Made by a program: the position numbers and the translations under genes | Shown here: in pieces, positions 1-64,000 of the stretch | Position numbering within the stretch: the stretch's first letter is position 1 | Layout: each line of letters starts with the position of its first letter | Assembly: GCF_000243335.1 (NCBI RefSeq) | Contig: NZ_JH597773.1 | Location: forward strand, 1,791,550 to 1,855,549 | From: Leptonema illini DSM 21528 | Lineage (GTDB): Bacteria > Spirochaetota > Leptospiria > Leptospirales > Leptonemataceae | Direction of reading: 5' to 3' | DNA: 64,000 nt | The notes under the pieces: generated by a model | The model's input: only the letters and a program-made list of their open reading frames with translations | Told to the model about the DNA's origin: nothing | The model's database searches: none

Positions 1-2
1 AT

Positions 3-104
3 GTGCGCAGAAAGATCTCCGTTGAGGACTATGCGACGCAAGTCCTCAATCTTGTGATTCCGTATTTGAAGCAACACAGAAGCGGTTATTCAAGCATTTC
101 GTAG
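3..104 (+). CDS. C-terminal fragment of an unidentified protein, possibly a TetR-type regulator
   Basis: An open frame enters from the left edge and stops with TAG at 102-104, giving about 33 residues that end in ...YLKQHRSGYSSIS. The short helical tail (EDYATQVLNLVIPYL) resembles the last helix of TetR-family regulators, which often sit directly before the reductase gene they control, but the fragment is too short to assign. Codon choice is consistent with the following gene. The call is an inference and could be wrong. Confidence 0.4.
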   Translation: MRRKISVEDYATQVLNLVIPYLKQHRSGYSSIS

Positions 105-182
105 CTCGCAGCCGGTTCCCGAAGCCACCAGAAAACGGGAGTCGAGTTTTATCAGTACAGAATAACTATAAGGAGTTTTATT

Positions 183-1016
183 ATGAGCCCGGTATTTCTC
201 GTCGTCGGCGGATCAAGCGTCGCCGGTCAGGCAGCCCTAAACGTGCTGCGAAGGCGTTACCCCGACGCACGTCTTTTCGGTACGTCCTCCGGTGAAAAAA
301 CCGTAAACGGAGCCAGCTTTACCATCGACCACATCGACCTTAATAGTGACAATGCCGTCACCCTTATCTGCGATGAGCTGCAAAAAGCCGGCGTATCGGC
401 CGTCGACGGCCTCGTCTTCACTCCGGCCTTCGGCCCGATCGGCTATCCCATTAAGAAAACTCCCGACGAAGACATCAGAGCCGCTCTGCGATTCTCCGTG
501 CAGCCCATGATCGAGCTGCATGAGCGTCTCAAGAGCCCGCGCACGATCGGATTTTCGGCCTTCTACTGGCTGCCGCATACGTTAACCGCATACGGGTCGA
601 TGGCCTTTGCGAAGATCGCTCAGGAACGTCTGGCCGTCACCGATCCATCGTTTCAGATGATTCGAGCCGGCACGTTCGAAAGCCGCGCCACACGAGGCAT
701 CGGCCTGCTTTTACAGCGCTCTCTTCGCGACACGCTCCATAGCGAGATCCTTGATCTCGGCGCTCGCTGGAAGGAATCGGGAAAGAAGTTCTCGGATTTC
801 TTTTTTGACTATGCCTTTCAATCCGAGCGCGAGGCGTTTGGATCTCGTTTTTCTGAGCCGCACCGAGCGACCACACAATCCGACCTTGAAAGGGCGCTTC
901 TGCGCGCACTTGACGAGGATCGGCCGCCCATCGTCAACGTCATCGGCGACTGGATGTGGACCGATTCAGAAATGCCTGACCTGCCGCCAGAGCTCAACAG
1001 GCTGACAGAACAGTAA
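183..1016 (+). CDS. SDR-like oxidoreductase with an enoyl-reductase-type catalytic spacing
   Basis: This 277-residue protein starts with a Rossmann nucleotide-binding segment (VFLVVGGSSVAGQAAL, residues 4-19; the glycine pattern departs from the usual TGxxxGIG). Around residues 135-147 it has YGSMAFAKIA, a Tyr and Lys separated by six residues. Classical SDRs use Tyr-x3-Lys, whereas FabI-type enoyl-ACP reductases use Tyr-x6-Lys, so a divergent enoyl-reductase-like enzyme is possible. The start is well supported by AAGGAG eight bases before the ATG. It lies 78 bp after the partial gene at the left edge. Substrate unknown; the NAD(P)-dependent reductase call is fairly safe, the exact family is not. 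Confidence 0.7.
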   Translation: MSPVFLVVGGSSVAGQAALNVLRRRYPDARLFGTSSGEKTVNGASFTIDHIDLNSDNAVTLICDELQKAGVSAVDGLVFTPAFGPIGYPIKKTPDEDIRAALRFSVQPMIELHERLKSPRTIGFSAFYWLPHTLTAYGSMAFAKIAQERLAVTDPSFQMIRAGTFESRATRGIGLLLQRSLRDTLHSEILDLGARWKESGKKFSDFFFDYAFQSEREAFGSRFSEPHRATTQSDLERALLRALDEDRPPIVNVIGDWMWTDSEMPDLPPELNRLTEQ

Positions 1017-1205
1017 ATATCGCAGGATGTATCCCAAATTTTGAGACTGATCCTCAGCCCTTTATCGTTGACGTAAACGGCAGGCTGTTCTGAATCGGAT
1101 TCAGAAAAAACAATGCATCTTTATCAGATCAGTGCTGACTTCAAGAGCCCTCGACCGAAGAAGGCTCAAGCTGGTTCAGCCAGATAAAGAGCAGATGAGG
1201 TGTAC

Positions 1206-1835
1206 ATGCAATCACGCAAATGGATGATGATCGTCGCCATAGCCGCCGGTCTTCTCTATATGATCGTCGACAACACAGTGGGTCGATTCGCCTTTGATTT
1301 TATCCCGAAAACGATTCCGATCTGGCTTCTCTGCTACCTCGTTTTCACGACGGTGCGCAACCTTGAGGGACGCCTTGTCGCCCTGGGCCTGCTTTTCGGA
1401 TCAGGCGGAGACGTTGCCCTGGCACTCGGCCACTTTGTGCCGGGCCTGAGCAGCTTCCTGATCGGTCATCTCTTCTATATTGCCGCATGGACGCGCCGCT
1501 ATAAGTTCAGCGCTACACGCGCCGTTCCGGCCGTCGCCGTTCTTATAGTCGCCGCCCTGCTTTCCGTCTGGCTGAGTCCGATGCTGGGCGAGCTTGCCAT
1601 TCCGGTCTACGCCTATATCGGCGTCATCGCCGCCATGTCGGCACTCTCGTTCCTGCGAAGTCGGGATTCGCTCATCCTTCCCATCGGAACGGTGCTTTTT
1701 GTAATCTCGGACGCCATCATCGCCGTGAACAAGTTCCATACGCCCGTTCCGCTTTCGGGGCTCTGGATCATGCTCACATATTATGCGGCTCAGGCCATGA
1801 TCGCCCTTGGCTTCATCGGCGAGCAGGACGAATAA
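1206..1835 (+). CDS. YhhN-family integral membrane protein (lysoplasmalogenase-like)
   Basis: About 209 residues with seven to eight hydrophobic segments running nearly end to end. The segments around LLFGSGGDVALALG and FVISDAIIAVNKF carry the conserved acidic residues of the YhhN/TMEM86 family, whose animal members hydrolyse lysoplasmalogens; the bacterial role is less certain. I start at the ATG at 1206 because GAGG lies just before it; a GTG at 1200 in the same frame is an alternative that adds two residues. The gene stands alone and faces the ABC permease gene across a stem-loop. Confidence 0.8.
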   Translation: MQSRKWMMIVAIAAGLLYMIVDNTVGRFAFDFIPKTIPIWLLCYLVFTTVRNLEGRLVALGLLFGSGGDVALALGHFVPGLSSFLIGHLFYIAAWTRRYKFSATRAVPAVAVLIVAALLSVWLSPMLGELAIPVYAYIGVIAAMSALSFLRSRDSLILPIGTVLFVISDAIIAVNKFHTPVPLSGLWIMLTYYAAQAMIALGFIGEQDE

Positions 1836-1849
1836 CTCGCGCATTACTG

Positions 1850-1880
1850 CCCGTATAACGGCAGGCAGCCGCTATACGGG
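1850..1880. terminator. stem-loop between convergent genes
   Basis: CCCGTATA at 1850-1857 pairs perfectly with TATACGGG at 1873-1880, and the inner GGC/GCC bases extend the stem. It sits 15 bp after the yhhN-like stop and 56 bp from the ABC permease stop on the other strand. There is no T-run on either side, so factor-independent termination is uncertain. Confidence 0.45.
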
Positions 1881-1935
1881 CCCGTCTCGAAACGATCCTG
1901 TCGTCTCTCTGCTTCGGAAAAACGACCGGAAGCCC

Positions 1936-3066
1936 TCACCCCCACTTAAAGAAGCGGCGGCCGACGGTAAACATGGCCGCCCCCGATGCGACAAGAATAA
2001 GAACAGACTTCCACAGATCGGCGATCCCCTGCCCTTCGAGATAAACGGCGCGTACCGAATCGGCCAGCACGGTTAACGGCAGAGCCCGGATCACCGGCTG
2101 TAGAAACTCGGGAAAGCCGTGATAGCTGAAAAAGACGCCCGAAACAAGCATCATCGGCATGACGGCGGCGTTGATCAGTCCGTTACCCACCTGAGTATTC
2201 TCGGTGCGGCAGGCAAGCAGAACGGCCATGCCCGCGAAGCAGAAGATGCCCGAAACAAGCATCAGAAATAGTGAAGCCAGAGATCCGACCGGAACAAGGT
2301 CAAAAAAGAGATAGGCGATCAGCATAAGGAAGGCCGCCTCAACGGTAACGAGCAGGATGCGTGCGGTGGCAAAAGACAGGAAGAACAGGTTCTGATCCAT
2401 CGGAGCGGCGGCCATGCGACGCAGAAGCTTCTTCATGCGCAGAGATATAAGAGACCAGCCGATGCCCCACAGACAGGCGTTCATCACACCGAAGGCAAGC
2501 AGGCCCGGAATCAGATAGTCGATGTATCGCGTTCCGGGGATGCTGAGCTTTTCTTCTCGAATACCCGTGCCGGAGCTATCGTCGGCCGTCGTTTCGCCGG
2601 GCCCCGTCACGCCTGTAGCCCTTCCCTGTTTCTTTAAAGCTTCGGTTAACAGAGCGGCCTTGAGAAGCGCTGCCTCTTTTACGGCCGTGTCAGATGCAGG
2701 GTCATATCGAAAGATCAATCCGGAACGCTGCACGACGACAACGACGCGAACCTTGCCGCGCTTCAGAGCATGGCCGGCCGTCTCTTCGTTATACACATGC
2801 ACACGGAATCCGCCGAGCCCGTCGATGCGACGCTTCACGAGATCGGCGTGCTTCGCAAGATCGGCCTGTTCTGACCGTGCCCCTGTTTCGGAGCCGGCAC
2901 TTTCGGCGATGAGGCCGACGTCGACGATCAGCTCTGCCGGTGCGCGAAAGGCGAATCCGAGCACGACGGCCAGTGCGGCGGGAAAGAAAAGCGCCCAGAA
3001 CAGCACAGCAGGCTCGCGAAAGAACTCGCGAAAGTGAATCAACAATAACTGGCCGAACTGTTTCAT
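1936..3066 (-). CDS. ABC-2 type transporter permease
   Basis: 376 residues with the ABC-2 layout: one N-terminal membrane segment (residues 17-40), a long extracytoplasmic domain rich in charged residues (about 45-185), then five membrane segments from about 190. It is the membrane partner of the ATPase encoded directly upstream: the ATPase stop and this start overlap as ATGA, and AGGAGG precedes the ATG, so the two are translationally coupled. The likely role is efflux of a drug-like, lipid or polysaccharide substrate; the substrate cannot be read from sequence. Confidence 0.88.
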   Translation of the reverse strand: MKQFGQLLLIHFREFFREPAVLFWALFFPAALAVVLGFAFRAPAELIVDVGLIAESAGSETGARSEQADLAKHADLVKRRIDGLGGFRVHVYNEETAGHALKRGKVRVVVVVQRSGLIFRYDPASDTAVKEAALLKAALLTEALKKQGRATGVTGPGETTADDSSGTGIREEKLSIPGTRYIDYLIPGLLAFGVMNACLWGIGWSLISLRMKKLLRRMAAAPMDQNLFFLSFATARILLVTVEAAFLMLIAYLFFDLVPVGSLASLFLMLVSGIFCFAGMAVLLACRTENTQVGNGLINAAVMPMMLVSGVFFSYHGFPEFLQPVIRALPLTVLADSVRAVYLEGQGIADLWKSVLILVASGAAMFTVGRRFFKWG

Positions 3067-4058
3067 GCTTCCTCCTTCTCTTTTGCGCTCTCGTCCTCAA
3101 GCAGGCTGCGTCCGGTCAGGGCAAGAAAGAGATCGTCGAGAGTCATGCGGTGTATTTCAAGAGAGAGAAGCTCCGTCTTCTGCTGTTTGAGAAAAGAAGG
3201 CCATGCAGCAAGAAAGGCCGTTGACGAGCTAACATGCACCGTACCCTCGCCCGTCTTTGCGTCAAAGGTCAGCGACATATATTTGCCGCGGAATTTCGTT
3301 TCAAACGCCTTAGAGAATCCCGACACCGATCGAATGCGAAAGTGTATAAAGTAGCCTCCGCCGTTAGCGTCGATCAGTTCATCGAGTGTGCCTCCGGCGA
3401 TGAAGCGCCCCTGGTCGAGAATAAAGATGCGATCTGATAAAACGGCAGCCTCTTCCATATAATGAGTCGTAAGCAGCATCGTCATGCCTTCGCGCTTTAA
3501 GTCGTTCAGGATGTTCCACAGCGATCGACGTGCTCCGGGATCAAGCCCCGTCGTCGGCTCGTCGAGAAAGAGAATCTGCGGTCGATGCAAAACGGCGACA
3601 CCGAGAGCAAGGCGCTGCCGCTGTCCGCCTGAAAGATGCGACGTATAACTGCGCGCCTTCGCTTCGAGATCGATCAGGCGCAAAACCTCGGCGACGCGAT
3701 CCGGCCCGACTCCATAAAAAGAGGCGAATAGCTCGAGAATCTCCTGCACGCGCAATTTTTCGAAGAAGTGGCTCTCCTGAAGCGAAAGACCGATTCCCGC
3801 ACGCAGCTCTCTGGCCTGAACGGAGTCATGCCAGCTACGTCCGAGCAGCGTGACGCGGCCGGAGTCTTCTTTTTGAATGCCTTCGAGGATTTCGATGAGC
3901 GTCGTCTTGCCCGCTCCGTTCGGACCGAGAAGACCGATAAACTCCCCCCTGTGTACGGTTAACGATACTCCTTTCAGAGCATGCGTATCCTTGAAACGCT
4001 TCTGCACGTCTTCGACGACGATGACGGCCTCGCTTGCGCTTCCCCGTCGCGTTCTCAT
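3063..4058 (-). CDS. ABC transporter ATP-binding protein
   Basis: A full ABC ATPase: Walker A GPNGAGKTT, signature LSGGQRQR, Walker B ILFLDEPTTGLDPGA, and an H-loop in LLTTHYMEEA. After the ATPase core there is an extension of about 90 residues, common in ABC-2 exporter ATPases. The open frame runs back to 4094, but the ATG at 4058 is better: it forms an ATGA overlap with the ThyX stop and has AGGAGAG just upstream, giving 331 residues. Three genes (ThyX-like, ATPase, permease) are thus chained by overlapping stop/start codons. Confidence 0.92.
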   Translation of the reverse strand: MRTRRGSASEAVIVVEDVQKRFKDTHALKGVSLTVHRGEFIGLLGPNGAGKTTLIEILEGIQKEDSGRVTLLGRSWHDSVQARELRAGIGLSLQESHFFEKLRVQEILELFASFYGVGPDRVAEVLRLIDLEAKARSYTSHLSGGQRQRLALGVAVLHRPQILFLDEPTTGLDPGARRSLWNILNDLKREGMTMLLTTHYMEEAAVLSDRIFILDQGRFIAGGTLDELIDANGGGYFIHFRIRSVSGFSKAFETKFRGKYMSLTFDAKTGEGTVHVSSSTAFLAAWPSFLKQQKTELLSLEIHRMTLDDLFLALTGRSLLEDESAKEKEEA

Positions 4059-5650
4059 AAAACTCTCCTGTATTCTGAAAGCTCCTGATTCCACACGGGA
4101 ATACCACAGAAGCGATCCCCTTCAGGGCAGAACGGTCGTTCGCCGGATCGTTTGCGCAAATAACACGGAGCGCGCAGCCAGTCGGTCAGACCGGGCAGGA
4201 CGACAGCCGCCTGATCGAGCTCCTCGACCGAGGCGCGAAAGATCTCTTCCTGAGCGTTGTAGCAGGTGCGGGCCTTCCATTTATGATGCAGATTCAAGAG
4301 ATCGCCGCTTTCGTAAAAGCGAATGGGAAAGGCGTTCGGCAGCATATACACGGCCTCTTCTTCTGTGCCGCCGGCGTCGAGAAAACGCACGATGGTGCGA
4401 AAGAGATCGGCGAGCTGCTCGTTATAATACTGTCGTGCAGGCTCGCATTGCTCGATCAGCTCGGGTACGATCGCATCGACATCGCCGGTGAACTGCCGCA
4501 TCAGTACCGGACGCGACGCCGGAACGGTACGGTGTCGCTGATCCTGACTGTCGGCCGTGTGCGAGATCTTCTTCTGATACGTGAACTGTACGTTATACAG
4601 GCTTCTTGTCAGGCGAGACATCGTGCTTTCGTTAAGCGTCGATCCCAGATGGCGGTTGCGAGCCGGATCCAGAAGAAGCGCCATCGCTTCGGCATCGGAT
4701 AACGCCGAAGACGGCATGCCCAGAACGGCACGCACCGACGCTCCAAGCGTGCGCACGGCTTCTGCGTTCGATCCGCAGAGGCGAGCGATACGGCCCTGCA
4801 GCGTCTCGTCGAATTCGCGCACAAACTGCTTGCTGATCTGTTTTTCGATGCTTCCCGAGAATCCGAGCGACTCTGACCGGTTGCTTCCAAAGAACTCGTT
4901 GAAGAAATGGTATTCCGTCGTCTCTTCAAGAGGCAGAGAATCACGCATCTCGGCAGCATAAAGCGGATCATGGTCGCAGACGGCAAACCACATCGCATCA
5001 ACGAGATCTTTCGCCTCGCGCGGCACGTCGCTTGCCTGCGCCATACGTCGATAGCGATGAAGCGTCAGTCCGTTAATCGTATGATAGAGATACGTATGTG
5101 TGGCCACCGGCAACACATAGCGCGCCGTTTCCATCGCCTTTTTATGGATCGTGTTTTTCCAGCGATCGTGCGATTTGCGCCTCGCCGGAAAGATCGAATA
5201 GAAGATGCGCTCGGCCTCGGGCTCAAGAAGCCGGATCAACTCAAAATAGGCGTCAGTCATCTTCTGCATCACTTGCAGATAGAGCGATCGCAATGATTCG
5301 TCGCGATCAAGCGACGAAGGCACATGATAACGATCGGCCTTCACCTCAACATAACGCTGGCTGACCTGCTCGGAATTATAGAAGGGATGCGAATGCAGAA
5401 AGCACCAGACAAGATGACGACTAACGTTGTCGATCGTAAAAATAAAATGCGGATGCTGACGCGTCGTCAGGTGTCCGGCCTGGAGCGTACTGCGGGCGAT
5501 TCGATCGCGCAGCTCGACCGCCTTCGGTGTGGCCGAAACGTCTTCGGGGTAGATGATGCCCTTCGAAGAATAGCAGGTGCGGGCCGACGCAATGGAAAGA
5601 TCGTAGGGGGTGCGGGTGGCATCGATCAGCCGGACGACGGGGCCGTTCAT
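4055..5650 (-). CDS. thyX: Double-domain ThyX-like flavin-dependent thymidylate synthase
   Basis: 531 residues, about twice the usual ThyX length of 220-250, and built from two ThyX-like halves. Half one (about 1-245) has the N-terminal AARTCY-like segment, AGHLTTRQHPHFIFTI (58-73) and an SxxxSxRY stretch (93-100), but the RHR of the ThyX motif is HSH (86-88). Half two (about 270-531) keeps QRHRTVPASRP (371-381) and a ThyX-like C-terminal segment near 446-485. ThyX makes dTMP from dUMP using FAD, NADPH and methylene-tetrahydrofolate; known enzymes are tetramers with active sites shared between subunits, so the halves may complement one another. It is first in a chain with an ABC exporter, an unexpected partner. 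Confidence 0.85.
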   Translation of the reverse strand: MNGPVVRLIDATRTPYDLSIASARTCYSSKGIIYPEDVSATPKAVELRDRIARSTLQAGHLTTRQHPHFIFTIDNVSRHLVWCFLHSHPFYNSEQVSQRYVEVKADRYHVPSSLDRDESLRSLYLQVMQKMTDAYFELIRLLEPEAERIFYSIFPARRKSHDRWKNTIHKKAMETARYVLPVATHTYLYHTINGLTLHRYRRMAQASDVPREAKDLVDAMWFAVCDHDPLYAAEMRDSLPLEETTEYHFFNEFFGSNRSESLGFSGSIEKQISKQFVREFDETLQGRIARLCGSNAEAVRTLGASVRAVLGMPSSALSDAEAMALLLDPARNRHLGSTLNESTMSRLTRSLYNVQFTYQKKISHTADSQDQRHRTVPASRPVLMRQFTGDVDAIVPELIEQCEPARQYYNEQLADLFRTIVRFLDAGGTEEEAVYMLPNAFPIRFYESGDLLNLHHKWKARTCYNAQEEIFRASVEELDQAAVVLPGLTDWLRAPCYLRKRSGERPFCPEGDRFCGIPVWNQELSEYRRVL

Positions 5651-5873
5651 ATTCCGGACATAAAACCGCCGGTGCCTCTTTGCGGAAACCGTTTTTATTG
5701 GAAGAAAGCAGGCCCGAGCCCCTGCCTGTCAGGCTCCAGCGCTTCGTTCTGTCGCCGGCTCCACACTGTGAACTCGCTTCGAATTCTGTCGGAGGAAGGA
5801 TACTTCACGCGAGCGATCTCCGTGTAAAAAAATGCTGTGCCGTCGGATGCCGCTGAAAATCCTGTCTTCCATC

Positions 5874-5959
<86 letters not shown>

Positions 5960-6057
5960 TGCTTATCTTTCTTGACTTTCCCCCGCAATCCCCGTATGAA
6001 AAAGTCTCCTGATGTCAGGGAGGAGCGGTCGCTTCTTTCCTGCAAGGACAGACGATC

Positions 6058-7627
6058 ATGCAGGATTTTCGATCTAACATCGATATAGATATTCTCTCGC
6101 AGTATGCTCTCTACGTCGGGCTCGGCACTGCGGCATTCATTGCCATCATCGGCGCCCTCATACTGATACGACGCCTCGTGCGCCGTTTGATTCTCGGCAC
6201 GGCACGCCTTCTCAACAGATCCGTCAATCCTGTCGTTTTTCGCGGCATTCGCATTCTCAGCCCGCGACTCCTGACACGCTGGATCACCGGTCTGTTCAAG
6301 GTAATGCATCTACTTCTTTACCTGAGCATCATCTATGGCCTCGTCTCCTTCGGCCTCAGTCAGGCAACAGCCGAGTTTCGCGAATCGGCCATTCCGTTGA
6401 TACGCGGAGCACTGAGCACCATCCTGCTTTTCTTTATCGCATCGCTGATCTTCGCGGGCCTGCGTTCGATCTTTCAGATCGGCGAAAAGCAGATCCGTGT
6501 TTCGCTTCTGCCGCAGATGCGTCCGTTGCGATGGCGCGGCATGGAATTCTTGAGCGGAGCTCAGGTTCGATCGACTACGACGAATGCATATGTTCTTATT
6601 AAGTATACGGTTTACGTTGTTTCGGCGTATCTGCTACTTGTTCTGCTTTTCAGTTTCTTTGCTTTTTCCTCGGGTTGGAGCAACCGCATCCTGTCCTATG
6701 TGCTGAGCCCGCTACGATCGCTGGCAGATGGCTTCGTCGGCTATCTGCCGAATCTGTTCTTTCTCGTCATCACGCTTATCGTCGTGCGTTATACGATGCG
6801 TTTCTTCCGATCGTTTTTCGAAGGCCTGTCAACAGGACGAACGAAAATCGCCGGATTTCACCCGGAATGGGCCGACACAACGTATAAACTCGCTGTTTTT
6901 ATTCTCCTGGCCTTCACGGCGGTCCTGATCTTTCCGTATCTTCCCGGTTCGAGGCCTTCAAAGGCGTCGGGCTATTCCTCGGCTTCCTTCTCTCTCTCGG
7001 GTCGACGGCCGTCATTGCCAATATGGTTGCCGGCACGGTTCTCACCTATATGCGCCCTTTTCAGATTGGAGATCGAGTAAAGATCGCCGATACGATGGGC
7101 GACGTCGTCGAGAAAACCCTGCTTGTGACGCGCATCCGTACAGCGAAGAACGTAGAGGTAACGGTACCAACGGCCTCGTTCTTGGCGCTCATATCATCAA
7201 CTACAGCGCCGTCGCCGCAAGCGAAGGCCTGATCCTGCATACGACGGTTACGATCGGATACGACGTCCCCTGGCCGAAGGTACACGGTCTGCTACTCGAA
7301 GCGGCCCGACGCACGGAAGGCATTCTCGATACGCCACAGCCTTTTGTTCTTCAGACGGCTCTTTCGGATTTCAGCGTTGCCTATGAATTGAACGGGTATA
7401 CAGAAAAACCACAGCAGATGGCAGGCATCCACTCAGACATGCATCGTCATATTCTCGACTGTTTCAACGAAGCCGGCGTTGAGATACTCTCCCCACATTA
7501 TGAAGCGAACCGGGACGGAAATGCGCTCACCATACCCGAAAACTATGTCAGAAAAAAGGTGAACAGAACACCTTCCCGTGAGAAGGATGTGAAGGCGAAA
7601 ACAGGTCGCTCAAGGCAGAAGCAATAA
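6058..7627 (+). pseudogene. MscS-family mechanosensitive channel gene with two frameshifts
   Basis: The sequence encodes an MscS-like protein in three successive frames. The first frame gives at least five membrane segments up to FPYLPG near 6947. The reading then continues one frame over as FEAFKGVGLFLGFLLSLG and the pore/beta-domain signature RPFQIGDRVKIADTMGDV. Near 7167 a second shift restores NGLVLGAHIINYS and the C-terminal domain down to the stop at 7627. Each shift is explained by one missing base (in CCCGG|TTCGAG and in GTACC|AACGGC). Protein similarity continues cleanly across both joins, so this is either a recent pseudogene or two sequencing errors. MscS channels release solutes on hypo-osmotic shock. 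Confidence 0.85.
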
Positions 7628-7645
7628 CTCTCGCCTTCCCTGCTT

Positions 7646-8041
7646 TCAGTCCGCCGCCTCAACGCCAGTCACGAAATAGCGGGTTTCGCCCTCCCAGAAA
7701 AGCCGAAAGAAGCGCTCTTCGTAGCGCAGCCGCACGTTACGGCCTCCAAGGCGTTCGAGCTGCTCGATGAGACGCTGATCGTCTTTGTCGACCGAAAAAT
7801 CCCAGATGGAGGTGATGCCGCCCTCTTCGCTGCGCCGCTCGCGGATGGTGCTGATGCCGCCCATGTCGAGTTCCCCTTCATAGGTCTTGAAGACGTAGCC
7901 CTTTTTCGTCAGCTTGATGAGGCGGCCGGCGCGAGAACCCTCAGAATACGAACCGATTATGATATAACTGCCCGCCCCAATCAAAAGAGCTCCGCCCACA
8001 ACAAGCGTTACGATAGAATAAAAACGAATCTTTTGCATCAT
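7646..8041 (-). CDS. Unrecognised small protein with one membrane anchor
   Basis: I do not recognise a family with confidence. From the ATG at 8041 (a second ATG follows immediately at 8038) the protein has about 131 residues: one N-terminal membrane segment (FYSIVTLVVGGALLIGAGSYIII), then a basic segment and a compact soluble part with ERRSEEGGITSIWDFSVDKDD. The frame is open back to 8152, but the extra 37 residues are basic and not membrane-like, so the shorter form is preferred. No strong ribosome site is visible at either start. It is transcribed away from the divergent flagellin gene. Confidence 0.65.
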   Translation of the reverse strand: MMQKIRFYSIVTLVVGGALLIGAGSYIIIGSYSEGSRAGRLIKLTKKGYVFKTYEGELDMGGISTIRERRSEEGGITSIWDFSVDKDDQRLIEQLERLGGRNVRLRYEERFFRLFWEGETRYFVTGVEAAD

Positions 8042-8166
8042 GAGCAGATGATTTCGGCCCGGACGGCCCGGCAATCCTGAAAATATTCGCTCGCTCAAAA
8101 AAAAATGTACAAGTTTTCGGCCAACGTACCGAAGCAATTTACAGGGAAACACACGGAGGTCGATCC

Positions 8167-9015
8167 ATGATCATCAACCACAATCTCAGCGCGATCTTTT
8201 CGCATCGCACCCTGAAGTTCCACGACGTGGACTCGATGAAAGACGGCGAGAAGCTGTCTTCGGGTATGAGAATCAACCGCGCCGGAGACGACGCCGCAGG
8301 TCTGGCCGTATCTGAAAAGATGCGCACGCAGATCCAGGGTCTTCGTCAGGCGACGCGAAACGCAGAGGATGGAATCAGTTTCATCCAGACCACGGAAGGA
8401 TATCTGTCAGAAACGGCGAACATGATTCAGCGAATTCGTGTTCTTGCAGTACAGGCGTCTAATGGTATCTATTCAGCAGAAGACAGACAGCAGATTCAGG
8501 TCGAAATCTCACAGCTCATCGACGAGATCGATCGTATCGCTTCGCAGGCCGAGTTCAACAAGATGAAGATGCTCACAGGCGCCTTCGCTCGTATGAATCC
8601 GTCCGCTTCTATGTGGTTCCATATCGGAGCCAACATGCATCAGCGCGAGCGTGTTTATGTTAACACGATGACGACCGCCGCTCTCGGACTTCGCAATCCG
8701 ACGGTGTTGACGTTCATCTCGATCAGTACTCCGGGTAAGGCTAACTCCGTAATCGGACTGGCCGACGACGCCCTGCGCCGCATCTCGAAGCAGCGCGCCG
8801 ACCTCGGCGCCTATCAGAACCGTCTCGAGCATGCGACGAAAGGCCTCATGAACGCCTACGAGAACATCCAGGCTGCCGAATCTCGCATCCGCGACACTGA
8901 TATGGCGGAGCAGATGATCAGCTTCACCCGCTATCAGATCCTGACACAGGCGGCGACGGCGATGCTCGCTCAGGCGAATCAGAAGCCGCAGGTCGTGATG
9001 CAGCTTCTTCGTTAA
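8167..9015 (+). CDS. flaB: Flagellin core filament protein FlaB
   Basis: 282 residues, the normal size of spirochaete FlaB. The N-terminal flagellin domain begins [18 protein letters not shown] and continues with [20 protein letters not shown]; the C-terminal domain holds [26 protein letters not shown]-type heptads and ends [17 protein letters not shown]. There is almost no variable central domain, as expected for a periplasmic flagellar core. GGAGG lies seven bases before the ATG, and a strong terminator follows 26 bp after the stop, so it is probably a single-gene transcript. It assembles the periplasmic flagellar filament. Confidence 0.97.
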
Positions 9016-9040
9016 CAGAACGAGATCAGACCTCCGAATC

Positions 9041-9076
9041 GGCGCCTCTTTTCTAATTGAAAAGTGGCGCCTTTTT
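9041..9076 (+). terminator. Rho-independent terminator after flaB
   Basis: GGCGCC(T)CTTTTC at 9041-9053 pairs with GAAAAG(T)GGCGCC at 9059-9071, with a short AT loop and a TTTTT tail at 9072-9076. Position and form fit a strong terminator for flagellin mRNA. Confidence 0.9.
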
Positions 9077-9149
9077 CGTCGGCTATTCCGGTCGATCCGG
9101 TCGAAAAAAAGCCCTCACCGGCCACAGTTTTTATGTCGTCAGTTTACCG

Positions 9150-10016
9150 ATGGCTGCGTCTTCTGACCTTATGGAGATGCCAGCGTATTTACAGAAGGTA
9201 GATGACTATCGCACCCTCGCCGTCGGCAGCGTCGTTCGCCGCCTCGGATCAGGAAAAGATCAGCAGGGCCGTCTGCTTGAGATTCGCGACAACGGTCTCG
9301 TTCTCGGTAACGTTATCGATTTAAGCGCCGGCGCCTTTGTCGCCGATGCAGGCCTGCTCACATTGCAGCCCGAAGATGCCGTTTACGTTCACAGCACAAG
9401 CTTTGCTACAAGCTCGAAGACGCCCGAAGCCCGCAAGCTGATCCAGGACTGGGCCCTCTTCCGCTCAGAGACGCAGCAACAGAAGGCCATCCTGGAGTTT
9501 GTGGAAAGCGTCTACAGCCCCGAACAGATCCTCGACTTCGCCTCATCGGATCAGATGAAAAACGTCTTCGTTCCCGTGCAGCAGAAGCTGAAGATCGGTC
9601 GCTTTGTCGAGAAGATCAACGTGCGTAAAGAGCGCATCGAACGCTTCCGGCAGATGATCGAGGCGCTGCATGACGGCAAGCATCTGACGTATCTTGCCTT
9701 TATTCCAAGGGAAAGCGTCGCCGAACCGATGTTCTATTCGATTGGAACGAAGCCGCATCGCGAAACGCTTGCAAAGCTTGAGCGCGAAGAGATCGCCTTC
9801 CGGCCGAACCACGGCGGGCATATCAAGATCGTCAGCGCCACGAATGAGCCGCGCAAATACATCGTCGATGCCGGCTCGAACGAGTTCGGAGTGGGAGTAC
9901 GCACACACCTCTCCACAGCCGAGATGATCACCGATGCTCTCGCGAAGCTCTTTCCCGAATACGAGTTCCGGCCCGTGCCCGGACGCGACGCCTACGGAGT
10001 CGAGCAGAGCTACTGA
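9150..10016 (+). CDS. Conserved-looking protein of unknown function
   Basis: 288 residues from the ATG at 9150; not recognised. It is soluble, with no signal peptide, starting MAASSDLMEMPAYLQKVDDY. A helical, charged middle part (about 130-215) is followed by a mixed segment (IAFRPNHGGHIKIV, FGVGVRTHLSTAEMITDAL). The frame is open back to 9057, but that part would lie over the flaB terminator, so a later start is preferred; ATGs at 9171 and 9177 are also possible. It overlaps the next gene as TGATG and is probably co-translated with it. Confidence 0.75.
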   Translation: MAASSDLMEMPAYLQKVDDYRTLAVGSVVRRLGSGKDQQGRLLEIRDNGLVLGNVIDLSAGAFVADAGLLTLQPEDAVYVHSTSFATSSKTPEARKLIQDWALFRSETQQQKAILEFVESVYSPEQILDFASSDQMKNVFVPVQQKLKIGRFVEKINVRKERIERFRQMIEALHDGKHLTYLAFIPRESVAEPMFYSIGTKPHRETLAKLEREEIAFRPNHGGHIKIVSATNEPRKYIVDAGSNEFGVGVRTHLSTAEMITDALAKLFPEYEFRPVPGRDAYGVEQSY

Positions 10017-10219
10017 TGGACGTCTACAGCCACATACTGGGCTTTGCCTTCGGAGCTATGTTGATCGGATGGTCGGTGTGGATGCTCGTGCTTCACTTTC
10101 GCACTCCACCCGAGCTCCGCGCAAAGCGTCGCGTGCGACCGTGGATACCGATCGTATTTCTGTTGATAGGCCTTGCCGATTTGAGCAAGGCCATCCGCGA
10201 TCTGATGAAGGATATGTGA
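10016..10219 (+). CDS. Small two-span membrane protein
   Basis: 67 residues with two hydrophobic segments (HILGFAFGAMLIGWSVWMLVL... near 6-27, and PWIPIVFLLIGLADL near 43-57) separated by a basic loop (RTPPELRAKRRVR). The start overlaps the upstream stop (TGATG), which supports real translation. Function unknown; tight coupling suggests it acts with the preceding protein. Confidence 0.65.
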   Translation: MDVYSHILGFAFGAMLIGWSVWMLVLHFRTPPELRAKRRVRPWIPIVFLLIGLADLSKAIRDLMKDM

Positions 10220-10298
10220 GCGAATTTCCAGATCCAAAATGGTCTTGAAAGCGAGCGGGCCTTTCTAATCCTGCTCTGATCAACAGGTACTCGGCCAG

Positions 10299-11513
10299 AT
10301 GAACTTTATCAAGCAAGCAGCGGCTTACATCTTTTCTCCCTTCTCGGCTGCCGAAAACGAAATCCGGGCGTTGCATGGACTCAGGGCGCTCTCTATTCTT
10401 GGAATCATCGTATATCACGCGTGGCATGTGGCCTCAAATACACATCTGACCTGGATGCCCGAAATCGCCGGTCGATTTCTTCCCAATCTCACGACAACGG
10501 TGAATCTGTTTTTCATGCTTTCGGGCTATCTGATCACAAGCGGATTGCTGCATGAATGGAAGAAAAAGGGCAGGATCGACTTTCGCATCTTCTTTTTAAA
10601 ACGTACGTTTCGCATTTTCCCTTCCTATTACATTCTCGTCTTCTTCATGATCTTCTTCGTCGGAGCGCAGATCAGAATCGTCGAAGGCCTTCCCGAGCCG
10701 ACTGCCGATCAGCAGCGCATGCTTGCCGACATGCAGGCGTCATACGCCAACCGAATCTGGGATCTGCTCTACCTGTCGAACTTCGTTCAGGGTCGGCTTG
10801 TGGAACATGGCTGGACTTTGAGTATTGAAGAGCAGTATTACCTCGTCTTTCCGCTTCTTGCGTCTTTGCTTATATTCCGGCTTGAGCGGAAGCATCGCCT
10901 GTATTTTCTTCTCGCACTCTATTTCATTCCTCTCCTTTCTCGTCTCTACTATCTTTATGTTTCCGTCACTCCCGACAGCGCCTTCAAGGTCTACTATTAC
11001 AGCCATACACGCTTCGATTCCATACTTGTGGGGGTTCTCATCGCCGTTTTCATTCACGACTGGCGAGATCTTTACAACCGCCTGATGGATCATCATGCCG
11101 GCAAGTTAGCCATCGCTTCGGTGCTGCTGTATGCCCTGCGCCACCTGTGGAATATCAACGAGGCCAACTACGAGAATGCGCTTGGCTACAACTTTGCCGA
11201 CCTTTCTTATGGAGGCATGATTCTCGTCGGGATCCATGGAAAAACATGGCTGGCAAAAGCGCTGAGCATCAGACCGCTCATCCCCGTGGCAAAAGTCAGC
11301 TACAGTATGTATCTGTGGCATATGCTCTTAACGGGAGTGGCCTTCAGTAAGAACTACAGGATCGGGGAGCCCATCACGCCGTTTCTTTTATCGCTGATCA
11401 CCGTCTCGGCCATCGTCTACAGCTTCCTGATGGCCTGGTTCATGTACGTCGTCGTCGAGGCTCCGTTTATGAAGCTTCGTGACCGAGTTCTGAGAAGATT
11501 TCGCGAGGCATGA
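10299..11513 (+). CDS. Acyltransferase family 3 (OafA/YrhL-like) membrane protein
   Basis: 404 residues with about ten membrane spans. The family signature is clear at the N-terminus: IRALHGLRALSILGIIVYHAWH, with the active-site-type histidine in YHAWH. Further family features are the FFMLSGYLIT segment and SVTYSM-like VSYSMYLWHM near residue 335. These enzymes O-acylate extracytoplasmic sugars such as LPS O-antigen or peptidoglycan. It is an isolated gene, without other polysaccharide genes next to it. Confidence 0.9.
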   Translation: MNFIKQAAAYIFSPFSAAENEIRALHGLRALSILGIIVYHAWHVASNTHLTWMPEIAGRFLPNLTTTVNLFFMLSGYLITSGLLHEWKKKGRIDFRIFFLKRTFRIFPSYYILVFFMIFFVGAQIRIVEGLPEPTADQQRMLADMQASYANRIWDLLYLSNFVQGRLVEHGWTLSIEEQYYLVFPLLASLLIFRLERKHRLYFLLALYFIPLLSRLYYLYVSVTPDSAFKVYYYSHTRFDSILVGVLIAVFIHDWRDLYNRLMDHHAGKLAIASVLLYALRHLWNINEANYENALGYNFADLSYGGMILVGIHGKTWLAKALSIRPLIPVAKVSYSMYLWHMLLTGVAFSKNYRIGEPITPFLLSLITVSAIVYSFLMAWFMYVVVEAPFMKLRDRVLRRFREA

Positions 11514-11542
11514 GCGCATGACGGCGATCGGGCTCTCATGCC
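11507..11542. terminator. Possible stem-loop between convergent genes
   Basis: GGCATGAG at 11507-11514 pairs with CTCATGCC at 11535-11542 around a 20-base loop, at the end of the acyltransferase gene and before the convergent SDR gene. There is no T-tract, so the call is weak. Confidence 0.3.
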
Positions 11543-11584
11543 ATGCCGCGCGAATCAAGCATTCATATCAAGTACGCTAAACCA

Positions 11585-12343
11585 TCACCAGGGGATCGTC
11601 TGGTTCGGCCATTGCGTGAACGTGCCGGCCGGTTCATCGGGCCCGAGCAAGGCCACTCGCACGACTTCGCGAGCCCCGTCTTCTACGGTTTCAAAGCCCG
11701 TAAAACCGGTCAGCGCAGTCCTTGTAAAAGCCGGAGAAGCAAGCCTTACCTTGATCGGAGTATTCTCAAGCTCGACCATCATGGATAACGTGATTGCGTT
11801 CATGGCCGCTTTTGACGCAGAATAGCCCGGACCGAACATTCCGTGATAGGGAGAATCAGGATCCACATTCAAGTTCAGCGATCCCATCGCACTCGAAACA
11901 TTGACGATGCTGCCAGCTTCTGACTTCCGAAGCAACGGAAGCATTTCCTGATACACGGCAAGAACACCGAATACGTTCGTCTCCCAGATCGCTTTTACCT
12001 CATCAAGAGATACCGTGCTCGGCAGAGCCAGCGGCGCATAATCAACCAGAGAAAGCCCGAGGTTCTCCCTTCTTGTGCTGAAAATCCCCGCATTCTGCAC
12101 GAGGACGTCAAGCCGTCCGAACTGCGCGTCGATCTTGCAAGCGGCCTCGGCAATCGACGTGCGATCCGTTACATCGAGCTGAACGGCATGCGCAGATGAT
12201 CCGATCTCTTTCGCGGCGGCTTCTCCGCGCGAATGATTCCGTGAGCCGACGAGCACCGTCAGCCCGTGATTGGCCAGCTCCCGGGCAACCTGAAATCCCA
12301 CCCCCTGATTTGCTCCGGTGATCAGGGCAATACGTTTATCCAT
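11585..12343 (-). CDS. Short-chain dehydrogenase/reductase
   Basis: 252 residues from the ATG at 12343, which has AGGAGG at the right distance; the longer open frame to 12562 is not needed. Classical SDR features in order: ALITGANQGVGFQVA (TGxxxGxG, residues 6-20), LDVT, LVQNAGIF (NAG), NVSSAMG (catalytic Ser) and YSASKAAMN (YxxxK). The protein resembles carbonyl-reductase-type SDRs. It is divergent from the Crp-type regulator gene (152 bp between starts), which may control it. Substrate unknown. Confidence 0.92.
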   Translation of the reverse strand: MDKRIALITGANQGVGFQVARELANHGLTVLVGSRNHSRGEAAAKEIGSSAHAVQLDVTDRTSIAEAACKIDAQFGRLDVLVQNAGIFSTRRENLGLSLVDYAPLALPSTVSLDEVKAIWETNVFGVLAVYQEMLPLLRKSEAGSIVNVSSAMGSLNLNVDPDSPYHGMFGPGYSASKAAMNAITLSMMVELENTPIKVRLASPAFTRTALTGFTGFETVEDGAREVVRVALLGPDEPAGTFTQWPNQTIPW

Positions 12344-12495
12344 CTTTTCCTCCTGTGCTTTATGCACAGGATCGATTAAGTAGCTGTAATCCCATCGGGC
12401 CATAGACAAATGATAAGATCTTGTTCCGGAGCAGTATCCAGGGCCGGTCACAACATTGAATTGCCGTTCGCCAGCTCTTTGCCTAACATTATTGC

Positions 12496-13098
12496 ATGCA
12501 TGAGGCGTATGAGCAGATGCGAAAGAGCCTGCTACAGTGGGTGGAGATTCCCGACGACGCATGGTCTATGATGCGGCAGATCTTTCATGTAAAGAAGATT
12601 CCACGTCAGGGATTCCTCAAGCAACCCGGCGATACACGCACGGTCACGGTCTTTGTTTGCTCGGGCCTGCTGCGTTATTTTTCAGGGCAGAGCGATCAGA
12701 TGCAGGTGAATAAGCTTTTTCTAACGGAGGGCATGTTCTTGAGTCCTGCTTCGGGTTGCTCTATCAGCTCGGGGTCGGACTGTGGAATCCAGGCGTTGGA
12801 GCCCACAGTAGCCCTTGTCGCCGATACAGACGCATATAACGCCCTATTCGAGCAGCATCCAATCTTTGATCGTCTTGGCCGCAAACTCAGCACCTACTGG
12901 CTGGAGCAGAATCGGACTCTCACCTTTCAGAAGCTCAATGCAACGGAGCGCTACAAGCAGCTCATCCGACAGAACTCCGATCTGGTGCAGCGAGTGCCGC
13001 AGGTCCATATCGCATCGTATCTCGGTATTACAGAGGTCTCGCTTTCCAGAATCCGTCGCCAGTTAGCACAACAGGCCCGTAACAGAAGGTGGGCTTGA
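12496..13098 (+). CDS. Crp/Fnr-family transcription regulator
   Basis: 200 residues: an N-terminal cyclic-nucleotide-binding-like beta domain (about 20-120, VCSGLLRYFSGQSDQMQVNKLF) and a C-terminal helix-turn-helix (QVHIASYLGITEVSLSRIRRQL, about 170-192). The phosphate-binding cassette of true Crp (GE...RSA) is not visible, so it may not bind cAMP. No good ribosome site precedes the ATG. It is divergent from the SDR gene and probably regulates it, a common arrangement. Confidence 0.85.
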   Translation: MHEAYEQMRKSLLQWVEIPDDAWSMMRQIFHVKKIPRQGFLKQPGDTRTVTVFVCSGLLRYFSGQSDQMQVNKLFLTEGMFLSPASGCSISSGSDCGIQALEPTVALVADTDAYNALFEQHPIFDRLGRKLSTYWLEQNRTLTFQKLNATERYKQLIRQNSDLVQRVPQVHIASYLGITEVSLSRIRRQLAQQARNRRWA

Positions 13099-13143
13099 AG
13101 GAGCGAGAGCCAGATCGACGGGAGGGGCAACGAAAACTACATG

Positions 13144-13203
13144 CGCGGTAGCGAATGCTACAGGAGCTATTCAACCGGAGCGGTCGCGAATGCCACAGTC
13201 GCC
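13144..13203 (+). repeat. Two imperfect direct copies of a 20-bp motif with dyad symmetry
   Basis: GCGGTAGCGAATGCTACAGG (from 13144) and GCGGTCGCGAATGCCACAGT (from 13181) differ at four positions. The first contains a perfect short inverted repeat, GTAGC-GAAT-GCTAC. They lie between the end of the Crp-type gene and palindromic repeat A. They may be operators or remnants of a small hairpin; no further copies were noticed. Confidence 0.5.
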
Positions 13204-13208
13204 GGCGC

Positions 13209-13246
13209 GCGACATAAGAATATTATGTTCGCATTGGGATTGTCCC
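13209..13246 (+). repeat. Palindromic repeat A, left part (split by the IS5-family element)
   Basis: This AT-rich segment begins GCGACATAAG and ends GATTGTCCC. It is the first 38 bases of a 57-bp unit whose remaining 19 bases lie beyond the IS, at 14365-14383. When rejoined it matches repeats B, C and D in length, terminal GCGACATAA/TTATGTCGC and the internal TGTCCC. The last nine bases (13238-13246) are the IS target duplication. Confidence 0.88.
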
Positions 13247-13309
13247 GGCTTTGTTGCGCAAAGATCATCTGAACCAATGGCCTCCCGGATTTCGATTCCA
13301 GAACGTTTA

Positions 13310-14299
13310 TTACTTGATTCGCTTCTCTGTTTTTGGTTTAGCCGTCTTGATCATTTTGTTAAGCATAGAGGCCCGCAAAGCGACCTCTACCCGCTGGTTC
13401 TCAAGGTTACGAGCGCTCAGGCGGTCACCGAACGTTCGCTTGTAGCGATAGATTGCCATTTCTACAAGTGATCGTTTGAAATATCCGCTCTCTGTCTTCC
13501 AACCTCCTTTTCCGATTTCCCGAATTCTTTTCACGATTTCATCGCGTGGCCAGGTATTATCCATGGCATTCTCGTATTTTTCGCTTGATAGAATGGCTCC
13601 TTCCCTGCTTGGAATAATGGCTTTGATTCCATGCTGCAAGCATGTCAGAAACACTCTATGAGCATCGTACGCTCCATCCCCGCGAAAATCCTTTATGTCA
13701 TAGCCTTGCTTTACGAGTGATCGAATGATATCGGGTGCGGGCTCCGCATCGTGAGTATCACGCTGGGTTAGTAACGCAGTCAGTATCTGTCCGCTACCTG
13801 CATCAATGGCAAGATGAAGCTTGCGCCATGTCCTTCGTTTCCCCGCACCGTGCTCGCGAACTTTCCATTCGCCTTCGCCGAAAACCTTGAGCCCCGTTCC
13901 GTCGAGTACAAGATGAATTGGTTTTGATCGGATTCCCTTCGGCAATTTGATAGAAGGGGAGAGCCGACCCTGTCTGCGTGAGATTCGACTGTAATCCGGT
14001 ACTTCCAGATCCAATCCGGAGAGCTTGAAAAGCGATGCCAGCAGCCCCGTTGTTTGCCGTAGAGGCAGCCCGAAGAGACTCTTCAAAACGAGAACGCATT
14101 CAATAGCAGCATCAGAGTATTTATCTCTTCTTCCCCGGCGATTCGGTGTTTCCACGGAATACCAGCGATCCTCAATTCCATCCTCTATCCAGAGACAGAG
14201 ATCCCCTCGCTTAACGAGCCCTCTGTTGTAATCTCTCCAGTTCAGAACTCGATAGGGAACCTTTGGATCTTGCTTTCCCTTTATCCGCAATGCGCTCAT
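13310..14299 (-). CDS. IS5-family DDE transposase
   Basis: 329 residues, intact. The catalytic residues are visible: Asp in LVLDGTGLK, Asp in RGDGAYDAH, and Glu in the Y-(2)-R-(3)-E-(6)-K signature YFKRSLVEMAIYRYK. The N-terminus has the NWRDYNRGLVKRGDL segment typical of IS5/IS903 transposases. Its start codon lies inside a sequence that matches one half of the palindromic repeat interrupted by this same element. Confidence 0.96.
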   Translation of the reverse strand: MSALRIKGKQDPKVPYRVLNWRDYNRGLVKRGDLCLWIEDGIEDRWYSVETPNRRGRRDKYSDAAIECVLVLKSLFGLPLRQTTGLLASLFKLSGLDLEVPDYSRISRRQGRLSPSIKLPKGIRSKPIHLVLDGTGLKVFGEGEWKVREHGAGKRRTWRKLHLAIDAGSGQILTALLTQRDTHDAEPAPDIIRSLVKQGYDIKDFRGDGAYDAHRVFLTCLQHGIKAIIPSREGAILSSEKYENAMDNTWPRDEIVKRIREIGKGGWKTESGYFKRSLVEMAIYRYKRTFGDRLSARNLENQRVEVALRASMLNKMIKTAKPKTEKRIK

Positions 14300-14316
14300 A
14301 ATATCGTTATGTCGCT
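14293..14316 (-). repeat. Half-copy of the palindromic repeat inside the IS5-family element
   Basis: Read on the minus strand, 14316 down to 14289 matches the first 28 bases of repeat A at 24 positions (by eye), including GCGACATAA, ATATTATG and CGCATT. It overlaps the transposase start codon. The match may reflect shared ancestry, a preferred target, or chance in AT-rich DNA. Confidence 0.5.
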
Positions 14317-14364
14317 AGGGCCGCAAAGTACAAGCCTTTTTTGCGCAACAAAGCCGATTGTCCC

Positions 14365-14383
14365 GATATTTTTATTATGTCGC
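14365..14383 (+). repeat. Palindromic repeat A, right part
   Basis: GATATTTTTATTATGTCGC, continuing the repeat after the second copy of the 9-bp target duplication (14356-14364). Together with 13209-13246 it rebuilds a 57-bp unit. Confidence 0.88.
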
Positions 14384-14595
14384 GCCCTGATAATGCCTGT
14401 AGCCTATCGGTCGGACTCCGCTCATCCGCTGGCAATTCCGCCTGTACCCCTCCGTCAACTCCCCTCTCCGGCTGACATTTTTGCGCTTCCCCCATCCTCC
14501 GACCCGTTGCCCTGCCACCGGGACGCTCCCTGTTCAAAATGACTTGCTCGCCTCGCCCGTTCGCCGAACGTAGCTTCAGATAACAGGGGGACGAG

Positions 14596-16620
14596 ATGAG
14601 CGAAAAGAAGCCTCACATCATCAGCGACGCCGAAGGCAAGCCGACACGAGATAAGCCGTGGATCTTCCGCACCTACGGCGGCCACACAAACGTCTGGGAA
14701 ACGAACCACCTCTATCGCGAAGGCCTGAAGCGCGGACAGACCGGTCTTTCCATCGCCTTCGATCTGCCCACACAGTGCGGCTATTCCTCTGATCATGCGA
14801 TCTCACGCCCCGAGATCGGTAAGGTCGGAGTTCCGATCAACTCCCTTGACGACTTCCACGTATTATTCGATCAGATTCCCATCGAAGAGATGAACACGTC
14901 GATGACGATTAACGGCACGGCGATGTGGCTTCTCTCGCTTTACGTGGCCCTCGCCCGCGAAAAAGGCGTCGACGTGTCGAAGCTGAACGGCACGACGCAG
15001 AACGATCTTGTTAAAGAATACCTGGCGCGCGGCACGTATATCTTCCCGCCCGAGGCGTCGTTTCGGCTGATCAGCGAGATGTACGAGTTCTGCATCGATA
15101 ACGTGCCGAAATGGAATCCCTCCAATATCTGTTCCTATCACCTGCAAGAGGCCGGAGCGACGCCGGCGCAAGAGCTGGCGTTTGCACTGTCGAACGCGAT
15201 CGGTCTTCTCGATACGATTCGTTCCCGCGGTCATCTCAATCAGGATCAGTTCGAGCAGGTCGTCGGCCGCATCTCGTTCTTTGTTAACGCCGGCATCCGC
15301 TTTGTAGAAGAGATGTGCAAGATGCGCGCCTTCAGCGAACTGTGGGAGGAGATCACCCGCGAACGTTACGGTGTGAAGAATCCGAAGTATCGACTCTTCC
15401 GCTACGGCGTTCAGGTGAACTCCCTTGGATTAACCGAGAACCAGCCCGAGAATAACGCCTGGCGTATTCTGATCGAGGCGCTCGGTGTGACGCTTTCGCG
15501 TAACGCACGCTGTCGCGCACTGCAGCTTCCGGCATGGAACGAGGCGCTCTCTCTGCCCCGTCCGTGGGATCAGCAATGGTCGCTGCGTCTGCAGCAGATT
15601 ATGGCCTACGAAACCGACCTGCTTGAGTACCCCGATCTTTTCGACGGCTCGAAGGTCGTCGAATCGAAGGTCGCCGATCTGAAAGACCAGGCGCGCAGCG
15701 AGATTCAGAAGATCCTCGATATGGGCGGCGTGCAAGCTGCCGTAGAATCCGGCTACATGAAGTCGGCTCTCGTAAAAAGTATGTCGGAACGCCTGAGTAA
15801 GATCAACTCGGGCGAACTGATCGTCGTCGGTATGAACAAATGGACGGACGGCATCGACTCTCCTCTTCTTTCAGGAGAGGACGGCGGCATTTTCAAGGTC
15901 GACGCCGATTCCGCTAAAAAAACGTTAACCTCTCTTGAAGAAACGAAGGCGAAGCGCGATCCGGCCAGAGCGGCGGCGGCCATCGAGGCTTTGAAGGCGG
16001 CGGCACGCGAAGGCCGTAACATGATGGAGCCGTCCATAGAATGCGCCCTTGCTCGCATCACGACCGGCGAATGGGCGGCCGCCATGCGCGAGGTATTCGG
16101 CGAATATCGTCCGCCGACGGGCATCGAAGGCCAGCGCCTCAGCCTCGAGAACGATCGCGTGAACGCCCTTCGCGCCCGCGTCGAGTCGTTCACACAGCGC
16201 GTCGGACACCGTCCGCGTATCGTCGTCGGCAAGCCCGGCCTTGACGGACATTCAAACGGCGCCGAGATGATCGCCGTGTCGGCACGCCATTCGGGCTTCG
16301 ACGTGATCTATTCCGGCATCCGACTGACGCCCGAAGAGATCGTACAGAGCGCCGTCGACGAGAATGCCGACATCATCGGCGTTTCGATTCTCTCGGGCTC
16401 GCATCTTGAGCTTGCGCGACAGATCATGGAGCGTCTTGAACAATCCGGCGCGAAAGATCGGATTCCCGTCGTCTTCGGCGGCATCATTCCGAAAGGGGAC
16501 TTTGCGCAGCTCGAAGGCATCGGCGTTAAGCGCATCTTCACTCCGGCCGACTACCAACTCATCGACATTATGGAACGTATCATGGAAGTCGTCGAAGAGC
16601 AGGCATCTGCAAAGGCGTGA
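14596..16620 (+). CDS. meaA: Methylmalonyl-CoA mutase family protein, MeaA / ethylmalonyl-CoA mutase-like
   Basis: 674 residues with both modules: a TIM-barrel mutase domain (PWIFRTYGGHTNVWETN, SIAFDLPTQCGYSSDH, MNTSMTINGTAMWLL, SYHLQEAGATPAQE) and a C-terminal B12-binding domain with KPGLDGHSNGAEM near 545-557, where the His coordinates cobalt. The DGHSNGAE form, rather than DGHDRGA, is typical of MeaA/ethylmalonyl-CoA mutases, so this is probably that branch. It rearranges the carbon skeleton of an acyl-CoA using adenosylcobalamin. GGGGG precedes the ATG. The next gene, its MeaB chaperone, begins within its stop (GTGA). Confidence 0.9.
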   Translation: MSEKKPHIISDAEGKPTRDKPWIFRTYGGHTNVWETNHLYREGLKRGQTGLSIAFDLPTQCGYSSDHAISRPEIGKVGVPINSLDDFHVLFDQIPIEEMNTSMTINGTAMWLLSLYVALAREKGVDVSKLNGTTQNDLVKEYLARGTYIFPPEASFRLISEMYEFCIDNVPKWNPSNICSYHLQEAGATPAQELAFALSNAIGLLDTIRSRGHLNQDQFEQVVGRISFFVNAGIRFVEEMCKMRAFSELWEEITRERYGVKNPKYRLFRYGVQVNSLGLTENQPENNAWRILIEALGVTLSRNARCRALQLPAWNEALSLPRPWDQQWSLRLQQIMAYETDLLEYPDLFDGSKVVESKVADLKDQARSEIQKILDMGGVQAAVESGYMKSALVKSMSERLSKINSGELIVVGMNKWTDGIDSPLLSGEDGGIFKVDADSAKKTLTSLEETKAKRDPARAAAAIEALKAAAREGRNMMEPSIECALARITTGEWAAAMREVFGEYRPPTGIEGQRLSLENDRVNALRARVESFTQRVGHRPRIVVGKPGLDGHSNGAEMIAVSARHSGFDVIYSGIRLTPEEIVQSAVDENADIIGVSILSGSHLELARQIMERLEQSGAKDRIPVVFGGIIPKGDFAQLEGIGVKRIFTPADYQLIDIMERIMEVVEEQASAKA

Positions 16621-17603
16621 GCGAAGGCGTCGATATTTCTAAAGAGCTGGAGCTTGCCGAAAAGGCGCTGCGCGACGGAGATCGTTATTCTATCGCGCAG
16701 CTGATCACGCTTTTCGAGGATTCACGCCCCGTCGCCTTTGATAAGCGCGACGCCGTGATCCGCTTCTTTCAGGAATCGGGCCGTTCACATCGCGCGACGT
16801 TTTCGGGAATTACGGGCACGCCGGGAGCCGGCAAGTCGACGCTTGTCGGCGAGCTGGCGCTTCGTTTTGCCGCCGCCGATGCGAAGGTGCGGGTGGCGGT
16901 GTTAGCCGTCGATCCATCCAGTGAGGTTTCGGGCGGATCGCTTCTTGGCGATCGCACGCGTGTGCGCTTTCCCGTCGACGAACACCGATTGTATTTTCGC
17001 AGCCAGGCGTCGGATCGCGAGCTCGGCGGCATCAGCCGCACGACCTTCTCGGTCTGCCGGTTGCTCTATCATCTCTTCGATCACGTTTTGATCGAAACGG
17101 TCGGCATCGGTCAGAACGAGATCGAGGTGCAGCATATCGCCGACCGCGTCTATCTTGTGCTGCAGCCTCTTGCCGGCGATCAGATTCAGTTTATGAAGGC
17201 CGGCATTATGGAGATTCCCGACGCCTTCGTGATCAATAAATCCGACCAGACGGAGCCGGCGCGAAAGACCTACTATTCGTTGAAGGCATCGCTTGGCTTT
17301 GTGCGCCCGGGCGAGGATCATCTGCCTATCTTTCGCGTGAGCGCCTTAACGGGGCTTGGCCTTGACGATCTCAGCGCCGATATGCAAGCCAACCGGCACC
17401 GCCTGCTTGCTGCCGATGCCGGCGGCGTCAGATCTGATGCGGAGCTCTATCGCAAAGAGGTCTTCTATTTCGAGAAGTGGGTGCGCGATGAATACGGGCG
17501 TCATGGCCTGCGCCGGCTCGTTGCGATGGGCGGATCGGGCAACTACATGGATCAGCACGGCGGATTCGATCTCGCTCGCCGGCAGTTCGCTCAACTTTTT
17601 TGA
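16617..17603 (+). CDS. meaB: MeaB/ArgK-type GTPase chaperone of the B12-dependent mutase
   Basis: 328 residues starting at a GTG that overlaps the mutase stop (GTGA). It has a P-loop GTPGAGKSTLVGEL (about 63-76), AVDPSSEVSGGSLLGDRTR, the switch segment IETVGIGQNEIEV and the base-recognition motif NKSD. This is the G3E-type GTPase that loads and protects adenosylcobalamin in mutases of the methylmalonyl-CoA family. Overlap with meaA supports a dedicated pair. Confidence 0.95.
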   Translation: MSEGVDISKELELAEKALRDGDRYSIAQLITLFEDSRPVAFDKRDAVIRFFQESGRSHRATFSGITGTPGAGKSTLVGELALRFAAADAKVRVAVLAVDPSSEVSGGSLLGDRTRVRFPVDEHRLYFRSQASDRELGGISRTTFSVCRLLYHLFDHVLIETVGIGQNEIEVQHIADRVYLVLQPLAGDQIQFMKAGIMEIPDAFVINKSDQTEPARKTYYSLKASLGFVRPGEDHLPIFRVSALTGLGLDDLSADMQANRHRLLAADAGGVRSDAELYRKEVFYFEKWVRDEYGRHGLRRLVAMGGSGNYMDQHGGFDLARRQFAQLF

Positions 17604-17641
17604 GTTGCACGGCGCATCAACCGTGCACACCTATGCCTCAC

Positions 17642-18718
17642 ATGGCATCTAAACATATCGCGGTCCTGTTCGGCGGCAAGTCGTCAGAGCATGAGGTCTC
17701 CATTCGCTCGGCCGGCTTCATCTATCGCACCCTTGATCGCAGTCGTTATAACGTGCGCCCCGTCTATGTCGATCAGCAGGGCCGCTTCTTTCTGCTTGAT
17801 GCGGTGAGCGAGCTGCCGACGACAATCGATGAGATCACCGCCCTTTCTAAAACGCCGCTTGTCTTTGTTCCGGGCGAGAGCGCTCCGGTGCGCACCGCTC
17901 AGGGGGACGTCGTTCGCGTTGATGTCGTTTTTCCCGTCCTGCACGGCCCGAACGGCGAAGACGGGACGCTACAGGGGCTTCTGCGCCTGCTTGATCTTCC
18001 CTTCGTCGGCTGCGACGTGCTCGGCTCGGCGCTGTGCATGGATAAGGCGATGATGAAGCCGGTGCTTGCAGCTGCCGGCATCGACTCGGCGCGCTACATT
18101 CTCGTCGAACAGCACAATCGCACGATCGACCTTGCCGAGGTCTTTCGCGAGCTGGGCGATTACGTATTTGTGAAGCCTTCACGGCAGGGATCATCGGTCG
18201 GCGTTAGTCGAGCCGCAAACGAGACCGAGCTCAAGGCAGCTCTCGACGAGGCCTTTCGCTTCGATTCTAAAGTGCTGATCGAAGAGGCCATCGTCGGCCG
18301 CGAGATCGAATGCTCCGTGCTGGGGAATGAACGCCCGGAGGCGTCGGTTCCGGGTGAGATCCTACCGAAGCATGCCTTTTACAGCTATGAGGCTAAATAC
18401 CTGGACCCTGACGGCGCCGGATTGCAGATCCCCGCGAATCTTACGCCCTACGATCAGAAGCGCGTTCGCGAAACGGCCATGCGCACCTACAGGGCGCTCG
18501 ACTGTGAAGGACTTTCGCGCGTCGACGTCTTCTTCACCGCCGACGGGCGCATCCTCGTTAACGAGATTAATACGTTACCAGGCTTCACGCAGATCAGCAT
18601 GTACCCGAAGATGTGGGAGGCTACGGGGCTTCCGGGCGTCGAGCTGATGGACCGACTCGTGCAGGCCGCTCTGGACCGTCATGCACGACAGGCTGCCTTC
18701 AAAACGACGAGGGTTTAA
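17642..18718 (+). CDS. ddl: D-alanine--D-alanine ligase
   Basis: 358 residues from the ATG at 17642 (MASKHIAVLFGGKSSEHEVS); ATG at 17633 and a TTG at 17600 overlapping the meaB stop are alternatives. ATP-grasp fold with VFPVLHGPNGEDGTLQGLL, KPSRQGSSVGVSR, and the C-terminal NEINTLPGFTQISMYPKMW segment that binds metal and D-Ala. The enzyme makes the D-Ala-D-Ala dipeptide for peptidoglycan in the cytoplasm. No ribosome site is visible, so translation may be coupled to meaB. Confidence 0.95.
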   Translation: MASKHIAVLFGGKSSEHEVSIRSAGFIYRTLDRSRYNVRPVYVDQQGRFFLLDAVSELPTTIDEITALSKTPLVFVPGESAPVRTAQGDVVRVDVVFPVLHGPNGEDGTLQGLLRLLDLPFVGCDVLGSALCMDKAMMKPVLAAAGIDSARYILVEQHNRTIDLAEVFRELGDYVFVKPSRQGSSVGVSRAANETELKAALDEAFRFDSKVLIEEAIVGREIECSVLGNERPEASVPGEILPKHAFYSYEAKYLDPDGAGLQIPANLTPYDQKRVRETAMRTYRALDCEGLSRVDVFFTADGRILVNEINTLPGFTQISMYPKMWEATGLPGVELMDRLVQAALDRHARQAAFKTTRV

Positions 18719-18749
18719 CCGGCATGATCGGCAGAGAGGTTCGCTGAAA

Positions 18750-19943
18750 ATGGCCGTAACACTGGATCGCTCCCGGCTCATCGAGCGCTTTCAAAGCGAG
18801 TTCGGCGCGAAGCCTCAGCGCGTATTTTTCGCGCCGGGGCGCATTAATCTGATTGGGGAGCATATCGATTATCTGGGCGGAACGGTGCTTCCGGCGGCCA
18901 TCGACCGCGGCATTGTCGCCTTTCTGCGCCGGCGCGACGATCGCATGCTGCGGCTGCGATCGGTAGAACAGCCGAACGGCGTGGACATTAATCTCGACGC
19001 ACTGCCCGATCGAGCCGATGCGTTGCCCGAATCGTGGTCGGGGTATGCGATCGGTATGATCCGCATGTACCTGAGAAACGTGTCTTCGGGCTTCGACGTG
19101 CTCTTTGCCTCGAATCTTCCCGTCGGATCAGGCCTTTCTTCTTCGGCCGCTCTCGAAGTGCTGACGGGCTATATAGCTCAGGCCCTATCAATCGAAGACT
19201 TTGCCATGAACGAGAAGCAGCGCATTCAACTGGCCCTTGATGCGCAATCGATTGAGAACAGATACATCGGCGTGCAGTGCGGCATCATGGATCAGTTTGC
19301 CGTAGCGATGGGGCGAAAAGACCATGCGCTGCATCTGAATACGGAGACGCTGGACTACCGTTACATTCCTTTTAAGAGTGATCGGCATACGATCGTCGTG
19401 ATGAACTCAAACCGCCCGCGCAAGCTCAGCGAATCTAAGTATAACGAAAGGCGTGCGCAGTGTGATGAGGCGCTCTCGCTGATTCAAAGGCTGCGTCCGC
19501 AATACGAGAATCTGGTCGCCGTGCCCGAAGAGGATCTGAACATCCTTTCTGCCGAGCCGATTCTTTTCAGGCGAGCCCGCCATGCCGTTACCGAAAACCT
19601 TCGCGTTACCGAAGCCATCGCCGCTTTATCGGCCGGCCATATCGAGCGATTCGGCGCGCTGCTTGACGAATCGCATCGCTCGCTTCGCGACGACTATGAG
19701 GTCTCCTGCTTTGAGCTTGATTCGCTTCAGGAGATCAGTCGGGCACATCCTGCCTGCATCGGCTCGCGCATGACCGGCGCCGGCTTCGGCGGATGTGCCA
19801 TCGCTCTTCTTGAAACGGTCGATCCGGCCGTCGTTCTCGATTTCGCCGAAACGGTAGGAGCTGCCTATAGAAAGGCGACGGATTTTTCGGCCGACATCTT
19901 CGCCGTTCAACTGATGGACGGCGTTCACGAAGAAGTCTTATAG
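18750..19943 (+). CDS. galK: Galactokinase
   Basis: 398 residues from the ATG at 18750, preceded by GAGAGG; the open frame extends further but overlaps ddl without need. GHMP kinase motifs: FFAPGRINLIGEHIDYLGG (galactokinase signature), PVGSGLSSSAALEV (ATP-binding motif 2), CGIMDQFAVAMG, and MTGAGFGGCAIALL near the C-terminus. It phosphorylates galactose at C1 for the Leloir pathway. The neighbouring GH36 alpha-galactosidase would supply galactose. No galT or galE lies in this window. Confidence 0.95.
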   Translation: MAVTLDRSRLIERFQSEFGAKPQRVFFAPGRINLIGEHIDYLGGTVLPAAIDRGIVAFLRRRDDRMLRLRSVEQPNGVDINLDALPDRADALPESWSGYAIGMIRMYLRNVSSGFDVLFASNLPVGSGLSSSAALEVLTGYIAQALSIEDFAMNEKQRIQLALDAQSIENRYIGVQCGIMDQFAVAMGRKDHALHLNTETLDYRYIPFKSDRHTIVVMNSNRPRKLSESKYNERRAQCDEALSLIQRLRPQYENLVAVPEEDLNILSAEPILFRRARHAVTENLRVTEAIAALSAGHIERFGALLDESHRSLRDDYEVSCFELDSLQEISRAHPACIGSRMTGAGFGGCAIALLETVDPAVVLDFAETVGAAYRKATDFSADIFAVQLMDGVHEEVL

Positions 19944-20001
19944 AATCTCTCTTTGTAGATTTTCATCTGTGGATTTTCAATAGAAGCAATATAGCATGCA
20001 C

Positions 20002-20007
20002 TATAAT
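20002..20007 (+). promoter_or_regulatory. Candidate -10 element before the alpha-galactosidase gene
   Basis: A perfect TATAAT lies 40 bp before the ATG within an AT-rich 100-bp gap. A convincing -35 hexamer at 16-18 bp was not found; ATTTTCA occurs twice upstream (around 19958 and 19972). A separate promoter for this gene is plausible. Confidence 0.4.
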
Positions 20008-20047
20008 CAAAAAACGCGAAGAAAAAACTGAACAGAAGAGGACATTC

Positions 20048-22189
20048 ATGCCATCGTTTATCGAAGCGCTTACGCTTAACTCCATCGAGCTGGAGCTGTA
20101 CGGCCGCCCCGCCCGCGAGATCGACCTGAACCTGATTCCCGATACGGACGCCAAATACAGCATCAGCTGGCCAGGCGCCGACGGCACGTTAACAGTACAG
20201 CGAAGCGGCGACGCCATACGCCTGCAGATGCGTCTGAAAACCGAACAGCGCCTGTCACATCTCTTTCTGCGCTTTACCGTCTCATCCGAGCCGGCGCATA
20301 TCTTCTGCAACGGTTACAACGACTGGACCGGATCGCGCGAATATCGATCCTCCGAGCGTCCCGGACGACTGCTTGCTCCGGCACGATGGCTGCTGCGTCC
20401 GTTAAGCGACATACCCGTTATCGAAAAGCGATTGCGCACGGGCAAAGGCGCGAAACGCAGCCAGGCCTTCACCGTGCTGCGAAACGGACATCGCGCCCTT
20501 CTCATGGGGTCGGTCTCTGATTTTGACGCCTTTACTTTCTTCGAATTTAAGGGCCGTTCCGTGCTTGTTCACAGAGATGTTGACGGCCGAGCCCTTCAGG
20601 GCGAAGAAACGGTGCTCGATCTGTATATCGAAGAGGCTAAGGAACCCGACCTCGAGGCGCTGTATCAGCGCTATTTCGAGTTAAAGGATCTGCCCGCTCT
20701 TCGCGCAAAGCCGGCGACGGGTTATACAAGCTGGTACTATCATTATAATCGCCTCACGCCCGACGACCTCTACAGCGTCATCGATCGCTCCGTCGAAACG
20801 GGCGCTCCGCTTGACGTGATTCAGATCGACGACGGATTCCAGCGTCGCGTCGGCGACTGGTTCGATCTGAAGCCCGAGTTCGGTGGATCTCTGCGGCCCA
20901 TCGTCGATCGCATACATAAGGCGGGCTACCGGGCCGGCCTCTGGCTTGCGCCGTTTGTCGCCGAGGCACGATCCAGCATCATGCGCGAACATCCGGACTG
21001 GATCGCCCGCGACCGTCGCGGTCGCATGATCAAGGCCGGCTTCAATCCGCTCTGGTCTTACTGGTTCTATGCGCTTGATTTACAGAACGAAGAGGTGCGC
21101 GAGTATCTGCACATGGTCTTTCGCGTCGTGCTCGAAGAATGGGATTTTGATCTGCTCAAACTCGACTTCCTCTACGCAGCCGCTCTTCAGGAGCCGAGAA
21201 CGATGAGCCGGGCTCAGCTGATGGCCGATGGCGTTAACCTGATTCACGAGGCGACGGGCTGGAAGGCCGGCCAGGCGTTTACGCCAGATAAGAAGAACGG
21301 GCCGCTGCTTCTTGGATGCGGGATTCCTCCGTCGTCCGCCGAGGGTCGCTTCGATTACTGCCGCATCGGTAGCGACGTCAAAGAATCCTGGGAGGACGGG
21401 CTGCTGAAAGCCGTGAACTATCAGGAGAGGGTCTCGACGTTTAACTCGCTGATCTCGACGATCGGACGCCATCCGTATAACGGCCGCGGTTTCTGGAACG
21501 ATCCCGACGTCTTCTATCTGCGTCATACGTTCCGCGCTCTGAAAGACACCGAGAAATCCATGCCGCTGCCGATGAACCAGGCCGAAAAGACGACTCTGCT
21601 TCTCCTGAATCATGCGCTCGGCGGCTTGATCTTCACGTCTGATCCGGTGCACACGTATAACGAAGAAGAGCTGGCCGTGTACTCGCGTTGCTTTCCGCAG
21701 ATAGGTCACCGCGTCGATGCCGTGCGTGACGACGAGCGCCTGTATACGATACGTTTTTCCTGCGAGATGATCGATCGTCCGCTTAACTATCTGCTTGTGT
21801 CCAATCTGCGCGATAGCGAGGCGACGGTCGATCTTCCTGAAGGGCTGTGGTTCCGTTCCTGTGTTCATGCAGGCAGCGTCGCCGACATCCCCGATGCAAG
21901 CTGGATGCAAAGCGGCCAGGTTCGTCTCAAGCCGCATCATTCGCTCTGCCTGCTTCAGGTCGGAGAGCTTGCCGGCACGACCGGACATATCTTCCCCGCC
22001 GGCGACCTGCTCTCGGTAAATCTGGATGCGACTTCGGATTCGTCAAAGAACGTTGAGCGGCGAAACCGCACGATGCAGGTCAGGCCGGCCTATCTGGTGC
22101 TTGAAAGAAGCTGCAACCTTGCGAAAAGCGCGAAGCCGGTGAGCCAGTTTGAGGTGGAAGGAAGGCAGTTTGTGGTCGTGCAGTATTGA
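20048..22189 (+). CDS. Alpha-galactosidase, glycoside hydrolase family 36
   Basis: 713 residues: an N-terminal beta domain, a TIM barrel and a C-terminal beta domain, the GH36 layout. In the barrel are GYTSWYYHYNRL, VIQIDDGFQ, GLWLAPFVAE, the nucleophile Asp in LLKLDFLYAA (near 370) and the acid/base Asp in RIGSDVKESW (near 441). No signal peptide is visible, so it is probably cytoplasmic and needs imported oligosaccharides such as melibiose or raffinose. AGAGGA precedes the ATG. It follows galK in the same direction. Confidence 0.92.
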   Translation: MPSFIEALTLNSIELELYGRPAREIDLNLIPDTDAKYSISWPGADGTLTVQRSGDAIRLQMRLKTEQRLSHLFLRFTVSSEPAHIFCNGYNDWTGSREYRSSERPGRLLAPARWLLRPLSDIPVIEKRLRTGKGAKRSQAFTVLRNGHRALLMGSVSDFDAFTFFEFKGRSVLVHRDVDGRALQGEETVLDLYIEEAKEPDLEALYQRYFELKDLPALRAKPATGYTSWYYHYNRLTPDDLYSVIDRSVETGAPLDVIQIDDGFQRRVGDWFDLKPEFGGSLRPIVDRIHKAGYRAGLWLAPFVAEARSSIMREHPDWIARDRRGRMIKAGFNPLWSYWFYALDLQNEEVREYLHMVFRVVLEEWDFDLLKLDFLYAAALQEPRTMSRAQLMADGVNLIHEATGWKAGQAFTPDKKNGPLLLGCGIPPSSAEGRFDYCRIGSDVKESWEDGLLKAVNYQERVSTFNSLISTIGRHPYNGRGFWNDPDVFYLRHTFRALKDTEKSMPLPMNQAEKTTLLLLNHALGGLIFTSDPVHTYNEEELAVYSRCFPQIGHRVDAVRDDERLYTIRFSCEMIDRPLNYLLVSNLRDSEATVDLPEGLWFRSCVHAGSVADIPDASWMQSGQVRLKPHHSLCLLQVGELAGTTGHIFPAGDLLSVNLDATSDSSKNVERRNRTMQVRPAYLVLERSCNLAKSAKPVSQFEVEGRQFVVVQY

Positions 22190-22266
22190 GAGGACCGGGA
22201 GAGCTGAAGAGGGTTAACCAGTAGAGTAGAGAGGGTGCCGGAAGCCCGGCAGCCCTCCCCCTCGTC

Positions 22267-22300
22267 AAACCGGACGTGCAGATTTCCCGCATCCGGCTTT
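22267..22300 (-). ncRNA. Group II intron domain V
   Basis: A 34-nt catalytic hairpin typical of group II introns: the 5' arm has AGCCGGATGCGGG, then the GAAA-like turn, then the 3' arm GCACGTCCGGTT. It lies 46 nt before the inferred 3' end of the intron. Confidence 0.85.
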
Positions 22301-22328
22301 CCCGAAAACAGACCATCCCAGAGCGTAT

Positions 22329-23708
<1,380 letters not shown>

Positions 23709-24157
23709 TCTTATCCAAACTTGTTTTCGGCAGAGTCCCTTCGCTCCACCGGAATTACCCGACTTCCTCGCTACTATGGACTCCTCCGACTCCCGATGAG
23801 GATGAGTCACAGTTATGGATTCCTGTCACTCGTTGCCGAATCCCTCACCGGGCCTCCCAGGTTCCTCATGTCTTCCTTCTGCAAGTGCTATCCGCTCTGA
23901 CCCCGAGCAGCCAGTCGGGTGCTAACCATTGCTTCCCCGACCGTGTCAGGCTTCACCAACTCCGAGAGGCTGGCCGCTGCTAATGGTGTAACGAGGCTCA
24001 TGTCGGTTCACTTTTGTTACGGCCCTTACATTTGATCCGCGTGGCTTCACCCAAATGGATTACTCCAGCAGATGCACGCTTCACTACCCGCCGAATGGCT
24101 AATTGCGGGGTGGGTACCTTTCAACCCACGGGAGAACACAGGCTTATCCTGGCGCAC

Positions 24158-24562
24158 CGGAGGGCACGGAGGAACGCGGAGAAGACAGGGAGAGAGATGA
24201 ACTGCTGAGAGTACGAGGGCCGACTGAGGAAGAAGGGTGGCGTTTTTCTGATTCGGAATGGGCTGTTGCTGGCAGTCGCCGGCCTTTTCGAGCCCTTGCC
24301 GAGCAGCGGCGCGACATAATCTCATTATTTTCGCATTCGAATGTCCCTATAATTTTAATATGTCGCTCGGCGTCTTCCAGCAAAATGCACGATATCTCGC
24401 GCACTGTATAGCGAGCTAAACAATCTGTCGCGCGCCCGAGCCCGTTCTATACCAGCCGGCCTGCGCCGAAGTCCCGCCTGATTTGCATGCCATCCCGCCC
24501 ACAGCGACCTTCTCCCTCATCCGCAGCACACATACTGAAGTTAACGCCGCTCCACGCAGCGA
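24158..24562. other. Non-coding stretch between the intron and the MORN gene
   Basis: No credible gene. It holds an uneven GC-rich segment directly beyond the intron, palindromic repeat B (24311-24366) with its conserved flanks, and about 150 bp before the end of the MORN lipoprotein gene in which I see nothing else. Confidence 0.6.
24311..24366 (+). repeat. Palindromic repeat B (56 bp)
   Basis: It runs from GCGACATAAT to AATATGTCGC, with internal CATTCGAATGTCCC. Length and landmarks match repeats A, C and D. Similarity to repeat C extends outward: TTGCCGAG begins 15 bp before both copies, and a downstream block with GCAAAAT, CACGATATC and CGCGC follows, so the shared unit in B is about 24296-24403. 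Confidence 0.9.
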
Positions 24563-25486
24563 TTACTCTTCCTTCTTCTCTCGACCCTTCTCAGCCTTCT
24601 CTCTCATCCTATCAATAAAATCAGGAGGCCATGCCCTGGGCGCACCATTGCATTTTGGGCCGGCACAGCCACCCTGGCCATTCCATTCGCCCTCCTGGAC
24701 ATCGCCTGATTTTAAATATACCTTCTTGCCATAACCCTTTTCGCTCCCATTAACAAACGCGCCTTCAAGGCGAACGTACGGTTCAGGATCTGTCCATCGG
24801 CCATTTTTATACTGTGGCGAGTCATAACCGATCTGCACACCGTGTCCATTGTAATGATTATCCCGGAATTCCCCTTCATAGCGCCGTAGATTGTTTGCAT
24901 CATATGCTCTGCCTCTTCCATGCCGTTTGCCGTCCCTGAATTCGCCACGATAGTGCGTGCCACGCCAGAACAGATAGGCACCTCTGCCATTTCTGCAATC
25001 TCCTTCATAACAGATTGCACCATTCACAAAGTCTCCGCTATACGCCTTGCCCGTGCAGGTGGTCAATGTGCCTCGCCCATGCGGAACACCTTGCTGGAAC
25101 TGGCCTTCATATCTATGGGGGCAGCTATCCATCTCTTCTTTTGGCCATGGTCCTGTTATCAGCCTTTCCCATTTTCCGTAGCCGTGATACTTATCATAGG
25201 CGAAATCCCCTTCATAGTTCTCGCCCTCAATCGATTTCACACGCTTTTCAATGGTACCCTTGCCCCAGCGCAGGCCATCCCTGAACTCACCCCTGTAAAT
25301 GGAATAGCCGACAAAACCGTTATCGACGGATTTATCGATAACACCGAAGAAATCCACGCGCTGTTCCCCATAGCCATTCTTACAGCCACCCTCTACACAG
25401 TAGGCAGTGCCCATTCGTGGCAGCGAGCAACGCATTGCGAATGCAAGTAAGGCGGCAATAAGCAGGGCGCCGATATATCGGTTCAT
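24563..25486 (-). CDS. MORN-repeat lipoprotein
   Basis: 307 residues from the ATG at 25486. A short hydrophobic signal (MNRYIGALLIAALLAFAMRC) ends in a Cys that could be a spirochaetal lipobox. The rest consists of about eight MORN-type repeats of the form YxGxFxxGxxxGxG, for example YRGEFRDGLRWGKG, YEGQFQQGVPHGRG and YRGEFRDGKRHGRG. It ends in a charged tail. MORN repeats form beta sheets that bind lipids or proteins; the role here is unknown. The gene is framed by direct repeats B and C and lies in an island with an intron and an IS. Confidence 0.85.
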   Translation of the reverse strand: MNRYIGALLIAALLAFAMRCSLPRMGTAYCVEGGCKNGYGEQRVDFFGVIDKSVDNGFVGYSIYRGEFRDGLRWGKGTIEKRVKSIEGENYEGDFAYDKYHGYGKWERLITGPWPKEEMDSCPHRYEGQFQQGVPHGRGTLTTCTGKAYSGDFVNGAICYEGDCRNGRGAYLFWRGTHYRGEFRDGKRHGRGRAYDANNLRRYEGEFRDNHYNGHGVQIGYDSPQYKNGRWTDPEPYVRLEGAFVNGSEKGYGKKVYLKSGDVQEGEWNGQGGCAGPKCNGAPRAWPPDFIDRMREKAEKGREKKEE

Positions 25487-25729
25487 ACTCAACTTCAATG
25501 CTGTGTGTTCCGTTACAGGCAAGGCGGTTTTTATCCTGTTCACAGATCGGATGCTCGGTTGCGAGAGTGATCGCGCTTTTGCCGAGAAACGGAGCGACAT
25601 AATGTCATTATTTTCTCATAAGAATGTCCCCATAATTTTAATATGTCGCGCCGGAGCCCGTACCACGCCGTATGTCGAGCACCGTATTCCTGCAAAATAC
25701 ACGATATCCCGCGCGCCGGAGCCATCCCC
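25487..25729. other. Non-coding stretch upstream of the MORN gene
   Basis: No gene seen. It contains palindromic repeat C (25594-25649) with its flanking conserved block, ending at the left terminus of the IS1182-type element. The promoter of the MORN gene must lie here. Confidence 0.6.
25594..25649 (+). repeat. Palindromic repeat C (56 bp)
   Basis: It runs from GCGACATAAT to AATATGTCGC in the same orientation as repeat B and is the closest to it (most differences are near the centre, CATAAG versus CATTCG). The shared unit extends from TTGCCGAG at 25579 to about 25713. Relative to B there is an extra stretch of about 29 bp before a second TATGTCG at 25671, after which the block with GCAAAAT and CACGATATC aligns without gaps. 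Confidence 0.9.
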
Positions 25730-27470
25730 GAGCCTGTCGAAAAACCACTTCAGTGGCCCGCCTATGGCCCCTTGGGTCATAGGCGAAATGACGTTAAACC
25801 CCCTTACCCCAGCAAAGTGATCTCCCCCCGTCGATTTGTGATGTTGCTATACATTCACTCTCCTGAAACTGATCAGCTTCGCAATATTGTGGGCGATACA
25901 ACGTTCTGCCCAGTCAACCTGAGCCTTTTTGAGGGTGCGTCGAAAGAATTGCCATCCATTTCGTACACTCTTCATAACGCCGAAGACACCTTCTACCGAC
26001 GGAAACCGGCGCGAATAGATTGTCTTACCATAGGCCGAGCTTAGTTTTTCTCTCATTTTAAGGGTCAGAGGATTGCTGACTGAAGCCATTCCCTTTTTTC
26101 CGTGATAATGCTGTAGCTTTCGGACATCAATGTTTGGGAACTGCCTTTTGGCGATCAGAAGATGCTTTCGATTGTTGCCGGGGCCAGCACATTGGTTCTG
26201 GAAAGAACATCCCGTACAATGGTTAAAGCGATACTCCCTGTAAAGGGCTCCTTGAAGCTCTCTGTCACGGATGAATTTCAGGGTCTGTTTTGCCGGACAG
26301 AGAAACGCATCTTTTTCTCTGTCATAGATGAACTCAAGCAGACCCTCCTGATTCGCTGTTACCAGAGGTGCCTCTTCTTTGACTCTATCCTTTCGCTCTT
26401 CTGGTTTTATCTTGCCGCCTGACTGTTTGTGAGCGAACTCTCGATCGGGCAGGTAAACATCTCTCTCGCCAAGTTCCTCCAGATTTTTTTCGCTCGCATA
26501 ACCGCAGTCAAGAACGTATTTGATTTCCCCCTCTTTTTCAGGAAGGATCTCATTCTTCAGCCTCTCCACGCTATTGATGATGTCGACGGTAAAGGCTGGA
26601 TCGCCTTGCGCTGTAACAACTTCTTGATAAATGATCATGCCGCTTTTATAGTCCACGGCATTCTGTGTAGCGTAACCGACGATAAAACGATTTGAACCAT
26701 CCTTATGCCAATCTGCATCGGGATCGGTAAGATGGATTCGCTTCTTCTCTTCTCGATCTTTAAGAAACTCCAAGCCTTTCGCGAGTTTCTCTTTGTGTCT
26801 TGCGAATTTCTCCATCTTACTTGCCAGCAGTTCTTTCTCTGTTGAACTCTCTGCATTTTCCCATTCTTGATAACGCTTCTTACAGGCCTCTTCAATATGT
26901 CGATATCGCCTTTCCAGCTCCTCTTTCGTGCCTATATCTCTCCTGTTAGCGCTGGCTTTGATCTTTGTGCTGTCTATACTAACCGTATCGAGATCGATCA
27001 ACCCGGTCTCTACTCCGAGGAACAATGTCTGCGTGAACAGATCCTTGATAGCGTCAGCATGCCGGAGTCTGAACTTCGCAAGAGTCGAGTGATCAATCTG
27101 CATCCCTCCCGACAGATACATCAGATCTGCCCTCACTTTAATGTCTCTCTCAAGAGCTCGCATAGAGAGATTACCATAAAGCAGCGCATACACAATCAAT
27201 GCAAGTATCCGATCCACCGGTGCGGCAGGGCGACCTCCTTCCTCCGAATCATTGGAGTAACTCTGATCAAATTTGCTCAGGTCGAAACTACGGATGGTTT
27301 CAAGCAACCGTGGAACTGGATGATCTTCCGGGAACAATTCAGAAAAATTTAGAACAACGAATTGCCCCTGCTCCGGGTCGGGTTGCTTGTACTTTGCCAT
27401 GACAATTCATAACAGCACGCATTATGAATTCCAGGATTTTTTCTTGCGGATCTGGTTTTTCGACAGGCTC
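25730..27470 (-). mobile_element. IS1182-family insertion sequence
   Basis: About 1741 bp, bounded by a perfect 17-bp inverted repeat, GAGCCTGTCGAAAAACC at 25730-25746 and its complement at 27454-27470. The TGTCGAAAAA core is typical of IS1182-type ends. CCCC flanks both outer sides and may be a 4-bp target duplication, though it is low in complexity. One complete transposase gene lies inside. The element ends 76 bp before the proC start and may alter its expression. Confidence 0.88.
25847..27400 (-). CDS. IS1182-family transposase
   Basis: 517 residues, uninterrupted. N-terminal FVVLNFSELFPEDHPVPRLL is typical of this family. Catalytic region: SIDSTKIKASANRRD (first Asp), YVLDCGYASEKN (second Asp) and PSVEGVFGVMKSVRNGW (Glu). 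A Cys-rich segment, CTGCSFQNQCAGPG, lies near residue 390 as usual. The protein is probably active. Confidence 0.95.
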   Translation of the reverse strand: MAKYKQPDPEQGQFVVLNFSELFPEDHPVPRLLETIRSFDLSKFDQSYSNDSEEGGRPAAPVDRILALIVYALLYGNLSMRALERDIKVRADLMYLSGGMQIDHSTLAKFRLRHADAIKDLFTQTLFLGVETGLIDLDTVSIDSTKIKASANRRDIGTKEELERRYRHIEEACKKRYQEWENAESSTEKELLASKMEKFARHKEKLAKGLEFLKDREEKKRIHLTDPDADWHKDGSNRFIVGYATQNAVDYKSGMIIYQEVVTAQGDPAFTVDIINSVERLKNEILPEKEGEIKYVLDCGYASEKNLEELGERDVYLPDREFAHKQSGGKIKPEERKDRVKEEAPLVTANQEGLLEFIYDREKDAFLCPAKQTLKFIRDRELQGALYREYRFNHCTGCSFQNQCAGPGNNRKHLLIAKRQFPNIDVRKLQHYHGKKGMASVSNPLTLKMREKLSSAYGKTIYSRRFPSVEGVFGVMKSVRNGWQFFRRTLKKAQVDWAERCIAHNIAKLISFRRVNV

Positions 27471-27546
27471 CCCCCGACTCCCGCGGCCCCTGAGTCGGTC
27501 TCTTTGGCTTTACGGGAGGGCGGAATTCACTTTTCTGGCCCTGTTT

Positions 27547-28332
27547 ATGAGCGCATTGCCTGAACAGATCAAGGTCGGATTTCTGGGCTTCGGTAAGATG
27601 GCCCGTTCCATCGCCGAGGGCCTTCAGAAAGAGAATCGCTGGCTGACCGGAGCCTGCGATGTGATGCCGTTTGCTTCTGAGCAGACGAAGGCCTTTGCCT
27701 CGGCCGGCGAGCTTGAGCAATGGGCCGATCTGATCCTGCTCTGCGTGAAGCCGCAGGATATGGCGACGGCGGTGGCCTCGCTTCAGGGAAGCCGCCCCTG
27801 CCTTTCGATCGCCGCCGGCCTCTCTCTCGATACGATTCGCTCTTTCTTTAAAGGACCGGCGCCTCTGCTGGCCCGCTCCATGCCCAATCTCGGCGCTACT
27901 GTCGGACTTTCGACGACGGCGATCTACTGCGAGGACGAGGCGCTGCGAGCGTTATCCGTCGAGCTTTTCGGCGCCGTCGGTTACGCCTTTGCCGTCGGGA
28001 AAGAGGATCTGATGCACGGCGTGACCGGGCTTTCAGGTTCGGGGCCGGCCTACGTCTTTCTTTTGATTCAGGCGATGGCCGAGGCCGGTGTGCGCGAAGG
28101 CATCCCCTTTGACGACGCTTTAAAGATGGCCGTGCAGACGGTGCTTGCCTCGGCGACTCTGCTTGCCGGTTCGTCGGATCATCCGGCGGAGTGGATTCGG
28201 CGCGTCAGCTCGCCGGCAGGAACGACGATCGAAGGCATGGCGGCCCTCGAAGAAAACGGTATGCGTCATGCGATCTATGAGGCCGTGCATCGAGCGACGG
28301 AACGCAGTCGCGAGCTCGGCAAGAAGAAATAA
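27547..28332 (+). CDS. proC: Pyrroline-5-carboxylate reductase
   Basis: 261 residues from the ATG at 27547. N-terminal Rossmann segment VGFLGFGKMARSIAEGL, then LLCVKPQDM, and the conserved C-terminal GLSGSGPAYVFLLIQAMAEAGV and SPAGTTIEGMAALE, the ProC signature. It reduces pyrroline-5-carboxylate to proline. No clear ribosome site precedes the start. The IS1182-type element lies 76 bp upstream, so its original promoter may have been displaced. Confidence 0.95.
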   Translation: MSALPEQIKVGFLGFGKMARSIAEGLQKENRWLTGACDVMPFASEQTKAFASAGELEQWADLILLCVKPQDMATAVASLQGSRPCLSIAAGLSLDTIRSFFKGPAPLLARSMPNLGATVGLSTTAIYCEDEALRALSVELFGAVGYAFAVGKEDLMHGVTGLSGSGPAYVFLLIQAMAEAGVREGIPFDDALKMAVQTVLASATLLAGSSDHPAEWIRRVSSPAGTTIEGMAALEENGMRHAIYEAVHRATERSRELGKKK

Positions 28333-28367
28333 TCAATCGAATACGCGTTCAGATGCGCGAGGAGTTT

Positions 28368-28997
28368 ATGATGACGGTTCAGGAATTGACGGCGGCGAAG
28401 GCGAATGAGATCTTCAACAGGGCGATCGACGATTATCATAAAACCGACGACATCCACGCGAAAGAACAGAATCCTTTCGCCGAAGGCACGATCGAAAGCC
28501 TGCTCTACCGCAAGAACTGGATCGATACGGTGCAGTGGCATCTTGAAGATGAGGTGCGCGCTCCGAACATCGCCGACGCCTCTGTGGTGCATCTGAAACG
28601 CTGGATCGATCGCTCCAATCAGGATCGTAACGATACGGTGGAGAAGATCGACGACTGGTATCTGACGCACTTTCGCGATATCAAGCCCTCGCCCGACGCA
28701 CGCCTGAATTCAGAGAGTCCGGCGTGGATTCTCGATCGCATGAGCATCATCTGTCTGAAGATCTATCACATGCGTCTTGAGACGCAACGATCCGACGCTA
28801 CAGACGAGCATCGTAAGAAATGCGAGAACAAACTGAACGTACTGCTTGAACAGCAGAGCGATCTCGGCCGATGCCTCGAAGAGTATATTGGCGACATTCT
28901 CGCCGGCACGCGTATGATGAAGGTCTATCGCCAGATGAAGATGTATAACGATGAAAGCCTGAATCCCGTTCTCTATCAGAAGGGCAAGTCGAACTGA
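28368..28997 (+). CDS. DUF4254 protein
   Basis: About 209 residues, helical and charged, matching DUF4254 by segments such as WIDTVQWHLEDEVRAP and LDRMSIICLKIYHM. GAGGAG just before the ATG at 28368 favours this start over the ATG at 28353. DUF4254 proteins are often found next to family 9 glycosyltransferases, as here, where the next ATG overlaps this stop. A role in surface-glycan assembly is inferred from that context only. Confidence 0.82.
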   Translation: MMTVQELTAAKANEIFNRAIDDYHKTDDIHAKEQNPFAEGTIESLLYRKNWIDTVQWHLEDEVRAPNIADASVVHLKRWIDRSNQDRNDTVEKIDDWYLTHFRDIKPSPDARLNSESPAWILDRMSIICLKIYHMRLETQRSDATDEHRKKCENKLNVLLEQQSDLGRCLEEYIGDILAGTRMMKVYRQMKMYNDESLNPVLYQKGKSN

Positions 28998-30118
28998 TGC
29001 ATCTGCTGATCCTTCGCTTCTCGGCCATGGGTGATGTGGCGTTGATCGCTCCCGTTCTGGGAGCGCTTGCGCGGGCGTATCCAAAAGTCCGCCAGACCGT
29101 CGTCACGCGTAAAGAATACGAGCCCTTCTTCTACAATATTCCCGGAGCGGAGGTCATCGGCGTCGATCTGCGTGCGCGCAAATACAGAGGCCTCACAGGT
29201 ATTCACCGTCTTTATAGAGAGCTACAGCGCCTCGGTCCGTTTGATTACGGCATCGATCTGCACGGCTCGTTGCGTTCGCGTATGCTGCGCTTCTTCTTTC
29301 GCGGCAAGATGCCCTTTGCGCGCATCGTCAAAGGCCGCAAAGAAAAACGCCTTCAGATACGAAGGCGCAACAAGGTGCTGCATCAGCTGCCGCACGTCGT
29401 CGAACGCTACATGCATGTCTTCGAGCGTGCCGGACTCAAGGCCGATACGGGTCCGGGTCCCTGGATCACGCCCGAGACGCGATCGCGCAAGCTGGCACGT
29501 GATTTTCTCGTCGATCGCAAGATCGAGAAAAAAGATACACTCTGGATCGGCCTCGCTCCTTTTGCGGGGCACAAACCGAAGACGTATCCGTTTGAACGTA
29601 TTCGCGACGTCGTGCGCCTCATCGATTATCATCTTCCCTGCAAGCTCTTTCTTTTCGGAGGTGGCAAACGCGAGATCGCCCTTCTCGAAGAGCTGGTCTC
29701 AATCGCTCCCGATAAGGCGGTGATGGTGGCGGGCAATCTGACGCTTGAAGGCGAGATCGGGCTTATGGATCGGTTAGACGCCATGATCGCCATGGATTCG
29801 TTTAACATGCACATGGCCGCCCTTCTCGGTCGGCCGGTGTTATCCATCTGGGGATCGACGCATACGTTCTCGGGCTTCGGACCGTACGGTCAGGACGACC
29901 GCAACATCGTGCAGATTCCCACCGACGTGCTTGAATGTCGGCCCTGCTCTATTTTCGGGAATAAAGGCTGCTTTCGCGGCGATCTCGCCTGCATGAACTG
30001 GATTGATCCGACCGACGTTTTCGCCTCGCTCTGCAACATCGTGCAGCGCCCCGTTCCGCAGCAGATCGCCGAACGCAAGACGATCCTTGCTCGCATCGCG
30101 CAGGAATCGAACGACTAA
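28997..30118 (+). CDS. Glycosyltransferase family 9 (heptosyltransferase-like)
   Basis: 373 residues. N-terminal MHLLILRFSAMGDVALIAPVL is the GT9 signature; the second domain holds FGGGKREIALLEEL and the donor-binding DAMIAMDSFNMHMAALLGRPVLSIWGST. Two Cys near the C-terminus (CRPCSIFGNKGCF) resemble those of other spirochaete and Bacteroidetes GT9 proteins. It probably transfers a sugar to lipid A-core in the cytoplasm. It starts inside the DUF4254 stop and converges with the LptF/G gene, overlapping it by four bases. Confidence 0.92.
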   Translation: MHLLILRFSAMGDVALIAPVLGALARAYPKVRQTVVTRKEYEPFFYNIPGAEVIGVDLRARKYRGLTGIHRLYRELQRLGPFDYGIDLHGSLRSRMLRFFFRGKMPFARIVKGRKEKRLQIRRRNKVLHQLPHVVERYMHVFERAGLKADTGPGPWITPETRSRKLARDFLVDRKIEKKDTLWIGLAPFAGHKPKTYPFERIRDVVRLIDYHLPCKLFLFGGGKREIALLEELVSIAPDKAVMVAGNLTLEGEIGLMDRLDAMIAMDSFNMHMAALLGRPVLSIWGSTHTFSGFGPYGQDDRNIVQIPTDVLECRPCSIFGNKGCFRGDLACMNWIDPTDVFASLCNIVQRPVPQQIAERKTILARIAQESND

Positions 30119-31215
30119 CGACGATGCTTGATCACAAGCACGACTGAGATGACGGCAAAGACGGCCGTCGACGCCCATCCGGCCACAAACGGCGGCAGGA
30201 TGTTATTCTCGCCCAGGTTCTGTCCTATACGGATGGACATGATATAAAAGAAGATCGTCGCCGTGGACAGCAGAAGGGCGCGAATCAGCGGTCCGCCGGA
30301 CCGGAGCGATCCCATATTGCCGGCGATGGCGCCGACGACGGCGACGATGAAGCACATAAACGGAAAGGCGATCGTCGCATGGAAATGCACGCGGTAATCG
30401 GTGGCGCTGAATCCGGCGCTTTCTCTGTTCTCGATCTCATCAAGCAGCTCGGCCAGATTCAGCTCTGAGGGATCACGACGCGGCCTTGTAAAGAAGTTCA
30501 GATCTTCATCCAGCGTAATCGGCAACTCCACATGCAGCTTTACATCGGCGACGTTCAGTTCCTCGTCAAAGAAGGTTTCGCGCACCAGCTGTAGCTTCCA
30601 GTCACGATCGCCCGTAGACAGGGCGTTTTTTGCCTCGACCATGCGCACCGGTTTGAGAGGGGTCGTCTCGGGCTTGAAGAAGAGGATGTGAAAGCCGCCC
30701 ATGACGCGGTTGCTTTCGCGATCGAGATACTGAACGAAATAAAAGGCCTGCTTTCCGCGAAAGCTGCGCTGCCAGACGACGTCGAGCTTGCGTTTCGTGT
30801 TCTTGCGGTACTGTTCCATGTAGTCGAGCGAAACTCGATTCGAAGGAACGACGACGTAGTTTTGAAAGGCGATGAGAACGGCGCTGAGCAGAAAGGCGAA
30901 TCCGAAAATGACGGCGACGGCGCGATAAAAACTGATGCCCGAGGCGAAGATGGCGACCAGCTCGCGAGCCATCGTGAACTGTGCGACGACGAAGCAGACC
31001 GAGAACATAATCGCCGCCGGCGTGATCGTGACGACAAGCTGAGGTATCGTCGTCAGAAGATGCATGTAGAGCAGGTACCTGGGCTGCTTGCTTTCGATCT
31101 TCATCGCCTCGTTAATCGAAACGCTGAGAAAGACAAGCAGCAGACCGAGCAGAGCGAGAAAGAAGCCCTTGATGAACTCCCCTCCAAGATAGCGGTCGAG
31201 CTTGTTCAGCTTCAT
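30115..31215 (-). CDS. LptF/LptG-family LPS export permease
   Basis: 366 residues with the YjgP/YjgQ layout: N-terminal LDRYLGGEFIKGFFLALLGLLLVFL, three membrane segments before a periplasmic beta domain (about 140-270), then three more. The family pattern near SINEAMKIESKQ and ELVAIFASGISFYRAV is clear. The protein pulls LPS from the inner membrane with LptB/LptC. The partner permease is not in this window, so F versus G is not assigned. It follows the kinase-like gene by three bases. Confidence 0.92.
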   Translation of the reverse strand: MKLNKLDRYLGGEFIKGFFLALLGLLLVFLSVSINEAMKIESKQPRYLLYMHLLTTIPQLVVTITPAAIMFSVCFVVAQFTMARELVAIFASGISFYRAVAVIFGFAFLLSAVLIAFQNYVVVPSNRVSLDYMEQYRKNTKRKLDVVWQRSFRGKQAFYFVQYLDRESNRVMGGFHILFFKPETTPLKPVRMVEAKNALSTGDRDWKLQLVRETFFDEELNVADVKLHVELPITLDEDLNFFTRPRRDPSELNLAELLDEIENRESAGFSATDYRVHFHATIAFPFMCFIVAVVGAIAGNMGSLRSGGPLIRALLLSTATIFFYIMSIRIGQNLGENNILPPFVAGWASTAVFAVISVVLVIKHRR

Positions 31216-31218
31216 GGC

Positions 31219-32028
31219 TCAGAGCATCCAGTTCAGATCAAAGAAGACGGTTGCCGGCAGAAAGCCGAGAGAGAGGGCGGCAATGACGAAGGCGGCAGCA
31301 GCGGCAAGCGGGACGATGAGGTTATCATCGACGACTCCGTTCAGGGCCGTAAACGAGAAGAACTCGGCCAGGGCGGCGACGACGGCGGCGAATCCAAGGA
31401 TGGCCAGGGCGACGCCAATCGAGCCCGATTCGAGAACAAAAGGAAGATTGCCTCGATTCAAGGCATCCTGAATCAAATAGAAAACGATCCCTGAAAGAAA
31501 CGATCCGGCGACAAATGCCAGCATGCCTTCGACGGACTTGCCGTTCCAGAAGCGCAACCGGCCATAGTAGATACCGACAAAGGCGGCAAGCGGATCAGCG
31601 AGAACAAGGAAGGTCAGCGATAGCACGACTACTTCATCTGAAAAGAAAAGCACAAGCACAAGATTTGAGATCATGTAGGCGACGGTGCCGTGAATACGAT
31701 CTCGCTCGGACTCCTTCATCAGCGATCCAAACAGGCGATAAAAGAGATCGCGAAATCCGCGATGCTTCATGCGCAGCGTTTCCATGACAATGAGAGCGAT
31801 ATTGGCGGCAATCAGCAGGCCGATCAGCACCTTGCGCGTGATAAACGGATCGTCCGCAAGAAAACGGAAGACGTCGCCGTACAGCATCACGGGAACGAGC
31901 AATCCGGCCATGTGATAGATCTTGCGCTTCAGGTTGAAGCCACGGCCTATCGGTTCGCTGATTCGAATCCACTTCATAAATTGAGATCCCACTGTCGGGA
32001 CGCTGCCAGACTCTAAAAAGGCTGTCAT
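31219..32028 (-). CDS. Polyprenol/diacylglycerol kinase-like (SEC59/DGK1-type) membrane protein
   Basis: 269 residues with seven to eight membrane segments. Family features: NLKRKIYHMAGLLVPV (conserved RKxxH), FLVLADPLAAFVGIYYG and WNGKSVEGMLAFVAGSF (the D-A-A-G and KS-EG motifs of CTP-dependent dolichol/DAG kinases, also seen in phosphatidate cytidylyltransferases). GAGGTGG precedes the ATG at 32028. It probably phosphorylates a membrane lipid or polyprenol. It forms an operon with the LptF/G gene. Confidence 0.82.
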   Translation of the reverse strand: MTAFLESGSVPTVGSQFMKWIRISEPIGRGFNLKRKIYHMAGLLVPVMLYGDVFRFLADDPFITRKVLIGLLIAANIALIVMETLRMKHRGFRDLFYRLFGSLMKESERDRIHGTVAYMISNLVLVLFFSDEVVVLSLTFLVLADPLAAFVGIYYGRLRFWNGKSVEGMLAFVAGSFLSGIVFYLIQDALNRGNLPFVLESGSIGVALAILGFAAVVAALAEFFSFTALNGVVDDNLIVPLAAAAAFVIAALSLGFLPATVFFDLNWML

Positions 32029-32114
32029 TTTGCCACCTCTTTCTCAGTTCAGGCTCCGCTGTTACAGATATGACTTGACGCATAAATAAAGTCGAGCAGA
32101 CTTCCTTACAGGCT

Positions 32115-32657
32115 ATGAATCTAAGGGTCGTACATCTTCTGCGCAAGGTCGAGCGTATCGATCGAGACATAGAAGAGCTCGATGCGCTGATGGGCACGTT
32201 GCAGATGGACCGGGAGTATTCTGCCCGTCTGCGTGATTCGCTGGTCGAGGAATCCTTTCGGCTGCGCCAGCTCAAACAGCGTATCAACTCGCAGGTCATC
32301 CGCATTCCGCCGCATTTTGAGGCCATGCTCGCAGATGGCAGGCGTCCCGAGATCGCCGTGCGCCCCGACGTCGCCGTACGCAGCGAGCCTGCCCGCCCCG
32401 ATGCCACAAATCGTGCCGAGCCGGCAAAAACACAGGCCTCCTCAAGCGACAGAAGCGGTCCAAAAGAGGCCTCCTCGAATTCCCTGCCCACGCAGGAATC
32501 GATCACCACACAGGCTGCGACGCCAGCATCCGAAAATGCATCGGCAAACGGCTCTGCTGCCTCGAAGGACGTAGAGAAGACCGAGACAGCGCCTGTGCGC
32601 AATCCCGGCACCGCCGCCGATAAGAAAAAGCCGCCCTTCCTGTTCCGGTTTGAATAG
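32115..32657 (+). CDS. Unrecognised coiled-coil protein with a low-complexity tail
   Basis: 180 residues; no family recognised. The first 60 form a charged helix with coiled-coil heptads (LLRKVERIDRDIEELDAL, RLRQLKQRINSQ). Residues 75-165 are a disordered Ala/Pro/Ser/Thr/Glu-rich tail, ending in a basic/aromatic KKKPPFLFRFE. No signal peptide or membrane segment. Divergent from the kinase-like gene. Function unknown. Confidence 0.65.
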   Translation: MNLRVVHLLRKVERIDRDIEELDALMGTLQMDREYSARLRDSLVEESFRLRQLKQRINSQVIRIPPHFEAMLADGRRPEIAVRPDVAVRSEPARPDATNRAEPAKTQASSSDRSGPKEASSNSLPTQESITTQAATPASENASANGSAASKDVEKTETAPVRNPGTAADKKKPPFLFRFE

Positions 32658-32783
32658 GCGTGCCGGCAAGGCGAGAATCTGTTCTACCATCCGGCCGCCA
32701 TGTTCGTCCGCGCGTCTTGTTTCCGGGCGCAATTATGATTCCCCTCCGACCGGGAGGGGAAAACATTGACACCGGAGAAACTC

Positions 32784-34226
32784 ATGACCGTTATCAACAA
32801 ACTCAGCAAAGCCTCCGTGCTCGCTCTGCTTCTTCTGCCGCTGTTCGCCTCCTGTGGAGACGGACAGGCGCTCGTCACCTTCAAAGACGACGGCAAAGAA
32901 CAGAAGATCACACGCGGCGAAATGAAGACCTTCCTCACCGCCACGATGGGAGCTTACGATCCTACGAAGATCACCGTTGCCATGCAGGACGAAGTACTGC
33001 AGAATCTTGCCCTGATTCGCGTCGCCGCTTTAGCCGGTAAAAAAGAAGGCCTCGACAAAGGCGAGGAATTCCAGCGCAATCAGATCATGATCGATCGCCG
33101 TGCTCTCATCGCCGGATTCGACCTGTATCTGAAAGTGAACGCCTCTTCGCATAAGTATAAGATGCTCGATGCGCAGATGCTCTTTCTCAAGAATGATCCG
33201 CAGAGCGATCGCAAGGCCGAAGCCGAAGAGCTTCTCAAGAAGCTGAACGATGCAAAAGACGATGCCGAGGTCGAAAAGATCATGTTCGCCTCGAACGAGA
33301 ATAATCGCTATCGCATCCAGGCCGGATATCTCGACCCCTATTGCATCTCGTGCAATCCCAATCCGTTAACCGAACTCACCGATCCCATCAAGGATCGCAG
33401 CGATAAAAAGTTCGTAATCGTAACAAACGAACAGGGCATCTGGCTGATCCGCAGCCTGAAAGTGCGCGACGTGAAAGGCGACGACCTCGAACGCATCTTC
33501 CTCGACTTTCAGCGTCGTGCTCAGAACGCCATCAAGAAGTATTACGAACAGGCCGGCCAGGCTCCGAAAGGCGAAGAGAAGCATCCCGGCATGATGAGCG
33601 ACGAAGAGGTGAAAACCTTCGCGAAAGAACAGGCCGAGGCGCAGGTTCGCCGTGAAACACGTAGCCTGCTTGCCGGCGAGATCGAGAATCTAAAAAAGGA
33701 ATATCCCATCACCTTCGAAAGCGGCGAAAATCCGCCTGAGATGTGGAAGGAAGCGCCGGCAGACGATACGCTGCTTTTCAAGATCAAGGATCAGGCCTAT
33801 CGTTACGCCGATCTGAAGAAAGAGGCAGGTATCGAGAAGATGGCGCCCGAAGAACAGTTCATGCTTGCCATGCAGGTTCTTCTGCCTTCTGAGCTTCTAA
33901 AGAAATCGTCGCAATACGATAAGGTCGTGAAATCCGACGAGGTCGAGTATGTCCAGGCTCTTTATACGAACGACCTGCTTGCAAACCTTTATATCGGCCG
34001 CGAAGCGTCGAAGACGACGGTGACCGACGAAGAAATCAAGCAGATGTATGAGCTTCGCCAGTTCAATGAGTTCAAGGGCAAAACCCTGGCTCAGGTAAAA
34101 GATCAGATTCAGATGGGACTGATGCAGGAAAAGCGCCAGTCGGCCTTTCAGGCGATCAAGAAGAATCTCTTCGATACTTACAGCGTGAAGATTGAACGCG
34201 AAAAGCTTAAAGAAGGCAAGCTCTGA
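32784..34226 (+). CDS. Large lipoprotein with SurA/PpiC-like N-terminal architecture
   Basis: 480 residues from the ATG at 32784, which has GGAG at proper spacing. A signal peptide with a lipobox is clear: LALLLLPLFASC. After it, a helical, Lys/Glu-rich chain with ITRGEMKTFL, DEVLQNLALIRVAALAGKKEGL and, near the end, TVTDEEIKQMYELRQF resembles periplasmic peptidyl-prolyl isomerase/chaperone proteins of the SurA/PrsA type. A complete PpiC domain is not obvious. Probably a periplasmic or outer-membrane-anchored folding factor; that role is an inference. A strong terminator follows. Confidence 0.75.
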   Translation: MTVINKLSKASVLALLLLPLFASCGDGQALVTFKDDGKEQKITRGEMKTFLTATMGAYDPTKITVAMQDEVLQNLALIRVAALAGKKEGLDKGEEFQRNQIMIDRRALIAGFDLYLKVNASSHKYKMLDAQMLFLKNDPQSDRKAEAEELLKKLNDAKDDAEVEKIMFASNENNRYRIQAGYLDPYCISCNPNPLTELTDPIKDRSDKKFVIVTNEQGIWLIRSLKVRDVKGDDLERIFLDFQRRAQNAIKKYYEQAGQAPKGEEKHPGMMSDEEVKTFAKEQAEAQVRRETRSLLAGEIENLKKEYPITFESGENPPEMWKEAPADDTLLFKIKDQAYRYADLKKEAGIEKMAPEEQFMLAMQVLLPSELLKKSSQYDKVVKSDEVEYVQALYTNDLLANLYIGREASKTTVTDEEIKQMYELRQFNEFKGKTLAQVKDQIQMGLMQEKRQSAFQAIKKNLFDTYSVKIEREKLKEGKL

Positions 34227-34260
34227 TCGGAGTTTAAACATCGTTCACTTTTCGTTTTTT

Positions 34261-34288
34261 AAAGGGAGGCCCGAAAGCCTCCCTTTTC
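34261..34288 (+). terminator. Rho-independent terminator after the large lipoprotein gene
   Basis: AAAGGGAGGC at 34261-34270 pairs with GCCTCCCTTT at 34277-34286 around CCGAAA, ending in a short T-run. A T-run on the other side (CGTTTTTT before the stem) makes it potentially bidirectional. Confidence 0.9.
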
Positions 34289-34427
34289 TGTTTGGAGCCG
34301 GTTCTGAATCCCTTTCTGAGCTTTAAGAACAGAGCGGATGCGTTCGACCGCAGCCTGATCGAGGCGAGATTGCTATCTAAGACGCGAGACAGGGGCTGTA
34401 TTGAATGTAGATAGGTCTTAACGGGGC

Positions 34428-34483
34428 ACGACATAAAAAAAATATCTTCACATTAAGATGTCCCGGTAATAATATTATGTCCC
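34428..34483 (+). repeat. Palindromic repeat D (56 bp, more divergent)
   Basis: It runs from ACGACATAAA to ATTATGTCCC, with internal CTTCACATTAAGATGTCCC. Spacing of the landmarks is identical to B and C. Its outer ends are degenerate (ACGACA and TGTCCC in place of GCGACA and TGTCGC), and the conserved outer blocks shared by B and C are absent. Confidence 0.82.
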
Positions 34484-34634
34484 ATACACTTTACTGGCCG
34501 CAGCGCTATCCCACCCCTGCTCCTGGCACATCAAGTGTATTCTCTGCTCCGCCTGAGTCTCTACCACTCACAAGCAGGAAATCGACTTGCTCGGGCAGCC
34601 TCATCCGTTATCCCGAATCCGCAGACACTCGCCC

Positions 34635-35105
34635 ATGCCGACTCAATCGCACGAAGCCTTGAATTCCTATGTATGCCCCCTTTGCCGCTCTCCGATAAAA
34701 GGCATGCCCGGTGAGATCGTCCCATGTCCTCGCTGCCGAACGGTCTTCGCTGTCACGCCAAACAATCCCCTGTCGCTACACACCCGCCGGAGTTTCTCGT
34801 ATAACACTCTTCTAAAATGCCTGCTGCCCCTTCTTCCCTTTCTTATGTACGTATCGACGATGTCTTTTACGGACTGGTCGTCGCTGCCCGCCGTCTCGCT
34901 GCTAAGCTTGCTGCTGCCATGGCTGATCTGGCCGCGTGAGGCAACGAGCGCTCAAGATGTAACGCTCATCGGTCTGTATCGCCTGCTTGCTCGGCGGAAA
35001 CTGCATCTTCTCGATGTCGGATCAAGGCTCGGCCTCGGAATAATGCTTGTCACACATCTGATGGCAGTTTCTATACTGATAGCTCATCTTTTCGGGAGCA
35101 TATGA
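34635..35105 (+). CDS. Zinc-ribbon membrane protein of unknown function
   Basis: About 156 residues from the ATG at 34635. An N-terminal zinc ribbon ([12 protein letters not shown]...[10 protein letters not shown], two CxxC pairs) is followed by three hydrophobic segments ([51 protein letters not shown]). The frame is open back to 34587, which would add basic residues of little use. It overlaps the next start by four bases (ATGA). Role unknown. Confidence 0.65.
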
Positions 35106-35455
35106 TGGACAGGCCGAAAATCTTCTCGATGACCTTTGCAAGCGTGTATCCGCTTTATATTCATAAGGCCGAGAAAAAGAATCGCACAAAGCAGGAAGTC
35201 GATCAAATCATCCTCTGGCTGACCGGCTACGATGAAGCGACATTACGGGCGCAGATCGAAAGGCAGGTCAGCTTCGAGATATTCTTCGAAGAGGCTCCGC
35301 ATATTAACGACAACGTTACGCTGATCAAAGGCGTGATCTGCGGCTACAGGGTAGAAGAGATCGAAGATGAGCTGATGCGTAAGATTCGCTACCTGGACAA
35401 GCTGGTGGACGAGCTCGCTAAGGGAAAGACGATGGAAAAGATTCTGCGCAAGTGA
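35102..35455 (+). CDS. DUF2200 protein
   Basis: 117 residues matching DUF2200 nearly end to end: [46 protein letters not shown] and [30 protein letters not shown]. Small soluble cytosolic protein of unknown function, widespread and often transferred. Two ATGs stand at the start (35102 and 35105); the first overlaps the upstream stop. Confidence 0.88.
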
Positions 35456-35464
35456 GCGAGGCCG

Positions 35465-35917
35465 ATGTCAACAGAACTCACGTTGCCCGAAATCAAGCCT
35501 GTTAACGAGCTGTCCCGGTACCTGACGGTGGCGCAGATGCTGATGTTTCCGTCGATTTATCTTTCTTTCCATTATGCATGGAACTCTGGGGCTGCAGAAT
35601 TTCTCTTTGCCTTCCTTCTTGTTGCGACTCCTATCGTGGCGACTGCCTCGCTCCTCTCAGGCATCGTTGCTCTGATCAGAGGCAAGGATTCTCGATCGTT
35701 ACAGAAGCCATGCTGCAATCGCCTGCCCCTTATCAAAGTGCATATCACCAGCGGCCTCATCTCCAGTTCAGGCACGTTACTCTCACTCCTGTTGCAGGGG
35801 ACAATGACAGAGAAGTCCTCCGTCTTGCCTTTCTTTCTCGCACTGGCAATATATTTATTCGGATCGATCACATTCACGGTCACTGCTTTTCTGCTCAGAT
35901 TGAGGAATAGAGGTTGA
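35465..35917 (+). CDS. Four-span membrane protein, unrecognised
   Basis: 150 residues with about four membrane segments (VAQMLMFPSIYLSFHY, FLFAFLLVATPIVATASLLSGIVALI, SGLISSSGTLLSLLL, SVLPFFLALAIYLFGSITFTVTAFLL) and a short Cys-containing loop. No family recognised. It follows the DUF2200 gene by nine bases and begins a run of three small membrane proteins of unknown role. Confidence 0.6.
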   Translation: MSTELTLPEIKPVNELSRYLTVAQMLMFPSIYLSFHYAWNSGAAEFLFAFLLVATPIVATASLLSGIVALIRGKDSRSLQKPCCNRLPLIKVHITSGLISSSGTLLSLLLQGTMTEKSSVLPFFLALAIYLFGSITFTVTAFLLRLRNRG

Positions 35918-35948
35918 ATGGGTCCATATCCATCAGAAGAGGGAGTCC

Positions 35949-36257
35949 TTGACTATGCGCATCAAGCAGACAAAGAAAGCTAATATTCAGTGGGAGTCGA
36001 TACGTTTGCTGTTCATATTGCCAATCCTCTGGTATTCGCATCATTTAAGCACACACCTGATTCAGTCCCCGTGGCTACCGGACTATATTGCCAGAGTCGC
36101 CCTGATAAACCTTGCTTTCCTTGCAGGACCTTCGTCAGAAGCAGCAATAGTATTATTTACAGGCAAGCCATTCTCATGGAAAACACGAGCAAGCTTGTTC
36201 CTTTCAGGGACGCTCTTTTCTCTTATGTCGATCCGCGCTGCCTTTGGAGACGACTGA
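35949..36257 (+). CDS. Small membrane protein, unrecognised
   Basis: 102 residues: an N-terminal basic segment and about three hydrophobic segments (IRLLFILPILWYSHHL, ARVALINLAFLAGPSSEAAIVLF, ASLFLSGTLFSLMSI). No family recognised. The start follows a weak GGAG (GAAGAGGGAGTCC). Lies in a block of accessory-looking genes. Confidence 0.5.
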   Translation: MTMRIKQTKKANIQWESIRLLFILPILWYSHHLSTHLIQSPWLPDYIARVALINLAFLAGPSSEAAIVLFTGKPFSWKTRASLFLSGTLFSLMSIRAAFGDD

Positions 36258-36321
36258 AAGTGTCTGGGCCCATATCGTGTCCTCTCAGTTGTTTGAAAAT
36301 GAATCATCCCCTGGACAACCC

Positions 36322-36711
36322 ATGCCCGGTTTAAAAAGCCTGTTCATGATCCTTCTTTTCATTTGCTTATCCGGTGCCCGCGCGTTCCTCGTCGGCATCA
36401 GCATCCCGGTTGTGGACAGCGGCGCAGGGGCTTTTGCGATGATGGGAAATATCATCATCTACTCAATCCTCGCACTTTTCGCACAGGTGGTGCCTGGCAT
36501 CTTGCATCGTGTATTCGTCTGGGTTCGGCAGTCGCAGGCATCACCTGCATTCTATCTGCATCTCTATTTCTGGGGCGGATTGCCTCTTCATGTGATTTCT
36601 TTTCTTCTGCGACCAGAAGCTGCTGTGTTCTCGTTCTTGCCCGATTTGCTTCTGATTACCCTCTACAAAATTGGTCTATCCTTATTTGCTCAGCCCTCCG
36701 GAGATCGCTAA
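36322..36711 (+). CDS. Small membrane protein, unrecognised
   Basis: About 129 residues from the ATG at 36322; the frame is open to 36244, but that start would overlap the preceding gene. Three to four hydrophobic segments (LFMILLFICLSGARAFLVGISI, GNIIIYSILALFAQVVPGIL, LYFWGGLPLHVISFLL, LLLITLYKIGLSLF). No family recognised. Confidence 0.5.
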   Translation: MPGLKSLFMILLFICLSGARAFLVGISIPVVDSGAGAFAMMGNIIIYSILALFAQVVPGILHRVFVWVRQSQASPAFYLHLYFWGGLPLHVISFLLRPEAAVFSFLPDLLLITLYKIGLSLFAQPSGDR

Positions 36712-36741
36712 AATGCAAAGCCGCATCAGGAGTCTGTAGCT

Positions 36742-37356
36742 ATGAAGAACAAACTCTTTCTCTACTCCATGCACGTGAACGAAAAGCAGCTTCAGGAGTT
36801 AGACAGACTGACGGGAAAAACCGACCGATCAGAGATGCGCATCGCCGCCATCGTGCATGCAACGGATGTTTTTCCCGATGCCGGCGACTGGGTCCCAGGA
36901 GTTCTCGATTCTTTAAGAGCACACGGCTACAATGTTAGAATAAAGGATCTGAATCGCAGCACGGACTTCGACGATTGTGATATCATCTGGATATGCGGCG
37001 GGCATACCTACTATCTGCGCTATATCCTCCAAAACACCGGCGCCGATGATGCGATTGTCAGGGCCGTCGCGCAGGGAAAAGTCTTCGCAGGATGGAGTGC
37101 GGGCGCCGTCGTTGCCGGCCCTACGACGCAGTTTTTCGACTTAATGGGCGATGATCCCGAGCAGGCGCCTGAAGTCGTCGACGACGGCCTGCAGCTAACC
37201 GAATACGTCGTGGTGCCGCATTGCAACAATCCGGCATACAGAGAATCGGCCCTGCTCACCGAAGAGCGACTGAGGGCTTCTGGTTTTAAGACGATTCCGT
37301 TGAACGATGATCAGGTCGTCGTTATAGACGGCTACGATTCGATGCACATAGTATGA
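36742..37356 (+). CDS. Peptidase family S51-like protein
   Basis: 204 residues. The family S51 (dipeptidase E / cyanophycinase) fold is shown by IIWICGGHTYYLRYIL and the nucleophile elbow AGWSAGAVVAG (catalytic Ser near 115), with VVPHCNNPAY giving a candidate His. These serine peptidases cleave Asp-containing dipeptides or cyanophycin-like polymers; substrate here is unknown. Stands alone at the end of the small membrane protein block. Confidence 0.85.
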   Translation: MKNKLFLYSMHVNEKQLQELDRLTGKTDRSEMRIAAIVHATDVFPDAGDWVPGVLDSLRAHGYNVRIKDLNRSTDFDDCDIIWICGGHTYYLRYILQNTGADDAIVRAVAQGKVFAGWSAGAVVAGPTTQFFDLMGDDPEQAPEVVDDGLQLTEYVVVPHCNNPAYRESALLTEERLRASGFKTIPLNDDQVVVIDGYDSMHIV

Positions 37357-37475
37357 CGGATTTAGCATTGTAGAGGCGGCTAACTTTCTCAACGCGAAGT
37401 AGTTGCCGCCACGGCAACCCGGTAAGTACACGTGCATGCAACGGCCACCTCGACTATCGAGGCGGCCAGCAGCCT

Positions 37476-39530
37476 TTATTTCAACTCAAACTCCGGACAG
37501 GCTACCGAATACGGCACTTCCTTTCCGTCAGCACTTTTATAAAACGACGAATGCTTCAGACGATAGATGCCCGGCTTATCTTCGCCTGTCGTTTCCCAGA
37601 CAAGCTCGATACGATCAGGAAGGACCGGCAGCAGGGCCTGCTTGAAATAAAACTTCGTCGCCCAATCGGCGTCGTTATACACGACCTTCCAGGCATTGCC
37701 TTCTTTGCGTTCAACGTCAAAGTAAGACCTCTGCTTCGGATAAGCGATATTCGGATGCAACGCCCGCACATCGCAGCGCACCGTTTCACCGATCTGCACC
37801 GACGTGGGATTCGGAGTCATGACGCCGGCCTCGAAGCTCTCGACGAGGCGGCGGCCCGGTATCTCGGTCTTCTGAACGCTGGCGCTCAGATCTCTCGGCG
37901 CCCTGCCGGGATTGCTCGGCCGGTCGTCACGCAGATCTTTTGCCAGGCGATCGTATTCCTGCTGGAAGAGCGCCAGAGAGAACGGGCCGTGCAGCGTGTG
38001 TCCGCCTTCGTATTGCTGTGTGGAGTATTCTTCGCGTGTGGTGACGTATCCGGCGAAGTCGTTTGTTAACCCTGAAAGAGCGATGTCACGTGCCCGGTCG
38101 CCGAGTACCTTGCGAACGGTATCTTTCATGCGACGGCTTGACATCGTCGTCACCTCGTTCGGCGATACGATGAGAACGAAATCGCCGACGCTGACAAGAC
38201 CGATGGGCAGAATCTGCGATAGCGATGGATGCGGCTTCGTCTCGCCCATCGCAAAAAGCACGGCCTTCGGCCTCTGGCATTCGCGCAGCTCCTCCGTCGG
38301 CGACTGGAGCATATGAGCGGCCAGCCAATCGATATAGAAACGGCGATTCTCGTCCTTCATGCCTTCATGAAAAAGCCAGTGACCGCCGCCTTCTTCGGTG
38401 GAGCCGGCAGCCAGGGCATAGCCGTAGGCTGAAAGGCAGGTACGCTCGTCTTTGCCCGTTCCCGAGAATTCTTTTTTAACGACGGAATTCGGCATATCGA
38501 TGAAAGACTGAGTGAAACGGAGCCCGGCCGGCAACGGACGCAGTTCGTCGCTGAAAAGCAGCCGGCGACTCGCCTCATACTGACGCTCTCCGATGATTTT
38601 CGTGCTCTCGAACATATCCTTACCGGGTCCGGTATTATTCAGATTCAGGTTAGGCGTTACGTCTCCTTCGTTAGCCTGGGCGAAGATGGCGACGAAATCC
38701 TTCTGGCCGCGCTTCAACGCCTCACGTTCTGCAAGATACGACGCATAGCCTTTATTATCAGACGAGATCAGATGGTTGTCGAACGTCATGCTTGTCGGAT
38801 GCACTCCGAACCAGTTGATAACGCCGATCGTTCCCTTCGACGTTTTAACGGAGATCTGCACCATCGTCGTATCGATGTTGGTCGTATAGCGCTTGCGCTC
38901 TTCTTCGGGATTGGCGTTATAGGCGACGAGCGATCGGTTCACTCCGGCCCCTTCGACGGCTGTGCTGCCGATGAGCAGCTGAGCCGGCGCTTTCTTTAAA
39001 TAAGCGTCGCGAATCGAACGCACGATGCCGTCGACGATGACGTTATAGTATTCTGGAAAGAATTTTGTCGTGTAGATGGAATTCTCAATATAATGGAAGA
39101 AGCCTGCCGGTCCGCTATGTGTATGCGATCCGTTGAGTAAAACGTTCGCCATATTGAACCTCGGATCCACCTCTTTCCGGAGGCGCGCCACAACGTCCCG
39201 ATGGATCTCATGCGGGATTCCGCCAAGTTCGCCCGTTACATAAGCCAGAAGCCGACCGCTCTGCGTGTCTTTTATGACGAGAGACCTTGCATACTGTCGC
39301 AGGTGAATGCCCTCGCCCTTCTGGCCTTCCTGGGCGTATCCCCAGAACATGATACCGACGGCCGGGCCTGTTATATCAACCCTGGACATGCCGGCCTCAA
39401 AAGGAAAGGCGTCAGACCCGGTTTCCTGACCGGCCTCTTCAGAATAGCCCGGCGCGGACGCCGACGTTAACAGAATGAATGCAAATACCGTCGCGATGAC
39501 TCTCTTCAACTGACTGCTCCTTAATCGCAT
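37476..39530 (-). CDS. Neutral ceramidase, secreted
   Basis: About 684 residues from the ATG at 39530 (frame open to 39578). A signal peptide (KRVIATVFAFILLTSASAPGYS) precedes the neutral/alkaline ceramidase domain: FEAGMSRVDITGPAVGIMFWGYA, GELGGIPHEI, LLNGSHTHSGPAGFFHY (zinc ligands and the active-site Ser region), INWFGVHPTSM. The C-terminal Ig-like domain is also present. The enzyme cleaves the amide bond of ceramide, giving sphingosine and fatty acid. Since most bacteria lack sphingolipids, it probably acts on host or environmental lipid. Isolated gene. Confidence 0.92.
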   Translation of the reverse strand: MRLRSSQLKRVIATVFAFILLTSASAPGYSEEAGQETGSDAFPFEAGMSRVDITGPAVGIMFWGYAQEGQKGEGIHLRQYARSLVIKDTQSGRLLAYVTGELGGIPHEIHRDVVARLRKEVDPRFNMANVLLNGSHTHSGPAGFFHYIENSIYTTKFFPEYYNVIVDGIVRSIRDAYLKKAPAQLLIGSTAVEGAGVNRSLVAYNANPEEERKRYTTNIDTTMVQISVKTSKGTIGVINWFGVHPTSMTFDNHLISSDNKGYASYLAEREALKRGQKDFVAIFAQANEGDVTPNLNLNNTGPGKDMFESTKIIGERQYEASRRLLFSDELRPLPAGLRFTQSFIDMPNSVVKKEFSGTGKDERTCLSAYGYALAAGSTEEGGGHWLFHEGMKDENRRFYIDWLAAHMLQSPTEELRECQRPKAVLFAMGETKPHPSLSQILPIGLVSVGDFVLIVSPNEVTTMSSRRMKDTVRKVLGDRARDIALSGLTNDFAGYVTTREEYSTQQYEGGHTLHGPFSLALFQQEYDRLAKDLRDDRPSNPGRAPRDLSASVQKTEIPGRRLVESFEAGVMTPNPTSVQIGETVRCDVRALHPNIAYPKQRSYFDVERKEGNAWKVVYNDADWATKFYFKQALLPVLPDRIELVWETTGEDKPGIYRLKHSSFYKSADGKEVPYSVACPEFELK

Positions 39531-39642
39531 CAGGCGATCAAGGAGCGTTCTACCACACCGATTCGCAAAGGCAAGCAAAAACGAGTCAACAAATGCCGAT
39601 TATTGCAGCAAGCTTTCCCGGCCACATGCTTCGGTTGACTGC

Positions 39643-40095
39643 ATGCCGTCGTCTTCTGATCTGTTTTCGATGACCTTCAAAGTCCGGCCTTTCTTTACCT
39701 ATATGATCACCGCAAGCACACTTTTTGCGCTGCTGATGGTTCTCATACAGGATGTCATGATCTTGCAGAGCGATGATAGAAGCATGCTTCCATTTTTTAT
39801 GCTGATGACGGCCGTCTTCCTGTTCGTCTTTGTCTTTCAGCTAAAAAGGCCGCATCGGATTACCATCCATGCCGATCGCATAGAGTTTCGCGGTCTGATC
39901 GGTAGGGCCGAATTCAGGGTCGTCGATATAAAGAAGATTGAAAGACCGACGGCAGGGCGACGCACGCTTAAATTTCACATTGCCGGCGAAACCGTCTCCA
40001 TGCCCGATTTCATCGAAGGCCTTGATGATTTGATGAAGACTCTACGGCAGCGCAATCCGGCCATCGAGTTCGAAGGCATCTCAGTTCCGGAATAA
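39643..40095 (+). CDS. Two-span membrane protein with a PH-like tail
   Basis: 150 residues. Two membrane segments (PFFTYMITASTLFALLMVLI, MLPFFMLMTAVFLFVFVFQL) are followed by a small beta-rich soluble domain with ITIHADRIEFRGLIGRAEFRVVDIKKIERP, resembling bacterial PH-like domains. Function unknown. Lies divergent from the ceramidase gene. Confidence 0.6.
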   Translation: MPSSSDLFSMTFKVRPFFTYMITASTLFALLMVLIQDVMILQSDDRSMLPFFMLMTAVFLFVFVFQLKRPHRITIHADRIEFRGLIGRAEFRVVDIKKIERPTAGRRTLKFHIAGETVSMPDFIEGLDDLMKTLRQRNPAIEFEGISVPE

Positions 40096-40225
40096 CGGCG
40101 GCCCAGGCCTCCCACCATTCAGGTTGAGCAGAAACTCTTCCTGCCACTCAAAGCAGATTCTTCCCTTTTTCGCGTTTTTTTCTCACCCGATGTCGAATCG
40201 GCCAGGCTGAATTCGTCGCCATTTT

Positions 40226-40243
40226 AGAACCAGAGATGGTTCT
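40226..40243 (+). promoter_or_regulatory. Short inverted repeat before the YCII/DGPF gene
   Basis: AGAACC and GGTTCT are separated by six bases, 22 bp before the start codon. It could be an operator or a weak hairpin. Only one copy was seen. Confidence 0.3.
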
Positions 40244-40264
40244 TATCAAACACTGGAGAAAAAC

Positions 40265-40690
40265 ATGAAAGTGATCGTTTTTGTGAAGGCTACGGAAGAG
40301 AGCGAAGCCGGAGAAATGCCCGAAGAGCAACTCTTTGAGGATATGACGAAATTCAACGAAGAGCTGGTCAAGGCGGGCATCATGCTTGCCGGCGAAGGAC
40401 TGAAGCCAAGCTCTGAGGGGGCCCGCGTGGTCTTTTCAGGCAAACAGCGCAAGGTCATCGACGGTCCGTTTGCCGAGACGAAAGAGCTTGTAGCCGGGTT
40501 CTGGATCTGGCAGGTGAAGTCGCTTGAAGAGGCCATCGAATGGGTGAAGCGCTGTCCGAACCCGATGAAAGGCGAATCCATCATCGAAATCAGGCCGGTC
40601 TTTGAAGACGAAGATTTCGGAGAAGCGCTCACGCCCGAGCTGCGCGAAAGGCAGGATCGTCTTCGCGAGGCGACCGAATCGCGGCAATGA
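40265..40690 (+). CDS. YCII/DGPF-domain protein
   Basis: 141 residues. DGPFAETKELVAGFWIWQVKS is the DGPF motif of the YCII-related family (SCO3807-type), with the ferredoxin-like fold pattern MKVIVFVKATEESEAGEMPEE at the start. Such proteins are often paired with ECF sigma factors, but none is adjacent here. TGGAG lies before the ATG. Biochemical activity is not established. Confidence 0.88.
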   Translation: MKVIVFVKATEESEAGEMPEEQLFEDMTKFNEELVKAGIMLAGEGLKPSSEGARVVFSGKQRKVIDGPFAETKELVAGFWIWQVKSLEEAIEWVKRCPNPMKGESIIEIRPVFEDEDFGEALTPELRERQDRLREATESRQ

Positions 40691-40835
40691 GCGATCGTGC
40701 GCGACGCAGGAATTCGAAAAGGCCGCTCAGTTAACGGAGAATATGCGGGAACGCTCGCTTCTATCAAAAAGAGCCGGCGACTGTTCGCTCAGAGTTGCAA
40801 AGGGATAAAGCGCAAACGCTAAAGCTTAACGTCCG

Positions 40836-43034
40836 CTATTCGACGTCCACAATCATCAGAGTCATGTCGTCAGATCGGCTGCCATTGGAACGGTATCCGC
40901 TTACCGAGACCAGGATCTCTTCCAGCTGTTCGTCAGCGGGCTTCCTGGCGCCGGACTGCATCAGGGCATAGAGTCGTTCTTCGCCAAACGCCTCGCCGCT
41001 TTCGTCAGACGCATCCATCAATCCGTCGGTAAACAGGAATAGTCGATCCCCGGGATGCAGCTCGGTCGATTGCGATTGATAGACGCCAATAAGCGCACTG
41101 CCGAGGACGACTCCGCGCGATTCAAGAATATGTAGATCTTTAGAGCTTCGAACAATGACAGGCGGTATGTGGCCGCAACCCGTATAGTGGAGACGACGAG
41201 AGTCTCGATCAATAATGCCTACAAAGGCGGTGAAATAAAGCCCCGTTTCGGCCAGGGCCGGTGCAAGCTCTTCGCCCAGGGCCGAGCAGATCTCGGCCGT
41301 CGAACGACCATCGACAAACTGTCGGTCGATTTCGGTTTTGATCATAGACGTAAGCAGTGCGGCCGGCATCCCATGGCCCGAAACGTCGATGATGGCAACG
41401 CCATAGCGTCGGTCGCTTAACGGTCGAGCATAATAAAAGTCGCCGCTCACCTCCATCATGGGAATCATGCGAGCGGCAAGTCGAAGCCCGGGCGGCTCCT
41501 GAACCGCAGGCGGAAGAATGGACTTCTGAACGACGCTGGCAAGACGAAGCTCAAACGTCATCTGATCGGTACGTCGCTGTAGCTTCGCCGTACGATCTGC
41601 GACGAGCCCTTCAAGATGGTCTTTCAACTCGTTTAGATCCTGATACAGAGATGCATTGGAAAGAGCGATCGCTCCTGCCGCCTTTACATGCTCGATAAAA
41701 GCGATCTCATCGCGATGAAGTACCTTCCCGTTCGCTTTACCTCCAAATACAAGAAGGCCTTGAAGAACGCCGTTCTGCATGAGAGGTACCATAGAGCTCG
41801 CCTTCGTTTTCTCAAATAGATCCAACAGGTCGCTTCGTATGAGCGCATAGTAGGGATCGATCTCAACCGTGGCACGATCGCAGAGATGATCGGCGCCAAG
41901 GAACCAGTCGTGTACGTCGTCATTCACCTCGACTTCCGCTTGCTGGATTCCATGAAAGCGATTGCTGCCTTTTTCGCGAATCAACAGGTCGGCCCATGCA
42001 AGGCCGATCGCTCTTTCAATCGCCGATAAAAACTCCTGTCGCATCATCGACGTGGACCTGAGAAGAAGTATCTGATTCACAAGACGGCTTTCGGCTTTCT
42101 GTAAATTGTAGGCATGTCGGTGAAAAAGCCGATCGATCATGGGCTGAATCCGGCGCACGAAAACAAAGTTTGCGTAAAACCAGGCCATGCCGAGCAGGAT
42201 GATCTCAGTCGTATTCAAATGAGCGAGATACTCACGAAACAGGATCAGACCGATACCGTTTGGAATACCGATGAGCAGCGACGTTACGATCCACATCACC
42301 GTGAGCGAGAAGAGACTTTCGACCTCCATCAATCGATGCTTGAGGATGCCGTAGGCCATGATACTCATGGCAATAAACGTCAGGTTGCCCAGAGGATACA
42401 CGTCGATGCCATATAGAGGCAGCACGTTTACAAGATTGAGCAACGCTCCCGTAATCAGAGCAAGAAGTATGTATTGTATTTTAAGGCGACGCAGGCGCTC
42501 CGTCTTCTGCTTCAAATGGAGCGCGACGAGGACAATGGCATAGACGGTGCCAGACGCAGAATAAAGGCCAAACAGACCAAAGCAGGGCCCTCCTGAGGCG
42601 ATCACGCCCCAGGAATACTCTAAAAGGCCGGTATAAAAACACGGCAACTGCGCCAGAACAGACGAGAGGACGCTCATGACGAAAAAGGCAACCTCTAAGA
42701 GGCGGCGACGCAGCCTTAGGATTCTGTGAAAGAGCAGTATATTGAAAAACGGCAGAAAGGCGTAGAGAGAGGTCATCCAGCGATCGCTCGATAGCATCAC
42801 CTCACGATTCACCGGAAGATAATGGACCACATACGAACCTGGCAGAGCGGTCCAGAGCAGGCAGACGATCCCAAAAAGAGTGCTTTCTTCGGCCCCTCGT
42901 CCCCTGATAAACGAGAGAAAGGCGATCAGCAGGCCGGAAAGCACTGAAAGCCACGGCGGAATGGCGTATATATTCAGCTCAAAAACCGGCATACTTGTTA
43001 CGAATCCTGAGATCTCGTAGCTTTGACCACCCAT
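40836..43034 (-). CDS. Membrane sensor with GAF-like and SpoIIE/PP2C phosphatase domains
   Basis: 732 residues in three parts. Residues 15-310 have about eight membrane segments, like the histidine-kinase N-terminal 7TM type. A GAF-like domain follows (about 330-480), then a coiled coil, and a SpoIIE-type PP2C phosphatase: EVSGDFYYA, VAIIDVSGHGMPAALLTSM, YTGCGHIPPVIV, FLFTDGLMDA, SDDMTLMIVD (metal-binding Asp residues). It probably dephosphorylates an anti-sigma-factor antagonist in response to a membrane or small-molecule signal. No antagonist or kinase gene is adjacent. Confidence 0.93.
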   Translation of the reverse strand: MGGQSYEISGFVTSMPVFELNIYAIPPWLSVLSGLLIAFLSFIRGRGAEESTLFGIVCLLWTALPGSYVVHYLPVNREVMLSSDRWMTSLYAFLPFFNILLFHRILRLRRRLLEVAFFVMSVLSSVLAQLPCFYTGLLEYSWGVIASGGPCFGLFGLYSASGTVYAIVLVALHLKQKTERLRRLKIQYILLALITGALLNLVNVLPLYGIDVYPLGNLTFIAMSIMAYGILKHRLMEVESLFSLTVMWIVTSLLIGIPNGIGLILFREYLAHLNTTEIILLGMAWFYANFVFVRRIQPMIDRLFHRHAYNLQKAESRLVNQILLLRSTSMMRQEFLSAIERAIGLAWADLLIREKGSNRFHGIQQAEVEVNDDVHDWFLGADHLCDRATVEIDPYYALIRSDLLDLFEKTKASSMVPLMQNGVLQGLLVFGGKANGKVLHRDEIAFIEHVKAAGAIALSNASLYQDLNELKDHLEGLVADRTAKLQRRTDQMTFELRLASVVQKSILPPAVQEPPGLRLAARMIPMMEVSGDFYYARPLSDRRYGVAIIDVSGHGMPAALLTSMIKTEIDRQFVDGRSTAEICSALGEELAPALAETGLYFTAFVGIIDRDSRRLHYTGCGHIPPVIVRSSKDLHILESRGVVLGSALIGVYQSQSTELHPGDRLFLFTDGLMDASDESGEAFGEERLYALMQSGARKPADEQLEEILVSVSGYRSNGSRSDDMTLMIVDVE

Positions 43035-43274
43035 TCCGTCAAGAACGAAGATTCCGATTTAGCTGAATCATTATTCAGTTAAAAGGCCTCGAAGAAATAC
43101 GGGTCCAATCAGACGTCCATGCCGGATTCATCCCTGAAACACCATGTAAGCGGCGACCGTACGCATACACCAGGGGGGTAATTTTCACTCGACGCCACAG
43201 GGCCTCTGAAAAAAGTGGCTTGTGCGGCGCACAATTCCGATAATGCGACGCACAAATCCACTCAGGAGGCGACC

Positions 43275-43919
43275 GTGAACAAGAACGGAAGACGCACTCT
43301 GAAACGCGGCATCCTCACACTGACCGGCCTGACCGCTGCCGGTATGATGGATATGCCCGAGCCGGCCAGGCTCACCGATCCGGACCAATGGTTTTCTAAA
43401 GAGCAAACGCTCGCGCATCCGGACCATGACCTTCTCGTTACGCATATTCGCGCAATGAACCCGAAGATCGAGCCAGGAGAAGACGAACGCCTGGCCCGCA
43501 TTATTCTGAAAGAATCTGCAATGCTGCGCGTTCCGGCGACGGCTCGCATCGACGGACAGCCCGTCGATCCGGTGCTTTTTGTAACGGCCGTCATCGAAAC
43601 CGAATCCAGCTTTGACCGTAAGGCCGTTTCCAGCGCCGACGCTCGCGGCTATATGCAGGTCATGCCGGCGACGCTTCTGTGGATTCGCGACCGATCGCAG
43701 ATGGCCGTTGATCCGGCCGACATCCACGAAACCGAAGTGAATCTGATGCTGGGCGTTCACTATCTGAGCTTTCTCTTCGACGAATTTCAGGACCCTGCCC
43801 TTGTCGCCCTGGCCTATAATGCAGGACCAGGCAATCTGCGCCGCGGTTTTTACGATCCGCGATACTGGATGAAGGTGCAGCGGTTCTACAGAACATTGAA
43901 GAAGAAAAAAGCGAGTTGA
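43275..43919 (+). CDS. Lytic transglycosylase (SLT domain)
   Basis: 214 residues from a GTG at 43275 with AGGAGG at ideal spacing; the longer frame from 43215 has no site. The SLT domain carries the catalytic Glu in VIETESSFDRKAVS, then ARGYMQVMPATLLWIR, and the closing ALAYNAGPGNLRRG. The N-terminal part (TLKRGILTLTGLTAAG) may be a weak membrane signal. The enzyme cleaves peptidoglycan glycan strands. It runs toward a carboxypeptidase gene 32 bp further on. Confidence 0.9.
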   Translation: MNKNGRRTLKRGILTLTGLTAAGMMDMPEPARLTDPDQWFSKEQTLAHPDHDLLVTHIRAMNPKIEPGEDERLARIILKESAMLRVPATARIDGQPVDPVLFVTAVIETESSFDRKAVSSADARGYMQVMPATLLWIRDRSQMAVDPADIHETEVNLMLGVHYLSFLFDEFQDPALVALAYNAGPGNLRRGFYDPRYWMKVQRFYRTLKKKKAS

Positions 43920-43951
43920 TCGAGAACGCCCATCCGTCGCTCTGAGCACGG

Positions 43952-45463
43952 ATGTCTTCGGTTCACAGTCGCCTGCTTTTTCCTTTACTGTTCGCCCTGC
44001 TGCTTGCGAATTCCTGTCGCAGCGGCATGCGCGAAGATTCGGAGCGCGGAGAGCCGACCATCCACTGGTGGGGCGTCTATTCTTTCTATGAAGTCCCTTT
44101 TGCTGGCGAAGAGCAGTTTCGCGCCGAATACGGAGCCCTGGAGCCCATCGCGCGCGGTAGCAGAGGACCGATCTATCGCGTGCCGGCCGCGAAGACCGAG
44201 TGGCTTGAAGAAAACGGATACAGGCGCATCAACGACGTTCCGTTTCGCTATGTAGACCCCGACATCGATCGACGACGCGAATCCGACGATCCGGCCGTGT
44301 GGTTCTCGGGCTACAAGGACCGCGAAACCGTCGAGAAGATACTGTTATACTTCGAGAAGAGTCGTCCCGATCTCTGCCGGCGTTATGTTATCGGCAAATC
44401 GGTCCGGAATCGGCCCATTGAAGCGCTGCGTATATCAAAGAACCCCGAGGTCGACGAAGACGAGCCGTCGCTGATGTTTAACGGCGCCCACCACGGGAAC
44501 GAACTTCTTTCTATAGATTACGTACTCGATATGGCCGCTCTGCTGCTCGATGTGCCCGGCGTTCCCGTCAGCGCCGCTCTTCGCGCCCGCTTCGCGGGAT
44601 TTACGCCCGAAGAGCGACGCCGCATTCTCGAATCCTTCGAGGTATGGATCGTTCCTGTAGTTAATCCCGACGGCCTCGACGATTACTGGAATCGCAGCAT
44701 CCATGCGGGGCGCAAGAATGCGCGCGGAGTCGATCTGAATCGCAATTATCCGTTCTACTGGGGAACGGGTCAGACCGGAGCGTCCGGCAATTCAGCGGAT
44801 GTACACGACTATCGCGGACCGTCGGCCGGATCAGAGCCTGAGACCAGGGTCATGATGGATTTCGCAGAACGGGAGCGCTTTACCGTCGTTTTCTCATACC
44901 ATACCTTCGCCACACGGGTTCTTTTTCCGTATACGATCGACGGCGTCATGAATCCATGGCCCGATCGAGCATGGTTTTATGCGCGAAGCTGGGCCGGTTC
45001 GGGGGAGTCTTTTCGCAGGGAACGCCAGTATGAGGCGGCGCGAAAGCTCTATTCGGTCGATGGAACGGACCAGGACTGGCTCTTTTTCAAGTATGGCACG
45101 CTTGCCTATATCGTCGAAGGATCGATGAATAGCCCTGTTTATTCAGAGGGCCTGCGCAGCATTGCAGGAATGCGCCCGATCTGGAAAGCCGCTCTGTTAC
45201 AGATGGCTGCCGGTCCTCGTCTCGAACTCAAGGTGGTCGATGCATCGGGATATCCGATCCGCGGCGCCGAAATAAGGCTTCTCGATGAGGTGCGCTTCGA
45301 AAACGAACGCTGGACGGTACATCCGCAAACGGGACGATTTGACCTGCTGCCAGGCCCTCTTGAGCAGCTTCATCTGGAGATCGCAGCCGACGGCTATCAA
45401 ACGGCGCGAAAAAAGATACTGTGCAAGAATATCTGTAAAGAGAAATTTTATTTGACCCGGTAG
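43952..45463 (+). CDS. Zinc carboxypeptidase (M14) lipoprotein
   Basis: 503 residues. A signal peptide with lipobox (LLFPLLFALLLANSC) makes it a likely lipoprotein. The M14 domain shows HHGNE (HxxE zinc ligands), VPVVNPDGLDDYW, the substrate-binding DLNRNYPFYWG, YHTFATRVLFPY (third zinc ligand) and the catalytic Glu in YIVEGSMNSPVY. A C-terminal beta domain resembles the carboxypeptidase regulatory domain (KVVDASGYPIRGAEIRLLD). It probably trims peptides or peptidoglycan stems outside the cytoplasm. Confidence 0.92.
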   Translation: MSSVHSRLLFPLLFALLLANSCRSGMREDSERGEPTIHWWGVYSFYEVPFAGEEQFRAEYGALEPIARGSRGPIYRVPAAKTEWLEENGYRRINDVPFRYVDPDIDRRRESDDPAVWFSGYKDRETVEKILLYFEKSRPDLCRRYVIGKSVRNRPIEALRISKNPEVDEDEPSLMFNGAHHGNELLSIDYVLDMAALLLDVPGVPVSAALRARFAGFTPEERRRILESFEVWIVPVVNPDGLDDYWNRSIHAGRKNARGVDLNRNYPFYWGTGQTGASGNSADVHDYRGPSAGSEPETRVMMDFAERERFTVVFSYHTFATRVLFPYTIDGVMNPWPDRAWFYARSWAGSGESFRRERQYEAARKLYSVDGTDQDWLFFKYGTLAYIVEGSMNSPVYSEGLRSIAGMRPIWKAALLQMAAGPRLELKVVDASGYPIRGAEIRLLDEVRFENERWTVHPQTGRFDLLPGPLEQLHLEIAADGYQTARKKILCKNICKEKFYLTR

Positions 45464-45486
45464 AAAAACTAAAAAGGATTCTTATC

Positions 45487-46107
45487 ATGCAACGAGCCCG
45501 CCTGGTAAAACAGGACATTCCGAACGATATTTACGAGGAATTCCTCACCGCCACAGAACTGGGCGTCGATTGCGAGATGATGGGATTGAATCCGCATCGC
45601 GACAGGCTGTGTCTGATTCAGGTGGCGCGCGAAAACGGCTCCTGCGCACTTGTGCAGGTCGACGAGGCGAATCCTCCAGCTCTTCTGAAGCAGCTTTTTG
45701 AGAGCGAAAAGATTACGAAGATCTTCCATTATGCGCGGGCTGACTGCGCTTTTTTACAGATACGACTTCGTATTCAGGTGAAGAACCTCTACTGCACGAA
45801 ACTGGCCTCGCGCATGGCGCGCACCTATACAGATCGACACGGTCTGAAAGAACTCGTAAAAGAATTCACCGGCGACAACCTCGATAAATCGATCACAAGT
45901 ACCGACTGGGGCCGCCCCGAGCTCACCGACGATCAGATGCTGTATGCGCAGAGCGACGTCATCTATCTCTTTCATCTGCGCCGTGTATTGAACGGAATGC
46001 TGCAGCGCGAAAAGCGCGACGACATCTTTGCAAGGGCCCTTCAATTCCTGCCCGACCGCATCGAGATGGACGTTCGCGGCTTCGGCGACGACGTCTTCAA
46101 TCATTGA
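45487..46107 (+). CDS. RNase D-like 3'-5' exonuclease
   Basis: 206 residues, exonuclease domain only (no HRDC). DEDDy catalytic residues are visible: LGVDCEMMG (Asp, Glu), FHYARADCAFLQ (Asp) and MLYAQSDVIYL (Tyr, Asp). The short form resembles ribonuclease D-like proteins of Alphaproteobacteria and spirochaetes. AAGGA lies before the ATG. Probably an RNA 3'-end trimming enzyme. Confidence 0.9.
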   Translation: MQRARLVKQDIPNDIYEEFLTATELGVDCEMMGLNPHRDRLCLIQVARENGSCALVQVDEANPPALLKQLFESEKITKIFHYARADCAFLQIRLRIQVKNLYCTKLASRMARTYTDRHGLKELVKEFTGDNLDKSITSTDWGRPELTDDQMLYAQSDVIYLFHLRRVLNGMLQREKRDDIFARALQFLPDRIEMDVRGFGDDVFNH

Positions 46108-46169
46108 GCTTTCGGGCGAACCGTTCCGCGAACTATCGGCGGCTTTCGAGACAGAACAGATTCAGGCCA

Positions 46170-46643
46170 TTATTCAGACGGTAGCGACAGGATGGCGCAG
46201 TTAGTCGTCGCCGTAGCGATCAACTTTCCCTTCTGATTCCTGGCCTCGGCCGACATATGCATCGTCGCGAAGCCTTTGCCGACGAGATGGGCCTGGATGG
46301 TAAGCACGTCGCCGACCATGATCGGGCGAATGTAGTTCGTCGTCAGGTCGAGCGTAACGGCCGGCTTCTTTGCGATGAGATAGCTGAGCGGTCCGAGAAC
46401 GTTGTCAAAGGCCGCCGTGATAAAACCTCCCTGCATGGCTCCTGTTGGATTGGCGAAGTGCGCCTGAACGGGAAAGCTCACGGTTAACGATTTATTCCTC
46501 ACGTAGTCGACGTACTTCCCCTTCATTTCAATAAAACAGGGAGGAGGAAGCGTGATCTGCATGCGTGCGGGCTTCTGAAACTTCGCAAAGTCTTCTTGCA
46601 GCATCTTTTCGAGCGTTTCTTCTGACATCGATTGTTCTGACAT
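46170..46643 (-). CDS. PaaI-type thioesterase (hotdog fold)
   Basis: 157 residues; the hotdog core has NPTGAMQGGFITAAFDNVLGPLSYL and TLDLTTNYIRPIMVGDVLTIQAHLVGKG, typical of PaaI/DUF4442-type acyl-CoA thioesterases. AAGGAA precedes the ATG. It follows the enoyl-CoA hydratase-like gene in the same direction with a 78-bp gap, which fits a role in acyl-CoA turnover. Confidence 0.88.
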   Translation of the reverse strand: MSEQSMSEETLEKMLQEDFAKFQKPARMQITLPPPCFIEMKGKYVDYVRNKSLTVSFPVQAHFANPTGAMQGGFITAAFDNVLGPLSYLIAKKPAVTLDLTTNYIRPIMVGDVLTIQAHLVGKGFATMHMSAEARNQKGKLIATATTNCAILSLPSE

Positions 46644-46721
46644 ATATTCCTTCTCTGCGCTAATGGCGTTATCCGCCTCTTACAGGTCGCTGAACCTGCT
46701 TCATGGCAACGCTTTGCGCGC

Positions 46722-47537
46722 TCATTCAAAGACCGGTCGCCGGTTTTCAAGAATCGACCGGAAGCCTTCCTGACCGTGCTTGGAATGGATCGTACGCACG
46801 AGCCAGTCACGGTCATCGTGCATGCGATCTTCCATATATATGCGCGCACGCTGCTTGAGGGCGAGCTTGATCGCCTGCAGCGCCATCGGCGGCTTCTTCG
46901 CCAGCGAAGTGGCAAGCTTAAGAGCAGCCGGCATCAGCTCCGCCGACGAACAGACCTCGTCAACCAGACCGAGGGTGCGGGCCTGCTCGGCCTTGAGCGG
47001 CGTACCGTCGAAGAGCAGGTCGCGGGCCGCTTTCGGACCGACTAACTCGGCAAGTAATGTGGCCGCGCCGGCCGGAAAGCTGAGCCCGATGCGAATCTCT
47101 GGAAAACCGATACGCCCCTTCTTTGCCGACATCAGCCGGTACTCCGAAAAAAGGGCGAAGACGGCGCCCGCCCCCATGCAATGACCGCCCACGGCGGCGA
47201 CGATCGGTTGCGGCAGGCGCAGAAGCTCGAGCGTGCTCTGTAAGATGATATCGACGGCGCGGTGGATATGCTGAAAATCCCGATCGACGAACATGTTCGG
47301 GTCCAATCCGTTTGAGAAATACTCTTCACTGGCGCTGCTCAAAAGCACGGCCCGTATCTCTTTATCCTGACCGATTTCGATCAGGTGCTTTGAGAAGCTG
47401 AGAAAGGCCTCTTCGTTAAAGATATTTTTCTCGTTCAGGTCGAACTGCAGCTCGACAACTCCGTCGGCATGACGGATTCTCAGGATCTTTGGATTCTCAC
47501 TCACCGTTTCAGACACAGTGTGGCGACTTTCCGTCAA
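46722..47537 (-). CDS. Enoyl-CoA hydratase/isomerase family protein
   Basis: 271 residues from a TTG; a GTG at 47516 is another possible start. The crotonase fold shows FNEEAFLSFSKHL, oxyanion-hole segments SASEEYFSNGLDPN and AAVGGHCMGAGAVFALFSEYRL, and GFPEIRIGLSFPAG. The typical catalytic Glu pair of hydratases is only partly evident, so an isomerase or other crotonase activity is possible. Part of an acyl-CoA pair with the thioesterase. Confidence 0.9.
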   Translation of the reverse strand: MTESRHTVSETVSENPKILRIRHADGVVELQFDLNEKNIFNEEAFLSFSKHLIEIGQDKEIRAVLLSSASEEYFSNGLDPNMFVDRDFQHIHRAVDIILQSTLELLRLPQPIVAAVGGHCMGAGAVFALFSEYRLMSAKKGRIGFPEIRIGLSFPAGAATLLAELVGPKAARDLLFDGTPLKAEQARTLGLVDEVCSSAELMPAALKLATSLAKKPPMALQAIKLALKQRARIYMEDRMHDDRDWLVRTIHSKHGQEGFRSILENRRPVFE

Positions 47538-47613
47538 CCGATTTTAGCGATATCTTTGTGATAGATCGATGCAATGCCGGCCATTTCTCAAGAAATTGAG
47601 GGAGGAAATCGAT

Positions 47614-47850
47614 ATGGACGCCGATGCTGATACTACACAAAAAGCGGAGAAGCCGATGTGTCCTGAACAAAAAGATCTGATGAATTACGTGCTCGGCCGC
47701 GAGGTCGACCAGAAGATCCGATCCCACATTCACGTCTGCAAGGGTTGCCGGCGAGAAACGGCGCGGCTCGAAGACGGATTGCTTGCCGAAGCCCTCGAGC
47801 GAGAGATCGCCACATTTCGCCCTCTGAGCGTGCGCAACGGCAAAAAGTAG
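47614..47850 (+). CDS. Small zinc-finger-type protein (anti-sigma zf-HC2-like)
   Basis: 78 residues from the ATG at 47614 with GGGAGG upstream. The pattern MCPEQKDLMNYVLGREVDQKIRSHIHVCKGCRRET has the H-x3-C-x2-C spacing of zf-HC2 anti-sigma zinc fingers. No membrane segment follows and no sigma factor is adjacent, so a regulatory role is only suggested by the motif. Confidence 0.65.
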   Translation: MDADADTTQKAEKPMCPEQKDLMNYVLGREVDQKIRSHIHVCKGCRRETARLEDGLLAEALEREIATFRPLSVRNGKK

Positions 47851-47896
47851 CCGTTGAATTCAGTCGACGGCAGCGGCACCTGCGAAAAGCTGAACT

Positions 47897-49012
47897 ATGT
47901 CCGAAGCATACCGACAGGCCGGCGTAGATACCGTGGCCGGTCAGCGTTTTGTCGATCTTATCAAGCCTGCCGTGAAATCCACGTTCACCCCGAATGTGAT
48001 GGGCGGCCTGGGCGGATTCAGCGCCCTGTATGACGTTTCCTTCCTGAAAGATTATAAAGAGCCCGTACTCGTTTCGTCGACTGACGGCGTCGGCACCAAG
48101 CTGACCCTCGCCCGGCTTTTCAACCGTCATGAAACGGTCGGCCTCGATCTTGTCGCCATGTGCGCCAACGATCTGCTTGTGAGCGGCGCCCGTCCCATGT
48201 TCCTGCTCGATTATGTGGCCGTGGGTCGCCTGCGGCCCGAGCAGATGAAGATCGTCGTCGAGTCCATCGCCACGGGTTGCCGTCTGGCGCACTGCTCTCT
48301 CATTGGAGGCGAGACGGCCGAGCATCCGGGCGTCATGGCAGACGAAGACTACGACCTTGCCGGATTTGTCGTCGGCTGCATCGAAAAAGAGCGTCTGCAG
48401 AAGGCAAATCGCATCGCCGAAGGTGACGTCATCATCGGCATTCCGTCATCGGGCATTCATTCCAACGGCGTTTCGCTTGTGCGAAAGATCTTTCTCGACC
48501 ACGGACTGCTGCCCGCCGCCGAAGGGGACCGCGCCTTCTTGCGTGATCAGATACTGCTTGCTCCGACCATCCTCTATGAAGAGGTCGTGCGTGACGTGAT
48601 CGAAGCAGAGCTGCCGACGGGCATGGTGCACGTAACGGGCGGCGGATTCTACGAAAACGTGCCCCGCGTGCTCTCCGATGATCTGAGCGCCGAGTTCACT
48701 CCCTGGACTCTGCCCGAACCGTTCGCCTCTCTGCAACACCGCGGCAATCTGCGTTATGATGAGATGCTCTCGGTTTTCAATTGCGGTTACGGCTATCTGA
48801 TGATGGTGCGAGAAGAAGACGTTGAAAAGACGCTTTCCATGCTCGATGCCGGATTAAACGCCTATCGCAGCCGAGTTATAAGTGAGCTCGAGAAAACCTT
48901 TGTGAGCATGCGCGGAACCTGTCGCCCCTCGGAATCGTTTCTGCGCCCTCCGGCCGTGATCGGTCGCATAAAGAAAAAGCAGGGCAGCGACGCCTCCGTG
49001 CATTTTCTTTGA
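47897..49012 (+). CDS. purM: Phosphoribosylformylglycinamidine cyclo-ligase
   Basis: 371 residues. AIR synthetase features: YRQAGVDTVAGQRFVDLIKP, VSSTDGVGTKLTLA, LVAMCANDLLVSGARPMFLLDY, LIGGETAEHPGVM, GIPSSGIHSNGVSLVRK and HVTGGGFYENVPRVL. It makes aminoimidazole ribotide in purine synthesis. No other pur genes are adjacent. Confidence 0.96.
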   Translation: MSEAYRQAGVDTVAGQRFVDLIKPAVKSTFTPNVMGGLGGFSALYDVSFLKDYKEPVLVSSTDGVGTKLTLARLFNRHETVGLDLVAMCANDLLVSGARPMFLLDYVAVGRLRPEQMKIVVESIATGCRLAHCSLIGGETAEHPGVMADEDYDLAGFVVGCIEKERLQKANRIAEGDVIIGIPSSGIHSNGVSLVRKIFLDHGLLPAAEGDRAFLRDQILLAPTILYEEVVRDVIEAELPTGMVHVTGGGFYENVPRVLSDDLSAEFTPWTLPEPFASLQHRGNLRYDEMLSVFNCGYGYLMMVREEDVEKTLSMLDAGLNAYRSRVISELEKTFVSMRGTCRPSESFLRPPAVIGRIKKKQGSDASVHFL

Positions 49013-49072
49013 TGTGAGAGCGCATCGGTCGCAGGCCGATAACGTTGCAGCACCTGAATCGCAAAACCTGAC

Positions 49073-50122
49073 ATGCAGAATCTGAAAGGAAAATTCCCCG
49101 AAGAGCTTGCCGAGGAATTCCGGCAGATGGGCCTGCCAGCCTATCGCGGCAAGCAGGCCTTCATGCGCATCTACAGGCATCGAGCGACGTCCATCGACGA
49201 CTTCTCAGAATTCCCGAAAGAGCTGCGCGAGGCGCTCGCGCCGGCCTTCAGACGACTCAGTATGCTTGAGCGATCCGATGCTCCAGGCGGAACGGAGAAG
49301 TTCATCTTCGACTATGCGCCCGATAACGAAAAGAGTTCGCGCTTTCGCAGCTTTGAAAGCGTCTGGATCGTCAGCAAGGAACGACGCACCGCCTGCATTT
49401 CAAGCCAATCCGGATGCACGCTGAACTGCGCCTTCTGCGCCACGGGCACCCTGCCCTTTTCGGGTAACCTTGAGGCCTGGATGATCGTCGATCAGGTCTA
49501 CGAGCTCTTGCATGCGCGTCCCGATGAGACGCTGACTAACATCGTATTTATGGGCATGGGCGAGCCCTTTCATAACTACGACAACGCCCTGAAGGCCGCT
49601 CATCTGCTCAATCATCCGCATGGCCTGGCGCTTGGAGCGCGGCATATCACGCTTTCAACGGCCGGCGTCGTTCCGATGATCCATCGCTTCATCGACGAGA
49701 AGCAGCCGTTCAACCTGGCCATCTCTCTCAATCATCCCGATCCCGAACAGCGCGGTCAGGTTATGGATATCGATCTCAAGTATCCGCTCGAAGAGCTTAT
49801 CGACGCGGCGCGAAGACTGAACCGCGAGCTGAACCGTCCCGTTATGTTCGAGTACGTGATGATTCCCGAAAAGAACATGGATGCGGCCAATCTGAAGCGC
49901 CTGATACAGATCACCCGGCGTGTAAACTGCAAGATCAATCTCATCCCTCTCAATACGAATCTTCAGGGATGGCGGCGTCCCACCGAAGAAGAGGCCGCCG
50001 AATTTCAGATCGCTCTGCGCAACGCCGGCATCCTTGCCTTTAACAGAGGCTCTCCAGGACGCGAAGTGGACGGAGCCTGCGGCATGCTGGCCTTCCAGCG
50101 CCTGAACGCCGGCAAAAGCTAA
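49073..50122 (+). CDS. rlmN: 23S rRNA / tRNA adenine-C2 methyltransferase RlmN
   Basis: 349 residues. Radical SAM motif CTLNCAFCATG (CxxxCxxC), preceded by RTACISSQSGC; NIVFMGMGEPFHNYDNAL follows, and a C-terminal catalytic Cys lies in EVDGACGMLAFQ. The N-terminal accessory domain (AYRGKQAFMRIYRH) is present. It methylates A2503 of 23S rRNA and A37 of some tRNAs. Confidence 0.96.
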   Translation: MQNLKGKFPEELAEEFRQMGLPAYRGKQAFMRIYRHRATSIDDFSEFPKELREALAPAFRRLSMLERSDAPGGTEKFIFDYAPDNEKSSRFRSFESVWIVSKERRTACISSQSGCTLNCAFCATGTLPFSGNLEAWMIVDQVYELLHARPDETLTNIVFMGMGEPFHNYDNALKAAHLLNHPHGLALGARHITLSTAGVVPMIHRFIDEKQPFNLAISLNHPDPEQRGQVMDIDLKYPLEELIDAARRLNRELNRPVMFEYVMIPEKNMDAANLKRLIQITRRVNCKINLIPLNTNLQGWRRPTEEEAAEFQIALRNAGILAFNRGSPGREVDGACGMLAFQRLNAGKS

Positions 50123-50161
50123 ATTCGCTTTACGGCCGCGTCATTCGGGCATTCCTGACCT

Positions 50162-50434
50162 ATGGTTCAGGCTCCGACGGCAGAGGAACTTCTTGAACGA
50201 TTGAAGGGATTTCTCGAAGTCCATACGAAGTCCCGTATTCTGAAGTCCGACGTTCCGACGATGCTTATGTATATACGAGCCTGCCATGCGAATCAGAACA
50301 AGAAGCCGAAAGATCAGACGATCAACTTCCTTCTGTTGCGGTTTCGCGAACAGGTACTCGATCAGGCTCCCGACGAGCGGCAGCGCATCATCGGCGACTT
50401 CCTGATCGACGAAATGAACAAATTCTACAACTAA
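50162..50434 (+). CDS. Short soluble protein, unrecognised
   Basis: 90 residues, charged and helical (AEELLERLKGFLEVHTKSRILKSDVPTML, LRFREQVLDQAPDERQRIIGDFLIDEMNKFYN). No membrane segment or known motif. It stands 28 bp before the aminotransferase gene and may share its transcript. Function unknown. Confidence 0.6.
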   Translation: MVQAPTAEELLERLKGFLEVHTKSRILKSDVPTMLMYIRACHANQNKKPKDQTINFLLLRFREQVLDQAPDERQRIIGDFLIDEMNKFYN

Positions 50435-50461
50435 AACCACAAACGCCTTCCGGAGAAGATA

Positions 50462-51562
50462 ATGAAAGACGCCATCCTTTCTTCGCGCATGAATCACATC
50501 GACACGTCATTGATTCGAAAGATGTTCGATCTTGCCGGCGATCTGAAGAATCCGATCAATCTTTCCATCGGCCAGCCGCATTTTCCGGCGCCGCGAAACA
50601 TCGTCGATGCGGCGGCAAAGGCGCTCACAGAGGGCCGCACGGCCTATACGCAGACGCAGGGTATACCGCAGCTTCGCGAGGCGATGGCGGCCCACTTTCG
50701 CGAGAAGAACGGCATTGCAACGCAGGCCGATCGCGTGCTTATCAGCTCGGGCGTTTCGAGTCTTCTTCAGCTGCTTTTTATGGCGACGATCGATCCCGGC
50801 GACAGGGTGCTGCTTGTTTCGCCCGCTTTTCTCATTTATCGAGGCCTCGTTTCTTTTTTCAGAGCCGAAGAAACGCTTCTTCCGCAAACCTTCGCCGCTG
50901 ACGATCTGAAGAAGATCCCGAAAGATCGACTGAAGCTCATCATCTACTCCAGTCCGTCTAACCCCACGGGCTATATCATGAAGGCCGAACAGATCAAAGC
51001 CCTCGCCGATCTGGCCGAAGAAACGGGAGCGCTGCTCGTATCTGATGAGATCTATGCCCTGTTCGATTACGATAAGAAATTTATCAGCGCCGGGTCGATC
51101 TATCCCGAGACGCTCACTCTTTTCGGATTCTCGAAATCCTACAGCATGACGGGCCTGCGCCTGTCGGCGGCGACGGGCCCGCAGACGATCATGAAGGCGA
51201 TGACGACGCTGCAGCAGTATACGGTCGTCTGTGCCCCTTCTGCCGTGCAGTGGGCCGGCGTGGAGGCGCTGAAAACCGATATGACGCCTTATGTCGACGA
51301 CTACCGCAAAAAGCGCGATCTCATACGTGCCGGACTTCAAGGAGTCACCGAGTTCTACGAGCCCGAAGGCGCCTTCTATCTTTTCGCTAAGGTGCCCGGT
51401 GAAGACATGGCCTTCTGTGAGAGGGCCATTAAAGAGAAAGAGCTGCTTGTAGTTCCTGGTCGCATCTTTACAAACGAGACGAACTGGATTCGTATCTCGT
51501 ATGCGGCCGAAGAGTCCGTTCTTCATCGCGGTATTGACGCCCTGAAAGAGCTGATGAAATAA
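50462..51562 (+). CDS. Class I/II pyridoxal-phosphate aminotransferase
   Basis: 366 residues. Fold type I features: NLSIGQPHFPAPRNI, AYTQTQGIPQLREAMAAHF, YSSPSNPTGYIM (the NP-G motif), LLVSDEIYALFDYD, and the Schiff-base Lys in FGFSKSYSMTGLRLS. GGAGA precedes the ATG. The substrate cannot be fixed; aspartate or aromatic amino acids are most common in this group. Confidence 0.92.
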   Translation: MKDAILSSRMNHIDTSLIRKMFDLAGDLKNPINLSIGQPHFPAPRNIVDAAAKALTEGRTAYTQTQGIPQLREAMAAHFREKNGIATQADRVLISSGVSSLLQLLFMATIDPGDRVLLVSPAFLIYRGLVSFFRAEETLLPQTFAADDLKKIPKDRLKLIIYSSPSNPTGYIMKAEQIKALADLAEETGALLVSDEIYALFDYDKKFISAGSIYPETLTLFGFSKSYSMTGLRLSAATGPQTIMKAMTTLQQYTVVCAPSAVQWAGVEALKTDMTPYVDDYRKKRDLIRAGLQGVTEFYEPEGAFYLFAKVPGEDMAFCERAIKEKELLVVPGRIFTNETNWIRISYAAEESVLHRGIDALKELMK

Positions 51563-51661
51563 TCCAGCTCGAATCAGAGGCAACTCATCTGAAACTTTTC
51601 GCGCAGACTCTTAAAAAAGGATTGTCGAAAGCGGACGACCGATTTGGTTTGACATCAAACC

Positions 51662-52144
51662 ATGTCCCGCAGCGATCATCCGGTATTCGTGCATTTCCTG
51701 CTCCGCCTTCAAGAGGAGGCCGATCGTTTTGTAAAAGAACGTCTCGACCGCATCGGGCTCGATATCGGCCGCACACATCTTGAAATCCTGCTCTATCTGG
51801 CCCGAAAAGGCGAAAGCGCCATGCAGCCGCTTGCACGGGCCATTCATCGCGACAAATCGACGCTGACCGCCCTTGTACAGCGCCTTGAGAGAGAGCAGCT
51901 CATTGAAAGGGGCGAGTCCGAGGATCGTCGCATCCGTCCGATTCGCCTTACGCCGAAAGCGCAGAAGCTACGGCCCGCTCTTTTGCGAATTCTACCCGAC
52001 CTGCACAGGCATCTTTCGCGATCTCTGTCGCGCCAGGAACGCGAGACGCTGCGTCGACTGCTTCGCGGCATCTTTCTTTCCGTCGTCGATGCCGAACGTT
52101 CGCCTAACATCATCTACGAAAAACCGGGACGCGACGCTCCCTGA
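51662..52144 (+). CDS. MarR-family transcription regulator
   Basis: 160 residues with a winged helix: LEILLYLARKGESAMQPLARAIHRDKSTLTALVQRLEREQLIERGESEDRRIRPIRLTPKAQ (split here for description; the DRR wing is visible). It lies 14 bp before the thioesterase-like gene, which it probably regulates together with itself. Confidence 0.92.
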   Translation: MSRSDHPVFVHFLLRLQEEADRFVKERLDRIGLDIGRTHLEILLYLARKGESAMQPLARAIHRDKSTLTALVQRLEREQLIERGESEDRRIRPIRLTPKAQKLRPALLRILPDLHRHLSRSLSRQERETLRRLLRGIFLSVVDAERSPNIIYEKPGRDAP

Positions 52145-52158
52145 TTGCGAGGATTTTC

Positions 52159-52662
52159 ATGTCAAGAAGGCCATCTCTCTCTGAATTCAAGCCCGACGCT
52201 CTCTGGTTGCGTATGGAGAAGTGGATCGGCTTTCATCGAACGATCAATGTTTTCGGCCCCTATCTTGGAGCGGGCGTAAAGGTGGAGTCGGTAACGCCCG
52301 ACTACAGCGCGATCACCGTTAAGCTGAAGATGCATTTTTATAACCGCAACTATGTGGGCACGCATTTCGGCGGATCGCTCTACTCGATGACCGATCCGTG
52401 GTATATGTTTATGCTCATGCAGCGTCTTGGAACGGGCTACATGGTCTGGGATAAATCGGCAAGCATCGAATTCGTAAAGCCCGGTACGGGAACGGTGCGG
52501 GCGACGTTCCGATTGCCCGACGAAGAGCTTGAACGAATTCGAGCAAAGGTCGAGGCTGAGAAGAAGACGGACTGGTCGTTTGAAGAGGTCATCGTCGATG
52601 AAAAAGGCACCGTTGTTGCCCGTGTGCGTAAGGTGATTTACATAAGGCGACTTGGGAAATAG
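52159..52662 (+). CDS. DUF4442 / YiiD-type thioesterase-like protein
   Basis: 167 residues with a hotdog-type fold: GAGVKVESVTPDYSAITVKLKM, YVGTHFGGSLYSMTDPWYMFMLMQRLG (conserved GxxFGGxLYxxxDP) and YMVWDKSASIEFVKPGTGTV. This matches DUF4442 acyl-CoA thioesterase-like proteins. GAGGA precedes the ATG. Probable target of the MarR regulator upstream. Confidence 0.85.
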   Translation: MSRRPSLSEFKPDALWLRMEKWIGFHRTINVFGPYLGAGVKVESVTPDYSAITVKLKMHFYNRNYVGTHFGGSLYSMTDPWYMFMLMQRLGTGYMVWDKSASIEFVKPGTGTVRATFRLPDEELERIRAKVEAEKKTDWSFEEVIVDEKGTVVARVRKVIYIRRLGK

Positions 52663-52703
52663 ATGCGTTGAAAAAGAGACGTATCAAAGAGTTTTACAGG
52701 CCC

Positions 52704-55700
52704 TTAAAAGCTTCTCTCTCGGTGGCAGACAAGCGCCTTGCCGTCGCTCTGGAAGCCCATAGCTTCGAGAGCGGATCGGTACGGACTTTGAAGAGACGGC
52801 TGTTCGTTGATGATCTCGACCGTCAGGCGTGCTGCGGGCTCAAAATCGACATAGAGAAGGGCCAGTAGCGCCTGTTTCAGATCATCGATCTCGTCGGGAG
52901 CGTCAAAGAACTGAATCACCCTTCCCTGCCTTGTGAGCACGGCTGCAAGCTTCTCCCCTCTGTAGATCATACGGTTACCGGGCAGCCTTGACGGCAGTGG
53001 ACGCTCTTCATCGACCATAAGGCCGAGGCCGCAGAGCGACGCCGGATCACATGCATTGAGCCACCATACATGCCGTCTTTCAAGAAAGGCTTCAAGGCCC
53101 TGCATCCACTTATAGGCTTCGGCCGATAGGAACTGCAATCCTGTTAACCCTTCGAAAAAGGCTCCGGCATGCACCTCGCCTGCAAGCTCCATGCGACAGA
53201 GCGTGCGAAAGACCGAAGACCAGCGAAGTGCGGGCAGCTCTTTCTGTAAAAGCTCGCGAAAGATGATGCCGTATCGATCAAGAAGAAGCCGCACGCGCAG
53301 CCGGCTCTGCTCTTCGACGACCAGAGGATCCGTATCAAAGGCGCGACCCGGAACGGACCATGTATCTGCCTGCGACTGCCAGCGACGGCGCTGTGGCCGC
53401 TGCTCTTCGCTGTCTCGAAACGAAGTGCGAGCCACCTTGCGAAGCACTGAAATCGATCGTCCGGCAACCAATCCCTCCTGAAGCGCTTGAAGCAACGCCT
53501 CTCTCTGCGAGGCCTCAGCACGAAAAAGCGACTGCCCGCCCGAGTGTGCTGTAATCTGCAAACGCTGCTTTTCATTCAGATCATTCTGTTTTAAAAAAAG
53601 AGAGGCCTCATCTTCCAGAAAAAAGAATACCGACTCGCCTCCCGTTCCCGTGAAGCATAGTGAGGAATCCGTGAAAAGCGCATCGAGCGATGCCGTCGTA
53701 TAACCCTCGATGCGAGCAGGGAATATCTGCTGCTCCCAGAGAGAGATCGGCGCCGTCGATCCAAAAAGCCGCTCCATCGTCTGCTGCAAGAATTCCACCT
53801 GCGCAGGCGGCTTGCGAAAAACCACCGATACGTTCTGCCTGTGGGCGACAAGAAGCGCGAGAAAACGCAGCGGACGGAGTGGCGGCGCAAGCCTTGTATG
53901 ATGTCTCTGCAGTCGGTAGATTCGTTCGAGGTTGCGCCGCAGACACAGGCAGTCCGCAGCGTCGTCTTTGATTAAGGGAGCCCGGATCAGTTGCTCATCT
54001 ATTTCTTCAAGCATGCGCTCCGTCAGATCGCCGAACAGATCTCTGATGCGATCCAGAGTCACAGGACCGTACCAATCGAGAAACCGCAGAAGCAGATCAC
54101 CAGCTCCGGGCACGTCACGCCCTTCTCCCGCTGACGTTCGATCAAGGATCTCTGAAACCCCTTGATAGCAAACAAAGGACTCACGAGCCCCCGCGAAACG
54201 GTAGGCTTCGGCGACCGCAGAATCGCCCGATCCCGCAGCGCTCGCGTCTGAGGCGTTCCGGGCCGCTTCCGAGAGAATCACGGCTGCCTTACTCTGGCTC
54301 ACAACATCACGAAGCGATTGCCACTCCGACTGCGGAATAAAGCTACGCTCTTCAAGCCACGACGAAAGGGCCGCCTCGCTATCGGGCGCATACCCGGCCT
54401 GTAGACGAAGCGACCGCATTTCAAAAAGCTTAACTGAATCTCGACTGACGGGAATCCACCTGTTCCCGAGAAGCTCCTGAAAATAACTCGATCGGTGGCC
54501 GGCCCCGCCCACACGGTCAGGCTCGTAGGTCAGTTCATTCACACGCTGAAAATCAATGCCCGCAGCGAACGGAGTCGGCTGGTCTACATACCGCATGACG
54601 AACTCGATCTGACCGGTCTGCCACTGGTCCAGACGTTCTCGTAATCCGTCTATATCGAAGCGATCACGCAGAAGCGCCCTGTAGACTTCCACCGTCACCG
54701 GAAACTCGCCCTTTCCAGACAGGGCTTCAAGCAGACGCCCGGCAGCGGCGCGAAGCAGCCAGAGCGGCGTCCGTCGACCGAAGCCCTTTCGCGGAAGCAG
54801 CAGCGCCGTCGATGCGGACTGACGGAACTGCCCGCCAAACAGGCCCGACTCGGGCAGCGCCTTCTCCAGATGTACGTCGAGCAACTCAGGCGGCAGGCTG
54901 AAAACATCTTCGGATTCGGGCGGTGCGGGAAGCACGACGATGACGCCATCGTCGCTTGCATAATACGGGATGCGCGTTTGATACCGCCCTTCAAGCTGTG
55001 CGGCAAGAGCAAGGGCAAAGGGACGGTTACGACGACCTCCCCAGAACGTATGCAGAAAGACCGGATAACTATCGTCCTCTCCTGGAAGCACTTCGGCGAC
55101 GATGCGGTAACGCCCCGGAAGGTCGGCATGCGAGGCCTCCCGCTGCCTCTGAAGAAAAAGAAGCAGTTCGCGCGCGACGTCATCTCCTTCTTCGCTCCGC
55201 AGCCGATCAAGAAAACCGGGCCGCTGCATCTCTTGATTCCATAGATCAAGCTGATCGGCGACGGCATCGGCAAAGCCGTTCTCGCGATCTCTGCTATCAG
55301 CCCGCCAGAACGGGCTCATGCCCCATCCCGTCGTCGCCGGAATGACCTCCACCTCGCTGTCGCCGATGGACTGAATCTGCCAGAGCCTGGAGCCGAGAAC
55401 GAAGCGGTCGCCGGCGCGACGCTCCCACACAAACTCTTCGTCCAGCTCGCCAAGAAGCGTTCGCTCTCCGCCGCTCAATCGCAGTTTATAAAGGCCCCGT
55501 TCCGGAATCGTTCCTCCTGATTGATACAGCTGAAGCCGCGCTCCGGGCGCAGGCAGGAGCGAATCGGAACCCGCAGCGTTAAGCGAAGCGCGCAGGCCCG
55601 AGAAAGGAAGGCCCTGAAAACGTCCCTGCAGCATCTCAAGCGTCAGGTCAAAATGACGCCGATCCAGTTTATGATACGTATCGGATCGTCGAAGCAGCTC

Positions 55701-57038
55701 AAAGGCGCGCTCTATGTTCAGGCTATGCCCGGCGGCCTCGGCCTCACAGGCCATCGAGATCAGAACCTGTGCAAGCAGATCAAGCGGAGAAGAAGGCGGC
55801 CGGATCGGCTCAAGCCGCCTTTGATCGACTAACCGTCGCAGCACAACGCCGTTTACAAGATCCATGCTGTGCAGCGGGTACAGCGTGCCTCGCGAAACCT
55901 CGCCCGGACGATGCCCCGCTCTTCCCAGGCGCTGCATCGCCGAGGCCACCGACGAAGGGCATTGCAGAAGCAGTACCTCATCGAGCTCGCCGATGTCGAT
56001 GCCCAGCTCAAGCGACGAAGTGGCGACGACGCAGCGCAACCGCCCGGCCTTGAAGGCCTCTTCTACGGCAAGCCGGATCTCACGCGAAAGCGAACCGTGA
56101 TGCGCAAAGGCGACCGGCTCGACGGTCATGCCTTCTTCTGCCTGCTTCTGATGCAGATCGTTCACAAGAGCGGCCACACGCTCAACGACGCGACGGCTTT
56201 CCGTAAAACATAGAATACGAGTGCCCGCCTTTATCTTTGCATAGATCTCAGCACCGAGTGCATCCCATACGGTTTCGGCCGGCGTATCAAGAGGCCCGTC
56301 GGCGGCGGGATTCCAGATCACCTTGATATCCAGCTCAGCGCGAGCCGGGCTTTTTTCATAAAGCAGCTGAACGGGGCGACGCTCTTCGCCCTGCCATCCG
56401 CCAAGATACTGGGCGATGCGATCGGGGTCGGCGACCGTTGCTGAAAGTCCGATGCGCTGCAGAGGTCCGGCTAACTCTTCCAGACGTTCGATGGCCGTCA
56501 TCAGATGAGCGCCGCGAAGGCCCGGAGCGATGGCGTGAATCTCATCGACAATGACCGCTCGAAGCCCGTTTAACATCAGGCCGGCCGTCCCCGAAGCGAG
56601 CAGAAGGTTCAGGCTTTCGGGCGTAGTGATGAGGATCTCAGGCGGATGACGCCGCATGCGGTTTCGTTCGGACTGCGGGGTGTCGCCGCTTCGCGTAACG
56701 ACGCGGATCTCGGGCATGGCGAGTCCGGCATTCTCAAACTCCGAATGAAGCTCTTCAAGCGGCAGAAGCAGGTTACGTCGGATGTCGTTATTCAGCGCCT
56801 TGAGCGGCGATACGTACAGCAACCGCGTCGTGCCTGATGCAAGACGTTCGGTAACGAAGTCATTGATGAACGAATAGAAGGCGGCAAGCGTCTTGCCCGA
56901 GCCCGTCGGCGCCAGGGCCAGCAGATGGCGGCCCGAGGAAGCGACAGGCCAGACCATCTCCTGGATCTCCGTCGGACTCCCGAAGCGCCGGGCAAAATAC
57001 TCGCGAAGCAGCGGATGGAATCCGGCTGCGCCGCCCAT
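52704..57038 (-). CDS. lhr: Lhr-type ATP-dependent helicase
   Basis: 1444 residues, the full Lhr length. Helicase motifs in order: [15 protein letters not shown] (Walker A, near 45), TRLLYVSPLKALNNDI, VIVDEIHAIAPGLRGAHL (DEIH box), GLSATVADPDRI (motif III), VVATSSLELGIDIGELD and MQRLGRAGHRPGE (motif VI). A winged-helix/Lhr core region follows, then a long C-terminal part of about 550 residues. Lhr helicases unwind 3'-tailed duplexes in DNA repair. The start codon follows directly on the stop of the upstream CNB-MBL gene, so the two are translationally coupled. Confidence 0.95.
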   Translation of the reverse strand: MGGAAGFHPLLREYFARRFGSPTEIQEMVWPVASSGRHLLALAPTGSGKTLAAFYSFINDFVTERLASGTTRLLYVSPLKALNNDIRRNLLLPLEELHSEFENAGLAMPEIRVVTRSGDTPQSERNRMRRHPPEILITTPESLNLLLASGTAGLMLNGLRAVIVDEIHAIAPGLRGAHLMTAIERLEELAGPLQRIGLSATVADPDRIAQYLGGWQGEERRPVQLLYEKSPARAELDIKVIWNPAADGPLDTPAETVWDALGAEIYAKIKAGTRILCFTESRRVVERVAALVNDLHQKQAEEGMTVEPVAFAHHGSLSREIRLAVEEAFKAGRLRCVVATSSLELGIDIGELDEVLLLQCPSSVASAMQRLGRAGHRPGEVSRGTLYPLHSMDLVNGVVLRRLVDQRRLEPIRPPSSPLDLLAQVLISMACEAEAAGHSLNIERAFELLRRSDTYHKLDRRHFDLTLEMLQGRFQGLPFSGLRASLNAAGSDSLLPAPGARLQLYQSGGTIPERGLYKLRLSGGERTLLGELDEEFVWERRAGDRFVLGSRLWQIQSIGDSEVEVIPATTGWGMSPFWRADSRDRENGFADAVADQLDLWNQEMQRPGFLDRLRSEEGDDVARELLLFLQRQREASHADLPGRYRIVAEVLPGEDDSYPVFLHTFWGGRRNRPFALALAAQLEGRYQTRIPYYASDDGVIVVLPAPPESEDVFSLPPELLDVHLEKALPESGLFGGQFRQSASTALLLPRKGFGRRTPLWLLRAAAGRLLEALSGKGEFPVTVEVYRALLRDRFDIDGLRERLDQWQTGQIEFVMRYVDQPTPFAAGIDFQRVNELTYEPDRVGGAGHRSSYFQELLGNRWIPVSRDSVKLFEMRSLRLQAGYAPDSEAALSSWLEERSFIPQSEWQSLRDVVSQSKAAVILSEAARNASDASAAGSGDSAVAEAYRFAGARESFVCYQGVSEILDRTSAGEGRDVPGAGDLLLRFLDWYGPVTLDRIRDLFGDLTERMLEEIDEQLIRAPLIKDDAADCLCLRRNLERIYRLQRHHTRLAPPLRPLRFLALLVAHRQNVSVVFRKPPAQVEFLQQTMERLFGSTAPISLWEQQIFPARIEGYTTASLDALFTDSSLCFTGTGGESVFFFLEDEASLFLKQNDLNEKQRLQITAHSGGQSLFRAEASQREALLQALQEGLVAGRSISVLRKVARTSFRDSEEQRPQRRRWQSQADTWSVPGRAFDTDPLVVEEQSRLRVRLLLDRYGIIFRELLQKELPALRWSSVFRTLCRMELAGEVHAGAFFEGLTGLQFLSAEAYKWMQGLEAFLERRHVWWLNACDPASLCGLGLMVDEERPLPSRLPGNRMIYRGEKLAAVLTRQGRVIQFFDAPDEIDDLKQALLALLYVDFEPAARLTVEIINEQPSLQSPYRSALEAMGFQSDGKALVCHRERSF

Positions 57039-59210
57039 TTACTTCCCGTAGACGTAGTTCAGGCGCATGTACACGCCCGGATTGTCGTGTATATAGTGCA
57101 GCATGCCGTTGCGGCTGATGCGGTATACCTGACAGGTCGTTTTTGTACGGAAGGTTAACGTCGAGGTGAAGCCTTTCTGGAAGTTATAGATCTCACCGCA
57201 GAAATCTCCCCAGGCAAGCGTTTCTATCGTACGGCCCCCGTGCAGCACGTCGACCTCGCCTCGTTTGATGATGAAGACGTCGTCGAAATTGCTGCCCTCG
57301 GTAATAAGATCGCGACCGCCAGGAATCTCCTCTTCTTCCATGAGGATTTCCATGCTCGTCTTTTGAGCCGACGTCATGCCGCGAAAGAAGCGCGAATTGG
57401 ACAGCGTCTCCCACGTTCCGGTACGTCGGATCTGGTTGAGCTTCTCGAACTTCTCCATCAGGTCGGTTCCGCGAATAAAACTCAGAAATCGCGCCTTCTC
57501 GATCGTCAGAGCCTGCACGTCGGTTTCGGCTACGACGTCGGCGCTGCGCAGCGTATCGAGAATGAGCGACGCCTCGCCGAAATACTCGTAGGTGCCGTAG
57601 CGCTTCGTGACGTTCTCTTCTTCGAAGCTTTCCTGTTCCATACCTTCGACGCGAACGTTACCCGAAAGCAGAATGAAGAACTTATCGCCCGCCGTATCTT
57701 TGCGAATGATCACGTCGCCGCGTTTATACAGCTCTTTGTCGGCGATCGTAAGGAACTCTTTCGCTTTCGCTATGGGGAAGTTCTTGAAAATATCGACGTT
57801 CGCAAGGGCATCCAGGATGCGATAGGCCTCTTCATGGGGCGGCGTTTTCACGACGGGATAGAGGGTGTTCTCGATACCGAATTTCGCAAGCGTGAGATGT
57901 GATTCCGGCGGCATGGACTTGCGCGAGATATGATAGACGGTGATCTTCTTCTGCACCTCTTCGGGCAGCGTCGACAGATAGTCGACTCGAGTATGCAGCG
58001 GCGGAATGCCCGCCTCATGATAGATGATATCGTAATGCCAGGGGAAGTCGAGCAGATCGCGATAGCGGCTTTCGGTCAGCACTCCGTTATCAAGAAGCTC
58101 CTTGAATTTATCGGGATCATTCAGGTGATCCGACGAATAAATGAAGGACTGATCCTGAAACTGAAATTCGAAGCTGAGAGACGGAATCGAATGCAAGGCA
58201 TAGTTGAAACGGAAGGCCGCTCCGTTGATGATATACGTTTTACCGATAACGACGGGAACGAAGTCAAACAGCGTATACAGCTCTTTGATGGGAATCTGCG
58301 TCAGCGCATGATATTTGCGAATGAACGAGTGCATGACCGTTACGGTCGTGAAGATCGTAATCTTACCCTCTTCGAGGATCTTCTGGAACGTGCCGGCGTC
58401 ATGGTCGGCATGGCAGTGCGTGAGGATGACCGTATTGATCAGCTTCGGATTCACGTTGGAGCGACGCAGCCATTCCGTCGAATTCACAGGCGGATCGACC
58501 ATCACGCCCTGATGATTGATCCACATGATGAAGCCCGACGTGTTATCGTCGGGGTCAAAGCCGTGACTGGGGCCGAGACAGGTAACGCCGAGCAGCGGCG
58601 GCTGATATGGCTCGGGCATGCGTTCGCCCGTATCATAGATGATGTTGTAGCCGACCTCACCCGGTAGGTCGGTCTTTTTATTCCAGTCGGAGTCGTGCAC
58701 CTCGAAGTTGCCGTCGTCTCTCTTCACGATCGTGACGTTATTGAAGCGCACCTGATTGTCTTTGAAGATGACGAAGCGCACAAGGTCGTCCATCTCGCGG
58801 TTTCCGCGGAAGTAGTCGATCTCGGCCTTCATATTCGGGAAGCCGAAGCTCTGCTCACCGTTCGCATAGTCGGATTTCAGATCGAGCTCTTCAGGGCCGA
58901 AAATGGCCTCGTTGAGAACGATGCGGAACTGCTCGCGCTGTTCCTCAGTACAGACGACATAGGTCTTTTTCTGGCGCAGGAAGTGGTTGTAGTAGATCGG
59001 GAATTCAAGCTCGGCGACAGAAATGCCCTTCGAGACATGGAAAAACTGATTCGGAAGCACGAAAATGAAAGGCGTACTCCTCGGAAGCATCATCGTATCT
59101 TTGATCGTCTCAGGCGGCGAGCCGATCTGAATATACCCGACAGAGGTTTCGAGCAGGTATCCGCCCCGCGGAAGCGTTGTATATGGTTCGGTCAGAATGA
59201 TCTTCGACAT
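57039..59210 (-). CDS. Metallo-beta-lactamase-fold protein with two cyclic-nucleotide-binding domains
   Basis: 723 residues. The first about 470 form a metallo-beta-lactamase domain with ILTHCHADHDAGTF near 260-272 (HxHxDH zinc ligands) and HD in SSDHLNDP. Two cyclic-nucleotide-binding domains follow: the first (about 475-600) has YFGEASLILDTLRSADV, with FGE and Arg-Ser-Ala of a working phosphate-binding cassette; the second (about 605-723) has DFCGEIYNFQKG and lacks that Arg. GAGAGG precedes the ATG. It may be a hydrolase controlled by, or acting on, cyclic nucleotides. It ends exactly where the lhr-like gene starts. Confidence 0.88.
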   Translation of the reverse strand: MSKIILTEPYTTLPRGGYLLETSVGYIQIGSPPETIKDTMMLPRSTPFIFVLPNQFFHVSKGISVAELEFPIYYNHFLRQKKTYVVCTEEQREQFRIVLNEAIFGPEELDLKSDYANGEQSFGFPNMKAEIDYFRGNREMDDLVRFVIFKDNQVRFNNVTIVKRDDGNFEVHDSDWNKKTDLPGEVGYNIIYDTGERMPEPYQPPLLGVTCLGPSHGFDPDDNTSGFIMWINHQGVMVDPPVNSTEWLRRSNVNPKLINTVILTHCHADHDAGTFQKILEEGKITIFTTVTVMHSFIRKYHALTQIPIKELYTLFDFVPVVIGKTYIINGAAFRFNYALHSIPSLSFEFQFQDQSFIYSSDHLNDPDKFKELLDNGVLTESRYRDLLDFPWHYDIIYHEAGIPPLHTRVDYLSTLPEEVQKKITVYHISRKSMPPESHLTLAKFGIENTLYPVVKTPPHEEAYRILDALANVDIFKNFPIAKAKEFLTIADKELYKRGDVIIRKDTAGDKFFILLSGNVRVEGMEQESFEEENVTKRYGTYEYFGEASLILDTLRSADVVAETDVQALTIEKARFLSFIRGTDLMEKFEKLNQIRRTGTWETLSNSRFFRGMTSAQKTSMEILMEEEEIPGGRDLITEGSNFDDVFIIKRGEVDVLHGGRTIETLAWGDFCGEIYNFQKGFTSTLTFRTKTTCQVYRISRNGMLHYIHDNPGVYMRLNYVYGK

Positions 59211-59288
59211 AGGCCTCTCACGGAGAGATTGTGATTGATACGCCTGAAATTGACTGTATTTAGGTTCTGTATATTATCGGACTACGAG

Positions 59289-59600
59289 ATGCGGAAAACG
59301 ACGGCAATCCTTTTTTTTAATATGCTGGCAGCGGCCTGCTCTTCCTCGAACTCTGATCCGAAAATACAGGCGCAGGTGGGAGTAGCACTGGGCCACAGCC
59401 ATCCGCTGAGCATGAGATTTGCCGATCTGGAGGCCGGTCAGAGCGCCTTTGTGCTCGAAGAGTCCGCCGGGCACCGGCATGAGCTGCGGCTCAATGCCGA
59501 ACAGAGCGCCCTGCTGCTTATGAAGTTCCCCGTAGCCGTGGAAAGCACCGAAACGGACGCTCATGTGCATCCGGTTACGATTTATGTCGCCGATGATTGA
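59289..59600 (+). CDS. Small lipoprotein, His-rich, unrecognised
   Basis: 103 residues from the ATG at 59289. A lipoprotein signal (MRKTTAILFFNMLAAAC) is followed by a compact domain rich in His pairs: ALGHSHPLSM, AGHRHELRL and DAHVHPVTIY, which could bind a metal. The family resembles other small His-rich periplasmic proteins but is not assigned. Divergent from the CNB-MBL gene. Confidence 0.72.
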   Translation: MRKTTAILFFNMLAAACSSSNSDPKIQAQVGVALGHSHPLSMRFADLEAGQSAFVLEESAGHRHELRLNAEQSALLLMKFPVAVESTETDAHVHPVTIYVADD

Positions 59601-59632
59601 ACGGCGTTCCCGCTTTTCGCTGAAACGCCGTT
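59600..59632. terminator. Stem-loop between the lipoprotein and trxA genes
   Basis: AACGGCGTT at 59600-59608 pairs perfectly with AACGCCGTT at 59624-59632, overlapping the lipoprotein stop. It separates two convergent genes. Only short T-runs are nearby, so efficiency is uncertain. Confidence 0.55.
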
Positions 59633-59662
59633 CTCAAAGCCGATTTCTTTCGATTCAGTAGA

Positions 59663-59974
59663 TTACAGGTGCTTTTCGAGGACCTTTTTCAGATGGTCTT
59701 TTGGCAGAAGCCCGACGATGCGGTCCACCGGTTTGCCGTCTTTGTAAAGAACCATGGTCGGAATCGCAGAAATGCCGAGAGACGAGGCGACAGAGGGGTT
59801 CTCATCTACGTTGATCTTGCGGAACTGTACCGTACCCATCTCGTTGGAAAGCTGCTCCACGATCGGGGAAAGCATGCGGCACGGCCCGCACCACTCCGCC
59901 CAGAAGTCCACGAGAACCAGTCCCTTCGATGTTTGATCTGTAAATGTATCGTCTGTAATTGCGGTTACTGCCAT
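59663..59974 (-). CDS. trxA: Thioredoxin
   Basis: 103 residues with the active site FWAEWCGPCRMLSPI, the conserved cis-Pro in SAIPTMVLYKDG and the closing KPVDRIVGLLPKDHLKKVLEK. AGGAGAT precedes the ATG. Standard cytoplasmic dithiol reductase. Confidence 0.97.
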   Translation of the reverse strand: MAVTAITDDTFTDQTSKGLVLVDFWAEWCGPCRMLSPIVEQLSNEMGTVQFRKINVDENPSVASSLGISAIPTMVLYKDGKPVDRIVGLLPKDHLKKVLEKHL

Positions 59975-60170
59975 TTGTTATCTCCTGTTTCTCCTTCCTC
60001 AGCGGCAAGGAGGACGTCCATCGCTTTTCGCGGGCCCATCTGCCCTTTTGCCGGTCGTGGCCGTCAGTTCTATCAGGTCGATTTCGCTCGCCCGATAGTT
60101 AGAAAATAATAAGAGGAGGGCCAGCTGCCACTCTTTTTCTATACCCATAGGGGGTAAATGGATTCAGGGA

Positions 60171-60971
60171 CTATTTCTTCTCCTGTTTCTTCTTCTTTAA
60201 AATGTCTTCGACCGTGGCTTTCATCGACGTCAGGTTCAGCTCGTTTTTGCTCTGCTCTTCGGGATTGCCGGCAAAAGAATAGATCATCTTCAACATCTCA
60301 AGCAGCTTGATCGCCTTCTGTAGATCCCCGACGTCCTTGCCCGCCATTTCGTATTTCTGCCGGTATTCGCGGGCCGCCGTGCTCGCCGTATCGATCAAAA
60401 GGTCGAGATGATCCCTGCTCTCGGCATAGCCCGGCTCGCCGGGGTTCTTAGTTCGCTCAAAAAGCTTGAAATCCATAAAAACAAAGGCCAGAAGCGAGAG
60501 ATTCATATAGAGCTCGGCGAAATACCAGCGGTACTTGCCCGTTCCCTCGGCCTCCTTCGTCATATCAAGAACCTGACGGAAGCCATCGATCAGGTTCAGT
60601 CTCTTTTTAGGATCAAGAAGCACAAACTGATCAAGCACCTCCTGATTCTCGGTCAGGGTCATGTCGCTGACGGCGCCGGTCAGTTTAACCAGGTCGGCCA
60701 GGGCGTTTGAGACCTCTTTTCGAGCCGTGCTGATATTCGTATCGCTGCGCAGATTCTGTATCTTCTGTGAAAAGGCATCAAGTCGTATATACAGAGTCGA
60801 CTTCTGCAAGGATAGCATGGCCTGGCGGATCTTCACATACGGGGCCATGGCCGCATCCTGCTTCAGAACTCCATTCAACATGGAATGCTCTCTCGACAGA
60901 TCGTCCAGTTGTTGTTTATAGGGCTCCGAGATGCGTGTGAAATTCTGACGCTGTTCACGTGTAATGGCCAT
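60171..60971 (-). CDS. Helical protein of unknown function
   Basis: 266 residues, almost all helical and charged, with no signal or membrane segment apart from a mildly hydrophobic stretch at about 155-172 (YMNLSLLAFVFMDFKLF). N-terminal ITREQRQNFTRISEPYKQQLDDL suggests a coiled coil; the last 12 residues are a Lys-rich tail. GAGGAA precedes the ATG. No family recognised; a Leptospirales-specific protein is likely. Confidence 0.65.
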   Translation of the reverse strand: MAITREQRQNFTRISEPYKQQLDDLSREHSMLNGVLKQDAAMAPYVKIRQAMLSLQKSTLYIRLDAFSQKIQNLRSDTNISTARKEVSNALADLVKLTGAVSDMTLTENQEVLDQFVLLDPKKRLNLIDGFRQVLDMTKEAEGTGKYRWYFAELYMNLSLLAFVFMDFKLFERTKNPGEPGYAESRDHLDLLIDTASTAAREYRQKYEMAGKDVGDLQKAIKLLEMLKMIYSFAGNPEEQSKNELNLTSMKATVEDILKKKKQEKK

Positions 60972-61055
60972 GGCTTCCTCTGTTTTTCAAGCGAACGCCC
61001 TCGCTGAAAAGCTGATTTTCATTGTTTTTTTGAGAACGACGATTTTCCTGGAGAT

Positions 61056-61322
61056 ATGTTCTCCACTACGCTATTTATCGGCGGAATCGGCGGCACGGAA
61101 ATGATCATTATTCTGGTCATTGCCCTGCTTCTTTTCGGTGGTCGCAAGATTCCCGAGCTTGCCCGGGATATTGGATCCGGTATCAAAGAATTCAGACGCA
61201 GCATGTCCTCTCCTCTTGAAGAAGAGCAGAAGACCACGCAGGTCGAACAACCGCGTCAGATCGAATACCAGCCGGGCCCGACGACGAAGAAGGCCACCCG
61301 GAAAACCTCTCGCAAGGCCTGA
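61056..61322 (+). CDS. tatA: Twin-arginine translocase subunit TatA
   Basis: 88 residues: one N-terminal membrane helix (GGIGGTEMIIILVIALLLFGG), the conserved RKIPELARDIGSGIKEFRRSM amphipathic helix, then a charged tail. GGAGA precedes the ATG. Multiple copies form the export pore. It lies six bases before tatC. Confidence 0.95.
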   Translation: MFSTTLFIGGIGGTEMIIILVIALLLFGGRKIPELARDIGSGIKEFRRSMSSPLEEEQKTTQVEQPRQIEYQPGPTTKKATRKTSRKA

Positions 61323-61328
61323 TCTTGA

Positions 61329-62330
61329 ATGGCTGCATCCGGTAAGAAGCGGAGCAGTCGCAAGACTGCTTCGAAAAAACGTGTCCTGCCTCCTGGAAGA
61401 AAGCCCGGCCTGCTACCGACCGGGAATACCCAGGGCTACACCGGCTACACGGCCCGTCCTCCCGAAAACGTCCCCGCAGAGCCAGAACAGAGTGAAAGCT
61501 CGTTTACACAGTCCGAGAACTCCGTTTATGAGGAATCTGACCGTGAGCGTTTCATGTCGCTCGGCGATCACCTTGAAGAACTGCGTTTTAGATTACTCTG
61601 GATCATCGGCATCCTTGTCGTTACGTCGTCGGTCACAGGCATCTTCATTGAGCGCATCCACAGCTTCTTAATAGCCCCGTATAAGGCCGTAGTAGCTCAA
61701 CTGCCTGCCACGCAGGCCTCGCCGGGGCTCATTCTCGGCTCGATGTATGGCTCTATCGAGATCTACTTCAAGCTTGCCGTGATGATCGGCTCTCTGATCA
61801 CACTGCCCATCGCCCTTTCGCTTCTCTGGGGCTTTGTGACGCCGGCAGTCAGCAAAAAGATCGCTCGCATCGGCCATGCCGGAGTCGCCGCATCGACTCT
61901 GCTCTTCTGGGGCGGAGTCGTCTTTGCCTATCAATACATCTTTCCGCTCAGTCTTGACATGATGCTCTATACCTTCTTACCCGAAGGAGTGATCGCACAG
62001 ACGTCGCTTGAGAAGTATTACAGCTTTCTCTTTATGATCGTGCTCGGCTCGGGCATTACGTTTCAGCTGCCCATGGTCGTCGTCGTGCTCGGTGTGATCG
62101 GCATCGTGCCGGTCGCCTATCATCAGAAGATCTGGAAGGTGGTACTGCTTGGAATCCTGGCGTTTTCGGGATTCTTCACTCCACCTGATCCGTTCAGCCT
62201 CTTTGCACTGGCTCTGCCGCTCTGGGCGCTCTATGCGATTTCGGTCGGTATCGTCTGGCTGATTGAAAAGGGTCGCAGGCGTAGAGATAAAGAGAGAGCT
62301 AAAGAGATGGCGCAGTCCGACGCTGCATAA
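61329..62330 (+). CDS. tatC: Twin-arginine translocase subunit TatC
   Basis: 333 residues: an unusual N-terminal extension of about 75 mostly basic, then acidic residues (KKRSSRKTASKKRVLPPGRKP...), followed by the TatC core, FMSLGDHLEELRFRLLWIIGILV, with six membrane segments and the conserved PxxxLP-type segments (FLIAPYKAV, LITLPIALSLLW, GITFQLPMVVVVLG, FTPPDPFS). It recognises twin-arginine signal peptides. Coupled with tatA. Confidence 0.96.
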   Translation: MAASGKKRSSRKTASKKRVLPPGRKPGLLPTGNTQGYTGYTARPPENVPAEPEQSESSFTQSENSVYEESDRERFMSLGDHLEELRFRLLWIIGILVVTSSVTGIFIERIHSFLIAPYKAVVAQLPATQASPGLILGSMYGSIEIYFKLAVMIGSLITLPIALSLLWGFVTPAVSKKIARIGHAGVAASTLLFWGGVVFAYQYIFPLSLDMMLYTFLPEGVIAQTSLEKYYSFLFMIVLGSGITFQLPMVVVVLGVIGIVPVAYHQKIWKVVLLGILAFSGFFTPPDPFSLFALALPLWALYAISVGIVWLIEKGRRRRDKERAKEMAQSDAA

Positions 62331-62440
62331 GGCGTCTGGCGACTTCAATTAGCCTGCTCGATATTGCCCTTGAAGGCGACACTTCCTGTGTCGTCAAACC
62401 CGCATTACACGGTTAACCGGAATAACCTTTAATTCAAAAG

Positions 62441-62464
62441 AAAAAGCCGGCCTTTCAGGCCGAC
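62441..62464 (-). terminator. Rho-independent terminator after clpX
   Basis: On the minus strand GTCGGCCT pairs with AGGCCGGC around GAA, followed by TTTTTCTTTT. The clpX stop codon (62457-62455) lies in the hairpin loop region. Confidence 0.88.
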
Positions 62465-63801
62465 TCCTTGCTGTCTTCGGTTTCGCGACTGGCGGCTTTT
62501 TTACGGTCGCTCTCTTTTCCGCCTTCCCGGCCGTTCTCTTTACCGTTTTCTTTGCGGTAGATGAGCACCGGGCCTTCCTGCTTCTCGATAACGCCGGGGG
62601 TGATGATCACCTGCTCGACGTCTTCGCGGGAGGGGATCTCGAACATAAGATCCATCATGATATGCTCGACGATAGAGCGAAGTCCACGAGCGCCCGCTTC
62701 TCGTTCGATGGCCTTCTTTGCTATGGCATCGATCGCTTCATCGGTGAACTTCAGCTTCACGTCTTCCATCTCGAAGATACGTTGATACTGTTTGTAGATC
62801 GAATTCTTCGGTTCGGTGAAGATCGTCTTCATCGTCTCGACGTCCAGCTCGGCAAGCGTGGCGACGACGGGAAGACGGCCGACAAACTCGGGAATCAATC
62901 CGAATTTCATGAGATCGTCGGGCTGCACATACTTCAGCGTTTCACTGCGCTTCATCTTCGTAGGCAGATCGGCGTCTCCGGGACGGCGATCAAAACCGAT
63001 GGAACGCGAACCGAGTCTTTTCTCGATAATCTTCTCAAGGCCTACAAAGGCTCCGCCGCAGATAAAGAGGATGTTTTTCGTGTTGATCGTAAGGAAATCC
63101 TGATGCGGATGCTTGCGCCCTCCCTGAGGCGGAACGTTAGCCACAGTGCCTTCGATGATTTTCAGAAGGGCCTGTTGCACTCCTTCGCCCGACACGTCAC
63201 GCGTAATCGAAGGGTTCTCGGACTTACGCGAGATCTTGTCGATCTCGTCGATATAGATGATGCCGATCTCGGCCTGCTTGATATCGTTTGCTGCGTTCTG
63301 AATCAAGCGCAGCAGGATGTTCTCAACATCCTCGCCGACATAACCGGCCTCGGTCAGAGCCGTCGCATCGGCGATGGCAAAGGGAACTTTCAGGAGACGG
63401 GCGAGCGTCTGCGCAAGCAGCGTCTTACCCGATCCCGTCGGCCCGACCAGAAGGATGTTCGATTTATCGAGCTCGATTTCAGACTTACGGCGGTTCTCGC
63501 CGATGCGCTTGTAGTGGTTGTACACGGCGACGGACAGAGCCTTCTTCGCCGCTTCCTGGCCGATCACATACTCGTCGAGAACGTCTTTGATCTCTTTCGG
63601 CCGGGGAAGGTTCTTGAATACGTCGCCTTCTTGAATGTCCTGATCGGATTCTTCGGCGATGATTTCGTTGCAGAGCTCAATACACTCGTCGCAGATATAA
63701 ACACCGGGACCGGCCACAAGCCGCTTCACGGAATCCTGTTCCTTCCCGCAGAAGGAGCAGTGCAGCTTTTCTTTTCCGTTTCCTTTTTTCTTCGTACTCA
63801 T
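62455..63801 (-). CDS. clpX: ClpX, ATPase subunit of the ClpXP protease
   Basis: 448 residues. The N-terminal zinc finger ([10 protein letters not shown]...[10 protein letters not shown]) is followed by the AAA+ domain: Walker [13 protein letters not shown], Walker [18 protein letters not shown] (the IGF-type loop that contacts ClpP) and [11 protein letters not shown] charged, Lys/Glu-rich tail of about 35 residues closes it. It unfolds proteins for ClpP, whose gene lies just upstream. Confidence 0.97.
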
Positions 63802-63911
63802 GAATCCACCCGGTTTTTCTGATCTGCCTTTTTCTATTTCTGGCCTGTTCGCACTCGTGATCCCGGCAATTCAGAGTGGATCACGTCTCCACTCTGAGGT
63901 CAAGTAGAAAG

Positions 63912-64000
63912 TCAGCCGACGGCAGGCTCACGCTTGCGGTTGAATTCGAAAACCGTATCGATCAGTCCGTAATTCTTCGCATCTTCGGCCGACATGTGGA
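63912..64000 (-). CDS. clpP: ClpP protease subunit, C-terminal end (partial)
   Basis: The last 29 residues are in the window: HMSAEDAKNYGLIDTVFEFN and a basic tail, with the stop at 63914-63912. HMSAEDAKNYGLID matches the conserved ClpP C-terminus. The rest lies beyond the right edge. Order clpP-clpX is the usual one. Confidence 0.9.
   Translation of the reverse strand, partial: HMSAEDAKNYGLIDTVFEFNRKREPAVG

What the first reader, a model, noticed from the sequence alone, without database searches (positions are those of the whole stretch)
24311..24366. A family of 56-57 bp AT-rich palindromic repeats with fixed internal layout
Four copies (A 13209-13246 plus 14365-14383; B 24311-24366; C 25594-25649; D 34428-34483) share terminal GCGACATAA and TTATGTCGC-like ends, a central CAT-NN-ATG dyad and a TGTCCC at the same distance from both ends, in GC-rich surroundings. 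GACAT/ATGTC motifs recur about every 20 bp on both strands, as in recombinase or transposase binding arrays. None contains a gene. They mark accessory spots: beside an IS, around a MORN gene, and ahead of a block of small membrane proteins. They may be MITEs moved by an enzyme encoded elsewhere.
Basis: seen in the sequence. Interest (0 to 1): 0.72.

Follow-up and report, generated by a model that had tools for sequence, protein, structure and literature searches.

The report
Palindromic repeats targeted by insertion sequences
The spirochete Leptonema illini carries about a dozen and a half scattered copies of a short AT-rich palindromic DNA sequence between its genes, and all twelve complete copies of two of its jumping genes have landed in the middle of these or closely related palindromes, so the repeats act as landing pads rather than being jumping elements of the usual kind.

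Summary
B, C and D (56 bp) and A (57 bp once its insert is set aside) form a dispersed family. A score matrix trained only on copies outside the window gives 53-75 bits to these four; the best of 60 shuffled windows gives 18. The genome is Leptonema illini 3055T. It holds about 13 full palindromes plus a few solo half-sites, all intergenic. None convincing was found in 197 relatives, IMG/VR, GTDB species genomes or plasmids.

The MITE reading is not supported. There is no target duplication around the repeats, no pair of ends enclosing a mobilising gene, and no REP-type (Y1) transposase.

Copy A is split by an IS5-family element with a 9-bp duplication. All 12 end-complete copies of this IS and a sister IS (49% identical transposases) lie inside such palindromes: 8 in this family, 4 in a related one (GACATAAC...GTTAGTC). 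In full-length family copies the duplicated bases are almost always positions 20-28 counted from one end or the other, the same place in either arm.

Best explanation: a species-restricted family of extragenic palindromic binding sites, comparable to REP sequences, used as landing sites by two ISs. What binds the palindrome in the cell is not known. New member of a known kind.

The parts
13209..13246 (+). copy A, left part (positions 1-38 of 57), ending in the 9 bp duplicated by the IS (13238-13246 GATTGTCCC)
13247..14355 (-). IS 'T1', 1109 bp, IS5 family (DDE_Tnp_1_5/DDE_Tnp_1 transposase 13310-14299), ends GGCTTTGTTGCGCAA, inserted in copy A
14356..14383 (+). copy A, right part: 9-bp duplicate GATTGTCCC 14356-14364, then GATATTTTTATTATGTCGC
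24311..24366 (+). copy B, intact 56-bp palindrome
25594..25649 (+). copy C, intact 56-bp palindrome, same orientation as B; about 22 bp to the left and about 30 bp to the right (offset) also resemble B's flanks
34428..34483 (+). copy D, intact 56-bp palindrome, ends less perfect (ACGACATAA / TTATGTCCC)
13151..13198 (+). degenerate 35-bp repeat (GCGAATGCYACAG twice) close to the left end of copy A, like the repeats that abut other copies

Best explanation
The repeats are a species-restricted family of extragenic palindromic DNA sites, comparable to REP/palindromic units in kind but unrelated to them in sequence. They serve as landing sites for two related IS5-family ISs (T1, 1109 bp; T2, 1132 bp). 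Each full site is two inverted half-sites of about 25 bp. The left one reads GCGACATAA-N5-TTATnTTCRCAT. The right one reads, on the opposite strand, GCGACATAAtAAnATTAnnGGRACA. Shown: every complete copy of both ISs sits in such a palindrome. Shown: in full-length family-1 sites the duplicated 8-9 bp lie at positions 20-28 from one end or, in the other arm, the mirror place. Inferred: the transposase, or a host protein or cruciform that it follows, reads the palindrome and cuts at a set distance from the arm. Inferred: the sites themselves are kept as sequence-specific binding sites for a dimeric DNA-binding protein. Copies multiply at least partly by segmental duplication.
For: Dispersed copies with fixed spacing: (full copies at E 3e-16 to 2e-12, split halves at 1e-8 to 3e-4). 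Twelve of twelve end-complete IS copies, at ten sites, lie in palindromes: seven family-1 sites with eight ISs, three family-2 sites with four ISs. About 25 sites of 57 bp are roughly 0.03% of the genome, so this is far beyond chance. In full-length sites the centre of the duplicated bases is +5.0, +5.0, +5.0, -5.0 and +6.0 from the dyad axis, which fits a target read from either arm. In a shortened 51-bp copy (K235) the offset is -2.0, but the bases hit are again 20-28 from the left end. Both ISs are recent (T1 98.2-100% and T2 99.9-100% identical between copies) and share 49% of transposase residues. Solo half-sites exist. What is conserved is the sequence: covariation is no better than shuffles. 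There is published precedent for IS families, IS5 included, that choose REP sequences (PMC1525189).
Against: No binding protein was identified. A host role for the palindromes is inference from conservation alone. A 44%-identical IS5-family relative in Nostoc with similar ends sits in a non-palindromic target, so the preference is not general to the group. Two T2 copies (2693526, 2756995) lack duplications, so their insertion history is less clear. IS copies truncated at both ends would have escaped the end search.
Confidence: 0.72

Rival explanations
1. MITEs: miniature elements with inverted ends, moved by a transposase or recombinase encoded elsewhere.
For: Dispersed copies with conserved inverted ends and fixed length; intergenic.
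Against: No target duplication among 13 copies; no autonomous element with these ends in the genome; no copies in relatives, IMG/VR, GTDB species genomes or plasmids.
Confidence: 0.1
2. attC- or dif-like recombination sites: two inverted recombinase core sites that fold into a hairpin, used by an integron-type or Xer recombinase.
For: A 24-25-bp imperfect dyad in each half, and solo half-sites. Single-strand folds of B and C give outer arm, 5-nt unpaired spacers, inner arm. Family 2 carries AAC/GTT arms (CGTTAGTCGAA) close to the attC-like sites of the genome's own cassette array (CGTTAGGCGAA).
Against: Family 1 lacks the attC GTT/AAC boxes. Sites are scattered singly, not in a cassette array. 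The IntI-like integrase is at 23 kb, far from any family-1 copy. Half-site spacer is 5 bp where dif has 6, and no dif-like match was found. No covariation.
Confidence: 0.1
3. REP sequences in the strict sense, spread by a RAYT (Y1) transposase.
For: Palindromic, extragenic, IS-targeted.
Against: No Y1_Tnp gene in the genome; no GTAG or CGTC foot seen; about 13-20 copies where REPs usually exceed 100 (PMC2817692); 56 bp and AT-rich.
Confidence: 0.03
4. Bidirectional transcription terminators or mRNA-stabilising hairpins.
For: B and C fold on both strands better than shuffles (z -2.8 to -4.0).
Against: No terminator-like match at B or C; D's other strand folds no better than shuffles; several sites lie between divergent or tandem genes, not convergent ones; no covariation.
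Confidence: 0.05

Closest known systems
REP / palindromic units and the ISs that target them (IS1397, ISKpn1, IS621, ISPpu9, ISRm22; PMC1525189)
   Same: Extragenic palindromes dispersed in one species; particular ISs insert only into them, at a fixed place inside the palindrome; IS5-family members are among the known REP-choosing ISs.
   Different: Different sequence; AT-rich; 56-57 bp with two half-sites; few copies; no Y1 transposase; two sister ISs share one target family.
IS5 family, IS903-like group
   Same: DDE_Tnp_1_5/DDE_Tnp_1 transposase, GGCTTTGTTG ends, 8-9-bp duplications (group assignment from knowledge; family and annotated relatives).
   Different: Complete target fidelity in this genome; a Nostoc relative does not show it.
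Integron attC sites
   Same: Imperfect palindrome with paired outer arms and unpaired spacers; family 2 has AAC/GTT arms.
   Different: Family 1 lacks the GTT/AAC boxes; sites are scattered singly; not linked to the integrase.
MITEs / RIT-element ends
   Same: Short, gene-less, inverted ends, dispersed.
   Different: No duplication, no autonomous partner, no recombinase trio in the genome.

Membership tests
MITE | flanking target-site duplication | tested here: not met
   13 copies: no excess of direct repeats of 2-10 bp at the two flanks
MITE | autonomous element with the same ends and a transposase | tested here: not met
   Pattern and profile searches of the whole genome found only palindromes split by ISs with their own ends
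REP (RAYT-associated) | Y1/RAYT transposase in the genome | tested here: not met
   PF01797: 0 matches, controls ring
REP (RAYT-associated) | extragenic palindrome, many copies | tested here: inconclusive
   Extragenic and palindromic, but about 13 full copies
IS-target palindrome (REP-like landing site) | all or most copies of an IS lie inside the palindrome at a fixed place | tested here: met
   12 of 12 IS copies in palindromes; duplicated bases at +5/-5/+6 from the axis in full-length family-1 copies
attC | R''/R' boxes RYYYAAC...GTTRRRY | tested here: not met
   Family 1 has AAT...ATT; family 2 only approximates the boxes
attC | recombined by an integron integrase | not testable with these tools
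   needs an assay
structured RNA | compensatory base changes | tested here: not met
   1 pair changed on both sides, shuffles give 1.0

The most novel reading that the evidence does not exclude
The palindromes and their solo half-sites are recombination sites of a so far undescribed kind, related to attC or dif, used in Leptonema to move accessory genes singly to scattered places (a MORN gene between B and C; a defence-like cluster beside the copy at C1:2397563; a Fic/Doc-like pair near the one at C1:3869097), and the two ISs parasitise these sites as some ISs and group IIC introns parasitise attC.
Probability: 0.1. Interest if true: 0.75.

Novelty: new member of a known kind. Interest (0 to 1): 0.42.

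Why it matters
A clean natural case of target choice by two sister DDE transposases: every copy in one palindrome superfamily, at mirror-image places in the two arms. This makes a testable system for how a cut-and-paste transposase reads a palindrome, and shows how intergenic palindromes can act as safe landing sites that keep ISs out of genes. The palindromes themselves appear undescribed; the two searches for papers on Leptonema repeats or integrons found none that deals with them.

Tried and rejected
RIT-element ends: the lead was recalled, and PMC3414803 reports a 28-9-bp inverted repeat with an overlapping palindrome, but the genome has only four tyrosine recombinases and no trio. dif: no match within 3 mismatches of an E. 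coli-type dif. Group II intron: the window's intron (RT 22430-23692 on the - strand, RNA domains at 24120-23893 and 22301-22221) starts near 24156 as judged by eye, about 150 bp from B, so it is not inserted in the palindrome. RNA structure: no covariation. Matches in relatives (L051, L052, L130-L135) are single partial ones; those read lie in AT-rich DNA or coding sequence, or are one half-site before a start codon. The Chitinophaga and Patescibacteria hits were single L-half matches and not followed. The four IMG/VR hits are one coding stretch. A check of whether relatives' ISs choose palindromes gave one usable case, negative.

Full report
Setting. The window is C1:1791550-1855549 of a 4,522,760-bp genome in three contigs of which C1 is 4,325,094 bp and C3 184,087 bp. 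These numbers match the published assembly of Leptonema illini 3055T, a spirochete of the order Leptospirales (PMC3746420).

Observation. All four copies are present as described. B, C and D are 56 bp. A is 57 bp once the 1109-bp insert and one 9-bp duplicate are set aside. A score matrix trained on six copies outside the window puts the window's four copies at 52.9-74.9 bits; the best of 60 dinucleotide shuffles reaches 18.3. So the family is not chance.

Copies in the genome. Pattern and profile searches give full or IS-split 51-58-bp palindromes at A, B, C, D and at C1:234636-235827, 1214636, 1227952-1229149, 2182437-2184751, 2224380-2225554, 2397563, 2693499-2694685 and 2695752-2696926; a 69-bp variant made of two left halves at 3869097; and a decayed copy at 2801037. 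Solo left halves lie at 2042269 and 3538264 and 3538438, with weaker ones at 2042549 and 2716267. By a codon-score gene call all are intergenic. The left end is usually preceded by GGC or GGGC. The sequence, not the pairing, is conserved: 1 pair changed on both sides against 1.0 in shuffles.

Outside the genome. 197 relatives gave no full copy (partial hits at E 4e-4 to 4e-3 per genome, those inspected look like chance). The left half was not found in IMG/VR, and a looser form hit only one coding stretch in four contigs. In the GTDB species genomes there were two single matches, not followed. The plasmid collection gave one weak match, E 5. No other genome of the genus was in the set of relatives.

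The IS association. A carries an IS5-family element (T1; DDE_Tnp_1_5 and DDE_Tnp_1). A search for GGCTTTGTTGYRYW ends finds five complete T1 (1109 bp) and seven complete T2 (1132 bp) in the genome. Their transposases are 49% identical; T1 copies are 98.2-100% and T2 copies 99.9-100% identical. All twelve, at ten sites, lie inside palindromes. Eight are in family-1 sites (A; C1:2224380; 2695752; 235827; 1229149; 2693499; and both at 2182437). Four are in a second family: CGGGCGCAATGTGACATAACG...CGTTAGTCGAA at 83541, 2756995 and 2034119, the last with both ISs; an IS-free member lies at 1073608 and a looser one at about 32.1 kb. At two sites T2 and T1 stand back to back, sharing copies of the duplicated bases. 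Setting the IS and one duplicate aside restores a 57-bp palindrome in four cases and 58, 51 and 55 bp in the others. The duplicated bases are GATTGTCCC, GAGTGTTCC/GAATGTTCC, CATTGTCCC and AATGTYCC at one place, and TTCACATCA and TTCGCATTC at its mirror image. In full-length sites the offsets from the dyad axis are +5, +5, +5, -5 and +6; the 51-bp site gives -2 because its right half is shorter. This mirror symmetry is the strongest mechanistic clue: the choice of place is read from an arm of the palindrome, in either half.

Why not MITEs. No target duplication flanks the palindromes. No end pair encloses a mobilising gene of its own. The four tyrosine recombinases (two XerC/D-like, one on contig C3, one IntI-like at 23 kb) are not at any copy. 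There is no Y1 transposase. The copies at 2693499 and 2695752 share 77-80% identical flanks over 823 and 444 bp and lie between three tandem paralogous genes, so one copy came by tandem duplication. B and C share short flanking stretches too.

Mechanism. Shown: the target association, the mirror-image insertion places, the duplications, the recency of the ISs. Inferred: recognition of the palindrome by the transposase or through a bound host protein or cruciform. Inferred: the palindrome is a binding site of a dimeric protein, because the half-site is a dyad (ACATAA-N5-TTATGT), occurs alone, and is conserved as sequence. Not known: which protein, and what for.

Compared with the known. IS elements that choose extragenic palindromes are known (IS1397, ISKpn1, IS621, ISPpu9, ISRm22 and others; five IS families, IS5 included; PMC1525189). 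This is the same kind of system with a new palindrome and two new ISs. It is not a REP in the strict sense because the RAYT gene is missing. An attC- or dif-like role is not excluded, most of all for family 2, whose CGTTAGTCGAA arm is near the CGTTAGGCGAA of the genome's own cassette-like array, but family 1 lacks the defining boxes.

Further association. Degenerate C-rich tandem repeats with units of about 28-40 bp start at the outer end of several copies (C1:235827, 2042294, both 3538 sites, family 2 at 84709 and 32.2 kb). In 347 kb of DNA fetched around such sites, most of the non-coding arrays of this period found by a self-match scan abut a palindrome end. The fetched DNA was chosen around the palindromes, so this is suggestive only. 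The cause is unknown.

Noticed in passing
L183 (C1:14001-34000), integrase 9040-10251, array about 10300-16500: Chromosomal integron-like array in Leptonema: an IntI/XerA-like integrase without the IntI-specific insert (by eye and from the split match to TIGR02249), followed by AT-rich genes separated by attC-like sites (e.g. ACATAAC...GTTATGCG, CGCATAAC...GTTATGCG). A 2013 paper (PMC3607928) held that among spirochetes only Treponema carries integrons.
   Followed up: partly
window 22210-24156, - strand (5' end judged by eye): Group II intron with reverse transcriptase (RVT_1, GIIM), about 150 bp from palindrome B but not inserted in it.
   Followed up: partly
L136 6822-6897, L140 12290-12435, L147 6468-6534, L183 18169-18390, L184 about 6700-6800: Degenerate C-rich tandem repeats with units of about 28-40 bp that begin at the outer end of palindromes (TTATGTCGC|GCCCG...).
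   Followed up: partly
C1:2692586-2697675 (L144): Three tandem paralogous genes for exported proteins, palindrome plus IS between each pair; flanks 77-80% identical.
   Followed up: partly
C1:1073824-1073874 (L186, beside tmRNA), C1:2036 kb, C1:2041 kb: Another dispersed stretch of about 50 bp with a palindrome (CGAACCAGGCCTGGTGCTCAACC), one copy just downstream of the tmRNA gene.
   Followed up: no
C1:2397716-2401082 (L143) and C1:3867408-3868143 (L148): Judged by eye, a Vsr-like endonuclease with a GHKL-type ATPase, and a Fic/Doc-like toxin with its antitoxin, lie near palindromes: possible accessory spots.
   Followed up: no
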